Shown here piece after piece: positions 1 through 64,000 of a DNA stretch of 64,000 bases. The stretch spans positions 60,121 to 124,120 of the forward strand of contig CAIFEB010000003.1 of the NCBI GenBank assembly GCA_903789375.1. The letters are read 5' to 3'. A program made the position numbers and the translations under genes. The DNA comes from an uncultured Eggerthellaceae bacterium (GTDB lineage: Bacteria; Actinomycetota; Coriobacteriia; Coriobacteriales; Eggerthellaceae). Position 1 is the stretch's first letter; every line of letters starts with the position of its first letter. The notes under the pieces are model-generated. The model ran no database searches and had not been told where the DNA came from. It saw nothing but the letters and a program-made list of their open reading frames with translations.

Positions 1-149
1 CCGCTCATCAGCCTAATTCCACCACGCCACCGCGGCACCCTGGCGCGGGGCTGCACGCGGCCCGTCCGCATCGCTTCCGCTTCATGCGGTACGCGATTGC
101 GGAGGGGCCGCTTTCGTTTTGCGCGTTTCGTGAACGCGCATCCGTCCCC

Positions 150-206
150 TTGCCGCATCGAGTCCGATTTCGTACTTTAAAGATGATAAGTACGAATTCG
201 GACTCG
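150..206 (+). promoter_or_regulatory. Promoter and inverted-repeat operator upstream of marR-type gene
   Basis: Two 19-nt arms face each other at 159-177 and 188-206 (CGAGTCCGATTTCGTACTT and AAGTACGAATTCGGACTCG), separated by 10 nt; 18 of 19 positions pair. A possible -35 TTGCCG (150-155) and -10 TACTTT (173-178) with a 17-nt spacer place the -10 inside the left arm. The right arm ends 17 nt before the start codon of the regulator. MarR proteins usually bind such dyads and repress their own operon, so this is inferred to be the autoregulatory operator. A smaller hairpin at 120-140 lies just upstream. Confidence 0.7.
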
Positions 207-223
207 AAACAAGAGGATGAACG

Positions 224-763
224 ATGACCGAACCAACCGTCGCCGCACCGATTGCAGGCGTTGCCGCAACAGGAGAACGTCCTGGCCGGATGCCCGTCTC
301 CACCGACGACGCTCCCCTGGCGAACGAGCGCATAGCCACCATGAACCGCATGCTGCGCGAATATGGAAGCCTCTACGAAGGTGTCGCGGCACGCCTCGGC
401 GTTCCGGACAGCGTGTTCGACACACTGTACACGCTGTACCTGCACGACGGCGCCACGCAGAAGGAGATCTGCGACATCAGCTACGTCTCCAAGCAGACGA
501 TCCACTCGGCTGTCATGCGACTCGAACGCGACGGCCTCATCCGCACCGAACGCGGACACGGACGTGCGGTCAAGCTGTTCCTCACCGAAACCGGACGCGC
601 CGAGGCCGCTCGCATCGCCCGCCCCGTCGTCGAGGTGGAGCAGCGTGCCTACGACGTGCTCAGCCCCCGTGAGTTCGACGAGCTTCTGGGGTACCTCGAC
701 CGCATCGCCGACCAGCTGCGCCGGGGCATGGACGCCATCGGCAGCGAAGGCAAGGAAGCATAG
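224..763 (+). CDS. MarR family winged-helix transcriptional regulator
   Basis: A 179-residue protein with a winged helix-turn-helix at about residues 75-130: the stretch ATQKEICDISYVSKQTIHSA followed by the wing RTERGHGRAVKLFLT is typical MarR. The N-terminal 35 residues look unstructured. The ATG at 224 has AAGAGGA 7 nt upstream. The gene ends 3 nt before a MATE pump and sits directly behind an 18/19 inverted repeat, the usual layout for a MarR repressor controlling its own efflux gene. By family it would dimerise on DNA and release it when a small ligand binds. The ligand cannot be read from the sequence. Confidence 0.93.
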   Translation: MTEPTVAAPIAGVAATGERPGRMPVSTDDAPLANERIATMNRMLREYGSLYEGVAARLGVPDSVFDTLYTLYLHDGATQKEICDISYVSKQTIHSAVMRLERDGLIRTERGHGRAVKLFLTETGRAEAARIARPVVEVEQRAYDVLSPREFDELLGYLDRIADQLRRGMDAIGSEGKEA

Positions 764-766
764 AGC

Positions 767-2167
767 ATGGCAACCGACATGACCCGCCACTTCCGCACGC
801 GGGATCTGGCGCGCTACGCCCTGCCCTCCATCTGCACGGCCGTGTTCGTCTCCATCTACGGCATCATCGACGGCCTGTTCGTGTCGAACTTCGCCGGCAC
901 CACGGCCTTCGCCGCCGTCAACCTCATCATGCCGTTCATCATGATCCTCGCCACGACGGGCACGATGATCGGCACGGGCGGCAGCGCCATCGTGGGCGCC
1001 ACGCGCGGCGAAGGCAACGATGAGCGCGCGAATGCCCAGTTCACGCTTTTCGTCATGGCGGCGGCCATCCTCGGCGTCGTGCTCGCGCTCGTAGGAGCGG
1101 CCGTCATGCGCCCGGCGAGCGCCCTGCTCGGCGCCAACCCGGGGCCGTTCCAGGACCAGAGCGTGCTCTACGGCACCATCTCGATGGTGTCGTTGCCGCT
1201 GTTCATCCTGCAGTACGCGTTCCAGACGCTGTTCGTGACGGCGGGCAAGCCCAAGCTCGGGTTCATCGTGATGCTCGCAGCCGGCTGCACCAACATCGTG
1301 CTCGACGCATTGTTCGTAGGCGTGTTCCGCTGGGGCGTCGCCGGCGCCGCCTGGGCCACGGTCACGTCCGAGTTCGTGGGCGGCCTGCTGCCGGTGTTCT
1401 ACTTCGCCCGGAAGAACGAAAGCCACCTGCGTCTGCTCAGCCCGCGCGCCGTGCGCCGCGCGCTCGACGGCTCCTCGCGGCAGACGTCGATCCCGCGCCT
1501 GTTCGGCAAGGCCTGCGGCAACGGCTCGTCGGAGATGGTGTCGGGGCTCGCCCAGTCGGTCGTCTCGATGCTGTACAACCTGCAGCTGCTCGCCTACGCC
1601 GGCGAGAACGGCGTCGCCGCGTACGGCGTCATCATGTATGTGTTCATGATCTTCTCGGCATGCTATCTGGGCTACGCGATGGCATGCGCGCCGCTCGTGA
1701 GCTTCCAGCGCGGCGCCCGCCACCCCGAGGAAGTGGGCAGCATCCTGCGCAAGAGCCTGGGGCTCAACGCGACAGCCGGCCTCGTGATGCTCGCGTTCGC
1801 CCAGATGAGCGCTCCAGTCATCGCGCAGATATTCGTCGGCTACGACCCCGAACTGGCCGCGTTCACCGAGCACGGCTTCCGCCTGTACTCGGTGGCGTTC
1901 CTGATCATGGGGCTTGGCATCTACGCGTCGAGCTTCTTCACGGCGCTTGGCAACGGCAAGGTGTCCGCCCTCATCTCGTTTCTGCGGACGTTCGTGTTCG
2001 AGGCCGGCTCGGTCCTGCTGCTGCCGCTCGTGCTCGGCCAGGACGGCATCTGGCTGGCCATCGACGTCGCGGAATGCGCAGCCGTCATCGTGAGCTTCGC
2101 GTTCCTCATCGGCCTGCGGAAGACGTACGGCTACTCCCTGCGGGCTCCTCGTGGCACAACCGCATGA
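767..2167 (+). CDS. MATE family multidrug/Na+-driven efflux protein
   Basis: A 466-residue, very hydrophobic polytopic membrane protein with about 12 membrane segments arranged as two halves, the normal length for MATE transporters. Motifs early in the protein (IDGLFVSNFAG, then GTGGSAIVGATRGEG) match the MATE fold. It begins 3 nt after the marR-type gene with AGGAAG upstream, so the two are cotranscribed. MATE pumps export drugs or metabolites in exchange for Na+ or H+. The substrate is unknown; regulation by the upstream repressor and its dyad is inferred from position. Confidence 0.92.
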   Translation: MATDMTRHFRTRDLARYALPSICTAVFVSIYGIIDGLFVSNFAGTTAFAAVNLIMPFIMILATTGTMIGTGGSAIVGATRGEGNDERANAQFTLFVMAAAILGVVLALVGAAVMRPASALLGANPGPFQDQSVLYGTISMVSLPLFILQYAFQTLFVTAGKPKLGFIVMLAAGCTNIVLDALFVGVFRWGVAGAAWATVTSEFVGGLLPVFYFARKNESHLRLLSPRAVRRALDGSSRQTSIPRLFGKACGNGSSEMVSGLAQSVVSMLYNLQLLAYAGENGVAAYGVIMYVFMIFSACYLGYAMACAPLVSFQRGARHPEEVGSILRKSLGLNATAGLVMLAFAQMSAPVIAQIFVGYDPELAAFTEHGFRLYSVAFLIMGLGIYASSFFTALGNGKVSALISFLRTFVFEAGSVLLLPLVLGQDGIWLAIDVAECAAVIVSFAFLIGLRKTYGYSLRAPRGTTA

Positions 2168-2272
2168 GTGCCGTGTGCGGGCGCAATCATGCGCTCGCAG
2201 CATTCCGACCGGCTCCTGCAGCGCGCCTTCGTGAGCGCGGACCGGCTGAGCGGCCAATCGTCCCCGAACGCA

Positions 2273-2306
2273 GAAGGGCCCCGGCTCTTCCGAACCGGGG
2301 CCCTTC
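2273..2306. terminator. GC-rich hairpin between convergent MATE and fdhF genes
   Basis: A perfect 12-bp stem, GAAGGGCCCCGG (2273-2284) with CCGGGGCCCTTC (2295-2306), loop of 10 nt. There is no T tract on either side, so this is a probable bidirectional, GC-driven terminator rather than a classical one. Confidence 0.6.
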
Positions 2307-2374
2307 CCCAACGGCGTTCGCCTTGAACGGCGCAGGTGCGCATTACCCGACGCGCGCCTCAGCCGGACGTTGCG

Positions 2375-4570
2375 CTACGCCAAAACCGGCTCGCCCTTGG
2401 GAGCAACCTCCTGAGCAGCGGCCTCGTCGGCGAGGCGTCCCTTCAGCTCCGCATACTCCTTGGCGACGTGCTTCTCCGCCCATGTCTGGTCGGCGATCGC
2501 CTCAACGTTGCAGGCGCTGAACTTGTCCTCGGGCGTGTGCGAGCGGTTGTCCGTGTGATGGAGCGTCAGACGATTGCACTTGCCCACCCACCATTGGTAG
2601 GTCATGTACACCGTGCCCTTGTTGATGCGCGGGTTCAGGTGCGCGCGCGTGTACGTCTCGCCGCGACGCGACCAGGCGCGCACGATCTGCCCGTCCTCGA
2701 TGCCGCGCGCAGCGGCGTCCTCGGGATGGATCTGGATGAAGCCGGGCTCGTCGGCCAGAACCGACAGCGCCTTGCAGTTGCCGGTCATCGAACGGCAGCT
2801 GTAGTGCCCCACCTCGCGGACCGTGCACAGGATGAGCGGGTAGTCCTCGTCGGGCAGCTCGGTCGGGTGCTCCCAATCGTGCGCCATGAGGTGCGCCTTG
2901 TGGTCGGGCGTCGTGAACGTGCCGCCCAAGAACAGCGTCGGCGTGCCGTGGTCGTCGGGATCCGTGCTCGTGATCGGCCACTGCGCGTACCCGAGGCCCT
3001 CCATCTTCTCGTACGTCGCACCGTAGAAGTTGGGGCAGAGGCTGCGCATCTCGTCCCAGATTTCCTTGGTGTTCTCGTAGTGCATCGGATAGCCCATGCG
3101 CGTCGAGATCTCGCTGAAGATCTGCCAATCGTGGCGGCACTCGCCCTTCGGAGGCACCGCGGCCGTGAAGCGCTGGAACGTGCGGTCGCTCGCGCTGAAC
3201 ACGCCGTCGTGCTCGCCCCAGGAGGTGCCGGGCAGGATGACGTCGGCGATCTCGCAGGTCTGCGTCATGAAGATGTCCTGGCAGATCAGAAGGTCGAGGC
3301 CCTGCAGCTGCTTCTTCAGCTCGTCGGCGTCGGGCTCGGTCTGCAGCGGGTCCTCGCCGAAGTTGTAGAAGGCGTGCACCTTGCCCGCCGCGGCGTTCTC
3401 GCCCACGTCCGTGAGCCGATAGCCGATATGGTCGGACAGCTTCTCCACCGGAACGCCCCAGGCCTTCGCGAACTTCTCGCGCACCTTGGGGTCGGTGACC
3501 TTCTGGTAACCGGGATACATGTTGGGCAGCATGCCCATATCGCACGAGCCTTGGACGTTGTTCTGGCCGCGTACGGGGGCGACGCCCGAGTTCGGGCGGC
3601 CTATGTTGTGCGTCACGCATGCGAGGGATGCGATGGTGTGGACGGTCTCGACGTTCTGCAGCTGCTGGCATACGCCCATGCCGTAGCCCAGAACGCTGCC
3701 CGTCTCCGACGTCGCGTACATCTTCGCAGCAGCGCGCAACGTGGCGGGATCGACGCCGGTGATCTTCTGCGTGTTCTCCGGCGTGTACTTCTTGATGGTT
3801 TCGTACCACGCGTCGAAACCGGTGGTGTGCTCTTCGATGAACTCTTTGTCGATGTAGCCGCCCTCGACGCACGCGTTTGCGAACGCGTTGAGGAAGGCGA
3901 TGTTCGACCCGTTGTTGATGCGGATGTAGATGTCCGCGATACGCGCCGTCTCGATATAGCGCGGGTCGATGACGATGATCTTCGCGCCCTTCTGCTTCGC
4001 GCGCACGATGCGCCGCGCGACGATCGGGTGGGAAGCCGCCGGGTTGTAGCCGAACAGCATGATGCAGCCGGCATCTTCCAAGCCCGGGATGGAAACGCTC
4101 ATGGCACCCGTGCCAACCGTGTCACCAAGACCGATGACCGAGGGGCCGTGTCAAGTGCGGGCGCAGTTGTCGATGTTGTTCGTGCCGATGCAGGCGCGCG
4201 TGAACTTCTGCATGACGTAGTTGGCCTCGTTGCCCGGGCCGCGCGACGAGCCTGTGAGCATGATGGAATCGGGGCCGTACTTTGCCTTGATCTCGCTCAG
4301 CTTCGTCGCCACGAAATCTAGCGCCTCGTCCCAGGTGACGCGCTCGAGCGGCGCGTCCTTCGTGCGGCGCATCATCGGGTGCGTGATGCGCGGCGTCAAA
4401 ATCTTCGTATCGTTGATGAAGTCGAAGCCCTCGAGCCCCTTCAGGCACAGCTCACCTTGGTTGGTGATGCCGTCGAGCGCTTCGGCCTTGACCACTTTGC
4501 CGTCCTCGACGCACAGGTTGAGCTTGCAACCTGCGCCGCAGTACGGGCAAACGGCGTAATGCTTCTCCAT
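2375..4570 (-). CDS. fdhF: Formate dehydrogenase H, selenocysteine-containing (UGA read through)
   Basis: One gene of 731 residues interrupted by an in-frame TGA at 4153-4151, which is codon 140. Translation through it gives CART-U-HGPSVIGLG, the active-site context of E. coli FdhF, whose Sec is also residue 140. The N-terminal [4Fe-4S] ligands Cys8, Cys11, Cys15 and Cys42 and Lys44 fall at E. coli positions. The family oxidises formate to CO2 at a molybdenum (or tungsten) bis-pyranopterin site. The start at 4570 (MEKHYAV) has AGGAGG 10 nt upstream; an in-frame upstream ATG at 4693 would run into the preceding gene. It lies 37 nt after the HydN-like gene. No hydrogenase genes are in the window, so the electron acceptor is open. 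Confidence 0.96.
4121..4153 (-). promoter_or_regulatory. Bacterial SECIS element in fdhF mRNA
   Basis: After the UGA (4153-4151) and a 12-nt gap the RNA forms a 6-bp stem, GUCAUC (4138-4133) with GGUGAC (4126-4121), closed by the loop GGUCUU (4132-4127). The E. coli fdhF SECIS has an 11-nt gap and an AGGUCU loop in which the GU pair is read by SelB. The match in spacing and loop supports Sec insertion. It lies entirely within the coding sequence. Confidence 0.88.
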
Positions 4571-4607
4571 GAACTTTAAGCCCTCCTGTCTTTTCTCGAT
4601 GCGCGTC

Positions 4608-5159
4608 CTAGGCGATCCGGGCGCCCGCGATGCTCGAGAGCTCCCCCGCTCCCGCGACCGCGTCGGTGCGTTTCTGCGCCTGCATGCGCGCAAGCTCGTC
4701 CTCGTCCATGAGGCGCAGGCTCTTCGTCAGGCACGCCTGGACGCACGCCGGGCCCTCCGGACGGTCGACACACAGGTCGCACTTGATGACGTAGGCCTTC
4801 TCGTGTGTGCCGAACACCTCGCAGCCCGCAACCAGCGGCTCGGTCCGCGTCACGATGTCGACGGCGCCGAACGGGCACGCCATCACGCAGCTGCGGCATC
4901 CGATGCACCGCTCCTGGCGGATGGCCACGCGGTGGTTCGCCGGGTCCTCGTAGAGCGCGCCAACCGGGCATGCGTTCACGCACGGCGCGTCCATGCAGTG
5001 ATGGCACGCGACGGGCGCGGACACCGTAAGCGTGTAGGTGACGCTCAGGCGAGGAATCGCCATCTCTCCCCCGCGATCGTGCTTCGCCAGACAAGCCGCC
5101 ATGCACGTCTTGCAGCCGATGCACACGCCTGGATCGGGGACGATAAATTTGTTAGCCAA
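4608..5159 (-). CDS. HydN/HycB-like 4Fe-4S electron-transfer protein
   Basis: A 183-residue cytoplasmic ferredoxin-like protein with four cysteine clusters typical of the HydN/HycB/DmsB family: CIGCKTCMAAC near residue 13, CHHCMDAPCVNACPVGA, CIGCRSCVMACPFGA and CDLCVDRPEGPACVQAC. These should hold four [4Fe-4S] clusters. The start is a TTG at 5159 with AGGAGG upstream. It precedes fdhF by 37 nt and likely shares its promoter; in enterobacteria HydN supports formate dehydrogenase H. It probably carries electrons from formate oxidation to a partner not present here. Confidence 0.93.
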   Translation of the reverse strand: MANKFIVPDPGVCIGCKTCMAACLAKHDRGGEMAIPRLSVTYTLTVSAPVACHHCMDAPCVNACPVGALYEDPANHRVAIRQERCIGCRSCVMACPFGAVDIVTRTEPLVAGCEVFGTHEKAYVIKCDLCVDRPEGPACVQACLTKSLRLMDEDELARMQAQKRTDAVAGAGELSSIAGARIA

Positions 5160-5204
5160 TGAATCCCACCTCCTCTATGAGCCTCGTTTCATCAGCTGTT
5201 TCTC

Positions 5205-5254
5205 ATAGTGGAAAGTCGACAAATCAAGGTCAATCTGATTATCCGAAGTCGGAT
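5205..5254 (-). promoter_or_regulatory. Probable promoter of hydN-like/fdhF operon with upstream palindrome
   Basis: On the minus strand TTGACC (5233-5228) and CACTAT (5210-5205) are separated by 17 nt, placing transcription start near 5198. Just upstream of the -35 is the palindrome ATCCGA-AG-TCGGAT (5241-5254), centred about 50 bp before the start. That position suits an activator. Two further palindromes lie upstream, CGTACGTACG (5363-5372) and CGTATATACG (5418-5427). The regulator is unknown. Confidence 0.5.
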
Positions 5255-6047
5255 TCCCCCAAAGAGGGTATTTTTCGTCTGACGTCAGAGCGAATGGGAG
5301 ATGCCGGGTGGGAAAATCGCCGGAATCGAGTCGGAATTCAGGAATTGCAGTCGGTTTGATGTCGTACGTACGTGATACGTTTCGACAATACGAACTGGAT
5401 TTTTGCGAATTCTCTTTCGTATATACGTAACTTTTCGATGATGAAAGCCGGCGTTTCGAGCCGCGCGCGGCGCATGTTCGGAACCGTTCTGGCGCCGCAT
5501 CGGCGCATGCGAAGCGCTGATTCAGCGAGAGGCGCGGATTATTCACGGGCCGGTTGGGCGATGCTGATGGCACGTGTGTGGCGAAGCCCGTCCTCGTTTC
5601 AGAACGTGCCCGCCATGGGCAACGCGCCGGCTTGGGTGCGACGGAACGGGCGCATGCGGTCGAAGCGCCGACGTGGGTTTGCGCCGCGCGCATGTCGGAT
5701 GCACTGCGTCGCGCATGCGCATCGTCGAGAGCACCCGCGAGCCTGCCGATCGAGTGCAGCAGCGTCTTCATCGTAGCGCACCGACAATGCGCGTCGCTTG
5801 CGGCTCTCACCGTTCCCGCGAACGGCAGCTGCGCTACACTGCACGGTAGCGCTGGAGTCGCGGTGCGCCGTTGCGTTGCGCGAAACCGAGCACGTCGCGC
5901 GGTCCCGCGCTGCAGCACGCTCCACCGCGTGCGACGGTACCGGCCGCAGGCTACGGCAGCGCGTCCGCACCGCTAGACGGCGCACCCCGCCCGCGTGCGC
6001 ACCACGCCGCTTCCCGCATGTCACGATTCGCAATCCGGAGGTATCCC
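5255..6047. other. Intergenic region between formate dehydrogenase operon and fbp
   Basis: Roughly 790 bases without a supported gene. The first 200 bases are AT-richer than their surroundings and carry the two palindromes noted for the formate operon. The rest is GC-rich with repeated CGC/GCA-rich words; open frames there have no recognisable domain, no ribosome site and Arg/Ala/Ser-biased composition. The SD CCGGAGGT at 6035-6042 belongs to fbp. I could not identify an fbp promoter with confidence. Confidence 0.6.
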
Positions 6048-7958
6048 ATGGAAGCTGAGTTTCGCCCGAACGATAGCTGCGCGCGCCGCGCGTCTGCAGC
6101 CGCGAGCAGCGCATGCGTGAGCGTCGTGCAATCCGCCGCCCGAGACGCTGCACCGCGCGCCCCCGAGCTCTTCATGTCGGACGTCCATGGCGAGTTCGTC
6201 GCGTTCGACCACATCCTCCGCAACGGCTGCGGCACCATCCGCACGACGATCGACGCCGTGTTCGGAGACGGGCTCTCAGCAGACGACAAGAACGCCCTCG
6301 CCGCCGCCATCTACTACCCGCGCGAGCGGCGCGCGTACGACCGCCTGCACGGCACGGCCGACGACGCCGCGACGCGCACGCTGCTCGTGCGCATGGGACA
6401 GATCGCCCGCGCCTTCGCCAGCGGACGCACCGAGGCGGACATCGACGCAGCCGCCCCCGACGGGTACGCGGACGCCATCCGCGAGGTGCTCGTCGCCGCG
6501 CAGGCGGACGCCGCTGCCACTGCCGCCGACGGCGCCACGGACGGCGAACCGGGCGCCACACCCGCCGAGAACGGCGCCCGCGCCAGCTTGCGGCTCGCAC
6601 GCATCGCAGACGCCGTCATCGCCGAAGGCTGCGCCGACGACCTGTGCGCAGCCGTAGCCGCAACCATCCAGCACCTCGCGGTCGCGCACCTGCACCTGCT
6701 CGGCGACGTCTACGACCGCGGGCCCGCGCCCGACCGCATCATGGACCTGCTCGAAAGCCGCTCCGACGTCGACCTCGTCTGGGGCAACCACGACATCGTG
6801 TGGATGGGCGCAGCCCTCGGACAGCCGGGCTGCATCGCCCACGTCGTGCGCAACTGCGCGCGCTACGCCAACCTCGACATCCTGACGGAAGCCTACGGCA
6901 TCGACATCCTCCCCTTGGCCATGTTCGCGCGCGACACCTACGGCGACGATCCGTGCGAGGCGTTCGAGCTGAAGGGCGGGCGCGCCGCCTACCCCGGTCT
7001 GGCGCCGTGGGAATACGATTTGTGCGTGCGCATCCAGAAGGCGATGACCATCATCCAGCTGAAGGTGGAAGGCCAGCTCATCGACCGGTATCCGTCGTTC
7101 GGGCTGGGCGACCGCAAGCTGCTCGGCCGCATCGACTACGAAGCCGGCACCATCTCAGTCGACGGCGTGACCTACGAGATGCGCGACCTCAACCTGCCTA
7201 CGGTCGACCGCGCCCGCCCCTACGAGCTGACCGCCGACGAGCAGTCGGTGCTCGACCGCCTCGTCGCATCGTTTACGGGATGCGCCCGCCTGCGCGCCCA
7301 CATGGACTGGCTGCTCGAGCGCGGCAGACTCTACCGCATCGTGGACGACACGCTGCTTCTGCACGCGTGCGTGCCGCTCAACGACGACGGCACGCTCAAG
7401 GACGTCGACGTGTTCGGGCGCACCGTGCGCGGAAAAGCCCTGTTCGACGCGACCGAGCAGCTCGTACGCGACGCGTTCTCGGCGACCGATGAGCGCGAAC
7501 GCGAACGGGGACGCGACTTCCTGTGGTACGTCTGGCTCGGCCAGGGGTCGCCGTTGTTCGCCAAGAGCAAGATGGCGACGTTCGAAATCTACTTCATCGC
7601 CGACAAGGCCGCGCGCAAGGAGCAGAAGAATGCGTTCTACCGGCTGCTCGATGACGAGGCGACGCTGCGCCGCATCTTTGAGGATTTCGGCATGGACCCG
7701 GCCCGCGCCCGCATCGTGTGCGGCCACGTTCCGGTGAAGGTGAAGAGCGGCGAGGACCCCGTCCATGCGGGCGGCCGCGCGCTCATCATCGACGGCGGCT
7801 TCTCGCGCGCCTACCGGTCGACGACCGGCATCGCGGGCCTGGCGCTGCTTTCGAACGCGCAGGGCCTTCAGCTCGCCACGCTCACGCCGCTCGACTGCGC
7901 CGACGATGCCATCGCCGGCACCTGCGACATCGTGCCCAGCCTGCGTCCGATCGCATAA
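6048..7958 (+). CDS. fbp: Fructose-1,6-bisphosphatase, class III
   Basis: A 636-residue protein of the Firmicutes-type (class III) family, close to the usual length. Calcineurin-like metal motifs are visible: SDVHGEF near residue 43, GDVYDRGP, and WGNHDIVWMGAA. It hydrolyses fructose 1,6-bisphosphate to fructose 6-phosphate, the committed gluconeogenic step. An Ala/Asp-rich insert of about 30 residues lies around residues 150-180 and is probably a surface loop. The ATG at 6048 was chosen because CCGGAGGT lies directly before it; the frame is open further upstream without support. It converges with pckA, its pathway partner. Confidence 0.94.
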   Translation: MEAEFRPNDSCARRASAAASSACVSVVQSAARDAAPRAPELFMSDVHGEFVAFDHILRNGCGTIRTTIDAVFGDGLSADDKNALAAAIYYPRERRAYDRLHGTADDAATRTLLVRMGQIARAFASGRTEADIDAAAPDGYADAIREVLVAAQADAAATAADGATDGEPGATPAENGARASLRLARIADAVIAEGCADDLCAAVAATIQHLAVAHLHLLGDVYDRGPAPDRIMDLLESRSDVDLVWGNHDIVWMGAALGQPGCIAHVVRNCARYANLDILTEAYGIDILPLAMFARDTYGDDPCEAFELKGGRAAYPGLAPWEYDLCVRIQKAMTIIQLKVEGQLIDRYPSFGLGDRKLLGRIDYEAGTISVDGVTYEMRDLNLPTVDRARPYELTADEQSVLDRLVASFTGCARLRAHMDWLLERGRLYRIVDDTLLLHACVPLNDDGTLKDVDVFGRTVRGKALFDATEQLVRDAFSATDERERERGRDFLWYVWLGQGSPLFAKSKMATFEIYFIADKAARKEQKNAFYRLLDDEATLRRIFEDFGMDPARARIVCGHVPVKVKSGEDPVHAGGRALIIDGGFSRAYRSTTGIAGLALLSNAQGLQLATLTPLDCADDAIAGTCDIVPSLRPIA

Positions 7959-8111
7959 GCAGCAGCCGCCGCTTGCATGCGTGCGGTGTGCGAGGATAGG
8001 CTTGCTTCTGCGCATCTCCGCCGCGCGCTGCGATATACGCTGCCGTCATACGGCGCGCGTTGCATCGGCGGCGCGCCACACCCCGTCCGTTTCGCACGGC
8101 GCGCGTAACGA

Positions 8112-8149
8112 AAAAGCCCATCCGCTCCCCAAAGGGGCGGATGGGCTTT
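8112..8149. terminator. Bidirectional terminator between fbp and pckA
   Basis: Stem GCCCATCCGC (8116-8125) with GCGGATGGGC (8136-8145), flanked by AAAA on the left and TTT on the right, so it can serve both converging genes. Confidence 0.8.
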
Positions 8150-8225
8150 CGTATGGCGTACGTCGTTCGCCGGAGCCTCTGGTGCCGGGCACACCGTTGC
8201 CGAAACCGCTGCTGCCGGGCAGCCT

Positions 8226-9812
8226 CTACGCGCGCGGGCCGGCCGCGCGAATGGCGTCGGGCATGTTCGGGTACTTCTTCGCGGCGTTCTCCTGGAACAT
8301 CCGCGCGAGCTTTTCGGCCTGCGCGTCGTACGCGTCCTTGTCCGCCCACGTCTCACGCGGGTTGAGCAGCTCGGAGGGCACGCCCTCAACCTCTTGCGGC
8401 ACGTCCACGCCGAAGCGCTCGTCATGCACGTAGCGCGCCGTCGCCAGCTCGCCGGACAGCGCCGCCGTCACCATGCGCCGCGTGTACGCCAGGTTGATGC
8501 GCGCGCCCGTCCCGTACGCGCCGCCGGTCCAGCCGGTGTTCACCAGGTACACGCGCGTACCGTACGTGCGCAGGCGCTCGCCGAGCATCTCGGCGTACAC
8601 GAGCGGATCGAGCGGCATGAACGGCTCGCCGAACAGCGCCGAAAACGTGGGCGTGGGCTCGACGATGCCCTCCTCGGTGCCCGCGACCTTCGACGTGAAG
8701 CCCGACAGGAACTGGTACATCGCCGCGTTCTCGTCCAGGCGCGAAATCGGTGGCAGCACGCCGAACGCGTCCGCCGTCAGCATGATGATGACGTTCGGAA
8801 CGCCGCCGCGGCCGTTGGCCGCCGCGTTGGCGATGTGCTCGATGGGGTACGCCGCGCGCGTGTTCTCGGTCAGCGCGTCGTCATCGAAATCGGGAATGCG
8901 CGTGCGCTCGTCGTAGCGCACGTTCTCAGTGACGGCGCCGAAGCGGATGGCGTCGAAGATCTGCGGCTCCGTCTCATGCTTGATGCGGATGGTCTTGGCG
9001 TAGCAGCCGCCCTCGAAGTTGAACACGCCGTCATCGGCCCAGGCGTGCTCGTCGTCGCCCACGAGCGACCGCGCCGGGTCAGCCGACAGCGTGGTCTTGC
9101 CCGTGCCCGACAGCCCGAAGAACACGGCCGTCTCGCCGGATTCGGCATCCTTGTTGCAGCTCGAATGCATGGGAAGTACGCCGTCCTCGACCGGCATCAG
9201 GTAGTTCATCACCGAGAAGATCGACTTCTTGATCTCGCCGGAATACAGCGTGCCGCAGATGAGCACCATGCGCGCGGAGAAGTTGATGAGCACGGCGGTG
9301 TGGGAGCGAAGCCCCTCGTGCTTGGCGGGGTCGAGCGTGAGCAGCGGCGCGGCGAGCACGGTGAAGTCGGGGTCGCCGAACTGCGCGAGCTCGTCGGCGT
9401 CGGGGCGGATGAGCATCTGATGCGCGAACAGCGCCTGGCTTGCGCGCTCGGCCACCACGAGGAACTTGCGCGTATGGCGCGGATGGGCGCCCGCGCGGGC
9501 ATGCACGATGAACAGATCGCGTTCGCCCAGGTAGGAGCACACTTCCTGCTTCACGCTCTCCCATGTCTGCTCTGATATCGGGCGGTTGACCGAACCCCAT
9601 GCGATGGTGTCGTGCACATCGGGGGTGTCGACGACGAACCGGTCGCGCGCCGAGCGTCCCGTGCGCTCGCCGGTGAACACGGCAAGCGCGCCGTTCGAGA
9701 GCAGGCGTCCTTCGCCGCGCTCAAGCGCCTGTTCCACCAGAAACGCCGGCGATTCGTCAACGTAGCAGGCGCCCTTCGGGTCGACGATGCCGCATCGCTT
9801 CAGATCATCCAT
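8226..9812 (-). CDS. pckA: Phosphoenolpyruvate carboxykinase (ATP)
   Basis: A 528-residue protein of normal length for ATP-dependent PEPCK. The kinase P-loop GLSGTGKTTLSAD and the following metal-binding stretch VGDDEHAW are clear. It interconverts oxaloacetate plus ATP with PEP, CO2 and ADP. The start at 9812 (MDDLKRCG) follows AAAGGA by about 11 nt; an in-frame ATG 61 codons upstream adds unrelated sequence. The leader holds a GC hairpin (9844-9863, stem GCGCGGGA/TCCCGCGC), and a TATAGT -10 lies at 9884-9879 on the minus strand. It converges with fbp, giving a two-gene gluconeogenic locus. Confidence 0.96.
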   Translation of the reverse strand: MDDLKRCGIVDPKGACYVDESPAFLVEQALERGEGRLLSNGALAVFTGERTGRSARDRFVVDTPDVHDTIAWGSVNRPISEQTWESVKQEVCSYLGERDLFIVHARAGAHPRHTRKFLVVAERASQALFAHQMLIRPDADELAQFGDPDFTVLAAPLLTLDPAKHEGLRSHTAVLINFSARMVLICGTLYSGEIKKSIFSVMNYLMPVEDGVLPMHSSCNKDAESGETAVFFGLSGTGKTTLSADPARSLVGDDEHAWADDGVFNFEGGCYAKTIRIKHETEPQIFDAIRFGAVTENVRYDERTRIPDFDDDALTENTRAAYPIEHIANAAANGRGGVPNVIIMLTADAFGVLPPISRLDENAAMYQFLSGFTSKVAGTEEGIVEPTPTFSALFGEPFMPLDPLVYAEMLGERLRTYGTRVYLVNTGWTGGAYGTGARINLAYTRRMVTAALSGELATARYVHDERFGVDVPQEVEGVPSELLNPRETWADKDAYDAQAEKLARMFQENAAKKYPNMPDAIRAAGPRA

Positions 9813-10173
9813 GACGTGAGAGTCCTTTCGTCCGCTGGAAGCCGCGCGGGACGTCTCCCGCGCGCTCGGATACGCATAACTATACGTTTTCCTCTCCATA
9901 ATGCCCGAACAGCCCCCAGAGCTGCGCAAACTCAACAGAGGAACGACAGCGAACGCGCAAGACGGCCAGCGCCGCAGACGGAAGCATCGGCGCATCGGAC
10001 GCTACATTCAGCGCGGTATGGCACCGGCACGTCGGGCGCTGCATGCAACGCGGCATGCCGCACACGCCGCTACGATGCGCATGCGAGGACGGAGAAGGCG
10101 CACGCGGCTAAGCTCAAGAATCGATTCCGACAGAATAGGCGCAAGGGGGCGGCCGCATCCCCGCAATGGTCGC
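9813..10173. other. Intergenic region upstream of pckA
   Basis: About 360 bases with no supported gene. It contains the pckA leader hairpin and candidate -10 (9844-9884). The remainder, up to the dinB stop, shows no recognisable promoter, RNA or terminator. The long plus-strand frame across this stretch is antisense to dinB and is not a gene. Confidence 0.55.
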
Positions 10174-11481
10174 TTACTTGTAGTCGGCCGGGTTCTTCGC
10201 CGACGAGCCCGTCGTCAGCCCCTTCGTGCGGATCTCGCGCCCGAAGCTCACGGCGCCCTCGCCGAAGCGGTCGCGCACCAGGTCGGTCGCGCGCAGAAGC
10301 TCACGGCGCTTGTCCTCGCTCAAAAGGCGCGGCTTTCCCGTTTCGGGCGCGAGCCCTTCCTCGTCCGCATCGAACAGCGTCTGCTGGACGCCACGGTCGC
10401 CATCGAAGCGCGACACGGCCGCCCCCACGAGTCTGATCGGCGTGCCCGGCGCCCAGATACCGTCGAGCAGCTCCACGAGCACGGGCGCGAACGCCAGCTC
10501 GTCGTCGGTCGGAGCGGCCAGGCTGCGCTGCGCGGAGTGGACGGAACGGTCGCCGAACCGCAGCTTGAGCGTGACGGTCGACCCCTTGAGCCCCTTGCGG
10601 CGCAGGCGGCGACCCACCCTCGCGGCCATCGTCGCGATGGCGGCTTCGATGTCGCAGCGCTCGGTCAGATCGTCGGCGAACGACATCTCGTTGGACACCG
10701 ATTTCACCGTGTCGTCCTCTTCGACTTCCGCCGGCTCCTCGCCACGCGCACGGGCCTTGAGCACCCCGCCCCATTTGCCCAGCAGGTTGCGCAGGGTCTG
10801 GTCGTCGGCGTGCGCCAGGTCGCCGAGCGTGTCGATGCCGAAGCGGTGCAGCTTCGCCTCGGCCGCCGCCCCCACGCCCGACAGCGTTCGCACCGGCAGC
10901 GGGTCGAGGAACGCCCGCTCCGATCCCGGCGGCACGACCGTCAGCCCGCGCGGCTTGTCCATGTCCGACGCGATCTTCGCGATGGATTTCGCCGTGGCCA
11001 CGCCGATGGAGCACGTGACGCCCAGCTCCTCGACGCGCCGCTGGATGCGCCGCGCCACGTCGACGGGGTTCTCGCGATTCACGCGCGTGGGCGTGACGTC
11101 GCAGAACGCCTCGTCGATGCTGACCTGCTGCACGTGGGGCGTTTCGTCGTGAATGATGGCCATGACCTGGTTGGACATGGCGCGGTACCGGTCGAAGTGG
11201 CCGGGCGACCAGATGGCGTCGGGACAGAGCCGGCGCGCCTGGGACGAGGGCATGGCGCTGTGGACGCCGTACGCGCGCGCCTCGTAGGACGCCGTCGACA
11301 CGACACCGCGCTTGTCGGGACTGCCGCCGACGATGACGGGCTTGCCGCGCCAACCGGGGTGGTCGAGCTGTTCGACCGACGCGAAGAAAGCGTCCAGGTC
11401 CACGAGCAGAATGGCGGGACCCGTCCATTCGAACGGGAATCCCGCCGCATTCGCTGCGTCGCTGTCGTTGAAAGTATCCAT
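10174..11481 (-). CDS. dinB: DNA polymerase IV (Y-family translesion polymerase)
   Basis: A 435-residue protein with the two catalytic carboxylate motifs of Y-family polymerases, DLDAFFASVEQ near residue 30 and SIDEAFCDVT about 100 residues later, then a thumb and little-finger region. The length exceeds E. coli DinB (351) because of a longer C-terminus. It copies damaged templates with low fidelity. Residues 1-20 precede the usual start of homology, so the true start could be slightly downstream. It is 69 nt after a glycosyltransferase gene. A partial LexA-like box lies at 11545-11558. Confidence 0.95.
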   Translation of the reverse strand: MDTFNDSDAANAAGFPFEWTGPAILLVDLDAFFASVEQLDHPGWRGKPVIVGGSPDKRGVVSTASYEARAYGVHSAMPSSQARRLCPDAIWSPGHFDRYRAMSNQVMAIIHDETPHVQQVSIDEAFCDVTPTRVNRENPVDVARRIQRRVEELGVTCSIGVATAKSIAKIASDMDKPRGLTVVPPGSERAFLDPLPVRTLSGVGAAAEAKLHRFGIDTLGDLAHADDQTLRNLLGKWGGVLKARARGEEPAEVEEDDTVKSVSNEMSFADDLTERCDIEAAIATMAARVGRRLRRKGLKGSTVTLKLRFGDRSVHSAQRSLAAPTDDELAFAPVLVELLDGIWAPGTPIRLVGAAVSRFDGDRGVQQTLFDADEEGLAPETGKPRLLSEDKRRELLRATDLVRDRFGEGAVSFGREIRTKGLTTGSSAKNPADYK

Positions 11482-11550
11482 GGCGCCAGTGTACCAGCTG
11501 TGTCGCGTGCCGCGCGGGTCGTGGCGCCTGGCGCCCCCGGCGCACGAACG

Positions 11551-12579
11551 CTAGTTGAACTTGAAGATCTTCTGCGCCAGATGATAGCCGCCCAGGCCCA
11601 CCTTGCGACCGGCCGCGCCCGGCAGGTTCGTGAACATGTTGATCACGTTCCGGCGGATGTGCGGATAGATCTGCGGCTGTCGTTCGCGCAGATGGTTCCA
11701 GATCTCGTTGCGCTCGGCCTCGGTCTTGTCGTTGGTGTCCATGCGCAGGAACACCGAGCAGATGCACATCATCATGGACAGGTAGTTCTCCATGTACTTG
11801 CGCACGCGGGCGTTCTCGACCGTCGCCAGGTCCACGGCGTCGATCATCGTGCGCGTGACGCGCAGCTGCTGGTCGATGCGGCCGAGCATGACGCTCTCGT
11901 TCACCGACTGGTCCTCGCGGCCGATGAAGTAGCGATACAGGTCGACGTCCAGGTAGTACATCGTCTTCACCGCGGGCAACGGCTCGTACACGAAGATGTT
12001 GTCCACGTAGAAGCAGTGCTCGGGGAGCTTCAGGCCGATTTCGCGCAGCAGGTCGGTGCGGTAGATGACCGAGTGCATGAGCAGGTACTGGCTCTTCTTG
12101 AAATGCCCCGTATCGTTCCACGTGAACTCGCGCCCGACCGGGAACACGTTGCGGTAGTCGATGGTGGTGTGCGTGCCCTCGTGCACCTTCTCGTACACGT
12201 AGTTAGCGATGACGAGGTCGGTGCCCTCGCGCTGCTCCGCCTGGCCGCGCAGGTATGCGAGCACGGTGACGAGCGAATCGTGATCGAGCCAGTCGTCGGA
12301 GTCGACCACCTTGAAGTAGCGGCCGCGCGCGTTGGCCAGACCGGTGTTCACGGCCGCGCCGTGCCCGCCGTTTTCCTGGTGCACCGCGCAGATCACGTCC
12401 GGGTAGCGGCGCGCCCAGTCGTCCGCCTTCGCCGGCGTGTCGTCCTTGGTCGAGCCGTCATCGACGATGACGATTTCGAAATCGCCGCGACCGTCGTCGC
12501 ATGCCAGGATGGACTCGATGCACTTGTCCATGTACGCGGCGGAGTTGTAGCACGGAATGGCGAACGTGATGGTCTTCAA
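11551..12579 (-). CDS. Family 2 glycosyltransferase
   Basis: A 342-residue GT-A fold enzyme. It opens with ITFAIPCYNSAAYMDKCIES, then IVIVDDGSTKDD (nucleotide-sugar site) and VVDSDDWLDHD (DxD metal motif). No N-terminal membrane segment is seen, so it should act at the cytoplasmic face. It transfers a sugar from an activated donor, probably in cell-surface polysaccharide or glycolipid synthesis; donor and acceptor cannot be told. The predicted start is a TTG at 12579 with GGGGG upstream. No other glycan genes are adjacent. Confidence 0.9.
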   Translation of the reverse strand: MKTITFAIPCYNSAAYMDKCIESILACDDGRGDFEIVIVDDGSTKDDTPAKADDWARRYPDVICAVHQENGGHGAAVNTGLANARGRYFKVVDSDDWLDHDSLVTVLAYLRGQAEQREGTDLVIANYVYEKVHEGTHTTIDYRNVFPVGREFTWNDTGHFKKSQYLLMHSVIYRTDLLREIGLKLPEHCFYVDNIFVYEPLPAVKTMYYLDVDLYRYFIGREDQSVNESVMLGRIDQQLRVTRTMIDAVDLATVENARVRKYMENYLSMMMCICSVFLRMDTNDKTEAERNEIWNHLRERQPQIYPHIRRNVINMFTNLPGAAGRKVGLGGYHLAQKIFKFN

Positions 12580-12975
12580 AGCTGTAAGCCCCCGAATCCT
12601 TCCTGCATTCGATCAGGCAGCGGGATTGCCGTCGGCGCGGATGGCCTGATGCTCAGGTTGCGATCCGCTGCGTGAACCGAACGTGCGCAGACGGTCCGAA
12701 CGACGGCCCCTTGCGATCTGAGCCTCGTGTCGATCTGAGCCTCGTGTCGAGCACGCCGTCGACGCGCTTCGGCGGTCCGACCCTGCAACGCGGGCTCGCA
12801 CGGCACGCGCCTGCACCTGGTGCCCGACCTGCTATTTATGCCGGTACGACATTTTACCGGCCGGCCCTGGTCACCTCAGCATTACCATATAAACGCGATA
12901 ATTTATCCGAAGCACAGCCGCACGGCGCCCCGCCACGAGAGGCCGCGGTGCAGCCCAAACGATGGAAGGAACACG
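12580..12975. other. Divergent intergenic region upstream of pta
   Basis: Almost 400 bases without a gene. It holds a 17-bp tandem duplication (12714-12747), a dyad CCGGTA-N8-TACCGG (12841-12860), and an AT-rich patch at 12884-12907 with TATAAA (12888-12893) and GATAAT (12897-12902) as candidate -10 boxes for pta. No good -35 is visible. The SD of pta is GGAAGGA at 12963-12969. Confidence 0.55.
12714..12747. repeat. Tandem repeat, 17 bp x 2
   Basis: The unit CGATCTGAGCCTCGTGT occurs twice in perfect tandem (12714-12730, 12731-12747). Noncoding. Confidence 0.95.
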
Positions 12976-13974
12976 ATGAGCGGTTTTCTGGATTCGATGG
13001 TCGAACGCGCCCGCGCCGACCGCAAGACGATCGTCCTACCCGAGGGCAACGACCCGCGCACGCTCGAGGCGGCTTCCCAGATTCTTCAGGACAACGTCGC
13101 GAACCTCATCATCATCGGCGACTCGAACGTCATCGAGAAGAGCCCCTACGACATCGAAGGCGCGCAGATCATCGACCCGAAAACGTACCCTGAGCGTCCC
13201 GAGCTCGCGGAAGTGCTGTACGAAACGCGCAAGCACAAGGGGCTGACGCGCGAGGAGGCCGACAAGCTGCTCGACGACGTCCTGTACTTCGGCGTCATGA
13301 TGGTGAAGACCGGCCGCGCCGACGGCATGGTGTCCGGCGCCTGCCATGCGACGGGCGACGTGCTGCGCCCGAGCCTGCAGATCTTGAAGACCAAACCGGG
13401 CTCGAAGCTCGTGAGCTCGTTCTTCGTGATGGCGGTCCCCGACTGCGAATTCGGCGAGAACGGCACGTTCATCTTTTCCGACTGCGGGCTGGAGGTGCAG
13501 CCCGACGCCGAGAAGCTGGCGAACATCGCGGTCACCTCGGCGCAGTCGTGGAAGGCGCTCCTGGACACCGAGCCGCGCGTCGCGCTGCTGTCCCATTCCT
13601 CGTACGGCTCGGCGAAGAACAACGATGCGCAGAAGGTCGTCGACGCGACCGCGATCGCCAAGGAGCTCGCGCCTGACCTCGCCCTCGACGGCGAGCTGCA
13701 GCTCGACGCGGCCATCGTCCCGTCCGTCGGCGCGAGCAAGGCGCCGGGGTCTCCGGTCGCCGGCCGTGCCAACGTGCTCATCTTCCCCGACCTCGACGCC
13801 GGCAACATCGGCTACAAGCTGGTGCAGCGCCTCGCGCACGCCGAGGCGTACGGCCCCATCACGCAGGGCATCGCCGCGCCCGTGAACGACCTGTCTCGCG
13901 GCTGCACGGCGCACGACATCTACGGTGTCGTCGCCATCACCTGCGTTCAAGCGCAGAACGACGCGAAGAACTAA
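12976..13974 (+). CDS. pta: Phosphate acetyltransferase
   Basis: A 332-residue short-form Pta, typical in length for anaerobes. It opens with FLDSMVERARADRKTIVLPEG and contains the conserved SHSSYGSAKN and SRGCTAHDIYG stretches near the C-terminus. It interconverts acetyl-CoA plus phosphate with acetyl phosphate and CoA. The ATG at 12976 follows GGAAGGA; the frame is open upstream but unsupported. Its partner ackA is on the opposite strand and both end at one palindromic terminator, unlike the usual ackA-pta operon. Confidence 0.96.
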   Translation: MSGFLDSMVERARADRKTIVLPEGNDPRTLEAASQILQDNVANLIIIGDSNVIEKSPYDIEGAQIIDPKTYPERPELAEVLYETRKHKGLTREEADKLLDDVLYFGVMMVKTGRADGMVSGACHATGDVLRPSLQILKTKPGSKLVSSFFVMAVPDCEFGENGTFIFSDCGLEVQPDAEKLANIAVTSAQSWKALLDTEPRVALLSHSSYGSAKNNDAQKVVDATAIAKELAPDLALDGELQLDAAIVPSVGASKAPGSPVAGRANVLIFPDLDAGNIGYKLVQRLAHAEAYGPITQGIAAPVNDLSRGCTAHDIYGVVAITCVQAQNDAKN

Positions 13975-14051
13975 ACGCAGGCGCGGCGCATCGTGCGAAC
14001 CGGTGCTCCGCGCATCACGCCACCTTTCGTCATCTGCCAGCGCCAAAGAAA

Positions 14052-14083
14052 AGGCTCCTCGCAGGAATTCCTGCGAGGAGCCT
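14052..14083. terminator. Perfect 32-nt palindromic terminator shared by pta and ackA
   Basis: AGGCTCCTCGCAGGAA (14052-14067) is followed directly by its reverse complement (14068-14083). AAGAAA lies on the left side and GTTG on the right, so it best terminates minus-strand transcription and probably acts in both directions. Confidence 0.85.
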
Positions 14084-14118
14084 CGTTGAAAGCGCTGGAT
14101 TCACGCGGGCTTTTACAT

Positions 14119-15372
14119 CTAATTGGTGCCGGCGATGGAGAACACGTCCTCGTTGAAGTCGATGCCCGCGCTGTCGACGCGTTCGTGCACGAGCTCGTAG
14201 GTGTCGCGCGCGATCATGAACTCCTCGTCCGTCGGGATGATGAGCACGCGCACGGCCGAATCGTCGCTCGAAATCTCGCGCTCGCCCTTCGTCATCGCGT
14301 TGCGCTGCTCGTCGATCTTGATGCCGAGCGGCTGCAGGCCCTGGAAGATCATGCGGCGCATCTTCTTGCAGTTCTCGCCTACGCCCGCTGTGAGCACGAT
14401 GACGTCCACGCCGCCCATGACGGCGATGTACTGGCCGATGTACTTCTTCACGGAGTTCGAGTACATCTCGTACGCCAGCTGAGCGCGGGGGTTTCCGTGC
14501 TCGGATGCGTCGCGCACGCTGCGCAGGTCGTTGCTGATGCCCGAGATGCCCAGAAGGCCGGACTTCTTGTTCATGAGGTTGTCCATCTCGGCCGGCGTCA
14601 GATGCTCGTGCTCCATGAGGAACGTGACGATGGCCGGGTCGATGGAGCCGCAGCGCGTGCCCATCATCAGACCGTCGAGCGGGGTCATGCCCATGGAGGT
14701 GTCGACTGCCTGGCCGTGGTCGATGGCGGTGACCGAGCAACCATTGCCCAGATGGCACGTGATCATCTTCAGGTCGTCCATCTGCTCGTCTAAAAACAGC
14801 GCCGCACGTTCGGCGATGTAGCGGTGCGACGTGCCATGCGCGCCGTACTTGCGGATGTCGTACTTCTCGTACAGCTCGTAGGGCAGCGCGTACATGTACG
14901 CCTTCGGCGGCAGCGTCTGATAGAACGACGTGTCGAACACGGCGACCATGGGAACGTTGGGCATGTGCTTCTGGCAGGCGCGGATGCCCGACAGGGCCGC
15001 CTGGTTGTGCAGCGGCGCGAGCTCCGACAGCTCGTCGATCTTGGCGATGACGTCGTCATCGATGATGACCGAATGATCGAAGTACTTGCCGCCCTGTACG
15101 ATGCGGTGCCCCACAGCGTCGATTTCATCGAGCGAGTCGATGGCCTTCATAGGGCCGGACGTCAGCGTTTCCAAGACGACCTGCATGGCCTCGTCGTGGT
15201 TGGCCATGTGCGTGTTGATGCGCACTTCGTTCTCATCGATGCCGTGCTTGTGCGACGATTCCTCGGACCCTACGCGGTCGCAGATGCCCTTCGCCAAAAG
15301 CTTCATGGTCTCGACGTTGATGAGCTGGTACTTCAGGGAGGAAGAACCTGCGTTGATCACGAGTACGTTCAC
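14119..15372 (-). CDS. ackA: Acetate kinase
   Basis: A 417-residue ASKHA-fold kinase, slightly longer than E. coli AckA. Signature stretches are present: VLVINAGSSSLKY at the N-terminus, GHRIVQGG, AVFDTSFY, and YGAHGTSHRY. It makes ATP and acetate from acetyl phosphate, the likely substrate-level ATP step here. The start is GTG (15372) after GAGGGGG. Translation proceeds toward the shared pta/ackA terminator. No hairpin typical of a known riboswitch is seen in its 149-bp leader. Confidence 0.97.
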   Translation of the reverse strand: MNVLVINAGSSSLKYQLINVETMKLLAKGICDRVGSEESSHKHGIDENEVRINTHMANHDEAMQVVLETLTSGPMKAIDSLDEIDAVGHRIVQGGKYFDHSVIIDDDVIAKIDELSELAPLHNQAALSGIRACQKHMPNVPMVAVFDTSFYQTLPPKAYMYALPYELYEKYDIRKYGAHGTSHRYIAERAALFLDEQMDDLKMITCHLGNGCSVTAIDHGQAVDTSMGMTPLDGLMMGTRCGSIDPAIVTFLMEHEHLTPAEMDNLMNKKSGLLGISGISNDLRSVRDASEHGNPRAQLAYEMYSNSVKKYIGQYIAVMGGVDVIVLTAGVGENCKKMRRMIFQGLQPLGIKIDEQRNAMTKGEREISSDDSAVRVLIIPTDEEFMIARDTYELVHERVDSAGIDFNEDVFSIAGTN

Positions 15373-15521
15373 AAAAGCCCCCTCAATGCCATCTGGTAGC
15401 CACGAATTACCGTTGCGAAGGGAAAAATTACACCCAACGGACGCCGCATTTCGCTATTCACATATTCGTACACGATACCGCCGCAATTCGCCATACGTTG
15501 CAACGGCCCCGCGGGCGGCTG

Positions 15522-15878
15522 TTATGACTGGATGGAAGGGTCGCCGGAGTTCATCGGAGAACCACCGAGCACGTGCACGTGAAGATGATGGACGAACTGC
15601 TGGGCGTCGTCGCCGGTGTTGACGAGCGTGCGATAGCCCGTTTTATCGACGCCCTTCAGAGCAGCGACTTTCGGCACGGCCGAGAATACCTGCGCGAACA
15701 CCTCGGCCGGCACGTCGTCGGACATGCCGTCGTAATGGTCTTTCGGCACGATGAGCACATGAACCGGCATCTGCGGCTCGGCGTCCTCGAACGCGAGCAC
15801 GTGGTCATCCTCGTAGACCTTGCGTGTGGGAACCTCGCCCCGCACGATCTTGCAGAAAATGCAGTCGTCCTTTTGCAT
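15522..15878 (-). CDS. HIT family (histidine triad) nucleotide hydrolase
   Basis: A 118-residue protein of the Hint type: CIFCKIVRGEVP at the N-terminus (zinc-site cysteines) and the triad HHLHVHVLGG near the C-terminus. The family cleaves AMP-lysine and similar adenosine phosphoramidates. The ATG at 15878 (MQKDDCIF) follows AAAGGA by 7 nt; the in-frame ATGs further upstream are not supported. It is the first downstream gene after xseB on this strand. Confidence 0.93.
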   Translation of the reverse strand: MQKDDCIFCKIVRGEVPTRKVYEDDHVLAFEDAEPQMPVHVLIVPKDHYDGMSDDVPAEVFAQVFSAVPKVAALKGVDKTGYRTLVNTGDDAQQFVHHLHVHVLGGSPMNSGDPSIQS

Positions 15879-16002
15879 TGGTGTTCCTTTCGTCATCGGA
15901 GCGGACGCGGTCAGCGCCCGCCGCACCCAAACCGCTTCCGGCTTTGCCCGGCTCCCCCTGCGACAACACCTGCGCTGCTGTCATCGCCGGCGAAGGTGCG
16001 GC

Positions 16003-16266
16003 TTACGACAGCGTCGTGTCGCGCACCGTGTCGTCTTCGGTGTTCGTGAGCTCTCCCATGAGCTGCTCGACCTGCTGCTGCGCCGAGCCAAGGCGCCCCT
16101 GAAGCGCCTTGAGCAGCTTCACGCCGCGCTCGTAGAACGCCAGGCTCTGCTCGAGCTCCAAGTCGTTGCCCTCGAGCTTCGCGACGATGCCGTCGAGCTC
16201 GTCCATGGCCTCGCGGAACGTCAGCTCCTCGATGGGCTTGCTGCTGGGTGCTTCCTGTTGCGCCAT
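16003..16266 (-). CDS. xseB: Exodeoxyribonuclease VII small subunit
   Basis: An 87-residue, mostly helical protein with the XseB core FREAMDELDGIVAKLEGNDL followed by LEQSLAFYERGVKLL. Small subunits coil around the XseA helix to form the active enzyme, which degrades single-stranded DNA from both ends. Its start overlaps the xseA stop in a TAATG junction, so translation is coupled and the two are one operon. Confidence 0.96.
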   Translation of the reverse strand: MAQQEAPSSKPIEELTFREAMDELDGIVAKLEGNDLELEQSLAFYERGVKLLKALQGRLGSAQQQVEQLMGELTNTEDDTVRDTTLS

Positions 16267-17732
16267 TATTCATCCTTCCCTGATGTGACAGCCGACGCGG
16301 ATGCCGGCCGAAGTTCCGTTTCGCGCACCGCGCAGCGCAGCACGCCGTCGCTCACCGCGACGTTGACGGTGCTGCCGGCGGGCGCCTGCGCCACATGGCG
16401 GACGACCGTGCCCACATCCGTCCGCGCGACCGCGTAGCCGCGTGCGAGCGTGTGGCTCGGCGAAAGGTCGTCGAGCTGCGCCGCCTGGCGTGCGACCGCA
16501 CGCTCCTTGCCCTCGACGATGCGCGGCCCCTCGCGCACAAGGGCTGCGCGCGCCGTGTCGAGCTCGCGCTGCTCGTGCGCGCCCGCCTTCTGCAAGCTGG
16601 CTGCGAAGCGCGCAGACGCACCGGCCAGGTGAGCCTGCGCTCCGACGAGCAGGCGCGGCATGCCCGCCCGCAACCGGCCGCAGCAGGCAGCAAGCTGCGC
16701 GTCATCGCGCTCGATGCGCCGCGGCAGCGCGGTGGCCAGACGGTCGGCGGCTTCGTCGACGCCCTGGTACGCATCGGCCATAAGATACTGGGGGTCGCTG
16801 AAGAGCGGCTTATTCTCGATGCGCTCGAGCCGCATGTCCTCGGACACGAGCCGTTTCTGGATTGAATCCGACAGCAGCCGCCGCGTGCGCGCGAAGGCGG
16901 AGGCGAGCGCCTCCTCGGAGGGGCTGACGGCTTCGGCTGCGCCCGTGGGCGTGGAAGCGCGGTAGTCGGACACCAGGTCGACGATGGTGGTGTCCACCTC
17001 GTGGCCGACGCCCGTGACAACCGGAACCGGACAGCGGGCTATGGTGCGCGCGAGCCGTTCGTCGTTGAACGGCATAAGATCCTCGAACGAGCCGCCGCCG
17101 CGCACGACGAGCACCACCTCGGCACCCGCCTCGACCACGGCGACGATGCCCCGCACCACCGCGGCAGGCGCCGCCGCACCCTCGACGGGCACGCCGGCGA
17201 CCAGGACCTTCGCCACATTGAACCGGCGACGCAGCGTGCGCAGCACGTCCTCGACCGCCGCGCCGTGCGGCGAGGTGACAAGGCCGATGCGCTCGGGATA
17301 GCGCGGAAGCGGCCGTTTGCGCTCGGGCGCTGTGAGGCCCTCGGCCTCGAGCTTGCGCGCGAGCTGGGCCACCTGAAGCCGCAGCTGCCCTTCGCCGTCG
17401 AGCTCGATGGAGAACACGTCGAAGTTCATGCGCCCCTTGGCCGCGTACAGCGTGAAGCGCCCGGTCAGCTGGACGCGCTGCCCCACTTTGAGCGCGATGC
17501 CGCTTTCGCGGTAGCGGTTGTTCCACATCATGCACGGCAGTGCCGACGACGAATCCTTGACGGTGAAGTAGGCCGCCTTGTACGTCGGCTTGACCTTGAC
17601 CTCGCTCACCTCGCCCACGATGCGCACGGTGACGGACTCGAGCGCGTGCTTGGCAAGCTGCATGGCGTCGGAGACTGAGTACGCGCCGCTCTCGTCCGGC
17701 TCGGGTGCGCGGTGCGCTCTGGTTGCGGGCAT
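16266..17732 (-). CDS. xseA: Exodeoxyribonuclease VII large subunit
   Basis: A 488-residue protein with an N-terminal OB-fold (about residues 25-120) and the XseA catalytic domain. The conserved PRYPERIGLVTSPHGAAVED and VVRGGGSFEDLMPFND stretches are seen, then GVGHEVDTTIVDLVSDYRAS and a long coiled-coil region. The start at 17732 (MPATRAHR) places the gene 11 nt after the zinc peptidase gene; the frame extends further upstream into that gene without reason. Cotranscribed with xseB. Confidence 0.95.
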   Translation of the reverse strand: MPATRAHRAPEPDESGAYSVSDAMQLAKHALESVTVRIVGEVSEVKVKPTYKAAYFTVKDSSSALPCMMWNNRYRESGIALKVGQRVQLTGRFTLYAAKGRMNFDVFSIELDGEGQLRLQVAQLARKLEAEGLTAPERKRPLPRYPERIGLVTSPHGAAVEDVLRTLRRRFNVAKVLVAGVPVEGAAAPAAVVRGIVAVVEAGAEVVLVVRGGGSFEDLMPFNDERLARTIARCPVPVVTGVGHEVDTTIVDLVSDYRASTPTGAAEAVSPSEEALASAFARTRRLLSDSIQKRLVSEDMRLERIENKPLFSDPQYLMADAYQGVDEAADRLATALPRRIERDDAQLAACCGRLRAGMPRLLVGAQAHLAGASARFAASLQKAGAHEQRELDTARAALVREGPRIVEGKERAVARQAAQLDDLSPSHTLARGYAVARTDVGTVVRHVAQAPAGSTVNVAVSDGVLRCAVRETELRPASASAVTSGKDE

Positions 17733-17743
17733 CGGATGCGCCC

Positions 17744-18406
17744 CTATTCGTTGCGCTGGCCGAGCAGCCACAGAAGCTGCAGGACCGAGATCAGAGCCGA
17801 TGCGACGTAGGTGAGCGCGCAGGCGCGCAGGACCGAGAACGCGCCGGATTGCTCGGACTGAGGCAGCGCGATGGCGCCCATGTAGTCCATGGCGCGATGC
17901 GAGGCGTTGAACTCCACCGGCAGCGTGACGATCGCGAACAGCACGACGAGCGCGTACATGATGATGGCCAGGTTGTACAGCTGCGCCAGGTTGAGCATGA
18001 TGCCGATGAGCAGAAGCCACACCCATGCGTTGTTGGCGAAGTTCACGACCGGCACGATGGCCGTGCGCGCTTTCATGGGCATGTAGCCCTGTGCGTACTG
18101 GCATGCGTGCCCCACCTCGTGGCAAGCCGTGGCCGTCGCCGTGATGGTGCGCCCGTTGTAGGCGCTCGGCGAGAGCGTGATCGAGTTGCTGCGCGGATCA
18201 AAGAAATCCTGGCCTTCGGACCCCATGTGCACAGACACCCCCTGCACATGATGGAACGCGAGCATCTGGCGCGCGGCTTCGGCGCCCGTCAATCCGTTGG
18301 AGATGCCGACACGGCTGTATTTGTGCAGCTCATGGTTGACGTATCCCGTGGCGCCCATGCCGATGAGCATGCTGAGCACGATCAGGGCGAGGTAACTCAG
18401 ACTCAT
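17744..18406 (-). CDS. Membrane zinc metallopeptidase (YugP-like)
   Basis: A 220-residue integral membrane protein of the Zn_peptidase_2 (YugP) family. An N-terminal membrane segment is followed by a soluble part with the zinc motif HEVGH near residue 105, then about three C-terminal membrane segments (residues 120-215). The physiological substrate is not known. It is the first gene of a probable operon with xseA and xseB (11-nt spacing). A TATACT -10 and the 12-bp palindrome AGACGTACGTCT lie upstream. Confidence 0.92.
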   Translation of the reverse strand: MSLSYLALIVLSMLIGMGATGYVNHELHKYSRVGISNGLTGAEAARQMLAFHHVQGVSVHMGSEGQDFFDPRSNSITLSPSAYNGRTITATATACHEVGHACQYAQGYMPMKARTAIVPVVNFANNAWVWLLLIGIMLNLAQLYNLAIIMYALVVLFAIVTLPVEFNASHRAMDYMGAIALPQSEQSGAFSVLRACALTYVASALISVLQLLWLLGQRNE

Positions 18407-18472
18407 AGTTCGTCATCCCTCCTTGAGGGGGTGGTGGTTTGCGCATGCGATTCCGAAATCATCGATGCCGAG

Positions 18473-18500
18473 AGTATACCTGACCAAAAGACGTACGTCT
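18473..18500 (-). promoter_or_regulatory. Candidate promoter and operator upstream of zinc peptidase-xseA-xseB
   Basis: On the minus strand a -10 TATACT (18478-18473) is preceded by the perfect 12-bp palindrome AGACGTACGTCT (18489-18500), which would sit across the spacer, where a repressor would act. No convincing -35 hexamer is seen. Confidence 0.4.
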
Positions 18501-18571
18501 GTACGCTTCTCAGATTTCCTTACAGTTGATGGAGCTTCGTAACCTCTCCGTTGCCGCGACGACGGAGCGCC

Positions 18572-19729
18572 CTAATCCTCGTCGACCGAACGCGGGATGA
18601 TCTGCACCTCGCCGTCGATGACGGCGAGCGCCAGCTTGCCGCAGAGCAGTTCTTGGAGCTCTGCGCCCACCATCTTGTAGCGCCAGCCGCGCATGAGCTC
18701 GAGCCCGTCCGCGTGGCCCCGCGCCAGTTTCACCAGGTCGGTGTGGCTCGCAAGCGTCGGCACGGCGATGTTGTTCTCGCGCGCCACCTGGCGCACGATC
18801 GCCATCATCAGGTCAACCTGTTCGTCCACGTTGCGCTCGCTGGAGCCGCCGTGGTCGACAACCGGCCAGGTGGACGGGTCGCTATCGTGCGCGCGGCGGA
18901 TAGCCGCCACGATGACGCGCGCTTCGGCCGTGCAGATGCGCTCGCGCACGCCGCGGACCATGAACAGCTCGTCGATGGTGCGCGGCTCGCGTTTGCAGGC
19001 TTCGACGATCTGCTCGTCGGACAGCACCCACTTGCGCGGCACGTTGCGCCGCTGCGCCTCCAGCTCGCGCCAGGCCGCCACCTCGCGCGCAGCCGCCAGC
19101 TGACGGCGGTTGAGCGACGACGAATGCTTGAGTCGCCGATAGCGCTCACGGGGCTCGACGACGTAGTTGTCCGGGTTGGCCAGGTCTTCGAATTCAGAAT
19201 CGAGCCAGTTCAGACGCCCGGCGTCTTCGAGCATCTGCTTCATCTTGCGGTACATCTCGGGCAGGTAGATGACGTCTTCGGACACGTAGGTGATCTGCGA
19301 TTCGGTGAGGGGGCGCCGCGACCAGTCGGTGTACGAATCGGCCTTGCGGATCTTCACCCCGCAGATCGAATGCACGAGCGGTCCGTAGCCGATCTGCTGA
19401 GTGTGCCCGAGCAGCGCTGCCGCGATCTGCGTGTCGAACAGCGGATGCGGTACGCAATCGAGGTAATGCTTGAAAATCTCCAGATCCTGACGGCCGGAAT
19501 GCACGATCTTCACGATGTTCTCGTCCTCGAACAGCGGGACGAGCGGCGTGAGGTCGTCCACGGCGAGCGGGTCGACGATGGCCGTCTCGTCATCGGTTTG
19601 AATCTGAAGCAGACACAGCTTCGCGTAATACGTTTTCTCGCGAAGGAACTCGGTGTCGAGCGCGAGCACGCCCGTGCCCTGCGCCCGCTGTACGAAGTTT
19701 TCCAGCTCTTCCTGAGCGGCGATGTACAT
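18572..19729 (-). CDS. rnd: Ribonuclease D (3'-5' exoribonuclease)
   Basis: A 385-residue protein with a DEDD exonuclease domain: LALDTEFLREKTYY (ExoI, D and E), VKIVHSGRQDLEIF, and Y-x3-D in TYVSEDVIYLPEMY. A C-terminal HRDC-like region follows from about residue 215. RNase D trims the 3' ends of tRNA precursors and other structured RNAs. It starts at 19729, 84 nt from the divergent lipid kinase gene; between them is the dyad GATGGT-GGT-ACCATC (19759-19773). Confidence 0.94.
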   Translation of the reverse strand: MYIAAQEELENFVQRAQGTGVLALDTEFLREKTYYAKLCLLQIQTDDETAIVDPLAVDDLTPLVPLFEDENIVKIVHSGRQDLEIFKHYLDCVPHPLFDTQIAAALLGHTQQIGYGPLVHSICGVKIRKADSYTDWSRRPLTESQITYVSEDVIYLPEMYRKMKQMLEDAGRLNWLDSEFEDLANPDNYVVEPRERYRRLKHSSSLNRRQLAAAREVAAWRELEAQRRNVPRKWVLSDEQIVEACKREPRTIDELFMVRGVRERICTAEARVIVAAIRRAHDSDPSTWPVVDHGGSSERNVDEQVDLMMAIVRQVARENNIAVPTLASHTDLVKLARGHADGLELMRGWRYKMVGAELQELLCGKLALAVIDGEVQIIPRSVDED

Positions 19730-19813
19730 GAATCGGAAATCCTGCCTTGTGCTTTCGGGATGGTGGTACCATCATACATCATCGTTTATCGGGGCCTACA
19801 GTCTGGGGCGAAT

Positions 19814-20746
19814 ATGAAGCTGCTTATCATCAACAATACGTCTTCGGGCCCCGCCGACGGATCCATCTACGACTTCATCCGCTACGCGTCCAACGACGGC
19901 GACGAGCTGGACATCCGCGTGACCGACGGCACGACCGACGTGCGCTCGATGCTCGCGGACGCCACGGACTTCGACGCGGTGGTGGTCGCGGGCGGCGACG
20001 GGACGATCGCCGCCGTTGCGTACAGCCTGGCCGGCACGGGCGTGCCCATCCTGCCCTTCCCCGCCGGCACGGCCAACCTCCTGGCCAACAACCTGCTGTC
20101 GCCGATGGAGCCCTACGCCCTTGCCACCATGCTGCACGAGAAGCGCACGCTCGACTTTGACCTGGGCGAAATCGTCTCCGGCGACGAGCGCTTCGGATTC
20201 TGCATCATGGCGGGCGCCGGCTACGACGCCACCATTATGCACGACGCCAAGCCGGCGAAGAAGCGCCTCGGCTCGATGGCCTACTTCCAAGCGGCCGTAG
20301 CCAACCCCACCCCGCAGGTGTCGAAGATTCGCCTGGTCATCGATGGCAAACCCATCGACTGCGAGGGCCTGGGCATCGTGCTGGTCAACTTCTCCAAAAT
20401 CCAGTTCGACATCACGGTCACCCACGACAACCGCCCGCGCGACGGGCAGCTCGACATCGTCGTGCTCAAGACCGAGAACGCTTTCGGGCTGATTCCCGCC
20501 CTGTTCGCAGGCCTGCTCGACCGCAGCGGCCGCTACCCGAGCCGCACCGAAGCCGTGGAAATCTACCACGGCTGCACGGTAGAAGCCCAAGCCGACCCGC
20601 CGTTCCAGATTCAGTACGACGGCGAAGTGCCCGACGCGACCACGCCCTTCACGGCGCGCGTCTTAGACGGCGCGGCGCGCTTCATCGTGTCCGAGCCGTG
20701 CATCGACCAGTTCGGCGACGGCGCTGCGAACCCTGACGAAGCATAA
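19814..20746 (+). CDS. Diacylglycerol kinase-family lipid kinase
   Basis: A 310-residue protein of the DAGK catalytic family. VVVAGGDGTIAAVAYSLAG is the nucleotide-binding GGDGT motif and PFPAGTANLLANNL the second motif; a C-terminal beta-sandwich follows. Members phosphorylate diacylglycerol or related lipids. The ATG at 19814 (MKLLIINNT) is the only start consistent with the family. A second family member with low visible similarity lies at 61576-62535, so the two may differ in substrate. Confidence 0.88.
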   Translation: MKLLIINNTSSGPADGSIYDFIRYASNDGDELDIRVTDGTTDVRSMLADATDFDAVVVAGGDGTIAAVAYSLAGTGVPILPFPAGTANLLANNLLSPMEPYALATMLHEKRTLDFDLGEIVSGDERFGFCIMAGAGYDATIMHDAKPAKKRLGSMAYFQAAVANPTPQVSKIRLVIDGKPIDCEGLGIVLVNFSKIQFDITVTHDNRPRDGQLDIVVLKTENAFGLIPALFAGLLDRSGRYPSRTEAVEIYHGCTVEAQADPPFQIQYDGEVPDATTPFTARVLDGAARFIVSEPCIDQFGDGAANPDEA

Positions 20747-20776
20747 AGGTCCGCAGCGCCCGACGCCTCCTTGGCG

Positions 20777-21685
20777 CTACCCGCGCATCTTCTCCGCGGG
20801 TTCGCCGGAATCAGCACCATCGTCCTTCGAAGCCTCGAGCTTCTCGCGCACCGCCGCTTCGACCTCGGGCTCAAGCTGCGCATGCTTCTGCTGCTCGGCG
20901 CTCCAACGCTCGAAGTTGCTGTTGAACCGCATCTGGATGAGCTCGAGCACCACCGAGAACACCATGGCGAAGTACACCATCATCTTCTCCATGGACATGT
21001 CGAGCACCTCGATGCCGGAGTGCACGCCCACCGCGTCGAGCACGAGCAGAACGCCGATGGCGGTGATGAACACGAGCGCCAGGATCTTCATCTCGGTGTG
21101 CTTGTTGATGAAGTTCGAAATCGGGTCGATGAACACCATCATCAGGATGATCGCAATCATGACGGCAAGAATCATAATGATCAGGTGGTCGGACAGGCCC
21201 ACCGCCGTGATGACCGAGTCGATGGAGAACACGACGTCCATGGCCATGATGATGCCGACGGCCTGCGCGAGCCCGATGTGCTTGCGCGGCTTGCCCTCCT
21301 TCTTGGCCAGGTGCTCCTCTTTGATCTCGGTGAGCGCGAGCACGTCGCGCAGCTCGTCGATGCCCTTGTACACCAGGTAGCCGCCGCCGACGAGCAGGAT
21401 GATGTCGCGCACCGAGAACCCGTGCACGTACGGCCCCAGATCGAGCGTGAACAACGGCGCGGTCATGCTGGTCAGCCACGACGCCACGGACAGGAAGATG
21501 ACGCGCGACACGAACGCGCCGGCAAGGCCCAGCTTGCGGCCGATGTGCTGCTTTTCGGGGGGAAGCCGGTCGCTGGTGATCGAGATGAACACGATGTTGT
21601 CGATGCCGAGCACGATTTCCAGAAAGATCAGCGTGATGAGCGTGATCCACGTGCTGGCCTGCATGAATATCGACAGGTCGAACAT
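20777..21685 (-). CDS. TerC family integral membrane protein, likely Mn2+ exporter
   Basis: A 302-residue protein with seven or more membrane segments and the two TerC acidic motifs, GIDNIVFISI near residue 30 and VFSIDSVITAVG near residue 140. A hydrophilic, acidic tail follows after residue 250. The start at 21685 (MFDLSIF) has GGAGGG 4 nt upstream. TerC proteins such as YkoY and Alx are associated with manganese export. A yybP-ykoY riboswitch and terminator precede this gene, which strongly supports a manganese role. Confidence 0.93.
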   Translation of the reverse strand: MFDLSIFMQASTWITLITLIFLEIVLGIDNIVFISITSDRLPPEKQHIGRKLGLAGAFVSRVIFLSVASWLTSMTAPLFTLDLGPYVHGFSVRDIILLVGGGYLVYKGIDELRDVLALTEIKEEHLAKKEGKPRKHIGLAQAVGIIMAMDVVFSIDSVITAVGLSDHLIIMILAVMIAIILMMVFIDPISNFINKHTEMKILALVFITAIGVLLVLDAVGVHSGIEVLDMSMEKMMVYFAMVFSVVLELIQMRFNSNFERWSAEQQKHAQLEPEVEAAVREKLEASKDDGADSGEPAEKMRG

Positions 21686-21815
21686 GAGCCCTCCTTCGTT
21701 GGGCCGATGCGCCGCGCCCGCGGCGGCATCCGTATCGGGTGAACCGTTTTCGCCCACGGCAGCGAGAGCAGGCGGCGCCGAGACCGTGCGGCCTGCGGGG
21801 CCCCGCAACAAAAAA

Positions 21816-21863
21816 AGACTCATGGCGCAGAGCCGAGGCGAATCGGCCCTGCGCCATGAGTCT
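21816..21863 (-). terminator. Intrinsic terminator of the terC leader (riboswitch expression platform)
   Basis: A perfect 15-bp stem, AGACTCATGGCGCAG pairing with CTGCGCCATGAGTCT across 21816-21830 and 21849-21863, with an inner GCCGA/TCGGC pairing. On the minus strand it is followed by seven T residues (21816-21810). It lies 130 nt before the terC start and no gene precedes it on that strand, so it is a leader attenuator. Confidence 0.92.
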
Positions 21864-21956
21864 GGTTATCTCAGACATGCCAGGTGCGGTGAGCACCACG
21901 ATGTTGACATGCCCCGTGTCGGACTGCGTCCGGCCGCGCCAACTACTCCCCCATGG
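21854..21956 (-). promoter_or_regulatory. yybP-ykoY (manganese) riboswitch aptamer
   Basis: Reading the minus strand from 21956, the conserved words appear in order: GGGGAGUAG (21951-21943), a P2 arm with hairpin CGGAC-GCA-GUCCG, GUCAACAU, a hairpin GUGGUGCUCACCGCAC, and GAGAU near the 3' end. P1 pairs CCAUGGG (21956-21950) with CUCAUGG (21860-21854). The 3' strand of P1 is also the first arm of the following terminator, so Mn2+ binding should block termination and turn terC on. The family is known to sense Mn2+; the fold here is read by eye. Confidence 0.88.
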
Positions 21957-21968
21957 GTTTCGCATAGG

Positions 21969-21999
21969 GTATCATGGCGGCTATTTTGGCGCATGATAC
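21969..21999. promoter_or_regulatory. Dyad in the divergent terC/membrane-protein promoter region
   Basis: GTATCATG (21969-21976) and CATGATAC (21992-21999) form a perfect 8-bp inverted repeat with a 15-nt spacer. It lies between the riboswitch start and the plus-strand gene at 22039 and overlaps a plus-strand TACAAT (21997-22002). It may bind a regulator serving one or both genes. Confidence 0.45.
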
Positions 22000-22038
22000 A
22001 ATACGCGAAGCACACAAACCGACCAGGAGTCTCAGCTG

Positions 22039-22830
22039 ATGACGGACAACACGCTCACCGCTCTCGACAGGCTGCTGCACATCTGGCAGCCCGATTACAA
22101 CAACCGTCAGGGCAACGTCAACTACCTCGACCAGGGGTCGCTCACCCGTCCCCAGAAGATGCCGCGCAACCAGATGCTCATCGCGGCTGCCATCATCGCA
22201 GTCGGGGCGATCATCGGCATCGTGTTCCTCTACAACACCATCTGGGCATCGTACCAAGCCCGCGTCCAAGAACAGCAGAACGTCGCGCAGAACCTCGAGC
22301 GCACAGGCGCTCTCGCCACCGTTCCCGCCATGTCGAGCATCGTCGGGCTGAGCGATGCGGACATCCTCGACTCGTTCGACGAGCAGGGTTACCAGATCGT
22401 CGACGTCGGGTCCGACGACACGGGTCTTTCCGTCTACCGCATCCCTGCCGATACTTCCACGGCCGAAGCGGCCATCCTGCTCGCCGGCGGCATCGGGTCG
22501 CTCACCGCATCGCAGGCCACGCAGATCCTCAACGGCGCATGGTACCTGTCGACCGATTCCACGGCCGGCACCTACGTCATGCGCTACGTGGACTTCGAAT
22601 CCGACTCGCCCGAGGCGGCGCTCGAGGCGGCGCTCGCCAACCAGGGCTTCAGCAGCTCGTCCATCCAGGATTCCGGCGTAGATGACGCGGGCAACACGTA
22701 CGCGACCGGCACCGGCGTGATCGGCGACTCCACGCGCACGTGGAAGATCTCGACCATTCCATTCTCGGACGCGTACTCCATCGCGGGCATGCCCGACAGC
22801 GCCGTGTACGTGGGCATCCGCGTGTCATAA
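22039..22830 (+). CDS. Single-pass membrane protein of unknown function
   Basis: A 263-residue protein that I do not recognise. Residues 1-45 are hydrophilic, residues 46-69 form one strong membrane helix, and the remaining 195 residues are likely extracytoplasmic, Ser/Thr/Asp-rich and nearly free of Cys. The ATG at 22039 follows AGGAG. Codon use resembles its neighbours, so it looks native rather than acquired. It is divergent from the manganese-regulated terC and shares the short region with the GTATCATG dyad; a functional link is possible but unsupported. Confidence 0.8.
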   Translation: MTDNTLTALDRLLHIWQPDYNNRQGNVNYLDQGSLTRPQKMPRNQMLIAAAIIAVGAIIGIVFLYNTIWASYQARVQEQQNVAQNLERTGALATVPAMSSIVGLSDADILDSFDEQGYQIVDVGSDDTGLSVYRIPADTSTAEAAILLAGGIGSLTASQATQILNGAWYLSTDSTAGTYVMRYVDFESDSPEAALEAALANQGFSSSSIQDSGVDDAGNTYATGTGVIGDSTRTWKISTIPFSDAYSIAGMPDSAVYVGIRVS

Positions 22831-22935
22831 GGTCGCGCGGCATCCCTTGCGCGTGCGGGGTTGACGCGCTGACGCGCGGGCGGCAGTGCCTTTCGATTCT
22901 CTTCACGCAGCGCACGTGCGCTGCCAGCTTGTGCG

Positions 22936-22989
22936 TACGCCTGCGTGCTGCCAACGCACGGGTACGCCTGCGTGCTGCCAACGCACGGG
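22936..22989. repeat. Tandem repeat, 27 bp x 2
   Basis: Two exact 27-bp copies, 22936-22962 and 22963-22989, each able to form the hairpin CGTGC-N7-GCACG. They lie between the unknown membrane protein gene and the convergent M20 gene. Partial copies flank them on both sides. Confidence 0.95.
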
Positions 22990-23059
22990 TGCGCGTGCCG
23001 TGCTGTCAGTACGCGCGAAACGCGCTGCTCGCACGCCCGGAACGCTCGCTGCTCGTCGC

Positions 23060-24457
23060 TTACGCTGATTCGCGCTGCTCGGACACCTCGGCGGCCAGCG
23101 CGTCGAGCGATGCGGCCAGCGCCAGCACGCCGTCGGCGCAGTCGGCCAGCGTCGCATGCTCGAACCGCGAATGGGCCACGCCCGTGTCGTTGCGCACGAT
23201 GATCATGCCCGCAGGCACGCCCCAGTCGGACAGGATGCCCGCGTCGTGCCCCGCCCCCATCGAGAACGGCCGCACGGGCACGTCGAGCTCGTCGCTTGCG
23301 GCCTCGCAGATCGTACCGCACACATGCGCGTCGAAATGAGAGTCCGGAGTGCGCGTCATCCGGTTGAGCTTCACCCGGCACGGCCCCTGCGTGCTCGCAT
23401 GCCGCACGTAGGTGCCCATGCGCTTGACGAACTCGTTGAGCACCTCGTCGGTCTCGGCGCGCGCATCGATATAGGTGTCCACGTGCGAGGCGATGACGTT
23501 GATGCCGTTGGGCTTGACGGCGACGCGCCCGATGGTGGCGAGCATGCCCAGCTCGCGCGCCGTTTCCTCCACCTTCAGGCACACTTTGGAGAACGCCACG
23601 AGCGCGTCGCGGCGGAAGTCGAACGGTGTCGTGCCCGCGTGGTTGGACTGTCCGTCAATCGCCACATGCCAGCGCCCGTGCGGCCAGATGCCCGCCTGCA
23701 CGGCCACGGGAACATGCGCGCGGTCGACGTGCACGCCCAGGTCCACATGCAGCTCGACGAACGAGGCGATCGACCTGAGCAGCGCCTCGTCGGTGCCGTA
23801 CGTCTCGGTACGCGGAGCATGGGCGCCTGCAAACAGGGCCGCTTTGCGCGACGGCAGCTGGTCGGCCATCTCCTCGCGCAGGATGGCGTCGAAGGAGGCG
23901 AAGGTCTCGGCCAGCGTCGAGCCGTCCTCTTCGCGCGCGAGCGCGTCGTCGGGCTTGATGACGCCCGTCAGTACACGCGATCCGAAGCAGGCCGCATGGA
24001 AGCGGGAGCCTTCCTCGTTCGAGAAGTTGGCGACGCCCACGGGGACGCCGTCGGCCCCATGGCGGGCAGCCAGCTCGTCGACCGCCAGAAACGCGCTGAT
24101 CACGCCGAGCGGTCCGTCGAACGCGCCGCCATGCACGACCGAGTCGAGATGCGACCCCGCCGCCACACCCGGGTTGTCCGGCGTGGGAACGCCGCGCCAC
24201 GCCCATTGGTTGCCCGCCGCGTCCACCGTGACGGTCATGCCGCGATCGAGCGCCATCGTCGCGAACCAGAGCCGCAGACGGGCATCCTCGCGCGTCCATG
24301 CGAGCCGCGTGTAGCCGTCCCGTCCGTCTGATCCGATGCCGCACAGCTCGTTGAAGCAACCGCACAGCTTGCGCGCGATCGTCTCGCGTCCGTGCTGCAC
24401 GTCCTCGATGCTGCCCGCTTGCCAGAACGCCGGTATCGTCAACTTCGTGGTGGGCAT
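23060..24457 (-). CDS. M20 family amidohydrolase (allantoate/N-carbamoyl-amino-acid hydrolase type)
   Basis: A 465-residue di-metal peptidase-fold enzyme. VAAGSHLDSVVHGGAFDGPLG carries the first His and bridging Asp, and NFSNEEGSRF the Glu-Glu pair. A central dimerisation domain and a late His (GAGHDA) follow. The Zn-carbamoylase subfamily cleaves N-carbamoyl amino acids, allantoate or ureidoglycolate; the substrate here cannot be fixed because no purine or pyrimidine genes are adjacent. The start at 24457 lacks a strong SD. Confidence 0.9.
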   Translation of the reverse strand: MPTTKLTIPAFWQAGSIEDVQHGRETIARKLCGCFNELCGIGSDGRDGYTRLAWTREDARLRLWFATMALDRGMTVTVDAAGNQWAWRGVPTPDNPGVAAGSHLDSVVHGGAFDGPLGVISAFLAVDELAARHGADGVPVGVANFSNEEGSRFHAACFGSRVLTGVIKPDDALAREEDGSTLAETFASFDAILREEMADQLPSRKAALFAGAHAPRTETYGTDEALLRSIASFVELHVDLGVHVDRAHVPVAVQAGIWPHGRWHVAIDGQSNHAGTTPFDFRRDALVAFSKVCLKVEETARELGMLATIGRVAVKPNGINVIASHVDTYIDARAETDEVLNEFVKRMGTYVRHASTQGPCRVKLNRMTRTPDSHFDAHVCGTICEAASDELDVPVRPFSMGAGHDAGILSDWGVPAGMIIVRNDTGVAHSRFEHATLADCADGVLALAASLDALAAEVSEQRESA

Positions 24458-24592
24458 GAAACTCAGCTCGCTTTCATAAGCGCGCAGGCGCGCTCTCGTG
24501 TACTCAGGGAACGGAAGGCTCGATGCAGCCTTCGGCTTGGCAACCGCTCAAGCGGCCGACGGCCATGCTGCACGTCGACCACTAAGCAGCAC

Positions 24593-24657
24593 GTCGGCCG
24601 CTCTACAACCTGGCGGTCGCCATACAGCCCGTCAGCCGCTCTACGACCTGGCGGCCG
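24593..24657. repeat. Degenerate direct repeat, 27 bp x 2, period 38
   Basis: Copies at 24593-24619 and 24631-24657 share the core CCGCTCTAC-ACCTGGCGG and differ at 3 of 27 positions. Noncoding. Confidence 0.9.
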
Positions 24658-24837
24658 TCTGCGGGCACCAGCTGGTGCGCGCAGGCGATAAGCCGCTGCG
24701 ACGTCGTCCGTCCGCTGGCGTTGACAACACGCAACGACCGCGCGCTATCGCGGCGGTCCGCCGGTCGGCATGCAAGCCGTAGGCACATCGCTCCCATCCG
24801 TGCGCTTGAAGATAGCACAAGTGTCGCGGCAAGCAAA

Positions 24838-24866
24838 AAGGCCGGCTGCTTTGGGCAACCGGCCTT
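24838..24866 (-). terminator. Intrinsic terminator after tRNA-Gly
   Basis: Stem AAGGCCGG (24838-24845) with CCGGCCTT (24859-24866), followed on the minus strand by a run of five T residues. It lies 10 nt after the 3' end of the last tRNA in the cluster. Confidence 0.9.
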
Positions 24867-24876
24867 CAAAAGTTTC

Positions 24877-24952
24877 TGGAGCGGACAACGGGATTCGAAC
24901 CCGCGACCCCCACCTTGGCAAGGTGATGCTCTACCAACTGAGCCATGTCCGC
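24877..24952 (-). tRNA. tRNA-Gly (anticodon GCC)
   Basis: A 76-nt cloverleaf with encoded CCA. The acceptor begins GCGGACA and pairs fully with TGTCCGC. The anticodon loop TTGCCAA gives GCC, and the T-arm holds GGTTCGAATCC. It differs from the second tRNA-Gly at 25143-25218 by a single base in the acceptor stem. Confidence 0.98.
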
Positions 24953-25006
24953 ATATGTATGTACGCGAGCACTTCGCCCGCATGCGACAATCCGCGTCTG
25001 AAGAAT

Positions 25007-25080
25007 TGGAGGCGACGTCCAGATTCGAACTGGAGATAAAGGCTTTGCAGGCCTCTGCCTTACCACTTGGCTACGTCGCC
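25007..25080 (-). tRNA. tRNA-Cys (anticodon GCA)
   Basis: A 74-nt cloverleaf with encoded CCA. The acceptor GGCGACG pairs with CGTCGCC, the anticodon loop CTGCAAA gives GCA, and the T-loop is GTTCGAATC. It sits between the two tRNA-Gly genes. Confidence 0.98.
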
Positions 25081-25093
25081 ATCTCTGCCCCAG

Positions 25094-25130
25094 AAAAAGG
25101 CCGGCCATAAGATTTCGATATGACCGGCCT
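25094..25130 (-). terminator. Intrinsic terminator between tRNA-Gly and tRNA-Cys
   Basis: Stem AGGCCGG (25098-25104) with CCGGCCT (25124-25130), extended by CATA/TATG inside, with five T residues on the minus strand (25098-25094). It lies inside the tRNA cluster, after the first tRNA-Gly and before tRNA-Cys. Confidence 0.85.
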
Positions 25131-25142
25131 CATCACAGACAA

Positions 25143-25218
25143 TGGAGCGGACAACGGGATTCGAACCCGCGACCCCCACCTTGGCAAGGTGATGCTCTAC
25201 CAACTGAGCCATATCCGC
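25143..25218 (-). tRNA. tRNA-Gly (anticodon GCC), second copy
   Basis: A 76-nt cloverleaf, identical to the copy at 24877-24952 except that acceptor position 6 is U instead of C, giving a U-G wobble pair. It is the promoter-proximal gene of the cluster. Confidence 0.98.
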
Positions 25219-25221
25219 GTC

Positions 25222-25260
25222 GCAAGGAGATATATTACGCACACCCTACGGACAACGCAA
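25222..25260 (-). promoter_or_regulatory. Promoter of the tRNA Gly-Cys-Gly cluster
   Basis: On the minus strand TTGCGT (25260-25255), a 17-nt spacer and TAATAT (25237-25232). The block GTAATATATCTCCTTGC (25238-25222) is identical over 17 nt to the tRNA-Val promoter at 25700-25716. Confidence 0.75.
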
Positions 25261-25678
25261 GCACTTTTTTCGAAATCCGCTGCCGTACATTGCTTCTCCA
25301 TGAGCACTTCTCCCTAAGCCGAATCTTGCCATGCTCAACGCTGCGCCATCCGCAACCGAGCAACGCCAACCGCAACCCGCCAGGCCAGCCGCAACCCGCC
25401 AGATCAACCGCAATCTGCCGGACCAACCGCAACCGTTGCGGTCAGTCTGCGTGCCAGGCGCGCATCCGAGCCCCCGGCGTGTACCCCCTCCCAGCACGGC
25501 TCCCGGATTCGCCGAACCCGTTGCGGCCCTCCGGCGCCGACGCCGTTTTCGGGCGTTTTCCGAAAACGCGACGCTTGCGAGCACAGCAGCCACCGCAACA
25601 GGTTCGAAGTCTGCGTCGCACGCACCCGCGCGCAACTGTGAGGGATTTGTGACGTGCCGCCCCATCCAAGACAATCGT
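25261..25678. other. Divergent intergenic region between tRNA loci
   Basis: About 420 bases without a supported gene. It contains a degenerate 19-bp tandem array (25367-25441) and a 9-bp stem hairpin CGTTTTCGG/CCGAAAACG (25544-25568). Open frames have no recognisable domain. Confidence 0.55.
25367..25441. repeat. Degenerate tandem repeat, 19 bp x about 4
   Basis: Units begin at 25367, 25386, 25405 and 25424 and share CARCCGCAAYCYGCC-like sequence. The last unit is partial and ends in CCGTTGCGG. Confidence 0.85.
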
Positions 25679-25716
25679 TTGACAGGAACCGTCACTTTGG
25701 TAATATATCTCCTTGC
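25679..25716 (+). promoter_or_regulatory. Promoter of tRNA-Val
   Basis: A consensus -35 TTGACA (25679-25684), a 16-nt spacer and TAATAT (25701-25706). The 17-nt block GTAATATATCTCCTTGC (25700-25716) is shared with the minus-strand tRNA promoter. The tRNA starts at 25750. Confidence 0.8.
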
Positions 25717-25749
25717 CGGTGCGCGGCGCGCATCGGACCCCAACAACGT

Positions 25750-25824
25750 GGGCGGCTAGCTCAGGGGGAGAGCGCTTCCCTGACACGGAAGAGGTCAGAA
25801 GTTCAAATCTTCTGTCGCCCACCA
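25750..25824 (+). tRNA. tRNA-Val (anticodon GAC)
   Basis: A 75-nt cloverleaf with encoded CCA. The acceptor GGGCGGC pairs with GTCGCCC (one G-U), the anticodon loop CTGACAC gives GAC, and the T-loop is GTTCAAATC. It is followed within 10 nt by a strong terminator. Confidence 0.98.
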
Positions 25825-25833
25825 CGTAATGCC

Positions 25834-25863
25834 AGGCCAGCCGTTTAATCGGCTGGCCTTTTT
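25834..25863 (+). terminator. Intrinsic terminator after tRNA-Val
   Basis: Stem AGGCCAGCCG (25834-25843) with CGGCTGGCCT (25850-25859), loop TTTAAT, followed by TTTT. Confidence 0.92.
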
Positions 25864-26011
25864 CGTTTCGGACGCCCTTCAGCGCTCATCGCTCCGCACA
25901 GTTTGTCGATGCTTATCGCTCCTCACGGTTTCCGGAGCTCCCCGCCTCTCACGGTTGCGCCCGTATCCCCGATAGGCGAAATCCGCTCTTCGCCCGCTTC
26001 CCAACAACACG

Positions 26012-26049
26012 AAAGGCGATGCGATCGGATCGCTCCGCGCATCGCCTTT
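26012..26049. terminator. Terminator hairpin downstream of DUF177 gene
   Basis: Stem AAAGGCGATGCG (26012-26023) with CGCATCGCCTTT (26038-26049). It sits 35 nt past the stop of the minus-strand DUF177 gene. The T run is short. Confidence 0.7.
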
Positions 26050-26083
26050 TGATCGTCAGCTTGCGAACGCTCGCCAGCGCCTG

Positions 26084-26722
26084 TTACTTGCCTGCATCCT
26101 TCGCATCGTCGTCGGCACCGTCGTCGGCATCGCCGAACGACAGGTTCTTGAGCACCGCGAACGGGTTGGCGGCCTCCTCGAACTCCCGACGCTGCGCCGC
26201 CCCGCCGTCGCAGCCGCACGGACCGTCGTTGAGGTTGGCGCCGCATTGCGGGCAGAGCCCCTTGCAGTCGTCGCGGCACAGCGGCACGCCCGGCACCTCG
26301 ACGAGGAACGCCGCGCGGATGAGCGTCTCCAGGTCGATGACGTGGTCGGCGGGCAGCACGTCGAACTCGTCGTCGAGCCGATCGTCGTCCTCGTCTTCCC
26401 CATCTGCGCCGTCGTCGCCGAAATCCTCACGCTCGGGACGCTCGCCCTCGATGAGGAAATAGCCCTCGATCGAGCCTTCGAGCGCGTACGAAACGTCCTC
26501 GAGGCAGCGGGCGCATGAGGTGGTGGCATCGCCGCGCGCCGTGCCCTGCACGAGCAGCGCGTCGCCGGTGTTGGTGATGTCGACCTCCCACGCAACGGGC
26601 TGGTCGAACGTGTACGTGTCCGGGCCCGCTTCCAGGGAACCGAGCGCGAACTCCCCCTGAAAACGAGAGCTCTCCGCAGGTGCGAAGAGCTCGGCCGGGA
26701 CCGCTATGCGAGCGGCGCCCAT
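26084..26722 (-). CDS. DUF177 (YceD-like) protein
   Basis: A 212-residue acidic protein of the YceD/DUF177 family. CARCLEDVSYALEGSI and CRDDCKGLCPQCGANLNDGPC are the family cysteine motifs, separated by a very acidic stretch around residues 95-125. In most bacteria the gene precedes rpmF (L32) and the protein is linked to 23S rRNA or L32 assembly. Here no rpmF follows; a terminator and tRNA-Val do. Its start overlaps the preceding stop as TAATG. Confidence 0.88.
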   Translation of the reverse strand: MGAARIAVPAELFAPAESSRFQGEFALGSLEAGPDTYTFDQPVAWEVDITNTGDALLVQGTARGDATTSCARCLEDVSYALEGSIEGYFLIEGERPEREDFGDDGADGEDEDDDRLDDEFDVLPADHVIDLETLIRAAFLVEVPGVPLCRDDCKGLCPQCGANLNDGPCGCDGGAAQRREFEEAANPFAVLKNLSFGDADDGADDDAKDAGK

Positions 26723-27198
26723 TACGACCGATTCGCTTGCTGCGTCGTGGCGTTGAGACGATCGCGGCAGCGGCGCACGTTGTTGAGCAGCGTGTCGAGG
26801 CTCTGCTCAACGTGGCCGAACACCTCGTCGGCATAGTCCTCGGCCCCCGCGCGCGTCTGACGCTCCAGCTCGCGCGCCTCAGCCAGGATCTGATCGCTCT
26901 GCTGCTGGGAGATGCGCACGATTTCCTGCTCGGAGGCGATGGTCATCGCCTGGGAGCGGGCGTCCTCGATTATGTTGTCGGCCTCGGCCTGGGCGTCGTC
27001 GAGCAGGCTCTGGCGCTCGCGCACGATCTGACGCGCCTGGGAGAACTCGCTCGGGAACGTGTCGCGGATCTCGTCCATGATCTCGAACGCGGCGGCGACA
27101 TCGACTTGGCGCAGATTGTTCTTTCCGAAGACGGGCTTCGAATCCTCCAGCAGGATCGAAAGCTCCTCGAGCAACCCGAGTACTCCTGTTTCGTCCAT
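26722..27198 (-). CDS. Coiled-coil protein, DivIVA/ATPase-b-like, unknown role
   Basis: A 158-residue hydrophilic protein with a long helical region (residues 45-150) rich in Glu, Gln, Ala and Arg. It lacks a membrane segment. The repeated pattern around RQSLLDDAQAEADNIIEDAR resembles DivIVA- and ATP-synthase-b-like coiled coils, but the match is to a fold, not a function. The start at 27198 (MDETGVLG) follows GGAAGGA. It is translationally coupled to the DUF177 gene. Confidence 0.75.
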   Translation of the reverse strand: MDETGVLGLLEELSILLEDSKPVFGKNNLRQVDVAAAFEIMDEIRDTFPSEFSQARQIVRERQSLLDDAQAEADNIIEDARSQAMTIASEQEIVRISQQQSDQILAEARELERQTRAGAEDYADEVFGHVEQSLDTLLNNVRRCRDRLNATTQQANRS

Positions 27199-27468
27199 GG
27201 TTGTCCTTCCGTACTGCATTTAAGCAACAGCGCACACGTGCGCGATGATGGCATTCAACGAATTATGATAGCAGGTTTGAAATTGGGGCATTTCCCGACT
27301 CACAATCCACGCACAATCTTCGACGGACACGGGCGCGACCAGCGCGCTCGCGGTTCCACCACGCCGCAAGGAAAGGTCGAGCCGTGGCAGCCGCACGCGC
27401 TCTGCGGCTCATCGAGGCGGACGAGGCCGCGACGGCAAGCAGCTTCAGCCCCGCCTTCGCGCCTCGGA

Positions 27469-27945
27469 TCACGCGAACTTCCGGTTGAGGGCGCGCGCCA
27501 CATCGGGCGTCACGAACCGGTCGATGTCGCCGTGCAGGCTTGCCAGCTCGCGCACAATCGACGACGACAGGTACATGTACTGCGGTGGGGACATGATGAA
27601 CACGGTTTCCAGATCGCGCGACATCTCGTAGTTGAGCGCCGCCATCTGGAACTCGTATTCGAAATCCGTCACGGCGCGCAGGCCTTTGATGATGACGTTG
27701 GCGCCCGTCTCCTTGGCGAAGTCGACGAGCAGCCCGTCGAAGCCCTCGACCGTCACGTTCGGCAGGTGCGCCGTGCTCGAACGCACGAGCTCGACGCGCT
27801 CATCAAGGCTGAACAGGGGATTCTTCTTGGGCGAGGCCGCGACGGCCACCACGACCTCGTCCATGAGCTGTGCGGCGCGCGTGATGATGTCGAGATGCCC
27901 GTACGTGATGGGATCAAACGTGCCCGGCGTGATCGCCCGTTTCAT
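27469..27945 (-). CDS. coaD: Phosphopantetheine adenylyltransferase
   Basis: A 158-residue nucleotidyltransferase of normal length. TPGTFDPITYGHLDII contains the T/HxGH-type site, and IIKGLRAVTDFEYE and SSSIVRELA are conserved CoaD stretches. It makes dephospho-CoA from 4'-phosphopantetheine and ATP. Start at 27945 follows AAGGAGG. It overlaps rsmD by 4 nt (ATGA), the common rsmD-coaD pair. Confidence 0.96.
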   Translation of the reverse strand: MKRAITPGTFDPITYGHLDIITRAAQLMDEVVVAVAASPKKNPLFSLDERVELVRSSTAHLPNVTVEGFDGLLVDFAKETGANVIIKGLRAVTDFEYEFQMAALNYEMSRDLETVFIMSPPQYMYLSSSIVRELASLHGDIDRFVTPDVARALNRKFA

Positions 27946-28679
27946 CGGCCCGCCTCCTTGCCCGTCGCAGGCGCAGCCTGCCCTTCGGCTGCGCGCGCCT
28001 GCGCGCCGGCAGCCTGCACCCGCTCCTGCGCTTCGGCAGCCTGCGCCCGCTCCTGGGCCGCTGCAGCTTCCTGCCGTGCGGCGACCGCTGCGGCTGCGGC
28101 GCGCTCGTCCGCCCGCGCGATGACGGTGCCGGTCTTGCCGTACTTCTTGGCGCGCAGCACGGCGAAGCCCGCATCCTCGAGGGCGGACGCGACGGCCGCC
28201 GCGTCCTTGTTCGCGTGCTCGTAGACGACGAGCGCCCCGTCGGCGAGCGCTCCCGCCGCACGCAGCCGCTCGAGCATGCCGCACGCCTCATGCGCGTCCA
28301 TAGCATACGGCGGATCGAGGAACACGAGGTCGAACGGAGGACGGTGCCGTTCGGGCGGCGCCGTCATGACGTCAGCGCGCGAGAGCTGCGCCCGCGATGC
28401 GGGCAGTTTGAGCGCCGCGATGTTGCGGGCGACCGCCGCCTGCGCCTTCGCGTCGCGGTCGTAGAACCGGCAGCTCTGCGCCCCCCGCGACAGCGCCTCC
28501 AAGCCAAGCGCGCCCGACCCGGCGAACGCGTCGAGCACGACGGCGCCGTCGAACCCGCCGCGCACGCTGAACAGCGAGCTCATGAGGGCCTCGCGTACCC
28601 GGTCCGTCGTCGGTCGGGTGTTCTCACCTGCGGGCGCCTCGATGGGACGTCCCCGCCACTCCCCTGCCACGATGCGCAT
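27942..28679 (-). CDS. rsmD: 16S rRNA m2G966 methyltransferase with Ala/Gln/Glu-rich tail
   Basis: A 245-residue protein; residues 1-185 are a standard RsmD: MRIVAGEWRGRPIEAPAG, then DAFAGSGALGLEALSRGA (SAM motif I) and FDLVFLDPPYA (NPPY-type catalytic motif). It methylates G966 of 16S rRNA. The last 55 to 60 residues are a low-complexity tail of Ala, Gln, Glu and Arg built on AQERAQAAEAQERVQAAG-like repeats, which family members usually lack. The tail may be flexible or a short coiled coil. Confidence 0.93.
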   Translation of the reverse strand: MRIVAGEWRGRPIEAPAGENTRPTTDRVREALMSSLFSVRGGFDGAVVLDAFAGSGALGLEALSRGAQSCRFYDRDAKAQAAVARNIAALKLPASRAQLSRADVMTAPPERHRPPFDLVFLDPPYAMDAHEACGMLERLRAAGALADGALVVYEHANKDAAAVASALEDAGFAVLRAKKYGKTGTVIARADERAAAAAVAARQEAAAAQERAQAAEAQERVQAAGAQARAAEGQAAPATGKEAGR

Positions 28680-28772
28680 GATGCCGCCTTTCGCAGTCTT
28701 CGATTTTCGCGTTCCCCAGTATGCCCCATTTGGCCCCGAGTGGGGCATGCGCGCAGGCAAATCGCGCAACCG

Positions 28773-30932
28773 TTACCCTCCCGCCACGACGGTCGCCCGC
28801 CGTTCGACGAATCGCACTTCACGGGCGAGCGCGCGGTGGTCGGCCTCGGAAAGCTGCGGGTCCTGCGCTAGAAGCTCCTGCGCGTCGGCGTGCGCCTGCT
28901 CGATGAGCGCGCCGTCGCGGACGATGTTCACGAGCTTGAGCCCCGACGCGCCATGCTGGCGGTTTCCCAGGATGTCGCCCTCGCGACGCAGCGACAGGTC
29001 GTATTCTGCCAGCTTGAAGCCGTCGTCAGTCTTCTTCATGGCCTCCAGGCGGGACAGCGCCGTGTCGCTGCGCGAGCCAGATATGAGATGCACCTCGGCC
29101 GGCAGCTCGCCGCGCCCCACGCGTCCGCGCAGCTGATGGAGCTGCGCGAGGCCGAACCGGTCCGCGTCCTCGACGATCATGACGGTCGCCTGCGGCACGT
29201 CGACGCCCACCTCGATGACGGTCGTCGCCACGAGCACCTGCGACTCGCCCGATGCGAACCGCTCCATGACCGCGCGTTTGTCCGCGCCGGACATGCGCCC
29301 GTGCACCAAATCGACGCGGTAGTCGACGAACACCTTCTTCTGCAGGAAGTCCGCCTGCGATTCCGCGGCCGCCACCGTGCAGCCGCCCGCATCGAGGTCG
29401 TTCTCGTCCTCGATGCTGATGGAGGCGTACGCGTATTCCTCCTCGTCGCCACCCGCGCTCTTCTTGGATCCCTTCTTCTTGCCCGTCGGACGTTCGACGC
29501 CCACGAGCGGGCACACGACGTAGACCCGCTCGCCCCGCTTGAGCGCCGCGAGCGCCGCGTCGTACGCCTTGCCGCGGCTGCGCTTGTCGTGCACGTACGT
29601 CGTGCGGCACGCCGAATCGTGCGGACGGTGCTTGATGTAGGACAGCGACAGGTTGCCGAACACGGCGAGCGCGAGCGAGCGCGGGATGGGCGTCGCCGTC
29701 AGGTACAGCGCGTCGATGCATGTGCCCTTCGACAGCAGCTTCGCGCGCTGGTCCACGCCGAAGCGCTGCTGCTCGTCGATGACGGCGAGCGTGCAGTGCG
29801 CGAAGACGACGTCGTCCTGCAGCACGGCATGCGTGCCGATGAGCACGTCGATGGTCCCGGCCGCCACACCGGCCACGATACGCTCGCGCTCCGCGGCGTC
29901 GGTGGAGCCGGTGAGCGCCGCCCACGTGACGCCCGCCTGATCGAACAGGGAGCCGAGCGACTGCGCATGCTGCCGCGCGAGGATTTCGGTGGGAGCCATG
30001 AGCACGGCCTGGCCACCCGAGTCGGCCGCTGCAGCAAGCGCGAACGCGGCCACGATGGTCTTGCCCGTGCCCACGTCGCCGAGCAGCAGGTGGTTCATCG
30101 GATGCGGAGCGGCCATCTCTCCGAGGATGCGGTCGCGTGCCGCGCGCTGTTCGTCGGTCAGCTCGAACGGCACGGCCGCCGCAAGCGCCTGCACGCGCGG
30201 GCCGTCCACCACGTGCTCGGTCGGCGCTCCCTCCTCGGCGCGCTGCTCGTTCTCGCGCATGAGCACGAGCTCCAAAAGCAGAAGCTCCTCGTAGGCGAGC
30301 CGTGTGCGCGCCGCGCGCTGTTCGTCTGCGCTCTGGGGAAAATGGATGCACGACAGCGCCCTCTGCCGGCTCATGAGACGGCGCTTGAGCCTCAGGTCGA
30401 GGGGCAGCGGGTCGAGCAGGCCGCGCGTCTGCTCGAGCGCGTTGGACACAAGCCGGCGGATCCACGCCGTGGACAGCGCGCCCGTCGCCGGATGCACCGG
30501 CACGATGAGCCCGACCGTGGCCGTGTTCTCGTCGACCGGCTCGATGAACGGGTTGGTCATGCGCTTGAAACCGTAGTTGAACTCGAGCTTCCCCGAAACC
30601 GCGACCTGCATGCCCGCTTTCAGCTGGTCCATGAGCCACGGCTGGCGAAACGCGGTGATCATGAGCACGCCGGTGTCGTCCACGACGGACAGCTCGACGA
30701 GCGGAAGGTTGGGACGCGGGCGCTTGAGGCGCATCTCGTGGATCGAGCCCCGAATGGTGCATTCATCGCCGATGCGCGCGTCGCGCACCGTGCGCACCTG
30801 GGACATGTCGATGTAGCGGCGCGGGTAGTGGCTCAGAAGGTCGCGCACCGTGCGGATGCCGAGCTTGCCCAAGGCGCGTTCACGCACGGGGCTGACAAGA
30901 CGAATCGTGCTGACGCTTTCGTCGAGCGACAT
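28773..30932 (-). CDS. recG: ATP-dependent DNA helicase RecG
   Basis: A 719-residue superfamily 2 helicase from the ATG at 30932. It has an N-terminal wedge/OB region, Walker A LLLGDVGTGKTIVA, a DEQQ box (VIDEQQRFGVDQRAKL) and motif VI (QLRGRVGRG). RecG remodels stalled replication forks. A charged insert (GKKKGSKKSAGGDEEEYAYA and following, about 35 residues, near 29390-29495) interrupts the second helicase domain after VVCPLV. A GTG at 31007, 4 nt after the preceding stop, would add 25 residues; neither start has a strong SD. Confidence 0.95.
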   Translation of the reverse strand: MSLDESVSTIRLVSPVRERALGKLGIRTVRDLLSHYPRRYIDMSQVRTVRDARIGDECTIRGSIHEMRLKRPRPNLPLVELSVVDDTGVLMITAFRQPWLMDQLKAGMQVAVSGKLEFNYGFKRMTNPFIEPVDENTATVGLIVPVHPATGALSTAWIRRLVSNALEQTRGLLDPLPLDLRLKRRLMSRQRALSCIHFPQSADEQRAARTRLAYEELLLLELVLMRENEQRAEEGAPTEHVVDGPRVQALAAAVPFELTDEQRAARDRILGEMAAPHPMNHLLLGDVGTGKTIVAAFALAAAADSGGQAVLMAPTEILARQHAQSLGSLFDQAGVTWAALTGSTDAAERERIVAGVAAGTIDVLIGTHAVLQDDVVFAHCTLAVIDEQQRFGVDQRAKLLSKGTCIDALYLTATPIPRSLALAVFGNLSLSYIKHRPHDSACRTTYVHDKRSRGKAYDAALAALKRGERVYVVCPLVGVERPTGKKKGSKKSAGGDEEEYAYASISIEDENDLDAGGCTVAAAESQADFLQKKVFVDYRVDLVHGRMSGADKRAVMERFASGESQVLVATTVIEVGVDVPQATVMIVEDADRFGLAQLHQLRGRVGRGELPAEVHLISGSRSDTALSRLEAMKKTDDGFKLAEYDLSLRREGDILGNRQHGASGLKLVNIVRDGALIEQAHADAQELLAQDPQLSEADHRALAREVRFVERRATVVAGG

Positions 30933-31009
30933 CGTGCGGGCGAGCCGGTCGATCGGCTCGCCCGCATCGGCAGCAGAAGCAGGTTTTGTTCCGCGCGCAG
31001 GCGCCACGG

Positions 31010-32647
31010 CTATTCGACCGACAGAACGACCGGATAGAGCGGCTGGTCGCCGCGGTGCGCGTCGATTTCCAAGTCCTCGTAGGCGTCCTCGATGCGGCTG
31101 ACGAGCGCACCGAGCGCGTCGTCGGAGTAATCCGCACCGGCGAGCAGCGTGAGTGTGTCGGCGTCTTCGGCCTCCATGACCTCGAGCAGGCTCATGACGA
31201 CATCCTCCACCGACGAGCCGACCGCCTCGATGGCACCGTCGGCGATGCCGATGACGTCGCCTTCCTTGATGGGGTTGTCGTGCGCGTCCTTGGAATCCTT
31301 GATGGCCGTGGTGACCTCGCCGGTCTTCACGTCGGCGAACGCGTCGGTCATGCTCTCGACGTTCTCCTCGAGCGTAGCGTCGGGGTTGAACCCGAACATG
31401 GCGCTGAACGCCTGCGGCACGCTCTTGGTCGGCACGACGGCGCACGGCACATCCGACAGCGAGCAGGCGCTCTGGGCTGCCATGATGATGTTGGAGTTGT
31501 CGGGCATGATGATGATGTTGTCGGCGTTGATGGCCGACGCGGCGTCGAGCAAGTCCTTCGTCGACGGGTTCATGGTCTGCCCGCCGGAGACGACCACGTC
31601 GACGCCCAGGCTCTTCAGGATCTTCGCGTTGCCCTCGCCCGGAGCCACGGCCACGATGCCGAACGGCTTGCGCTCGGCAGCCTCGGCCTCTTGCTCCTGC
31701 TCGAGCTTCTCGTTGCGCTCCTCGCTCTGCAGCTGCATGTTGTGGATGAAGACCTTGGAGATCTGTCCGCGATCGAGGAAGTACTTGAGCACCTGGTCGG
31801 GATGGTCGGAGTGCACGTGCACCTTGAAGTGCGGGTTGTCGCCCACGCACAGCTCGCAGTCGCCCATCGTGCCCAGGAAATCGAGTGCGTCGTTCTTGTC
31901 GAGCGTGTCGGAATCGACGAGGAACTCGTTGCAGTAGCGGTACTGCGAGCCCTCCCAGTCGTTGATCTGCTCGATTTCGACCTTGGGCTCGGCCGTGCGG
32001 GCCAGTCCCAGCTCGTCGCCGAGCGGGCCTTCCTTGCCCTCGAGGGCCGCGACGAAGCCGTCGAAGAGGATGGCCAGGCCGAAGCCGCCGGAGTCGACGA
32101 CGTTGTTCTCCTTGAGGACCGGCAGAAGCTCGGGGGTGCGCTGAACCGACGCGTACGCCTCCTTGACGACCTCGTCGAGCGCGGCGTCGAGGTCGAGCTT
32201 CTTCTTGTGCGCGCGCTTGGCCGCGGCGGCCGAATCCTTGAGCACCGTGAGGATCGTGCCCTCGACCGGCTTGCGCACAGCCTGGAACGCGACAACGACG
32301 GCCGTCTGGAACGCCCGGTCGAGCGCCGCCGTGTCGAACGTCTCGGCGTCGGCCGCCCCTTCGCACAGACCGCGCAGGATCTGCGACGTGATGACGCCGG
32401 AGTTGCCGCGCGCACCCATGAGGGCGCCCGTGGAGATGGCGCGGCTGATGGCAGCGCGATCAGCGCCGATGGGGAGCTGGGCCAAGTTGGAGACGACCGA
32501 TTCGATGGTAAGCGACATGTTGGTGCCAGTGTCGCCATCGGGGACGGGGAACACGTTCAGGCGGTTGATCTCGTCCTTGCGATCCGTGAGCGTCTTGCTC
32601 GCAGCTGCGATGGCGTTCAGGATGTCGTTTGTCGAATACTCAGTCAT
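31010..32647 (-). CDS. DAK/DhaL-family (YloV, FakA-like) kinase-domain protein
   Basis: A 545-residue protein. Residues 10-200 are a DhaL-type domain: NRLNVFPVPDGDTGTNMSLT (Mg-ATP aspartates) and TGALMGARGNSGVITSQIL. A C-terminal DegV-like/DUF1949 region follows. FakA-type relatives phosphorylate fatty acids held by FakB; no fakB is present in the window, so that role is only likely. ATG at 32647 is preferred; a GTG five codons upstream overlaps the SD. It follows the Asp23 gene, the usual yloU-yloV-recG order. Confidence 0.9.
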   Translation of the reverse strand: MTEYSTNDILNAIAAASKTLTDRKDEINRLNVFPVPDGDTGTNMSLTIESVVSNLAQLPIGADRAAISRAISTGALMGARGNSGVITSQILRGLCEGAADAETFDTAALDRAFQTAVVVAFQAVRKPVEGTILTVLKDSAAAAKRAHKKKLDLDAALDEVVKEAYASVQRTPELLPVLKENNVVDSGGFGLAILFDGFVAALEGKEGPLGDELGLARTAEPKVEIEQINDWEGSQYRYCNEFLVDSDTLDKNDALDFLGTMGDCELCVGDNPHFKVHVHSDHPDQVLKYFLDRGQISKVFIHNMQLQSEERNEKLEQEQEAEAAERKPFGIVAVAPGEGNAKILKSLGVDVVVSGGQTMNPSTKDLLDAASAINADNIIIMPDNSNIIMAAQSACSLSDVPCAVVPTKSVPQAFSAMFGFNPDATLEENVESMTDAFADVKTGEVTTAIKDSKDAHDNPIKEGDVIGIADGAIEAVGSSVEDVVMSLLEVMEAEDADTLTLLAGADYSDDALGALVSRIEDAYEDLEIDAHRGDQPLYPVVLSVE

Positions 32648-32725
32648 AGTTAATGCAATCACTCCTTGGTGATGGTTCGTCGCGGGCGGCCGTCCGAAGA
32701 CGTGCCCGTGGTCGCCGCATACGCG

Positions 32726-33073
32726 CTACATGCGCACCTTGACGTCTTGGATATGCACATCGACGCCGTCGATGGGCACCTGCGCGTATTCCTTGAGAAC
32801 GAACGTCACCTGGTCTTTGAGGTTCTGGGACACCGTGTTCATGTTGGTGCCGTACTCCATGACGACGTAGAGGTCGACGTGGACGCCCGCCTCTGTGGAC
32901 GTGATGGTCACACCGCGGCGCAGGCGCGACGCCGGCAGGATCTTGGCGATGCCGTCGGCCGCCGACGGGGCGACGACGCCCACGACGCCATAGCACTCGA
33001 GAGCAGCGTGGCCCACCATGTCGGCGAGCACATCGTTTGCAACGTGCAGTCTTCCAGGAATCTTCTCGCTCAT
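32726..33073 (-). CDS. Asp23/Gls24 family envelope stress response protein (YloU-like)
   Basis: A 115-residue protein covering a single Asp23 domain: LHVANDVLADMVGHAALECYGVVGV at the start and VHIQDVKVRM at the end. No membrane segment. Relatives sit at the membrane through partners and respond to envelope or alkaline stress. It precedes the DAK-family gene by 78 nt. Upstream on the minus strand is a perfect -10 TATAAT (33137-33132). Confidence 0.9.
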   Translation of the reverse strand: MSEKIPGRLHVANDVLADMVGHAALECYGVVGVVAPSAADGIAKILPASRLRRGVTITSTEAGVHVDLYVVMEYGTNMNTVSQNLKDQVTFVLKEYAQVPIDGVDVHIQDVKVRM

Positions 33074-33227
33074 ACCAATTTCCTTTCAAGCACGGATGAC
33101 ATTGCGTGCGTACTGTTCACTGCGTGCGGAAATTATACCCCCTCGCATTCAGGCGGCAGGCGAATGTGGCGCGAATGCACAGGTAAAGACACGAATGTGG
33201 AGAGGTCGTCACAGAGAAAATCCCAAC

Positions 33228-33293
33228 TTGTGACGCGTTTGGGGCGTGTGCTATAGTTTACGGGCTAGTTTGTCATCAACGATTGACATCGTT
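33228..33293 (+). promoter_or_regulatory. rpmB promoter and leader hairpin
   Basis: TTGTGA (33228-33233) and TATAGT (33252-33257) with an 18-nt spacer. Transcription would start near 33264. The leader holds AACGAT-TGAC-ATCGTT (33278-33293) and a competing TGTCA/TGACA pairing (33271-33288). Alternative pairing next to the SD may allow autoregulation; this is inference. Confidence 0.6.
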
Positions 33294-33320
33294 TACAAGC
33301 GCTTTATGGAGTTGATTGCT

Positions 33321-33521
33321 ATGTCGAAGGTTTGCGAAGTCTGCGGTAAGAAGCCGGTTGCGGGTCGTAAGGTCAGCCATTCCCACCATGTCAGCAACCG
33401 TATGTTCCGTCCGAACATCCAGCGCATCACCATCAAGGACAAGAACGGCAAGGTGCGCAAGGCCAACGTCTGCACGCGTTGCATGAAGGCCGGCAAGGTC
33501 GAGCGCGCTTACATGAAGTAA
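33321..33521 (+). CDS. rpmB: 50S ribosomal protein L28
   Basis: A 66-residue protein with the Zn-binding C+ form of L28: CEVCGKKP near the N-terminus and CTRCMKAGK near the C-terminus. VSHSHHVSNRMFRPNIQ is characteristic. Start ATG 33321 with GGAG 9 nt upstream. Monocistronic, divergent from the Asp23-DAK-recG run and followed by terminators. Confidence 0.97.
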   Translation: MSKVCEVCGKKPVAGRKVSHSHHVSNRMFRPNIQRITIKDKNGKVRKANVCTRCMKAGKVERAYMK

Positions 33522-33549
33522 GCACCCTTCCGACGAAGCACGTTGATGA

Positions 33550-33574
33550 AAAGCCCGCTCATTGAGCGGGCTTT
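33550..33574 (+). terminator. Terminator after rpmB
   Basis: AAAGCCCGCTCA (33550-33561) pairs with TGAGCGGGCTTT (33563-33574), a 12-bp stem on a very small loop, 28 nt past the stop. Confidence 0.85.
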
Positions 33575-33625
33575 CTTGCGTTGGGGACGCTCCTTCCCGG
33601 TAGAACGGCCCCACCCCCATACAAA

Positions 33626-33661
33626 ACGAGCGCCCGCAGGATACGACCTGCGGGCGCTCGT
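33626..33661 (-). terminator. Hairpin terminating the zinc-ribbon gene
   Basis: ACGAGCGCCCGCAGG (33626-33640) pairs with CCTGCGGGCGCTCGT (33647-33661), a perfect 15-bp stem 32 nt past the minus-strand stop. On the minus strand it is followed by TTTTG. Confidence 0.8.
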
Positions 33662-33692
33662 CTCGTTCAACCGGCAAAGCGCGGACGTGCGG

Positions 33693-34412
33693 TTAGTCGA
33701 TCACCAGAAGGCGACGGCACGACGGGCACTCGCCGAGCGGCGCCTGGGAGCGCAGCTCGATGAGGCGGCCGCCGTCGATGGGCGTACGGCAGACGCCGCA
33801 GCGGTTGTCATCGAGCACACCGATGGCGACGCCGCCCGCGCGCTTGGCGGCCTTTTCGTACAGCTTCATCAGGTCGGCGGGGATGCCGGCAGCACGCTCG
33901 TCATGCTGGGCCTCGAGCGTGGAAAGCTGCTCGCGCAGCACCGAGCTCTCGGACTCGTACGACGCCTTCAGCTCCTCTTCGTCCTTGGTGACGACGGAGA
34001 GCGCATCGGCGATCTGCTTTTCGAGCGAAGCGACCTTCTCCAGTTCCTCGGCCAGCTTGCCGAGCTTGTCGTTGATGGTGTCGCGGCGCTTGGCGAAGCT
34101 TTCGAGCTCGCGCGAGTGCGACTCGACCATGCGGTAGTCCTGACCTGCCATGTCGATGAGCTCCTGGGCGTGATGCTGCTTCTCGGCGAGCATGTTGTCC
34201 TCGCCCTCGAGCTTGGCGACCTCGGATTCGGCCTTCTCCTTGATGGCGTCGACCTGCTCCTTCTTGGCGTCGAGCTGGCTGTGCTTGGACGCGAGCGCTT
34301 CGAGCTTTGCGCGCTGGGGCAGCTCATCGAGCTTCTTGCGCGCCTGGAGGATGTCCAGGTCGACCTTCTGAAGCTGCAGCATCGCCGCCAAATCTTCCCT
34401 TTTTGCCTGCAT
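33693..34412 (-). CDS. Coiled-coil zinc-ribbon protein (CT398/DUF164-like)
   Basis: A 239-residue protein. Residues 10-175 form a long Lys/Glu-rich antiparallel coiled coil. The C-terminus is a zinc ribbon with CGVCRTPI and CPSC. The family is widespread and often next to Nif3-like genes, as here, but its molecular role is not firmly known. Start 34412 follows GGAAGG. It is 127 nt after the Nif3-like gene. Confidence 0.85.
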   Translation of the reverse strand: MQAKREDLAAMLQLQKVDLDILQARKKLDELPQRAKLEALASKHSQLDAKKEQVDAIKEKAESEVAKLEGEDNMLAEKQHHAQELIDMAGQDYRMVESHSRELESFAKRRDTINDKLGKLAEELEKVASLEKQIADALSVVTKDEEELKASYESESSVLREQLSTLEAQHDERAAGIPADLMKLYEKAAKRAGGVAIGVLDDNRCGVCRTPIDGGRLIELRSQAPLGECPSCRRLLVID

Positions 34413-34539
34413 GTACGCACCTTCCTCATCGGACGCGGCCGCGCGGCGCGGCCCTGCGATGTTCGCTGCCGAGTTCCCTCTGCCGGTATATAAGCAGAAT
34501 CATTCTAGCGGTTTGGCGACGCGTTCGCACCCCAGCTGT

Positions 34540-35520
34540 CTACAACCGCGTGGAATCGGGATAAGACCAGTTGGATGACTGGTCGAGCACCATCACGCGA
34601 TCGGCGGGAAGACCCAGTTTGCGCACCTCGGCGGCGAGCAGCGCGGCGAGCGGCAGCTCGCTTGAGTCGTGGCCCACCTCGATGATCGCAAGGCCAGCCT
34701 CGGAGGCCGCTAGCGCGTCGTGATACTTGATCTCCCCGCAGACGAGGCAACCCGCATCGGCGCGCACGGCCGCGTCGACGACGCCCGAAGCCGACCCGTT
34801 CGCGCACACGACCGTCTCGAGCTCGCGGTCGAAATCGCCCCAGACACGCGGCGCCCGGCCAAGCACCGCCGTGCAGCGCGCCGCCAGACGCCCGACCGTG
34901 AACGGGTCGTCGCCTTCGCGCACGCGGCAGAACGCCCCATAACCCTTGCCCGCACCGGTGCCCGCCTGCACGAGCACGCTTTCGAAATCAAGGCTGAGCA
35001 GGCGCGGAAGCACGCGCACACCCTCGGGCGACACGTCGAGCGCCGTGTGGAAGTTCATGAGCGCCACCCCGCGCGACGCCGCTTCCCACACGACCGCGCC
35101 CGCCTTCGAGCGCACCTGCGACGCCGTGAACGTGCGAGGCGCGTCGATGAACGCCGGATGGTGCGTGAGCAGGACGTTCGCATGCGAACGCTCGGCGGCG
35201 CGCACGGCGGACACCGTGGGGTCGAGCGCGCACATGACGCCGGTCACGAGCTTGGCCGGGTCGCCCGCGAGCAGCCCCGTGCGGTCCCAGTCCTCGGCGT
35301 CTGCCGCCGGAAAACGCTTGAGCAGCGCCCGCTCCAGGTCGTTTACGGTGAGCGCCTTGTCCGTCGAGGCGAGCGAACCGCGGTTCGTGCGGGCCAGATG
35401 CTCCTCCGGCTCCTGCTCCAGTTCCGGTTCCTGCTTCCGCTCGTCGGGAGCGGGTTGCGCCGTGCGCTTTTCCCCCTCTTCCGTTTCGTTCGCTTCGTTT
35501 GCATCCTCGATGGGAATCAT
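34540..35520 (-). CDS. Nif3/YbgI-like dinuclear metal-centre protein
   Basis: A 326-residue member of the Nif3 family. Conserved metal ligands appear in LLTHHPAFI (His-His), NFHTALDVSP, and GHDSSELPLAAL near the C-terminus; GEIKYHD is also conserved. The family has been linked to GTP cyclohydrolase-like activity but the function is unsettled. The first 55 residues are a Glu/Gln/Pro-rich acidic extension not seen in most homologues. A later start cannot be ruled out because no strong SD precedes 35520. Confidence 0.88.
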   Translation of the reverse strand: MIPIEDANEANETEEGEKRTAQPAPDERKQEPELEQEPEEHLARTNRGSLASTDKALTVNDLERALLKRFPAADAEDWDRTGLLAGDPAKLVTGVMCALDPTVSAVRAAERSHANVLLTHHPAFIDAPRTFTASQVRSKAGAVVWEAASRGVALMNFHTALDVSPEGVRVLPRLLSLDFESVLVQAGTGAGKGYGAFCRVREGDDPFTVGRLAARCTAVLGRAPRVWGDFDRELETVVCANGSASGVVDAAVRADAGCLVCGEIKYHDALAASEAGLAIIEVGHDSSELPLAALLAAEVRKLGLPADRVMVLDQSSNWSYPDSTRL

Positions 35521-35586
35521 GCTATCAGCCCCTTCTTCTTGATGAAAACCCGCGTATGCGTGTGCGCACGCATCCTAAAGATGCGC

Positions 35587-36798
35587 TCAGCGGTTCTGCC
35601 AGTCCAGGCTCTCGCGCACCGCCGCGGCGAACCGCTTGAGGTCGTCTTCGGTGGTGTAGCGGCCCATGGAGATGCGCAGCGCGCCGTACGCCCGGTCGCC
35701 TTCGATGCCCATGGACAGAAGCACATGGCTCGGGTCGAGCGAGTGCGACGAGCAGGCCGAGCCGCCCGACACGCCGAAGCCCTTCATGTCCAGGCGCAGG
35801 ACCATCGTCTCCGACTCGTAGCCGTCCACGAGCACATGGACGATGTTGGGCAGGTACTCTTCCGACCCCGCCGGCACGTCGACCGTGGCGTCAACGCCGT
35901 CGATGGCCGTGAGCTCGCGATACAGGCCGTCGCGCAGCGCGCGCTCGCGTGCTGCCTCCGTCGGCTGCATCGTGACGGCTGCGTGGCACGCCGCCGCGAA
36001 CCCGACGATGCCGCACACGTTCTGCGTGCCGCTGCGGCGGCCCTCCTCCTGCCCGCCGCCGAGCAGGTAGTCGCGAAACGGCGCATGCGCGCGCACGTAC
36101 AGCGCACCCACGCCCTTGGGCCCGCAGATCTTGTGCGCCGACAGCGATGCCGCGTCGATGCCGAGTTCGCCGACGTCGAACGGCACCTTGCCGAGTGCCT
36201 GGGTGGCGTCGGTGTGGAAGAACGCGCCGTGCTCGTGCGCGATACGGGCGAGCTCGCGGACCGGCTGCACGCTTCCGACCTCGCTGTTCGCCATCTGCAC
36301 CGAGACGAGCACCGTGTCATCGTCGATGGCGGCGGAAAGCGCCTCGGGCGTGATGAACCCGCGACGGTCGGGCGCAAGCCTCGTCACGCGGAAGCCCTCC
36401 TGCTCCAAGCGCTTGGCGGGCTTGAGAATGGCGTCATGCTCAATCTCGGTCGTGATGACGTGCGGCGTGAAGTCTCCCGTACGCCACCCGCGCTCGGCCG
36501 CGATGCCCTCGGCGATGCCGAGCATCACCGTGTCGTCGGACTCCGTCGCACCGGACGTGAAGATGATCTCGTTGGGACGCTGCGCGCCCAGGTCGCGTGC
36601 CATGTCGCGGCGGGCGTACTCCATCGCCTCGAACGCGGCGCGCCCGGGGCTGTGCAGCGAATTGGGGTTGCCCCCCACCGCGATGTTGCCCGGACCGGGC
36701 TTCATGTAAGGTTCCATGGCCTGCGCCGCCTCCTCGCAGAGCGGCGCCGTCGCCGCCCAGTCGAGATAGACGTACCCGTCTGCCACCTTCGTCGTCAT
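35587..36798 (-). CDS. Cysteine desulfurase (NifS/IscS type)
   Basis: A 403-residue class V aminotransferase-fold enzyme. The PLP lysine is in SLSAHKICGPKGVG and the catalytic Cys in GVSGGSACSSHSLDPSH. It takes sulfur from cysteine for Fe-S clusters, tRNA thiolation or selenium handling, which would be needed for the iron-sulfur enzymes and Sec protein encoded here. Start 36798 (MTTKVADG) follows GGGAG; an upstream ATG at 36825 is possible. No iscU or mnmA is adjacent. Confidence 0.93.
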   Translation of the reverse strand: MTTKVADGYVYLDWAATAPLCEEAAQAMEPYMKPGPGNIAVGGNPNSLHSPGRAAFEAMEYARRDMARDLGAQRPNEIIFTSGATESDDTVMLGIAEGIAAERGWRTGDFTPHVITTEIEHDAILKPAKRLEQEGFRVTRLAPDRRGFITPEALSAAIDDDTVLVSVQMANSEVGSVQPVRELARIAHEHGAFFHTDATQALGKVPFDVGELGIDAASLSAHKICGPKGVGALYVRAHAPFRDYLLGGGQEEGRRSGTQNVCGIVGFAAACHAAVTMQPTEAARERALRDGLYRELTAIDGVDATVDVPAGSEEYLPNIVHVLVDGYESETMVLRLDMKGFGVSGGSACSSHSLDPSHVLLSMGIEGDRAYGALRISMGRYTTEDDLKRFAAAVRESLDWQNR

Positions 36799-37005
36799 GC
36801 TCGTGCGCTCCCATCCTCTTGTCATCCTGTGGTTGCATCGTTGTCATAGGCGCCTGCGCGGCGCGCAGAGAACGCGCGCACATTCCGCGTTCCGCGTTCG
36901 GCGCCCGCATGCGCGGTCGTTCGCGCGGCAACGCCGGCACGCGCTGCTTCCGCACGCTGCCGGCATCTCCGCTGGGCCGCGCGTACCGTGCGCTCTCCGC
37001 GGCCG

Positions 37006-37704
37006 TTATCGCTCGCCGAGCGCACGCGTGCGCGCCGCATCGCCTGCGGCCTTGACGTCGCGCACGGCCTGCGCTGGATCGTCGGCGCCGAACACGGCGC
37101 TTCCGCACACGAGCACGTCGGCGCCCGCGGCGCACACGAGCGGCGCCGTCGCCACTCCGATGCCGCCGTCGACCTCGATGAGCAGGTCAGGGTTGGCTTC
37201 CTTCGCAAGCGCCGCCACGGCGGCGACGCGGCCGTCCGACCCGACGATGTACTTCTGTCCGGAGAATCCCGGCTCAACGCTCATGACGAGCACCATGTCG
37301 AGCGACTCGATGAGCGGGGCCACGACGTCGACGGGCGTCTTGGGTTTGAGCGCCACCGCCGCGCGCGAGCCCGCCTCGTGGATCTGCGCTACGGCGCGCG
37401 CTAGGTCAACCGACGAAAGCGCCTCGGCATGGACCGTCACCAGGTCGGGCTGCGCGTCCAAGAACCACGGCAGCTCGACGAGCGGATTGTCGATCATCAG
37501 ATGCACGTCGAGCGGCAGGTCGCACGTCTTCTTGAGCTGCTTGACCAAAGGAACGCCCATCGTCAGATTGGGGACGAAATGACCGTCCATCACGTCCACA
37601 TGGACGAAACCGGCGCCTCCCTCCTCGATCGTGCGGATGCTGCGCTCCATGTTCATGAAGTCGGCCGACAGTATCGACGGAGCGATTGCGATCGGTTGGT
37701 ACAT
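37006..37704 (-). CDS. rpe: Ribulose-phosphate 3-epimerase
   Basis: A 232-residue TIM-barrel enzyme of usual length. APSILSADFMNM, VHVDVMDGHFVPNLTMG and VMSVEPGFSGQKYI are signature stretches. It interconverts ribulose 5-phosphate and xylulose 5-phosphate in the pentose phosphate pathway. ATG 37704 (MYQPIAIAP) was chosen because upstream sequence in that frame is not homologous; GAAGG precedes it. Confidence 0.96.
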   Translation of the reverse strand: MYQPIAIAPSILSADFMNMERSIRTIEEGGAGFVHVDVMDGHFVPNLTMGVPLVKQLKKTCDLPLDVHLMIDNPLVELPWFLDAQPDLVTVHAEALSSVDLARAVAQIHEAGSRAAVALKPKTPVDVVAPLIESLDMVLVMSVEPGFSGQKYIVGSDGRVAAVAALAKEANPDLLIEVDGGIGVATAPLVCAAGADVLVCGSAVFGADDPAQAVRDVKAAGDAARTRALGER

Positions 37705-38017
37705 GAGCCTTCTGCCCCCTTGTGCTGGAAGCCCCTCGCCCTGCGGGTGCGAGCGCCTCCGCTTTTCCGTCCGCGCCTGGCGCAAGCGTTCGCGGCCGCC
37801 CCTTCGGCGAGCCGCCGCCCTGCGCCGCACGGGCCCTCGGGCGCGAACCCCGTGTCCGCGCCGGCTTGTTTCACGGGACAATTCTAGCGCATCGTCGCAT
37901 ATCCGCCGACGCCGCGCGACGGTGTTGCAATTCCGTCGCAATCGGCCGCAGGCAGCGGCAGGCGGGGTTCCCAACGGGATATAATCAGGGCAGATTCCAA
38001 ACGCGAGGAGGTCCTTC
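37705..38017. other. Divergent intergenic region rpe/Ogt-like
   Basis: About 310 bases with no gene. A TATAAT (37980-37985) lies 33 nt before the TTG start of the Ogt-like gene, with no clear -35. The first half is GC-rich and shows nothing recognisable. Confidence 0.55.
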
Positions 38018-38497
38018 TTGACCGACACGAGCGCCACGTACTTCACCTACAACACGCCCCACGGGCCGCTCACGATAGCGGCGAACGAACGGGGCATCAC
38101 CGACATCGCGTTCGGGGAGGCGCGCTTCGCCGGGCGTCACGCCGCATCGACCGTCACCAACCGCACCGCGACCGAGGTGCTCGAGTACCTGGCGGGCAAG
38201 CGCCGCTACTTCGACGTGCCGCTCGACCTGCAGGGCAGCTCGTTTCAGAAGGCGGTGTGGAACGAGCTTCTGATGGTGCCGTACGCCGCAACGACAACGG
38301 CCTCGGACATCGCCTGCAACCTGGGGAAACCGTCAGCGCAGCGGTCGGTGGGAACGGCGCTCAAGCGCAACCGCATCGCCATTCTGGTGCCCGACCACCG
38401 CGTCGTGGGACCGTCTGGCGTGCCGGTGGGAAGCGGCCACGCGGCGCAGATCAAACGCGGGCTGCTCGCGCTCGAGAAGCGCGTCGACCGGGAATAG
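38018..38497 (+). CDS. Ogt/ATL-like protein lacking the acceptor cysteine
   Basis: A 159-residue protein with both the N-terminal and DNA-binding domains of O6-alkylguanine-DNA alkyltransferases: SSFQKAVWNELLMVPYA and RSVGTALKRN. Where the family has PCHRV this protein has VPDHRVVG, with Asp126 in place of the methyl-accepting Cys. The Tyr of the usual YGxxA helix is also missing (TTASDIA), but the Arg before SVG is kept. It should not transfer methyl groups; it may bind alkylated DNA as alkyltransferase-like proteins do. The start is TTG with GAGGAGG. Confidence 0.87.
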   Translation: MTDTSATYFTYNTPHGPLTIAANERGITDIAFGEARFAGRHAASTVTNRTATEVLEYLAGKRRYFDVPLDLQGSSFQKAVWNELLMVPYAATTTASDIACNLGKPSAQRSVGTALKRNRIAILVPDHRVVGPSGVPVGSGHAAQIKRGLLALEKRVDRE

Positions 38498-38530
38498 GCG
38501 CGCCAGCTCGACGCTTTCGCCGGAAAGGCG

Positions 38531-38564
38531 CGCAGGCGCGACCGCGTTCGGGTTCGCGCCTGCG
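38531..38564. terminator. Bidirectional terminator between Ogt-like gene and gpsA
   Basis: CGCAGGCGCGA (38531-38541) pairs with TCGCGCCTGCG (38554-38564), an 11-bp stem between convergent genes. No T run. Confidence 0.65.
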
Positions 38565-38580
38565 TTCTGCCGCAGCGTCC

Positions 38581-39618
38581 TTAGATTTCGTCGCCCCATT
38601 CGTGCTGCGGAGGCACATCGATGCCGTACAGCTCGGGCTTGAGCGGGCGTGCCACCAGGATGGCGCCCACCTCGTGGGGGTCGAGCCCCTCCCACACCAT
38701 GCCGCGCACCATCTGCGTGATCGGCAGCTCCACGTCGTAGCGTTTCGACAGCACGTCGAGCGTCTTGCATGCGACCGAGCCCTCGACCACCATGTGCGTG
38801 CGCGCCGTGTAGTCGTCGACCGACTCCCCGTGCGCCAGCGCCTCGCCGAACATGCGATTGCGCGAATGGCGCGACATGCACGTGGCGATGAGGTCGCCCG
38901 TGCCCGCAAGCCCCATGCACGTGAGGACGTTTCCGCCCGCGCGCGCGACGAGGCGACTCATCTCCGCCTGGCCGCGCGTCATGAGCACGGCGGCCGTGTT
39001 GTCGCCATAGCCCAACCCGTACGACACGCCCACCGCGATGGCGATGACGTTCTTGAACGCGGCGCACAGCTCCACGCCGAGCACGTCGTCGCTCGTGTAC
39101 GTGCGAAACGTCGGCGCAGCGAACAGGTCGCGGAACAGCGCCGCCGTGTCAGGCGACGAGCTTGCGATGACGGTGGCAGCCGGGATGCCGCGCACGACCT
39201 CCTCGGCGTGGTTGGGCCCCGACAGCGCCGCCAGCCGCTCTGGATGCCCCACGACGTCGGCGAACACCGCAAGCGGCACGAGGCCCGTCTTGGCTTCGAC
39301 GCCCTTCGAGCAGATGACCACCGGCACGTCGTCGGGCAGATACGGGGCCACTGCCTCGGCCGCACCGCGCACGAGGGCCGACGGCACGACAAGCGCCGCC
39401 GCTTCGGCGTGCTTGAGCGCATCGGCGATCGACGTGGTGGCGACGACGTCCTCGCTGAGCATGACGTCCGACACGTAGTCGGGGTTCACGTGGATCCGAT
39501 TGATGGAGTTGGCGACTTCCGCACGCCGCGCCCACAGTCCGACGTTGTTGCTGTTGGTCGCCAGAAGCTGGGCGATGGCCGTGCCCCAGGATCCGGCTCC
39601 GATGACCGCTACCTTCAT
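38581..39618 (-). CDS. gpsA: Glycerol-3-phosphate dehydrogenase [NAD(P)+]
   Basis: A 345-residue protein with an N-terminal Rossmann fold, VAVIGAGSWGTAIAQLL, and a helical C-terminal domain with the catalytic lysine region VCSKGVE and AFKNVIAIAVG, plus GLAGTGDLIATC. It reduces dihydroxyacetone phosphate to glycerol 3-phosphate for phospholipid synthesis. Start 39618 follows GGGAG. It sits after plsY, whose product uses its glycerol 3-phosphate. Confidence 0.96.
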   Translation of the reverse strand: MKVAVIGAGSWGTAIAQLLATNSNNVGLWARRAEVANSINRIHVNPDYVSDVMLSEDVVATTSIADALKHAEAAALVVPSALVRGAAEAVAPYLPDDVPVVICSKGVEAKTGLVPLAVFADVVGHPERLAALSGPNHAEEVVRGIPAATVIASSSPDTAALFRDLFAAPTFRTYTSDDVLGVELCAAFKNVIAIAVGVSYGLGYGDNTAAVLMTRGQAEMSRLVARAGGNVLTCMGLAGTGDLIATCMSRHSRNRMFGEALAHGESVDDYTARTHMVVEGSVACKTLDVLSKRYDVELPITQMVRGMVWEGLDPHEVGAILVARPLKPELYGIDVPPQHEWGDEI

Positions 39619-39807
39619 GTGCGCTCCCGCCTTTCCGTATCCGCATGCCCGCGCCCGCGCTGCGCTGCGACGAAGTTCACGCCGCTCGAATCACCGCGCC
39701 GTGCTATTGCCCCACGTCACCAGCGCCTTCGCGACGGCACGCCGCCGGCCAACGCTCGCCGCACGGCGTCGTCCGCGCTGCACGTCGCCGGCGCCACTGG
39801 GACCGTC

Positions 39808-40464
39808 TCAGCGCGCGTCCTTCTCCTTGACGCCGATGCGCGACTCGGTTCCCTCACGCAGGCGCTTGATGTTGCTACGATGCGCCCACACGACCGTGAG
39901 CGCCGCGGCCGTGCACATGACGAACGCGACCGGGGTGTTCCAGAAGCGCCACAGCGCCATGAATGGGCAGAGCACCGCCGCCGCGACCGATCCCGCCGAA
40001 ACGTGGCGCGACACCGCGACCACGACGACGAACAGCGCCAGCTCGATGCAGGCGACGAGCGGCCCGAACGCGACGAACATGCACCCGACGGCGACCGCGA
40101 TGCCCTTGCCGCCCTTGAACTTGAGCCACGGGCTGAAGATATGCCCCCAGATGCAGCCGAGGAACGCGGTTCCGCTCAGCACGTCGCGTGCCGACGCGGT
40201 GGCCGCCGCCGGGTCGAGCAGCTGCGCGAACACGAGCCACGCGAGCACGCCCGACAGGATGCCCTTGCCGAAATCGAGCACGAACACGGCGATGCCGCCC
40301 GCCTTGCCCATCGTGCGCATGGCGTTGGTGGTGCCGATGTTGCCGCTGCCGTGCTCGCGCACGTCGGTGTGGAAGAACACGCGCGAAATGATGACACCCC
40401 ACGGGATGGACCCCAGGAGGAACGCGAGGACGAACAGCGTGACGCTTGATGCCAACAGGCCCAT
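39808..40464 (-). CDS. plsY: Acyl-phosphate:glycerol-3-phosphate acyltransferase
   Basis: A 218-residue membrane protein with about five membrane segments. The cytoplasmic-loop motifs SGNIGTTNAMRTMGK and FKGGKGIAVAVG are typical of PlsY; LLGSIPWGVI is near the N-terminus. It acylates glycerol 3-phosphate at position 1. It starts 7 nt after der. Confidence 0.96.
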   Translation of the reverse strand: MGLLASSVTLFVLAFLLGSIPWGVIISRVFFHTDVREHGSGNIGTTNAMRTMGKAGGIAVFVLDFGKGILSGVLAWLVFAQLLDPAAATASARDVLSGTAFLGCIWGHIFSPWLKFKGGKGIAVAVGCMFVAFGPLVACIELALFVVVVAVSRHVSAGSVAAAVLCPFMALWRFWNTPVAFVMCTAAALTVVWAHRSNIKRLREGTESRIGVKEKDAR

Positions 40465-40471
40465 GGTGCGA

Positions 40472-41794
40472 TTAGTCCTTCTTCTTGAACTTGAAGCGAA
40501 CCGGCGTGCCCGTGAGGTCGAACGTCCGGCGCAGGCGGTTCTCCAGATAGCGTTCGAAGTTGTCGTCCACCAGGTCGGGGCGGTTGACGAAGAACGTGAA
40601 CTGCGGCGGGCACGATCCGGTCTGCGTGACGTACTTCAGGCGCAGGATCGCCTTGCCCTTGGTGACGGTGTGGCCGAACTCGTTGAGCTCCTCGAGCCAT
40701 GTGTTGAGCTTGCTCGTGGAGATGTGCGTGGTGAACCCCGCGTACGCCGTGTCGAGGTCCTTCCACACGCGCTCGACGTTCTTGCCGGTGAGCGCCGAGA
40801 TGGCGACGACCGGCGCGTAGCCGACGAACGTCATGCGGTCCTCGATGCGCTCGCGCACCTTCTCCTTGGCCTCGGGGCCTTCGACGATGTCCCATTTGTT
40901 CAGGACGACGACGAGGGCGCATCCACGCTCGGCCGCGTATCCGGCGACGCGCTGGTCCTGGTCGGTGAGCCCGAGCGTGCCGTCGATGACGAGCAGCGCC
41001 ACGTCGGCCCGGTCGATGGCGCGCATGGCGCGGACGAAGCCGTAGTACTCGACGTCCTCGTCGATCTGGCTCTTGCGGCGCAGGCCCGCCGTGTCGACGA
41101 TGGTGTAGCGCTTGCCGTCGTGCTCGACGATGGTGTCGATGGCGTCGCGCGTGGTGCCGGCCACGTCGGAGACGATGGAGCGGTCGTTGTTGGTCATGCG
41201 GTTGGTGAGCGACGACTTGCCGGCGTTGGGCCGGCCGATGATGGCGACGTTGATGCCGCCGTCGACTTCCTCGTCGTCGCGGTCGAGCGCGCCCGACGAG
41301 CGCAGCGATTCGACGACGGCGTCGAGCAGGTCGCCCGTGCCGGTGCCGTGCAGGGCCGATACCGGCCACGGCTCGCCGAGGCCGAGCGAGTAGAATTCCC
41401 ACGCCGCCTCCTGGTTGGTGGGGTCGTCGAGTTTGTTGACCACCAGGAACACCGGCTTGTTCGAGCGGCGCATGAGGCGCGCCACCTGTTCGTCGTCGCC
41501 CGTGATGCCGCTGCGGCCATCCACCAAAAAGATGATGACGTCGGCCTCCTCGGTGGCGATGATGGCCTGCGAGCGAATGGACGTCTGGAACGCGTCCTCG
41601 TCGCCCATCTCGATGCCGCCGGTGTCGACGAGCGTGAAGCTCACGCCGTTCCATGTGGCCTTGTGGTACGAGCGGTCGCGCGTGACGCCGCGCATTTCAT
41701 GGACGATGGCGTCCTTGTTTTCTGCGATGCGGTTGACGAACGTCGACTTGCCCACGTTGGGGCGGCCGACCACGGCGACGAGGGGTGAGGACAT
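40472..41794 (-). CDS. der: Ribosome biogenesis GTPase Der (EngA)
   Basis: A 440-residue protein with two GTPase domains and a KH-like C-terminal domain. The first domain has GRPNVGKST and VNKLDD; the second has GRPNAGKSS, DTAGLRR and NKWD. Der acts in 50S subunit assembly. Start 41794 follows AAAGGAGC. It sits between the DUF512 protein gene and plsY, a common Firmicutes order. Confidence 0.97.
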   Translation of the reverse strand: MSSPLVAVVGRPNVGKSTFVNRIAENKDAIVHEMRGVTRDRSYHKATWNGVSFTLVDTGGIEMGDEDAFQTSIRSQAIIATEEADVIIFLVDGRSGITGDDEQVARLMRRSNKPVFLVVNKLDDPTNQEAAWEFYSLGLGEPWPVSALHGTGTGDLLDAVVESLRSSGALDRDDEEVDGGINVAIIGRPNAGKSSLTNRMTNNDRSIVSDVAGTTRDAIDTIVEHDGKRYTIVDTAGLRRKSQIDEDVEYYGFVRAMRAIDRADVALLVIDGTLGLTDQDQRVAGYAAERGCALVVVLNKWDIVEGPEAKEKVRERIEDRMTFVGYAPVVAISALTGKNVERVWKDLDTAYAGFTTHISTSKLNTWLEELNEFGHTVTKGKAILRLKYVTQTGSCPPQFTFFVNRPDLVDDNFERYLENRLRRTFDLTGTPVRFKFKKKD

Positions 41795-41860
41795 AGCTGC
41801 TCCTTTGCGAAAAACGGGGCGCGACCGCAGGTCCTGACCCGCATGCTCGCCCGGTGAAGA

Positions 41861-43438
41861 TCACGCGAAACGTCCGGCGCGAACGAGCGCCTCGATTTGC
41901 GGAAAATACTCTAGCGGGGAACAGGATACCACGTGCACCGCGACACCCGCGGCCGTCTCCACATCCTCGCGACGCATGTCGTCGAGCATGACGTCGTCGT
42001 CGTTGAAGCACACGCTCATGACCAGGTACAGCACGTGCTCGCCACGCGGCCGCGCCATGTGGTCGCGCCGCAGCTCCCGCGCCACGTCCTCCCCCACGAG
42101 CAGGCCCGTGACGTCGACGTTCCCGCCGAAGAACTCGTTTTCGACGTAGAGCGGCTCGAACACGTCGCATATCCCCGACCGCTCGACGAGCGGCGTGAGG
42201 AACTCGCGCTGGGCGCACCCGACGGCCACGACGGCGACCGCGTTCGCCTCGCGCAGGGCCCGCGCGCACGAGGCGACCGCCCCCGCGCGTTCGGCCTGCT
42301 CCCAATCGTCCACCGTCGAGCGCACGATGCCGATGCCGTCCTCGAACAGCTCGTAGGTGCCGTACCACTCCGCCGGCGGCAGATGGTCGAGCAGGTCCTC
42401 GGGATGCGCGTTGCTGTAGAACTCGTCGGCGGCGAAAACCCACGGCGTGCCGCGCTCGGCGAGCGCGCGCTTCTGGCAGGGCTCAATGACGGCAAGCAGC
42501 GCCTGCGCCGCGTCGGCGTCGTTGTAGCTGCGATCGAATCGTTCTTGGAAGCGCGTGTACCCCAGCGGCACGATGCCGACGTCCAAGATGCCCGGCCGCG
42601 CGTACGCCCAGGTCAGCGTCTTCCTCAGCTGGTCGCCGTCGTTGACGCCGGGAACGAGCACGATCTGCGCGTGGAACTCGATGCCCGCGTCGAGCAGTCG
42701 GTCGAGCGCCTCGATGCCGTGCTGGGCGTGCTTGCCGATGAGCCGGCGGCGCAGGTCGGGATCGGACGCCTGCAGCGACACGTGCAGAGGCGAAATCGAC
42801 TGCGCGACGATGCGCTCCTCGTCTGCAGGCGTAATGTTGGTCAGCGTGACGAACGTGCCCACAAGGAAGCTCAGGCGGAAGTCGTCGTCGCGCAGCGTGA
42901 GCGACGGGCGCATCCCCTGGGGCAGCTGGTGCATGAAGCAGAAGGTGCAGGCGTTGCGGCACTGCTGCACGTCGTCGAACACGAGGCCGTCGAACTCGAA
43001 TCCCCACGGCTCGTCCCAGTCGCGTTCAAGCTCGACCTCGCCTGAGTCGCCGTCGGTGTCCAGGTAGGACACGGTGATGACGTCGTCGGCGGCAAGCCAG
43101 CGCCAGTCGATGAGGTCGCGCACGGGCTGTCCGTTCACGGCGCAGACAAGGCACCCCGGCGTGAAGCCCGCATCGTCGGCAGGCGACCCGGGCGCAACCG
43201 CGGCAACGGGGGCGCCGCTAACGAGCCGGCATCCCGCGGACGCTTCGCGGACGCGGCGCGCCGTGCGGTCGATGTCGGCGGACGGATACGCCGGATGGGC
43301 CAGCTCCCCCGCCGCCGCACCGCGCGCGTGCGCCGCCGCAGCGCCGTCGGCTTTCGGGGTTGCGCCGCCAAAGCCGGCAGCGGCATCGGATTCGGGCACC
43401 GCGCTCAGACGGTCCGGGGTTTCGAAACGACGGGGCAT
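41861..43438 (-). CDS. DUF512 family PDZ/radical-SAM-like Fe-S protein
   Basis: A 525-residue protein. After about 60 low-complexity Ala-rich residues comes a PDZ-like domain (VAAVAPGSPADDAGFTPGC), then the cysteine motif CRNACTFCFMHQLPQGM of the putative radical SAM oxidoreductase family, then a DUF512 C-terminal domain. The reaction is unknown. The start at 43438 overlaps the ispH stop by one base (TGATG), so it is coupled to ispH. Confidence 0.9.
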   Translation of the reverse strand: MPRRFETPDRLSAVPESDAAAGFGGATPKADGAAAAHARGAAAGELAHPAYPSADIDRTARRVREASAGCRLVSGAPVAAVAPGSPADDAGFTPGCLVCAVNGQPVRDLIDWRWLAADDVITVSYLDTDGDSGEVELERDWDEPWGFEFDGLVFDDVQQCRNACTFCFMHQLPQGMRPSLTLRDDDFRLSFLVGTFVTLTNITPADEERIVAQSISPLHVSLQASDPDLRRRLIGKHAQHGIEALDRLLDAGIEFHAQIVLVPGVNDGDQLRKTLTWAYARPGILDVGIVPLGYTRFQERFDRSYNDADAAQALLAVIEPCQKRALAERGTPWVFAADEFYSNAHPEDLLDHLPPAEWYGTYELFEDGIGIVRSTVDDWEQAERAGAVASCARALREANAVAVVAVGCAQREFLTPLVERSGICDVFEPLYVENEFFGGNVDVTGLLVGEDVARELRRDHMARPRGEHVLYLVMSVCFNDDDVMLDDMRREDVETAAGVAVHVVSCSPLEYFPQIEALVRAGRFA

Positions 43439-44277
43439 CAGAGCTGTTCCAGACGCCTGACGACGGCTTCGATCTGGTCCTCGGGCGTCGATGCGCCGGC
43501 CGTCACGCCCACGGTCTCGCAGCCCGCGAACCAAGCCGGGTCTATCTCCTCGGGACCTTCGATGTGATGGGTGCGCGGGCAGACGGCGCGGCAGATGCTC
43601 GCGAGGCGCGTCGTGTTGGACGAGTTGCGCCCGCCGATGACCACGATGGCGTCCACCTGGTGCGCGAGATCGGCCGCAGCGTCCTGGCGCTGGCGCGTGG
43701 CGAAGCAGATGGTATCGTGCACGTCGGGGTCGAGCCCCTGCGCGCGCAGGCGGTCCACGACCGCGTTGAACGTCTCGCGCTTCTGCGTGGTCTGCACGAC
43801 CAGCCCGAGCGGCGCGTACAAATCGTCGGGCAGCTCGTCGGGACCGGACACGACGACGACCTTCGCGCCCTTCTCGCGCGCCCGAGCGACGAGCCCCTCC
43901 ACCTCGGGATGACCCTCCTCGCCGACGACGACGACCAGGCCGTACGCCTCGGCCATCTCGCCGGCGGCCTTCTGGGCGCGCGCCACATGCGGGCACGTCG
44001 CGTCGATGATTTTGTCGGTGCGCGCGGCGGTCGCACGCATGACGGCGGGCGTCACGCCGTGGCTGCGGATGACGACGGTCGCGCCCGGCGTGACGTCCTC
44101 GACGTCGTCCGCTTCGACGATGCCGCGGTCTGCCAGCTGGGCGACCACCTTGGGGTTGTGGATCAGCGGTCCGAGCGTGAACGCGCCCGCGCCTTCGTCG
44201 TCCGCCTCGAACGCCAGGTCGAGCGCGCGCTTGACGCCGTAGCAGGCGCCGGCGTATTCGGCTTTGATCACCTTCAT
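43438..44277 (-). CDS. ispH: 4-hydroxy-3-methylbut-2-enyl diphosphate reductase
   Basis: A 279-residue IspH. The three [4Fe-4S] cysteines lie in AGACYGVKRAL, DATCPHVARAQ and the late CETVGVTAGASTPE; the active-site NSSNTTRL is present. It makes isopentenyl and dimethylallyl diphosphate in the MEP pathway. Start 44277 follows AAGGAGC. Between plsC and the DUF512 gene. Confidence 0.97.
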   Translation of the reverse strand: MKVIKAEYAGACYGVKRALDLAFEADDEGAGAFTLGPLIHNPKVVAQLADRGIVEADDVEDVTPGATVVIRSHGVTPAVMRATAARTDKIIDATCPHVARAQKAAGEMAEAYGLVVVVGEEGHPEVEGLVARAREKGAKVVVVSGPDELPDDLYAPLGLVVQTTQKRETFNAVVDRLRAQGLDPDVHDTICFATRQRQDAAADLAHQVDAIVVIGGRNSSNTTRLASICRAVCPRTHHIEGPEEIDPAWFAGCETVGVTAGASTPEDQIEAVVRRLEQL

Positions 44278-44301
44278 GGGAGTGCTCCTTGTCGCTGCGG
44301 C

Positions 44302-45315
44302 CTACGCGTCGGTGCTGGCTGTGAGCTCGGCCGCCGTGTGATGCGGGATGGGATGTTCGGCGAACACCGCGCTGAAGTCCTTCTCGTCGGGAAACAGCGC
44401 TCTCATGTCCACCTCTGCGGCGGGACGGCCCTGGTGCAGCGCGAACACCTCGCGCATCGCGTACCACATGCAGCCGTCGAGCCGGTCTTCCTTGGGCAGG
44501 AAGTTGAAGTCCGACACGAGGATCGGATCGCCGAACTCCATCGTAACCCGGGGGAAGCGCATCCGCTCGCCCGTGCGCTTGATGTTTTCGGCGTTACGCA
44601 CGCACATCGGCACGATCGGCGCCTTGCCCATGCGCGCGATGAGGGCGGCGCCCCCGTGGATCTTGGGTTTCTTCGACCCTTTGCCGCGGCGCGTGCCCTC
44701 GGGAAGAATGCACACGACCTCGTGGTTCTTGAGCATCCGCGAGGCGCGCTTGACGGCCTGGCGGTCGGCGGAGTCGCGCTTGACCGGGAACGTTCCCACG
44801 TGCGCGAGGATCCAGCGCAGGATGTACGGCTTTCCCTCGAACAGCGTGTCGCGCGCCATGAACCGCGGCAGCATCTTGGGCCAGACGGACAGGTAGATGA
44901 ACACCACGTCCAGAAACGAGGTATGGTTGGAGATGAGCATGACGCCGGACTTGTTCTTGAACGCGCCCAGCTTCTCGCGGTGGTCCACCTTGTAGCGGAA
45001 CAGGATCTTGAACACGAACCCGCACAGGATGGCCGCGATGGTGATGAACACGTGCGAGAAGTGACGGCCCGGCACGTCACCGCCGAACGGCATGTCCCAG
45101 CAGCGCTCGTAGCCGTGCATCCGCTGCGTGCGCGCAGATGCACCCGCCTTGGCAGCGGGCGCCGTGCGCGCAGGCGCAGGTTCAACCGCCTTCGCTGCAG
45201 GCGCCTTCGCTCCCGCTGCGCCGGGCGCGGCGCCGTCCGTCGTCTGAGCAGCGTTCTCGTCCGCCCTGCGCTCAGGCGCGGCGGTCCTTTCCGCTTCCTC
45301 GGCACGCGCCGCCAT
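44302..45315 (-). CDS. plsC: 1-acyl-sn-glycerol-3-phosphate acyltransferase
   Basis: A 337-residue acyltransferase with the HX4D motif (ISNHTSFLDVVFIY), the ILPEGTRR block and the GGAALIARMGKAPIVP block. A membrane helix lies at about residues 87-107. The first 60 residues are a low-complexity Ala/Pro/Lys/Glu extension that most PlsC proteins lack. It makes phosphatidic acid. The start follows the cmk stop directly (TAG-ATG), so cmk and plsC are coupled. Confidence 0.93.
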   Translation of the reverse strand: MAARAEEAERTAAPERRADENAAQTTDGAAPGAAGAKAPAAKAVEPAPARTAPAAKAGASARTQRMHGYERCWDMPFGGDVPGRHFSHVFITIAAILCGFVFKILFRYKVDHREKLGAFKNKSGVMLISNHTSFLDVVFIYLSVWPKMLPRFMARDTLFEGKPYILRWILAHVGTFPVKRDSADRQAVKRASRMLKNHEVVCILPEGTRRGKGSKKPKIHGGAALIARMGKAPIVPMCVRNAENIKRTGERMRFPRVTMEFGDPILVSDFNFLPKEDRLDGCMWYAMREVFALHQGRPAAEVDMRALFPDEKDFSAVFAEHPIPHHTAAELTASTDA

Positions 45316-45990
45316 CTACCGCGCCGCCTTCCGCGCCAGGTCGCAGATCATGTCGACGACCTCTTCGGCCGAATAGCACGTCGAATCGATCCGCACGGCG
45401 TCGTCGGCCGCCGCAAGCGGCGATGACGCACGCGACGAGTCCCGCTCATCGCGCCGGATGATGTCGGCGAGCACCTCGTCGTAGTCGGTCGAGCCCACGC
45501 CACGCTCGGCGTTCTGGGCCACGCGCCGGCGGGCGCGCTCCTCGTTCGACGCGGTCAGGAACACCTTCACCTCCGCGTTCGGGAACACCACGGTGCCGAT
45601 GTCGCGGCCCTCCACGACGTAGTCCCCGCCTGCGCCGATGCGGCGCTGCTGGTCGACGAGCGCCTCGCGCACGGCCGGCACGGCAGCCACCTTGCTGACC
45701 GAGCGGTCGATGCGCGCCGTGCGAATGGCACGTGTGACGTCGACGCCGCCGATCGAAACCGCACGCGGGCTCGGCTCGCCCGGCACCGACTCGAACGCGA
45801 TGTCGTAGCGGCGCGCGATGTCGCCGAGCGCGGCGGCATCGTCGAGCGATACGCCCAGCTCGAGCGCCTGCCACGCGACGCTGCGGTACATGGCGCCCGT
45901 GTCAAGGCACGAAAAGCCCAGGCTGCGGGCCACCTCTTTGGACACCGTCGACTTTCCGGCCCCCGAAGGCCCATCGATGGCGACGATCAT
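45316..45990 (-). CDS. cmk: Cytidylate kinase
   Basis: A 224-residue NMP kinase with P-loop IDGPSGAGKSTVSKEVA, LDTGAMYRSVAW and VVEGRDIGTVVFP. It phosphorylates CMP and dCMP. It overlaps aroA by 4 nt and abuts plsC, in line with the aroA-cmk order widely seen in bacteria. Confidence 0.97.
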   Translation of the reverse strand: MIVAIDGPSGAGKSTVSKEVARSLGFSCLDTGAMYRSVAWQALELGVSLDDAAALGDIARRYDIAFESVPGEPSPRAVSIGGVDVTRAIRTARIDRSVSKVAAVPAVREALVDQQRRIGAGGDYVVEGRDIGTVVFPNAEVKVFLTASNEERARRRVAQNAERGVGSTDYDEVLADIIRRDERDSSRASSPLAAADDAVRIDSTCYSAEEVVDMICDLARKAAR

Positions 45991-47321
45991 CGAACCAACC
46001 CCTCGACATCCTCAAGAAAATGCGGATAGCTCACGTTCACACAGTCGAAATCGCACACTTTGACCGGCGTCTTCCCGGTAAGGCCCGCAAGCGCCCACGT
46101 CATTGCGAGACGATGGTCGCCGCGCGACGAGAACACGAGGCCCTCCGGCAGCACGAGCCCCGGCTGGCCTTCGATGAACAGGTCGTCGCCCTCGGTCCAC
46201 GAGTCGACGCCCATCTTCGACAGCCCCGCGACCACGGCTTCCAAGCGGTCGGTCTCCTTCGCGCGCAGCTCGCCCGCGTCGCGGAACACCGTGATGCCGT
46301 GCGCGTGCGCCGCGACGAGCGCGAGCACCGGCACCTCGTCGACGAGCGCGGCGATCTTCGACCCCGGGATCTCGCACCCCCGGAGGTTTCCGGTGTAGCA
46401 CGCCGAGATGATGCCGTACGGCTCCTTGCCGGACTGCCCGACGCTCTGCACGTCCACGTCGGCGCCCATGCGCTCGAGCGTGCGCAGGAATCCGGTGCGT
46501 CCCGTGTTCAGGCTGACGTTCTCGATCTGCAGGGCGCTGCTCGGCGTGAGCACGGCCGCGCACGTGAGGAACGCCGCCGACGACGGGTCGCCCGGCACGC
46601 GCACCTCGGCGGACTTCATCGCCGCCGGGCCTTCGACGCTCGCCGTGCGCTCGCCCGCCGTCGTCTGCACGCCGTACTCGGGCAGCATGAGCTCGGTGTG
46701 GTTGCGCGACACCGACGGCTCGTTGACGGTGGTCGTTCCGTCCGCGAAGATGCCCGCGAGCAGCACCGCCGTCTTCAGCTGGGCGGACGCCATCGGCGCA
46801 TCGTAGGTGATGGCGCGCAGCGACCGCGTGCCGTGCTCGGTTATGGGCAGCGTCTCGGCTTCCTCGGGCTCGAACTGCACGCCCATCTTCATGAGCGGCG
46901 CGGTGATGCGGCGCATGGGGCGGCGCGACAGCGACTCGTCTCCCGTCAGGGTGACGGTGATGTCCCATGGCGCGAGCACGCCCATGAGCAGGCGCGCCGT
47001 CGTGCCGGAATTGGCGCAGTAGAGCGGGCCGTCAGGCTGCTTGGGGCCGCGGGCGCCCCACCCCTCGATGCCGCCGGCGAGCGAGCCGTCGGCCTGCTCC
47101 TCGAGCGACACCTCGGCGCCGAGCTTCTGCACCGCGTCGATCGAGGCGCGCACGTCCGCCGAGTCCAGGACGCCCACCAGACGCGACGTGCCCTCCGCCA
47201 TCGCCGAGAACAGGATGGCGCGGTGCGAGATGGACTTGTCGCCCGGCACCGTGCACGTGCCGCGCAACGGCCCGCCGAGCGGTGCGGCGGTTATCGTCGT
47301 GTGCTTCCTCTCATGAGACAT
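45987..47321 (-). CDS. aroA: 3-phosphoshikimate 1-carboxyvinyltransferase (EPSP synthase)
   Basis: A 444-residue enzyme with PGDKSISHRAILFSAMAEG near residue 23, NSGTTARLLMG, and DEVPVLALVAAHA. It joins shikimate 3-phosphate and PEP in the chorismate pathway. Its start overlaps the tyrA stop by 11 nt and AAGGAG precedes it, so the two aromatic genes are coupled. Confidence 0.97.
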   Translation of the reverse strand: MSHERKHTTITAAPLGGPLRGTCTVPGDKSISHRAILFSAMAEGTSRLVGVLDSADVRASIDAVQKLGAEVSLEEQADGSLAGGIEGWGARGPKQPDGPLYCANSGTTARLLMGVLAPWDITVTLTGDESLSRRPMRRITAPLMKMGVQFEPEEAETLPITEHGTRSLRAITYDAPMASAQLKTAVLLAGIFADGTTTVNEPSVSRNHTELMLPEYGVQTTAGERTASVEGPAAMKSAEVRVPGDPSSAAFLTCAAVLTPSSALQIENVSLNTGRTGFLRTLERMGADVDVQSVGQSGKEPYGIISACYTGNLRGCEIPGSKIAALVDEVPVLALVAAHAHGITVFRDAGELRAKETDRLEAVVAGLSKMGVDSWTEGDDLFIEGQPGLVLPEGLVFSSRGDHRLAMTWALAGLTGKTPVKVCDFDCVNVSYPHFLEDVEGLVR

Positions 47322-48522
47322 GGATGTGCTCCTTCGGATTCAGCGGGCTGAAAGATATCGAGAAACCGGCATCGATGAGCTGGGCTGACAGCTTGCCGAT
47401 GTCGCCTTCGTCGGTGAGTATCATGTCGAGGACGGCCGAGTCCTCGGTGACGTGGTCGATTTCGATGGACTGGATGTTGCAACCGACCGAGCTGGCGATC
47501 GTGGTGACCTCGGCCACCACGCCCGTGCGGTTGGCCATGGGGATGCGCACCTCGAGCAGACGGTCGGTCGACGGCACCCATGCCGCCGGCAGCTGCCGAC
47601 GCGCCTCGGACGCCTCGGCCAGAAGCGCCGTCAGCGCCGCACGGTCACCCTGTTCGAGCGCGGAGGCGAACTGCTCCAGGATGGCGCGGATCTCCTCGAT
47701 GCCGTCGTGCACGCGTTCGGCGTTGTCGAACGCGATGCCGCACCACAGCTTAGGCGACCCCGCGGCGATGCGCGTCGAGTCTTTGAAGCCGCCGGCTGCC
47801 AGGCGCATGAGCGTCTGCTGGTCGTCGGAGGCCCGGTGCGCCAGAATCGCGAGCGACGACGCCGTGAAGTGAGGCACATGGCTCACGACGGCCACGGCGC
47901 GGTCGTGCTGTTCGCGTGGCAGCGAGATGACGCGCGCCTGGATGCCGGTGATGAGCTCGTGGAGCTTCTGGAAGTGCTCGCCCGGCGTGTTCTCGTCGGG
48001 GCAGAGAATCCAGTACGCGCCCTGGAACAGGTCGCCACGCGCGCCGTCGATGCCGTTTACCTCCGAGCCCGCCATGGGGTGCCCGGGGATGTAGTTTGCC
48101 GGATAGCGCAGATGGGACGCCGCCATCGCCACGATGCGGTCTTTGGTGGACGCGGTGTCGGTGACGATGCCCTGGTAGTCGCAGCGCGCGATGAGGTCGA
48201 GATAGGGTTCGTCCACGTCGACCGGCGTGGCGAGCACCACGAGGTCCGCCTCGCCGCGCAGGCTCTGCTCGAGCAGCGGGCTGTCCGGCGCCACCGCGGC
48301 GCTCACGATGTTGCGCTGGGCGGCAACCGTGCGCGTGCGCTCATCGACGTCGACGCCGAGCACATGGACGGCGGGCCACACGCGATGGACGGCCCCCGCA
48401 AACGATGAGCCGATCAACCCGAGTCCGATGATGACGATGTGCGAAAACGGCTGCTTGGCAGCTCCGACCGTCGCGCGCGACTCGCATCCGTCCGCGCTTC
48501 CGGTCACTTCAGGCGCACCCAC
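47311..48522 (-). CDS. tyrA: Prephenate dehydrogenase with ACT domain
   Basis: A 403-residue protein. A Rossmann motif GLGLIGSSFAGAV is at about residue 33, GHPMAGSE and SHVPHF are catalytic-region motifs of prephenate dehydrogenase, and an ACT domain (VRIPMANRTGVVAEVT onward) occupies about residues 320-395 for likely tyrosine feedback. It forms 4-hydroxyphenylpyruvate. The start is GTG (48522) with AAAGGA upstream. First gene of tyrA-aroA-cmk-plsC-ispH-DUF512. Confidence 0.95.
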   Translation of the reverse strand: MGAPEVTGSADGCESRATVGAAKQPFSHIVIIGLGLIGSSFAGAVHRVWPAVHVLGVDVDERTRTVAAQRNIVSAAVAPDSPLLEQSLRGEADLVVLATPVDVDEPYLDLIARCDYQGIVTDTASTKDRIVAMAASHLRYPANYIPGHPMAGSEVNGIDGARGDLFQGAYWILCPDENTPGEHFQKLHELITGIQARVISLPREQHDRAVAVVSHVPHFTASSLAILAHRASDDQQTLMRLAAGGFKDSTRIAAGSPKLWCGIAFDNAERVHDGIEEIRAILEQFASALEQGDRAALTALLAEASEARRQLPAAWVPSTDRLLEVRIPMANRTGVVAEVTTIASSVGCNIQSIEIDHVTEDSAVLDMILTDEGDIGKLSAQLIDAGFSISFSPLNPKEHIHVS

Positions 48523-48550
48523 GTGTGAATCCTTTCCTCTTCAAAAACGT

Positions 48551-48580
48551 GCGGGGACACCCCCGCGAAAACTCATTCTA
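48551..48580 (-). promoter_or_regulatory. Promoter -10 and terminator-like hairpin in the tyrA leader
   Basis: On the minus strand a TAGAAT (48580-48575) is followed at once by the hairpin GCGGGG-GTGT-CCCCGC (48566-48551), then ACGTTTTTG, then the SD of tyrA. The hairpin and T run look like an intrinsic terminator; it could end the scpA-scpB-rluB transcript or attenuate the aromatic operon. No clear -35. Confidence 0.5.
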
Positions 48581-48899
48581 GCATGCAGAAACGTCCGCAC
48601 CCCACCATCGGCAAGCCCCGTGCAAGTTCCACGAGCGCGCAGCCGTCGGGCGTCGCCGGCAGCTGCGGGGAAGAAGGCGTGCGAACCCGCGAAGCTTCTT
48701 CAACTCCGCGTTCGCGTTGTTCCCGACTTCGGTGCGGGATAAGGCGAACGCCCCGCGCGCCTCTCCGACAGCCCGCCCGCCGCGTCCTCGCGCCTCGCGC
48801 GCGTACTCGCAGCAAACGCCACTCGCGTGCGCCCACCCGCAGCGAACGCGCTTCGCGTGCGCGCTCCCGCAGCAAGCGTGCCGCACAAAGCCCGGCTCC
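48581..48899. other. Intergenic region between rluB and tyrA
   Basis: About 320 bases with no supported gene. The stretch at 48801-48884 is a degenerate tandem repeat. Arg/Ala-rich open frames on both strands come from this GC-rich repeat and have no domain. Confidence 0.6.
48801..48884. repeat. Degenerate tandem repeat, 26-30 bp x 3
   Basis: Units at 48801-48828, 48829-48858 and 48859-48884 share CCGCAGCRAACGC and CGCGT blocks. Noncoding, directly after the rluB stop on the minus strand. Confidence 0.8.
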
Positions 48900-49793
48900 T
48901 CAGACGGGCCGCTCGGTGCGCGGACCGACCGCGTCGCGCAGAGCGCGGACCTCGTCGGGCGAAAGCTCGCGCCACGCGCCGCGTTCGAGACCGCCCAGCC
49001 CGATGGGGCCGAACGCTTCCCGGTGAAGCGCCACGACCGTGTGCCCCACCGCCTTGCACATGCGTTTCACCTGATGGTAGCGTCCCTCGTGGATGACGAG
49101 TCGCAAAAGCGTGCGCGCACGCCCCCGCTCGCGCTTGAGTTCCGCGCGCCGGCGCGACCCCTCCATGAGCTGCCAGGGCAGAACGAGCCCGCCGGGTATG
49201 CGGTCCGCTTCCGCGGGGTCTGCGACCTCCACCTCGGCCGGCTGCGTCGGGCCGTCGTCGAGCATGACGCCCGCGCGCAGCTGGCGCAGCTCGCGCGCGC
49301 CCACCTTCCCGTCGACGAGGGCGAGGTACGTCTTCGCCACGTGATGGCTCGGATGGAGCAGGCCGTTTCCCAGCTCGCCGTCGGTCGAGAACAGAAGCAG
49401 GCCCGTCGTGTCGGAATCCAACCGCCCGATGGGATAGAGCCCCGGGAACCGGTCGGTCGGCACGAGCTCGGCAACGCAGGGCCGGCCCGTCTGCTCGCGC
49501 ATGGTAGTGATGACCCCCGCCGGCTTGTTGAGCATGATCGTGTGCGCAGCATCGGCCAAGTGCACCGGCACGCCGTCAACCGTCACCTCGTCAACGGCAG
49601 GGTCCACCTTGCTTCCCAGCTCGGTGACGACGACGCCGTTCACGCGCACACGCCCGGCTGTCATGAGGTTCTCGGACCCGCGCCGCGAGGCAACGCCCGC
49701 CCGCGCGAGGAACTTCTGCACGCGCATCGGCACGACGCGGTCTTCAGGCGGCGTCTTCATGTCCGCGCGCCTGAGCTTCTCGCGCCCGCTCAT
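48900..49793 (-). CDS. rluB: 23S rRNA pseudouridine synthase RluB type
   Basis: A 297-residue protein with an N-terminal S4 RNA-binding domain (MRVQKFLARAGVASRRGSEN) and a RsuA/RluB catalytic domain with GRLDSDTTGLLLFSTDGEL (catalytic Asp) and EGRYHQVKRMCKAVGH. It likely modifies U2605 of 23S rRNA. The start overlaps scpB by 4 nt; an in-frame ATG 11 codons later is also possible. Part of scpA-scpB-rluB, a widespread order. Confidence 0.93.
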   Translation of the reverse strand: MSGREKLRRADMKTPPEDRVVPMRVQKFLARAGVASRRGSENLMTAGRVRVNGVVVTELGSKVDPAVDEVTVDGVPVHLADAAHTIMLNKPAGVITTMREQTGRPCVAELVPTDRFPGLYPIGRLDSDTTGLLLFSTDGELGNGLLHPSHHVAKTYLALVDGKVGARELRQLRAGVMLDDGPTQPAEVEVADPAEADRIPGGLVLPWQLMEGSRRRAELKRERGRARTLLRLVIHEGRYHQVKRMCKAVGHTVVALHREAFGPIGLGGLERGAWRELSPDEVRALRDAVGPRTERPV

Positions 49794-50695
49794 TCGTCGT
49801 CCGTATCGAAGTTGAGCTTGCTGAAGTCGATCTTGTCGACGACCCCGAACAGCGACGATTCCGCTTGGGCGACGAGGCTCTCGGGGCTTGCGAGCTCCGC
49901 TTCGGAGAGCGCCGCCCCTTCCGCATGAGCGGTGCGGGCATCCCCTGCGGCGTCGCCGTCACCCGCTGCCGACTCACCCGCTGCTGCGCCGACTCCGGCG
50001 TCTGCGCCCGCACCTCCGTGCGCACCCTGCACGCCGCCCGTGCCGCTGCCAGCAGACCGAGCTGCGTCCGCACGGCCCGCATCCGCCGCAGCCCCGCCGG
50101 CCGTCTCGCCTGACGCCTGGTTCACCGCGCCCAAGCGCTCGGCGATGAGCCGCGCAGTCTTCTCGTCGGGAGCGTAATCCTCAAGCGGCGGCAGGTCGCG
50201 CGGCGACCCCAGGCCGAACTTCTCCAGGAACTTCTTCGTCGTCGCGTACAGCGTGGGGTTGCCCGGCGCCTCGGACTGCCCCGCCTCGCGCACGTACCCG
50301 CGCTCGATAAGCGTGTTGAGCGGGCTGTCGGCGTTGACACCGCGCACCGACGCAATCTCCGCGCGCGTGACCGGCTGCGCGTACGCCACGATTGCGAGCG
50401 TCTCGAGTGCCGCCTGCGACATGCGGCGCGTGTCCCACGACAGCACGTATGCCTGCACAAGCTCGTGATACGCCGGATGCGTGTACAGCCGCCATCCACC
50501 GGCCACCTCACGCAGCTGCACGCCCGCGTTCTCACGCTCGAGCCGGTCGCGCAGAGCGATAAGCGCCTCCTGGGCCTCGGTGGTCTCCACCTCCACCGCT
50601 TGCGCGAGCGTCAGCGTGTCAATCGGTTCGTCCGACACGAACAGCAGCGCCTCGAGCGCGCCGGTCAACTGGCTCTTCTCCAGCCCTTCGAACAT
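49790..50695 (-). CDS. scpB: Segregation and condensation protein B with long low-complexity insert
   Basis: A 301-residue protein. Residues 1-185 are a standard ScpB with two winged-helix domains (GALEALLFVSDEPI, then SQAALETLAIVAYAQPVTR and GVNADSPLNTLIERGYV). Residues about 195-265 are an Ala/Gly/Asp-rich linker, and the tail SLFGVVDKIDFSKLNFDTDDE may be a short binding motif. ScpB joins ScpA and SMC in chromosome condensation. Starts 1 nt after scpA. Confidence 0.94.
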   Translation of the reverse strand: MFEGLEKSQLTGALEALLFVSDEPIDTLTLAQAVEVETTEAQEALIALRDRLERENAGVQLREVAGGWRLYTHPAYHELVQAYVLSWDTRRMSQAALETLAIVAYAQPVTRAEIASVRGVNADSPLNTLIERGYVREAGQSEAPGNPTLYATTKKFLEKFGLGSPRDLPPLEDYAPDEKTARLIAERLGAVNQASGETAGGAAADAGRADAARSAGSGTGGVQGAHGGAGADAGVGAAAGESAAGDGDAAGDARTAHAEGAALSEAELASPESLVAQAESSLFGVVDKIDFSKLNFDTDDE

Positions 50696-50696
50696 G

Positions 50697-51488
50697 CTAT
50701 TCCTCCCCCGCCGACGTCAGCGCGTCGTCGCCCGCGAGCAGAAGCTCGCCGGATCCCTCGATGTAGTCGATGGCGATGTCGCCGAACGGCTCGTCCTGGC
50801 GCAGGTGCACCATCGAGCGCTTGTACAGCTCCAGTATCGCCAGAAACGACACGACGACCACGGCGTCGCTCGCGTCGCGCGTGACGACGTCCGAGAACAT
50901 CAGATGCTTCTTGTTGCGTATCCGCTGGTGCAGCGCGCGCACGTACACCTCGACCGGGATGGGCTTCTTGGCGATGTGCTCCGACTCCAGAAGCTGGGTC
51001 TCCCTGCGCCCGAACGCTGTCGCCGCCAGGTACGCGATGCCGTCGAGCGTCGTGTCGCGCAGGAAGTCCGGCATGACGGACAAGAACTCCTCGTCGGGTC
51101 CGTACGTGCGCTCGTGCATGCGGTCCTGTTGCTCGCCCCGCGCGGCGAGCGCCGCCGCTGCGTTCTTGAACTTCTTGTACTCAAGCAAACGCTCGACCAA
51201 AAGGTCGCGCGCCTCGCTCGGCGTCAGCTCGGCGATGTCGTCGTCGGTTTCATCGACGTCGTGCGGCAGCAGGCTTTCGGCCTTGATTTCCAGCAGCGTC
51301 GACGCCACGAGCAGGAAATCGCTCGCCACGTCCAAGTCGAGCGAGTCCATGCGGGACACCTCGGTCAGGTACTGGTCGGCGATCTGCGCGATGGAGATGG
51401 TACCGATGTCCACGCGTTGGCGGCTGACCAGGTACAGGAGCAGGTCGAACGGCCCCTCGAAGTTATCGGTGCGAACGCGGTACGACAC
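50697..51488 (-). CDS. scpA: Segregation and condensation protein A
   Basis: A 263-residue kleisin: FEGPFDLLLYLVSRQRVDIGTISIAQI at the N-terminus and a C-terminal winged helix. It bridges the SMC heads and binds ScpB. The start is GTG (51488) preceded by GAGGTGG; it follows the protease stop by one base. Transcribed with scpB and rluB. Confidence 0.96.
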   Translation of the reverse strand: MSYRVRTDNFEGPFDLLLYLVSRQRVDIGTISIAQIADQYLTEVSRMDSLDLDVASDFLLVASTLLEIKAESLLPHDVDETDDDIAELTPSEARDLLVERLLEYKKFKNAAAALAARGEQQDRMHERTYGPDEEFLSVMPDFLRDTTLDGIAYLAATAFGRRETQLLESEHIAKKPIPVEVYVRALHQRIRNKKHLMFSDVVTRDASDAVVVVSFLAILELYKRSMVHLRQDEPFGDIAIDYIEGSGELLLAGDDALTSAGEE

Positions 51489-51489
51489 G

Positions 51490-52173
51490 CTACCACCTCG
51501 CGAGCACGTCGAACAGGTTGCCGGCCGTCACCTGCAGGTACCACCCCACCGGGTCGAAGTGGATGATTTCGGGCAGGATGATCACCACGATGAAGAAGAT
51601 CGGGAACGCATAGCGTTGGATGCGGTAGTACGTCGGCAGGTGTTTCTCCGGCGTGAAGAACGCGAAGATCGACGATCCGTCGAGCGGCGGGATGGGTATG
51701 AGGTTGAAGAACGCCAGATACAGGTTGATCAGCGTGAACACCTGGAAGAACAGGTACACGTAGAACGCGGTACCGCCCGCCATGAGCGCGGGCACGCCGG
51801 CGGCGGTGCGCACCAGGTGGATGCACACGCTCCCGACGAGCGCCATGAGGATGTTGGAAAGCGGTCCGGCAAGGCCCACGATCAGATCGTCGCGCCGGGG
51901 GTTCTTGAAGTAGCGCGGGTCGTACGGCACCGGCTTGGCGTAGCCGAACACCGGGGCGTTCATCGCCAGGAGCAGAAGCGGCATTATGACCGTGCCGAAC
52001 GGATCGATGTGCTTGAGCGGGTTGAACGACAGCCGCCCGGCGCGCTTGGCCGTGGGATCGCCCAGCTTGTACGCGGCGAATCCATGGCTCATCTCGTGCA
52101 GCACGATGGCTGGAACGAACGCGAGCACTTCGCAGATGATGTAGGGCAGATTGTACAGATAGGTGCTGGCCAA
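51490..52173 (-). CDS. Site-2 protease-like M50 membrane metalloprotease
   Basis: A membrane protein of 227 residues from the preferred TTG start at 52173. The zinc motif is HEMSH (HExxH) in the first membrane helices and the third ligand is in NLIPIPPLDGSSIF. It is the short, PDZ-less type with about six membrane segments. Substrates are unknown. The TTG follows GGGGGAGG; a GTG at 52221 would place the start inside the secY terminator hairpin, which argues against it. It precedes scpA, a common order. Confidence 0.9.
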   Translation of the reverse strand: MASTYLYNLPYIICEVLAFVPAIVLHEMSHGFAAYKLGDPTAKRAGRLSFNPLKHIDPFGTVIMPLLLLAMNAPVFGYAKPVPYDPRYFKNPRRDDLIVGLAGPLSNILMALVGSVCIHLVRTAAGVPALMAGGTAFYVYLFFQVFTLINLYLAFFNLIPIPPLDGSSIFAFFTPEKHLPTYYRIQRYAFPIFFIVVIILPEIIHFDPVGWYLQVTAGNLFDVLARW

Positions 52174-52209
52174 CGACGCCTCCCCCTCGGTCGGGTTCAC
52201 TATAACGAA

Positions 52210-52239
52210 ACGGCCTGGCACGAATCCGCGCCAGGCCGT
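52210..52239 (-). terminator. Terminator after secY
   Basis: ACGGCCTGGC (52210-52219) pairs with GCCAGGCCGT (52230-52239), a 10-bp stem 49 nt past the secY stop, followed on the minus strand by TTCGTTATAG. It closes the ribosomal cluster. Confidence 0.8.
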
Positions 52240-52287
52240 ATTCCACGCAATTTCGATTGCCGCCGTTAAGCGGTTCTCGCGTGCCGC

Positions 52288-53577
52288 CTACTTGAAGAAG
52301 CCGTCGTAGTTGTGCATCTTCAGCTGGCTCTCAACCTTGGTCATGGTGTCCAGAGCGACGCCGATCATGATGAGGATCGACGTGCCGCCGAACGCCTGGA
52401 TCAGCTCGTTGCCCGTGAAGTAGAACAGAATCGACGGGATGACCGCGATGGCCGCGATGAACAGACTGCCCGGCAACGTGATGCGCCGCAGGACGTTCTT
52501 GATGTACGTGGCCGTGGCCGAGCCCGGACGGATGCCCGGGATGAAGCCGCCCTGTTTGCGAATGGTATCCGCCGTCTCCTCGGGGTTGAACACCATCGAG
52601 GTGTAGAAGTACGCGAAGAAGACGATCAAGCCGAGCGTCAGAAGCCAGTTGATCCAACCGGTCGACATGGCGTTCGCCGCAACGTTGAGCCAATGCACGT
52701 TGAACAGCGCCGCCAGCTGCGCCGGGAAGTAGATCAGACAGCTTGCGAAGATGATGGGGATGACGCCCGCGGCGTTCACCTTCAGCGGGATGTACGTGGA
52801 CTGACCGCCCATCATGCGACGACCCTGCATGCGCTTTGCGTAGTTCACCGGGATACGGCGCTGCGCGCGCTCGATGTAGATGATCGCCGGGATGCAGGCG
52901 AAGACCACCGCGAAGATGAGCACGGTGATGGCGATGCCCATGCCGACGTCAGCCGTCAGCGTGACCGACGAGAATATGGCGGCCGGGACGCGCGACATGA
53001 TGCTGATGAAGATGATCAGCGACATGCCGTTGCCGACGCCGCGCTGGGTGATGAGCTCGCCCATCCACATGATCATACCGGTGCCCGCGACGAGCGTGAA
53101 CACGATGATGAAGCAGGTCAGAGCATAGGGCACCTGGTCGGAGAACACCACACCGTACGCGCTCGACTGGAACAGCAGCAGATAGCCGATGGCGTTGATG
53201 AGGCCGAGTCCGAGCGTCAGGTAACGCGTCACCTGGGTGATGCGCCGACGGCCCGTCTCGCCCTCCTTCGCCCACCGACCGACGGCGGGGATGACGCCCT
53301 GCATCAGCTGCATGATGATCGCAGCGGTGATGTAGGGCATGATGCCCAGCGAGAACACCGAGAAGCGTGACAACGCGCCGCCCGTGAACAGGTCGAGCAT
53401 CGTCATCGAAGCGCCGCTGCCTTCGGACGCCATGAACGCCGTCGCAAACTCGTTGAACGGCACACCGGGCACGGGCAAATAAGCGCCGACGCGATACAAG
53501 GCCAAAATACCGAGCGTGAAGAGAATCTTTTTCCTCAGATCAGGTACTTTGAATGCATCAACGAACGAGCTTAGCAA
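52288..53577 (-). CDS. secY: Preprotein translocase subunit SecY
   Basis: A 429-residue protein with ten membrane segments and conserved blocks LPVPGVPFNEF, VNYAKRM and the cytosolic loop PEETADTIRKQGGFIPGIRPG. It forms the protein-conducting channel with SecE. It overlaps rplO by 7 nt. The usual adk-map-infA-rpmJ genes do not follow; a terminator does. Confidence 0.97.
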   Translation of the reverse strand: MLSSFVDAFKVPDLRKKILFTLGILALYRVGAYLPVPGVPFNEFATAFMASEGSGASMTMLDLFTGGALSRFSVFSLGIMPYITAAIIMQLMQGVIPAVGRWAKEGETGRRRITQVTRYLTLGLGLINAIGYLLLFQSSAYGVVFSDQVPYALTCFIIVFTLVAGTGMIMWMGELITQRGVGNGMSLIIFISIMSRVPAAIFSSVTLTADVGMGIAITVLIFAVVFACIPAIIYIERAQRRIPVNYAKRMQGRRMMGGQSTYIPLKVNAAGVIPIIFASCLIYFPAQLAALFNVHWLNVAANAMSTGWINWLLTLGLIVFFAYFYTSMVFNPEETADTIRKQGGFIPGIRPGSATATYIKNVLRRITLPGSLFIAAIAVIPSILFYFTGNELIQAFGGTSILIMIGVALDTMTKVESQLKMHNYDGFFK

Positions 53578-54020
53578 GGCATCTCTACCTTTCCTCCAGC
53601 TGCCTCGATCTTCTTCTGGGCAGAAGCGGAGACCTTGTCGACCTTAACCGTCAGGGCCTTGGTGATCTCACCGTCGCCGAGCACCTTCACGAGAGCATCG
53701 GAGTGCTTGATGATGCCCTTCGCCTTCAGGCTGTCGCCGTCCACGACCTCGCCAGCCTCGAACTTCTCCTCGAGACGGCTGACGTTGACGGGGATGTACT
53801 CTACGCGGTTGGGGTTGCGGAAGCCGGGCAGCTTCGGGAGACGACGAGCCAGAGGAGTCTGGCCGCCTTCGAAGCCTGCGTTCTTGCCGCCGCCCGAGCG
53901 GGACAGCTGGCCGTTCATGCCGCGGCCGGCGGTCTTGCCCTTGCCGGAGCCGATGCCGCGTCCCACGCGCTTACGCGAATGACGAGAACCTTCGTTCGGT
54001 TTGAGATCGGTCAATTCCAT
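53571..54020 (-). CDS. rplO: 50S ribosomal protein L15
   Basis: A 149-residue protein with the characteristic N-terminus, RKRVGRGIGSGKGKTAGRG. Start 54020 (MELTDLKPN) has AAGGAG 8 nt upstream. Two intrinsic terminators lie between it and rpmD, so rplO and secY may be transcribed partly on their own. A hairpin GCCGGC-N8-GCCGGC (54065-54084) is in its leader. Confidence 0.97.
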   Translation of the reverse strand: MELTDLKPNEGSRHSRKRVGRGIGSGKGKTAGRGMNGQLSRSGGGKNAGFEGGQTPLARRLPKLPGFRNPNRVEYIPVNVSRLEEKFEAGEVVDGDSLKAKGIIKHSDALVKVLGDGEITKALTVKVDKVSASAQKKIEAAGGKVEMPC

Positions 54021-54135
54021 GATTGCTACTCCTTGCGATCGCATCGGGCCGCAGCGCGACCCGGGCCGGCAGCTCGCCGCCGGCAAACTTCCATTACGCT
54101 CATGCGCAAACGCACACGACATGCGGCATTCTAAC

Positions 54136-54175
54136 AAAAAACAGGGCGCAAACAGCGTGAAAGCCGTTTGCGCCC
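54136..54175 (-). terminator. Strong intrinsic terminator upstream of rplO
   Basis: GGGCGCAAAC (54144-54153) pairs with GTTTGCGCCC (54166-54175). On the minus strand it is followed by TG and six T residues (54141-54136). It lies inside the ribosomal cluster, 116 nt before the rplO start. Confidence 0.93.
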
Positions 54176-54183
54176 ATAAAAAG

Positions 54184-54215
54184 CGCTGATTTATCTTCAA
54201 TCGAAGCTAATCAGC
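54184..54215 (-). terminator. First of two tandem terminators after rpmD
   Basis: GCTGATT (54184-54190) pairs with AATCAGC (54209-54215), with inner CTTC/GAAG pairing. On the minus strand GC and five T residues follow. It begins 2 nt after the rpmD stop. Confidence 0.8.
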
Positions 54216-54217
54216 GA

Positions 54218-54415
54218 CTACTTGTCGAGCTCCTCGACGGTGATCAGGTGCTTGACCTTGAAGATCATGCCGCGGACCGACGGGTTGTCGACCTGGTCGA
54301 CGGTCTTGCCGATGCGGCCGAGGCCGAGCGAGCGGAGCGTCTGCTCCTGGTCATACTTGCGTCCGATAGCGCTCTTCACCTGGGTGAGGCGCAGCGTCTT
54401 CTTCGCTTCAGCCAT
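54218..54415 (-). CDS. rpmD: 50S ribosomal protein L30
   Basis: A 65-residue L30 with LRLTQVKSAIGRKYDQEQTL and LGLGRIGKTVDQVDNP. Its ATG overlaps the rpsE stop by one base, so translation is coupled. It is followed directly by tandem terminators. Confidence 0.97.
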   Translation of the reverse strand: MAEAKKTLRLTQVKSAIGRKYDQEQTLRSLGLGRIGKTVDQVDNPSVRGMIFKVKHLITVEELDK

Positions 54416-54960
54416 TATTTGGCCTCCTTACGCCCATACAGGTGGTCGACGGTCACGTCGCGGCGCGATGCGACCTCGTCGGCCGTCTCCATCGCGCGCA
54501 GGCCCTCGCCCGCCGCCTTGACGATGTTCATGGCGTTGCTGGTGCCGAGCGACTTGGTGATGACGTCGGTCACGCCGGCGAGCTCCATGATCGCACGCAC
54601 CGGACCGCCGGCCATAACGCCGGTGCCGGGCAGAGCCGGCTTGATGAGCACGCGGCCCGCGCCGAACTCGCCCATGATCTCGTGCGGCACCGTGAAGGAG
54701 CCGGGGACCAGGCGGGACTCGACGAGCGACACCTTGAACATGTTCTTCTTGGCATCCTCGACGCCCTTGGCGATAGCGGTCGGGACTTCCTTGGACTTGC
54801 CCATGCCGATGCCCACGCGGCCCTTGCCGTCGCCGACGACGACGAGCGCGCTCAGGGACATGCGACGGCCGCCCTTCACGACTTTGGAGACGCGGCTGAT
54901 GGAAACCACGCGCTCTTCGAGCTCGGGTACCCCTGCGTCCTGCTGCTGTTTACGAGCCAT
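54415..54960 (-). CDS. rpsE: 30S ribosomal protein S5
   Basis: A 181-residue S5. The N-terminal domain has [23 protein letters not shown] and the C-terminal domain [19 protein letters not shown]. It acts in decoding fidelity. It lies 13 nt after rplR and overlaps rpmD by one base. Confidence 0.98.
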
Positions 54961-54973
54961 GCTTTATCTCCTT

Positions 54974-55345
54974 CTAGAATTTCAGTCCCGCTTCGCGAGC
55001 GCCGTCGGCCACAGCCTTGACGCGCCCGTGATAGAGATTGCCGCCACGGTCGAAAACAACTTCCGTAACGCCGGCATCCAGAGCCTTCTTGCCGATGATC
55101 TTGCCGATCTCGGCGGCACCCTCGACGGTGCCGCTCTTCTTGCCCGTGGCCTTGAACTCCGGGCCCAGGGTGGAGACGCCGCAGATCGTGACGCGCTTGA
55201 CGTCGTCGATGACCTGCGCGTAGATGTTGTTGTTGCTGCGGGTCACGCACAGACGCGGACGAGCAGCGGTACCCGAGATCTTGCCGCGCACGCGACGATG
55301 ACGACGAGCAAGCCCGGTCTGCCTTTTCTTGACATTTCTTTGCAT
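54974..55345 (-). CDS. rplR: 50S ribosomal protein L18
   Basis: A 123-residue L18 with [21 protein letters not shown] at the N-terminus and the conserved [21 protein letters not shown] at the C-terminus. It binds 5S rRNA. Follows rplF by 41 nt. Confidence 0.98.
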
Positions 55346-55386
55346 GATGATCCCTTCGATTCAAACAGGATGGCTGAGCGGTGAGG

Positions 55387-55929
55387 CTATTCGCCCTTGG
55401 CTGCCTTGCCGAGCTTGCGACGGACGTACTCGCCCTCGTAGCGGATGCCCTTGCCCTTGTACGGCTCGGGCTTGCGCCACGCGCGCACCTCGGCGGCAAC
55501 CTGGCCGACCTGCTCCTTGCTCGGACCGGAGACGATGATCTCGGTCTGGCTGGGAACCTCGAAGGTGATGCCCGCGGGGGGCTCGATGATGACGGGATGC
55601 GAGAAGCCGAGCGACAGCTCCAGGTTCTTGCCCTTGAGCGCTGCGCGGTAGCCGACGCCGACCATTTCGAGCTTCTTGCTGAAGCCCTTGCTCACGCCCT
55701 CGACCATGTTGTTGATGAGGGTGCGGGTGAGGCCGTGGTACTGGTTGGACTCGCGCGTGTCGTCGGGACGCTCCACCGTGATGGTGTCGCCCTCGTGCTT
55801 GATGATCATCATTTCAGGGAAGCTGCGGGTGAGCTCGCCCTTGGGGCCCTTCACCGTCACCGTGTTTCCCTCAACCTTGGCGTCGACGCCAGCAGGAATG
55901 ATGACGGGCTGTTTGCCGATACGAGACAT
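55387..55929 (-). CDS. rplF: 50S ribosomal protein L6
   Basis: A 180-residue L6 from 55929 ([15 protein letters not shown]). The two-domain L6 fold ends in [20 protein letters not shown], the signature near the C-terminus. The frame is open upstream into the rpsH region but without homology. It follows rpsH by 16 nt. Confidence 0.98.
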
Positions 55930-55945
55930 AAACCTCTGCTCCTTC

Positions 55946-56344
55946 CTACCAGACGTACGCGATGACCTCGCCGCCGATGCCGAGCTTGCGGGCATCGCGG
56001 TCGGTCATAACGCCTTTGCTCGTGGAGATGATGGCCGTGCCGAGGCCGCCCAGAACGCGGGGCAGCTCGTCCTTGCCAGCGTAGATGCGCAGGCCCGGCT
56101 TGGACACGCGCTTGATGCCGCGGATGGTCTTGGCCTTCTTCGCGCCGTACTTCAGCGTGATCTCGAGGGTGGCGCGGGGCTCACCGTCGATCACCTCGTA
56201 GGAGCGGATGTAGCCTTCCTCCTCCATGACGCGCGCGATCTCGACGAGCTTCTTGCTCGACGGCATGGATACCGTCTCCTTGCCGGCAGAGTTTGCGTTA
56301 CGCACGCGCGTAAGCATATCTGCGATGGGGTCGGTCAAAGTCAT
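55946..56344 (-). CDS. rpsH: 30S ribosomal protein S8
   Basis: A 132-residue S8 from 56344 ([18 protein letters not shown]). The C-terminal [21 protein letters not shown] is typical. In E. coli S8 represses the spc operon; a matching target was not searched. It follows rpsZ by about 106 nt. Confidence 0.98.
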
Positions 56345-56450
56345 AGTACGTTTCTCCTTAATTCGTGATGAACCTCGTCGCATGGTTCGCAGGCGCCCGT
56401 AGCGCCTGCGCCTGTTACGAGGGCACATCCTGGGATGAGTCCGGAAGTTC

Positions 56451-56636
56451 CTACCAGGAGGACTTGGTCACGCCAGGAAGCTCGCCTTTGTTGGCCAGCT
56501 CGCGCAGGCACACGCGGCACAGACCGAACTTGCGATAGTACGCGCGCGGACGTCCGCAACGCACGCAGCGATTGTGCTGACGCGTCGAGAACTTCGGCTC
56601 GCGCTTCGCCTTGGCGATCATCGATTTCTTAGCCAT
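56451..56636 (-). CDS. rpsZ: 30S ribosomal protein S14, zinc-binding type Z
   Basis: A 61-residue short S14 with two CxxC pairs, CVRCGRP and CRVCLRE, which bind zinc. This type replaces the longer Cys-free S14 in many Gram-positive bacteria. RBS GAAGGAAAT precedes the start at 56636. Confidence 0.98.
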
Positions 56637-56697
56637 GCATTTCCTTCTTTCCTCAAGCCGGTCGCAGACGCGACCGGCCAGATGAACCGTGATATGG

Positions 56698-57243
<546 letters not shown>

Positions 57244-57295
57244 GGTCTCAAAGTTCCTTTCCGATGATTTGAACACAGGATTTCCGACCCTGCGT

Positions 57296-57353
57296 CCCCG
57301 CCTATCGCGGGGTCATACTCCAAACGCGCCGGCCCGCAAGCGAGCGCGGCGCG
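57296..57353 (-). other. Two hairpins in the rplX-rplE gap
   Basis: CCCCGC-ctatc-GCGGGG (57296-57312) and CGCGCCG (57325-57331) with CGGCGCG (57347-57353). There is no T run, so they may be processing or translational control structures. Confidence 0.5.
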
Positions 57354-57367
57354 TCCGTGACGCGACG

Positions 57368-57688
57368 TTAGTCGATGTCCTTGCCGCACTTCTTGCAGAC
57401 GCGGACCTTCGTGCCGTCCTCCTTGAAACGGAAGCCGACGCGGGTGGCCTGCTTGCAGCTCGGGCACACGAGCATCACGTTGGAGACGTGCAGAGGAGCC
57501 TCCATGGAAACGATGCCGCCCTGCGGGTTCGCCTGCGTGGGGTGCTGGGCCTTCTTGACCATGTTCACCTTTTCCACGACAACGCGCTCGCGCTGCGGGA
57601 TGGCGCGGATGACCTCGCCTTCCTTGCCCTTGTCCTTACCGGCAATGACCTTGACGCGGTCGCCCTTCTTGATTTTCATACCAGACAT
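57368..57688 (-). CDS. rplX: 50S ribosomal protein L24
   Basis: A 106-residue L24 with the KOW motif [20 protein letters not shown] and a C-terminal zinc ribbon (CPSC, CKKC). It starts 50S assembly. Follows rplN by 15 nt. Confidence 0.98.
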
Positions 57689-57703
57689 CTATGCGCACCT
57701 CCT

Positions 57704-58072
57704 CTACAGCGTTTCCGGTGCCAGCGACACGATCTTCATGTACTTCTTGTCGCGCAGTTCGCGGGCGACGGGCCCGAAGATGCGCGTGCCGCGCGGCGTG
57801 CCATCGTCGTTGATCAGAACGGCTGCGTTCTGATCGAACTTGATGTAGCTGCCGTCGTTGCGGCGGACTTCCTTCTTGACGCGAACGACGACGCAGCGAA
57901 CCACATCGCCCTTCTTCACGGCCGCATTCGGGATAGCCTCCTTGACCGCGCAGATGATGACATCGCCCAGGCCCGCGTAGCGACGGCGAGAGCCGCCCAG
58001 AACCTTGATGCACTGCACCTTACGCGCGCCGGAGTTATCGGCGACCGTCAGCATGGTTTGCATCTGAATCAT
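57704..58072 (-). CDS. rplN: 50S ribosomal protein L14
   Basis: A 122-residue L14 beginning [21 protein letters not shown], with [20 protein letters not shown] near the end. It forms part of the intersubunit face. It lies 49 nt after rpsQ. Confidence 0.98.
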
Positions 58073-58121
58073 TGCTTTACCTTAACTTTCGTAATCGAGG
58101 AGCATGCAGTGACGCGAACGC

Positions 58122-58382
58122 CTACTTGGCCTTCTCGACGATCTCGACCAGACGCCAGCGCTTCATCTTGGAGAGCGGACGCGTCTCCATGATCTGGACG
58201 GTGTCGCCGATGTGGGCTTCGTTGTTCTCGTCATGCGCATGCAGCTTCTTGGTGCTGGTGATCATCTTGCCGTACACCGGATGCGGCTTGCGCTCCTTGA
58301 TCTCCACGACGATGGTCTTGTCGTTGACGTCGCTTACGACGACGCCCTGACGGACCTTGCGCAGATTGCGTTCTTCAGCCAT
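58122..58382 (-). CDS. rpsQ: 30S ribosomal protein S17
   Basis: An 86-residue S17 (OB fold): [19 protein letters not shown], then [22 protein letters not shown]. It lies 25 nt after rpmC. Confidence 0.98.
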
Positions 58383-58407
58383 GTATACCGAACCTTCCTC
58401 GGGGCCT

Positions 58408-58608
58408 CTAGTCGAGGGCCTTCAGCTCGCGCGCGCGCATCTCGGTCTGGATGCGGGCGATATCCTTCTTCACCTGACCGAGGCGTGCGGTGTTGTCGAG
58501 CTGGCTGGTAGCCATCTGAAAACGCAAGTTGAACAGCTCAGCGCGCGCCTCTTTGAGCTTAGCCTGCAAATCTTCGGCGGAAAGCTCGCGAATCTCTGCT
58601 GGTTTCAT
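58408..58608 (-). CDS. rpmC: 50S ribosomal protein L29
   Basis: A 66-residue two-helix L29: [20 protein letters not shown], then [15 protein letters not shown]. The ATG follows the rplP stop directly (TAA-ATG), so the pair is coupled. Confidence 0.98.
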
Positions 58609-59033
<425 letters not shown>

Positions 59034-59034
<1 letters not shown>

Positions 59035-59765
59035 TACTTGTTCCCCCTTTCGTTGCGATCGCCGCGATCATTGCGATTGTTGCGACGGGAACGATTCTGA
59101 CGGGAGGTACCCTCCAGAGCCGGCTGCGGAGCCTTCTGGCCGGGGAGCACTTCGCCGTGGTAGATCCACACCTGCACGCCGATGGAGCCCATCTGCGTGG
59201 AAGCGGTCGCGAAGCCGTAGTCGATCTTCGCGCGGAGCGTGTGCAGAGGCACGCGGCCTTCGCGGTACCACTCGCGACGGCACATCTCGGCGCCGCCCAG
59301 ACGGCCGGAGCACTGGATGCGGATGCCCTTCGCGCCGCTCTTGCGGGCGGACTGGACGGCCTTGCGCATCGCGCGGCGGAAGGCGACACGGCCTTCGAGC
59401 TGCTCGGCGACGGACTGGGCAACCAGGTTGGCGTCGAGCTCGGGACGCTTGACCTCGACGACTTCCACCTGGATGGAGCCGTTGGCGATCTTCTCGAGCT
59501 TCTTGCGGAGAGCGTCGATCTCAGCGCCCTTCTTGCCGATCACGACGCCCGGACGGGCGGACGTGATGATGATCTTGATCTTGTCGCCGGCGCGCTCGAT
59601 TTCGACGCGCGAGACGGCGGCGCGCTTGAGCTCCTTCTCCAGGAACTTGCGGATGGCCAAATCGTTTTCCAGATTCGACGCGTAGTCCTTGTCCGCATAC
59701 CAACGGCTGCGCCAATCCTCGGTGATGCCGAGACGGAAACCGGTCGGGCTGACTTTCTGACCCAT
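59034..59765 (-). CDS. rpsC: 30S ribosomal protein S3
   Basis: A 243-residue S3 with a KH domain ([20 protein letters not shown]) and a C-terminal domain ([19 protein letters not shown]). The last 25 residues are an Arg/Asn/Asp-rich tail not in the S3 core, encoded by GATCGCCGCGATC-like near-repeats. It lines the mRNA entry site. Confidence 0.98.
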
Positions 59766-59771
59766 AAGGCT

Positions 59772-60113
59772 TTATGCCTCCTCTCGCGTAGCAACGATAA
59801 TCGTGATGTGGCTCGTGCGCTTGTTGATGCGGGCAGCCGAGCCCTTGGCGCGAGCGCGGATGCGCTTCATCGTGGGGCCCTCGTCGACGTACGCCGTCTT
59901 GACGTACAGGGACTCGGGAGCCACGTGATGCTGGTCCTCCGCATTGGCGACCGCCGAGTTGAGAACCTTCTCAACGGTCTCTGCGACACCACGGTTCGTG
60001 AACGCGAGGATCTCGCGAGCCTGCAGCACGGACTTGCCGCGGACGAGATCGACGACGACGCGTGCCTTACGGGGCGAAACGCGCACATAACGTGCGATTG
60101 CTCTAGCTTCCAT
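59772..60113 (-). CDS. rplV: 50S ribosomal protein L22
   Basis: A 113-residue L22: [21 protein letters not shown] at the N-terminus, and [20 protein letters not shown] containing the exit-tunnel loop. It lies 12 nt after rpsS. Confidence 0.98.
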
Positions 60114-60125
60114 TGTTCACCCCTT

Positions 60126-60395
60126 CTATTTGACTTTGTCGGCGTTGTGCCCGCGGAACGTGCGGGTCGGGGCGAACTCGCCCAGCTTGTGGCCGACCAT
60201 GGACTCGGTGATGTAAACGGGCACGTGCTTGCGTCCGTCGTGGACGGCGATGGTGTGGCCGACCATTTCGGGGAAGATGGTGCTCGCACGCGACCAGGTC
60301 TTGATGACGTTCTTTTCGCCGGAAGCGTTCATGGCCTCGATACGGCTCAGCAGACGCGGCTCGACGAAAGGTCCCTTTTTCAAACTTCTGCTCAT
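60126..60395 (-). CDS. rpsS: 30S ribosomal protein S19
   Basis: An 89-residue S19 from 60395 ([11 protein letters not shown]) with [20 protein letters not shown]-like core and [10 protein letters not shown] near the end. The ATG has AAGGAG upstream; five residues upstream in frame are unsupported. Confidence 0.98.
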
Positions 60396-60416
60396 AGCTA
60401 CTCCTTTCATCTCTCG

Positions 60417-61247
60417 CTACTTCTTGCGCCGACGGATGATCAGCTTGCTCGACGGCTTCTTCGGGTTGCGGGTGCGATGGCCCTTGGTCGGCTTGCCCCA
60501 CGGGGAAACGGGATGACGTCCCGAAGACTTGTTCTTGCCTTCGCCGCCGCCGTGCGGGTGGTCGACCGGGTTCATGACCGTGCCGCGGACCGTCGGGCGA
60601 ATGCCCAGCCAGCGGTTGCGGCCGGCCTTGCCGATCTTGATGTTGGCATGCTCAGCGTTGCCGACCTCGCCGATCGTGGCACGGCAGGTGAGCAGCACGC
60701 GGCGCATCTCCGAAGACGGCATGCGCAGGATGGCGTACTTGCCCTCCTTGCCCATCAGCTGGATGCTGGTGCCGGCCGAACGGGCGAGCGCGGCGCCCTT
60801 GCCGGGCTGCAGCTCGACGGCGTGAACCAGCGTGCCGACGGGGATGTTGGCCAGCGGCAGCGCGTTGCCGGGCTTGATGTCGGCCTCGGGACCGCTCACC
60901 ACGACGTCGCCGACATGCAGGCCCTTCGGGTGAAGGATGTAGCGCTTCTCGCCATCGACGTAGTGAAGCAGCGCGATGCGGGCCGTGCGGTTCGGGTCGT
61001 ACTCGATCGTCGCAACCTTGGCGGGCACGCCGTCCTTGTTGCGCTTGAAGTCGATCACGCGGTAGCGGCGCTTGACTCCGCCGCCCTGATGGCGCGTCGT
61101 GATGCGGCCGTTGTTGTTGCGGCCGGCCTTCTTGTGCAGCGGCGCAATCAGCGACTTCTCCGGCTTGTTCGTGGTGATCTCCGCGAAATCGGAGACCATC
61201 TGGAAGCGGCGGCCGGGGCTGGTCGGCTTGTATTGCTTGACTCCCAT
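60417..61247 (-). CDS. rplB: 50S ribosomal protein L2
   Basis: A 276-residue L2 of standard length. [16 protein letters not shown] and the C-terminal [13 protein letters not shown] (peptidyl-transferase region) are clear. The start at 61247 (MGVKQYKPT) has GGAAAGGA upstream. The genes that normally precede it (rpsJ, rplC, rplD, rplW) are absent, and its own promoter and leader lie upstream. Confidence 0.98.
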
Positions 61248-61263
61248 GCTCATTCCTTTCCAT

Positions 61264-61332
61264 GGTTCCGCAAGAACGGAACCGGACAACTTCGAGCCTT
61301 TGCTCGCACGCCTCGTCGTACACCAAAGGCTC
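61264..61332 (-). promoter_or_regulatory. Structured leader of the rplB operon
   Basis: On the minus strand GAGCCUUUG (61332-61324) pairs with CAAAGGCUC (61302-61294), a 9-bp stem. GGUUCCG (61283-61277) then pairs with CGGAACC (61270-61264), placed 11 nt before the SD. A competing CGAGC/GCUCG hairpin overlaps the first. Ribosomal protein autoregulation is a possible role. Confidence 0.55.
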
Positions 61333-61443
61333 CCTACCAGGTGAATGAAGCGATTGCCCCGACAGGCGAGGAGGCGCGCTGCCGTTGACTCCGTTTCATC
61401 CACGCGCCCGGGTGTATCCATCGATAACCAGACGCAGAGATGA

Positions 61444-61472
61444 ATTATATGCGCGCGCAGGGGCCGGCGCAA
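61444..61472 (-). promoter_or_regulatory. Promoter of the rplB-secY cluster
   Basis: On the minus strand TTGCGC (61472-61467), a 17-nt spacer and a perfect TATAAT (61449-61444). The transcript would start near 61437 and give a leader of about 190 nt. Confidence 0.8.
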
Positions 61473-61575
61473 GCGGACAGGGCAATCTCACAACCTGCCC
61501 ACAACCGCGCCACCTGCGGCGATGATTGATTGGAATGGGGGGTGAGCCAAGGGCGCGGCAGGACGCGAAAGCGCC

Positions 61576-62535
61576 CTACCCCCGCGCCGTTCCGGCGCAG
61601 AGCACGCGCAGAGCGGCCGGTTCGATGCCGATCTCGAAGCGCGTGCCGCGGATGCGCTCGCCGTCGACCTGAGCCGGAGGCTCCTCGTCGAACTCGAGTA
61701 CGACACGACGCGCCCGGCGCAGCGTGATGTAGGGATTCCCCACGTGGTGGCCGTCCTTGGCGCTCAGGAACACGAACGCCGTGCGGGCGAGCCCCACGGG
61801 CGCCTTCGCCCAGCACAGGTCGAGCAGACCGTCGGTCGGGTCGGCGTCGGGGCAGATGGCGAAGCCGCCGCCGTACGTGCGACCGATCTGCACGGCGAAC
61901 AGCAGAACGCACCGGCGCTCGGGCGCCGAACCGTCGACGGAGAGCGCGACCATGCGCGGCGTGCGATGGTGCAGCATCTGGTCGAAGCCGCTGGCCATGT
62001 ACAGCGGCGTTCCGGTCTTGCCGGTGCGCACCCGCCGCTCGACGGTGTCGAGCGCGATGGCGGCGTCCATGCCGAACGACAGCGTCTCGCAGAAGCGCTC
62101 GCCGTTGCACGTGCCAATATCGAACGTGCGTTCGCTCATGTTGTTGAGTTGGCCGAGCGCCTGCTCAGGGTCGAGCGCCATGCCGAGCGTCCGGGCGAAG
62201 TCGTTGCCCGATCCGCACGGGACGAGCGCGAACGCCGGGCGCACGGCGGCGTCGAGGCCCATGAGCCCGCCGACGATCTCGTGGGCGATGCCGTCGCCGC
62301 CGAGCGCGACGACCGTGTCGAACGTGGCGGCGCTGCGGGCAATCGCGATCCCATCCCCCGCGGCCCGCGTGCGGCGTACCTCGACGGAGCGCGTCGTGTC
62401 GCACGCGGAGAGCGCTGCGAACGCGCGCGATTCGAGCGCCCGCGCGCGGCCGCTGTTCGCCGTCGGATTCACTACCAGAAGCACGCTTCCGAGCCGCGCC
62501 GCCACCTGGGGACGTCCCTGTTCCGCTTCCGCCAT
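61576..62535 (-). CDS. Diacylglycerol kinase-family lipid kinase
   Basis: A 319-residue protein of the DAGK/YegS family. LLVVNPTANSGRARAL starts the catalytic domain, VVALGGDGIAHEIVGGLMGL is the GGDG motif, and LVPCGSGNDFARTLGM the second motif. The beta-sandwich domain follows with GGGFAICPDADPTDGLLDL. It would phosphorylate a lipid diacylglycerol-type substrate. Start 62535 (MAEAEQG) follows AAGGAG. It is a second paralogue besides 19814-20746. Confidence 0.9.
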   Translation of the reverse strand: MAEAEQGRPQVAARLGSVLLVVNPTANSGRARALESRAFAALSACDTTRSVEVRRTRAAGDGIAIARSAATFDTVVALGGDGIAHEIVGGLMGLDAAVRPAFALVPCGSGNDFARTLGMALDPEQALGQLNNMSERTFDIGTCNGERFCETLSFGMDAAIALDTVERRVRTGKTGTPLYMASGFDQMLHHRTPRMVALSVDGSAPERRCVLLFAVQIGRTYGGGFAICPDADPTDGLLDLCWAKAPVGLARTAFVFLSAKDGHHVGNPYITLRRARRVVLEFDEEPPAQVDGERIRGTRFEIGIEPAALRVLCAGTARG

Positions 62536-62652
62536 CTCACGCGCTCCTTCAATCGCCGCCGTCCGTACCGCCGTCTTCTCTCCCACGATTGCACAGCCCC
62601 GCTCCCAAACACAGTCGTCGGCAGCCACGCGGGCGTGCTCACCATCCAAAAA

Positions 62653-62698
62653 ACAAAGCGAGCCGGAACAGGCGCCCTCTCGGCACCCGCTCCGGCTC
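62653..62698 (-). terminator. Intrinsic terminator after trigger factor gene
   Basis: GAGCCGGA (62660-62667) pairs with TCCGGCTC (62691-62698), with inner GGCGCC/GGCACC pairing. On the minus strand it is followed by GCTTTGTTTTTT. It lies 87 nt past the tig stop. Confidence 0.85.
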
Positions 62699-62784
62699 CC
62701 CTGTCGCCTCCCGTTCACCGGCGCTGCCCTGCCCTGCGGGCGCGCCTGGCGCAGCACCGCAGAACCGGGCGCTCCCCGGCAGGT

Positions 62785-64000
62785 CTACTTCTCAGACGCG
62801 GTATCCTCGGATGCGTCAGCAGCCGCATCCGCATCCTGCGCGGCCTTCTCAGCCTCGTCGGCCTTCTCCACCGTCTCGGCCTCGACGTTGGCGTTGTCGG
62901 GGTCGGTGTAGGTAATCGTCGCATGCTCGACCAGGTACTTGCACGCACGCAGGCGCTCGGCGGACTCGCGCAGCGCGAAGCCGAAGCCGCTCTGCTCCAT
63001 GGCCTGACGGGCGCGGCCCGGCGCCTGCGGGTTCATGCCGGCGCAGACCTCGTCGAGGTCCTCGTCAGTGAACTGCAGGTGCGCGTGGCGGTACAGCGCA
63101 TCGAGCGCGTAGCCCTGCACGAGACGCTGGCGTGTCTCCATCATCATCATCATGCTGACCTGCTGCTCGCCGCCGTTCTGCTCGACGAATTGGTCGAAGG
63201 TCATGCCCTGCTGGGCAACCTGCTGGCGCATCTCCTTCTGCAGCTCGCGCATGGAGCCCTCGTAAACGGCGTCCTCGATCTTGCCGTCGAAGCGCTTGGC
63301 CAGCTCGGCTGCCGCGACGTTGCGGACGTAGTCATCGTACTGGCGCCGACGACCGCGGTCGATTTCGCCGCCGATCATCTTGCGCAGATCCTCGAGGTTG
63401 TGGTACATGGGCATGTTCTTCTGCACCCAAGCGTCGTCGATTTCGGGAATCTGCTTCTTCTGCACTTCCTTGAGCGTGACGGTGGCCTCGTAGGTCTCGG
63501 TGATCTCGTTGCCGTCATCGTCGATGTCGGGGCCTTCGAACTCGAACGAGCGCGTATCGCCGGGCTGCATGCCCTCGATGCCCTTGTCGAAGCCCTCCGG
63601 CATGAGGCCGATGCCGATCGAATACGTGCGCCCGTCGGTGCACAGGCCGTCGATGCGCTCGCCGCCCTTGCGGTTGCACTCGATGGCCAGAAGGACGTTG
63701 TCGCCCTTGCCGATGGCCTTCGGATCGGTTGCCACGTAGGTGGCGTAGTTCTCGGCCATCTGCTTGATCTGCTCGTCGATCGCCGACTCGTCGGAGGTGT
63801 AGCGCTGCACGCGGAACTCGATCGGGTCGTACGACTTCAGCTCGTAGCGCGGCTTGCCCGTGACCACGAGCTCGAACTTGTAGGTATGGCCGCGTTTAAG
63901 GGGCGTCTGGGGGTTCGGCGTGGGCGTGAACGCCGGGATGATGTTCTGCTTGTCCAAAACGCGCGGCACGAAGGCATCCATGGCCTGGGGCGACACGACC
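62785..64000 (-). CDS. tig: Trigger factor, C-terminal part (cut by window edge)
   Basis: At least 404 residues of trigger factor are visible; the reading frame continues past the window end without a start. The FKBP-like prolyl isomerase domain is seen (KGDNVLLAIECN, EGFDKGIEGMQPGDTRSFEF), then the helical chaperone arms (FDGKIEDAVYEGSMRELQKE). The tail is Ala/Asp/Glu-rich. Five consecutive methionines (SMMMMMET) lie in the second arm. It binds nascent chains at the ribosome. The gene is followed by its own terminator. Confidence 0.95.
   Translation of the reverse strand, partial: VVSPQAMDAFVPRVLDKQNIIPAFTPTPNPQTPLKRGHTYKFELVVTGKPRYELKSYDPIEFRVQRYTSDESAIDEQIKQMAENYATYVATDPKAIGKGDNVLLAIECNRKGGERIDGLCTDGRTYSIGIGLMPEGFDKGIEGMQPGDTRSFEFEGPDIDDDGNEITETYEATVTLKEVQKKQIPEIDDAWVQKNMPMYHNLEDLRKMIGGEIDRGRRRQYDDYVRNVAAAELAKRFDGKIEDAVYEGSMRELQKEMRQQVAQQGMTFDQFVEQNGGEQQVSMMMMMETRQRLVQGYALDALYRHAHLQFTDEDLDEVCAGMNPQAPGRARQAMEQSGFGFALRESAERLRACKYLVEHATITYTDPDNANVEAETVEKADEAEKAAQDADAAADASEDTASEK

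Follow-up and report, generated by a model that had tools for sequence, protein, structure and literature searches.

A probable yybP-ykoY Mn2+ riboswitch without helix P4 upstream of terC in an uncultured Eggerthellaceae bacterium

Introduction

The yybP-ykoY riboswitch of L. lactis yoaB (PDB 4Y1I; PMC11087558, PMC9190785) has helices P1 to P4, the loops L1 and L3 and a sensing adenosine, and it is an ON switch whose switch helix P1.1 is common to an intrinsic terminator. Competition between P1.1 and the terminator has been demonstrated in this system (PMC11087558), and a P1 shared with a terminator is the usual mechanism in this class. The X. oryzae member also controls transcription. In its solved structure P4 completes a four-way junction, L3 reads ACAUACU with the sensing adenosine in third place, and the A-minor receptor pair is C44=G66 (PMC6754395). 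N7 of the sensing adenosine (X. oryzae A48, L. lactis A41) binds Mn2+ (PMC6754395). According to the summary in PMC9495176 of Martin et al. (2019), the yybP-ykoY riboswitch of Streptococcus mgtA forms a three-way junction; there, in the Firmicutes, Mn2+ activates transcription of a P-type ATPase gene.

In this study, we analysed a 64,000-nt stretch of DNA from an uncultured Eggerthellaceae bacterium (the window). Its minus strand very probably carries, at 21956-21810, the Coriobacteriia form, without helix P4, of a yybP-ykoY (Mn2+) riboswitch whose expression platform is a terminator. The element shares with L. lactis yoaB the loops L1 and L3, the sensing adenosine and a P1.1 helix common to the terminator, and by analogy it would also be an ON switch; in contrast to yoaB, it has a 6-nt linker in the place of P4. 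Its L3 begins with ACAU as in X. oryzae, with the adenosine again third, and differs in the last three nucleotides. The predicted three-way junction likens it to Streptococcus mgtA as described in that summary. Our additions are modest: a P4-less form across a whole clade, and its total miss by the Rfam cut-off in the class.

Anatomy of the element

As shown in Table 1, the aptamer fold spans 21956-21854 on the minus strand, and the intrinsic terminator overlaps its 3' end. About 120 nt separate the element from terC. The features of yybP-ykoY members that we found were the L1 internal loop, with GGAGUA opposite (G)AGA between P1.1 and P1.2, the L3 adenosine, the helices P1.1, P1.2, P2, P3.1 and P3.2 with covariation in all of them, a P1.1 3' strand that competes with a terminator as in transcriptional members, and a location before a Mn2+ homeostasis gene (the known set being terC, mntP and P-type ATPase). 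Helix P4 and the four-way junction of the solved structures were absent, and P2, which is well formed in homologues, was imperfect in the window.

Table 1. Positions of the predicted riboswitch features and of terC in the window
Feature	Position	Strand	Basis or remark
P1.1 switch helix, 5' strand CCAUGGG	21950-21956	-	pairs with 21854-21860
L1, 5' strand GGAGUA	21944-21949	-	GGAGUA in 95/95 aligned elements
P1.2, 5' strand GUU	21941-21943	-	pairs with AAC 21867-21865
P2 hairpin	21914-21940	-	five pairs, each with both-side changes across homologues
P3.1, 5' strand GGCAUGUCA	21905-21913	-	covaries
L3, putative metal loop ACAUCGU	21898-21904	-	contains A21902
P3.2 hairpin, GGUGC-loop-GCACC	21883-21897	-	five pairs, each with both-side changes
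P3.1, 3' strand UGGCAUGUC	21874-21882	-	folding and covariation
Linker UGAGAU in the place of helix P4	21868-21873	-	6 nt in 91/95 elements
P1.2, 3' strand AAC	21865-21867	-	covariation
L1, 3' strand CAGA (canonical GAGA)	21861-21864	-	homologue alignment
P1.1, 3' strand CUCAUGG, common to the terminator	21854-21860	-	sequence, folding, overlap counts
Intrinsic terminator hairpin, 20-21 bp	21816-21863	-	5' arm 21863-21843, 3' arm 21836-21816
Terminator 7-T run	21810-21816	-	sequence and terminator scan
terC, 302 aa	20777-21685	-	PF03741 TerC, E 7.2e-44

A sequence-only reading of this DNA had named the riboswitch class, terC as the regulated gene, a P1 pairing of CCAUGGG with CUCAUGG, and three conserved words. 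Homology and covariation both point to the class, and the Pfam match agrees with the gene. The pairing was confirmed, and two of the words, GGGGAGUAG (21951-21943) and GUCAACAU (21908-21901), lie in order on the minus strand. The third, GAGAU (21872-21868), sits in the UGAGAU linker between P3 and P1.2; it is not the conserved word, because the GAGA, AAGA or CAGA of homologues directly precedes the P1 3' strand, where the window has CAGA.

The core nucleotides could be matched to solved structures. A21947 is the counterpart of the A-minor base A10 of X. oryzae, for which L1 roles have been described (PMC6754395), and G21862 and A21861 correspond to G93 and A94 of the same RNA. A21902 is the counterpart of the Mn2+-sensing adenosine, and C21906-G21881 that of the A-minor receptor pair. 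A sigma-70 consensus scan gave no promoter match, and a genome-wide search found no further copy of the element in the window's genome. The window TerC was 64-69% identical to TerC from five other Coriobacteriia. A divergent 263-aa gene with no Pfam match (22039-22830, plus strand) adjoins the terC leader.

Conservation across homologues

The same layout of words, P1 and terminator was seen again before terC in independent genomes. A covariance model (R1) was built from six homologous leaders, of which the window was one. Of the 398 genomes sampled from the class, 118 contained the element, usually upstream of terC or mntP. It also recovered the E. coli mntP riboswitch (L012:1965-2073), which was outside the training set (30.2 bits, E 9.5e-5). 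This member has the same L1 and L3 words as the window; it differs in carrying a P4 hairpin and in having no detected terminator that overlaps P1.

We then examined an alignment of 95 elements, including E. coli mntP. Standard pairs occupied 91.3% of the pair cells, compared to 74.2% in shuffled controls and at most 47% with the partners slid; since the alignment was fitted to R1, these counts lean towards the model's own pairs, but the margin over the slid controls is wide. Changes on both sides were seen in 24 of 29 pairs. In P1.1 they affected five of seven pairs, with 93.8% of cells paired, and P1.2 appeared as GUU/AAC, GUC/GAC, GCU/AGC and GCA/UGC. The pair at C21906-G21881 was invariant (93/93), and the position of A21902 was A in all 95 elements. 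The L1 3' strand was most often GAGA (59 elements) or AAGA (30); CAGA occurred in five, the window among them, and GAUA once. One leader (L005) was first read as having no L3 (CACCAGCAAGG), which hinted at another ligand; in the model alignment its sensing adenosine is retained.

A linker in the place of helix P4

The linker was 6 nt long in nearly all elements, with the consensus U(G/U)AA(A/U)(U/C) in the Coriobacteriia set. The four exceptions were one linker of 7 nt, two deeper-branching ones of 10 nt, and the 21-nt linker of E. coli mntP, whose P4 hairpin occupies the site of the window linker. A linker at this site is predicted to give a three-way junction throughout the window's order.

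An absence of P4 could have been an artefact of searching with a P4-less model, so RF00080 was also run over the class. Its matches in the window's order coincided with those of R1, except for two (G355 and G389), both of which have no core words, and its P4-bearing matches fell in the deeper families only. These deeper families mostly bear P4, with L105 as an exception. In a sample of the phylum searched with RF00080, the linkers of other Actinomycetota were longer and in most cases held a clear P4 hairpin; in four elements (L127, L131, L137 and L139) folding gave just a weak one. From these distributions, the loss of P4 looks derived within the window's order.

The missing helix does not disqualify the element, because a three-way member has been reported in Streptococcus according to the summary cited above; given that precedent, the Coriobacteriia form fits within the known class as a sub-form shared across the clade. 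None of the papers searched linked a yybP-ykoY riboswitch to Coriobacteria or Eggerthella. A stronger proposal is that the sub-form is distinct, with P4 already gone in the order's ancestor and the conserved linker making tertiary contacts of its own that aid docking or alter the affinity or selectivity for metal; we regard this as rather unlikely. The many natural P4-less aptamers would offer a simple system in which to ask what P4 does in L1-L3 docking.

Downstream genes and the ligand

The gene 3' of the element was terC in 53 of the 95 cases and mntP in 34 (including E. coli), which leaves 8 others. One protein of each unusual kind was searched against Pfam, and the rest were identified by visual comparison with closely similar sequences. 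The eight comprised one P-type ATPase, three CASTOR/POLLUX-type channels, two Na/Ca exchangers and two cases in which the contig ended too soon for a gene to be assigned, so that the readable genes among them encode cation transporters or channels. The CASTOR/POLLUX-type channel (L092:1701-1815, L093:1701-1793 and L101:1701-1792; PF06241, E 6e-18 for the L093 protein) is an atypical gene to follow a Mn2+ switch. The elements before Na/Ca exchanger genes (L097:1701-1797 and L100:1701-1798; PF01699 for the L097 protein) are deeper-branching and have the L3 variant GUCAUC. One genome has two riboswitches about 3 kb apart (L085:1701-1796 and 4638-4754), one followed by mntP and the other by a P-type cation ATPase gene.

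The same architecture and ON logic might serve a different or second divalent ion such as Ca2+, with selectivity altered by the loss of P4. According to PMC9495176, citing Martin et al. (2019), the three-way Streptococcus mgtA element had a higher in vitro affinity for Ca2+ than for Mn2+, and a few distant relatives of the window element sit before Na/Ca exchanger and CASTOR/POLLUX channel genes. However, the Mn2+-specific adenosine is invariant and nearly all elements lie upstream of terC or mntP, which are Mn2+ homeostasis genes. We consider another physiological ligand improbable. For the yybP-ykoY reading with Mn2+, the ligand, the docking without P4 and the ON direction are what we infer from relatives.

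Competition between P1.1 and the terminator

The 7-T run of the terminator was found where the sequence-only reading had placed it, but the stem, given there as 15 bp, measured 20 bp in the terminator scan and 21 bp on folding. Sequence, folding and the scan agreed with its claim that CUCAUGG lies wholly inside the 5' arm. Across the alignment, the P1.1 3' strand was within a terminator in 61 of 95 elements, compared to 14 of 475 shuffled downstream controls. By gene, the overlap was seen in 43 of 53 terC leaders, 15 of 34 mntP leaders and 3 of the rest. Six mntP leaders (L017, L024, L031, L033, L036 and L048) had no detected P1-sharing terminator; theirs was a separate one, some 25-40 nt farther downstream. 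These results suggest that many mntP leaders use a different expression platform.

The P1.1 and terminator folds are mutually exclusive. When the growing transcript was folded in steps, the probability of P1.1 was about 0.9 once the aptamer was complete, dipped while the terminator 5' arm and loop emerged, and was back at about 0.9 until 21826. It fell to about 0 after the 3' arm passed 21824, and forcing P1.1 at full length cost about 18 kcal/mol. Since the terminator wins at equilibrium, the decision must be kinetic.

Under low Mn2+, the P1.1 3' strand and the GA strand of L1 would both pair into the terminator, and RNA polymerase would halt at the 7-U run. Under high Mn2+, L1 and L3 would dock around the ion via A21902 and keep P1.1 closed, so that the terminator could not start and terC would be transcribed. 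Docking would have to hold P1.1 long enough against strand invasion, as in L. lactis (PMC11087558). The same Mn2+-ON logic had been proposed in the sequence-only reading. Homology and covariation support it, as does the mechanism established in L. lactis (PMC11087558).

An ordinary terminator or attenuator that senses no ligand, with the aptamer as a decayed relic, would fit the great strength of the terminator, seen in the cost of forcing P1.1, as well as the imperfect P2 and the CAGA in L1. It accords poorly with the intact core nucleotides and core helices P1.1, P1.2 and P3, with the dominance of P1.1 until the terminator 3' arm is largely transcribed, and with the R1 score of the window, which is among the four best over 398 genomes, although the window was a training sequence. 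A relic is highly improbable.

Detection by Rfam and homologue-built models

The points against a riboswitch reading are the sub-gathering Rfam score, the lack of P4, the CAGA in place of the common GAGA, the imperfect P2 of the window, an alignment fitted to R1, and the failure of the sigma-70 scan to match a promoter. An RF00080 search had been proposed as a check on the element, with the lack of a significant covariance-model hit as its refutation. An Rfam scan of this region in gathering mode was empty, so that at the Rfam cut-off the refuting outcome did literally occur, whereas E-value mode gave a full-model match at 18.8 bits (E 0.0026 for 351 bases and 4227 families). This falls short of the gathering score, which at 45 bits is a database threshold and no biological feature. 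The known member E. coli mntP scored 41.6 bits, also under this threshold, and E. coli alx was not listed by RF00080 at E 1. As a test, a cut-off of 45 is too stringent, and the low score does not disqualify the window element, because both E. coli members fail it too.

R1 scored the window, which is in its training set, at 84.3 bits (E 2.9e-18 per genome). Over the same 398 genomes RF00080 found 16 at E 0.01 and none above its cut-off. Annotation pipelines that rely on this cut-off will overlook the Coriobacteriia leaders; by the present analysis, terC and mntP would be under Mn2+-responsive control in a major gut-bacterial clade where the cut-off reveals no such element. A chance meeting of three short words and a terminator would agree with the empty gathering scan, but it has a negligible probability and is already refuted by the class-wide R1 matches and by covarying homologues at the same gene in many genera. 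In E-value mode the terminator also matched microRNA families, by chance, owing to its long hairpin.
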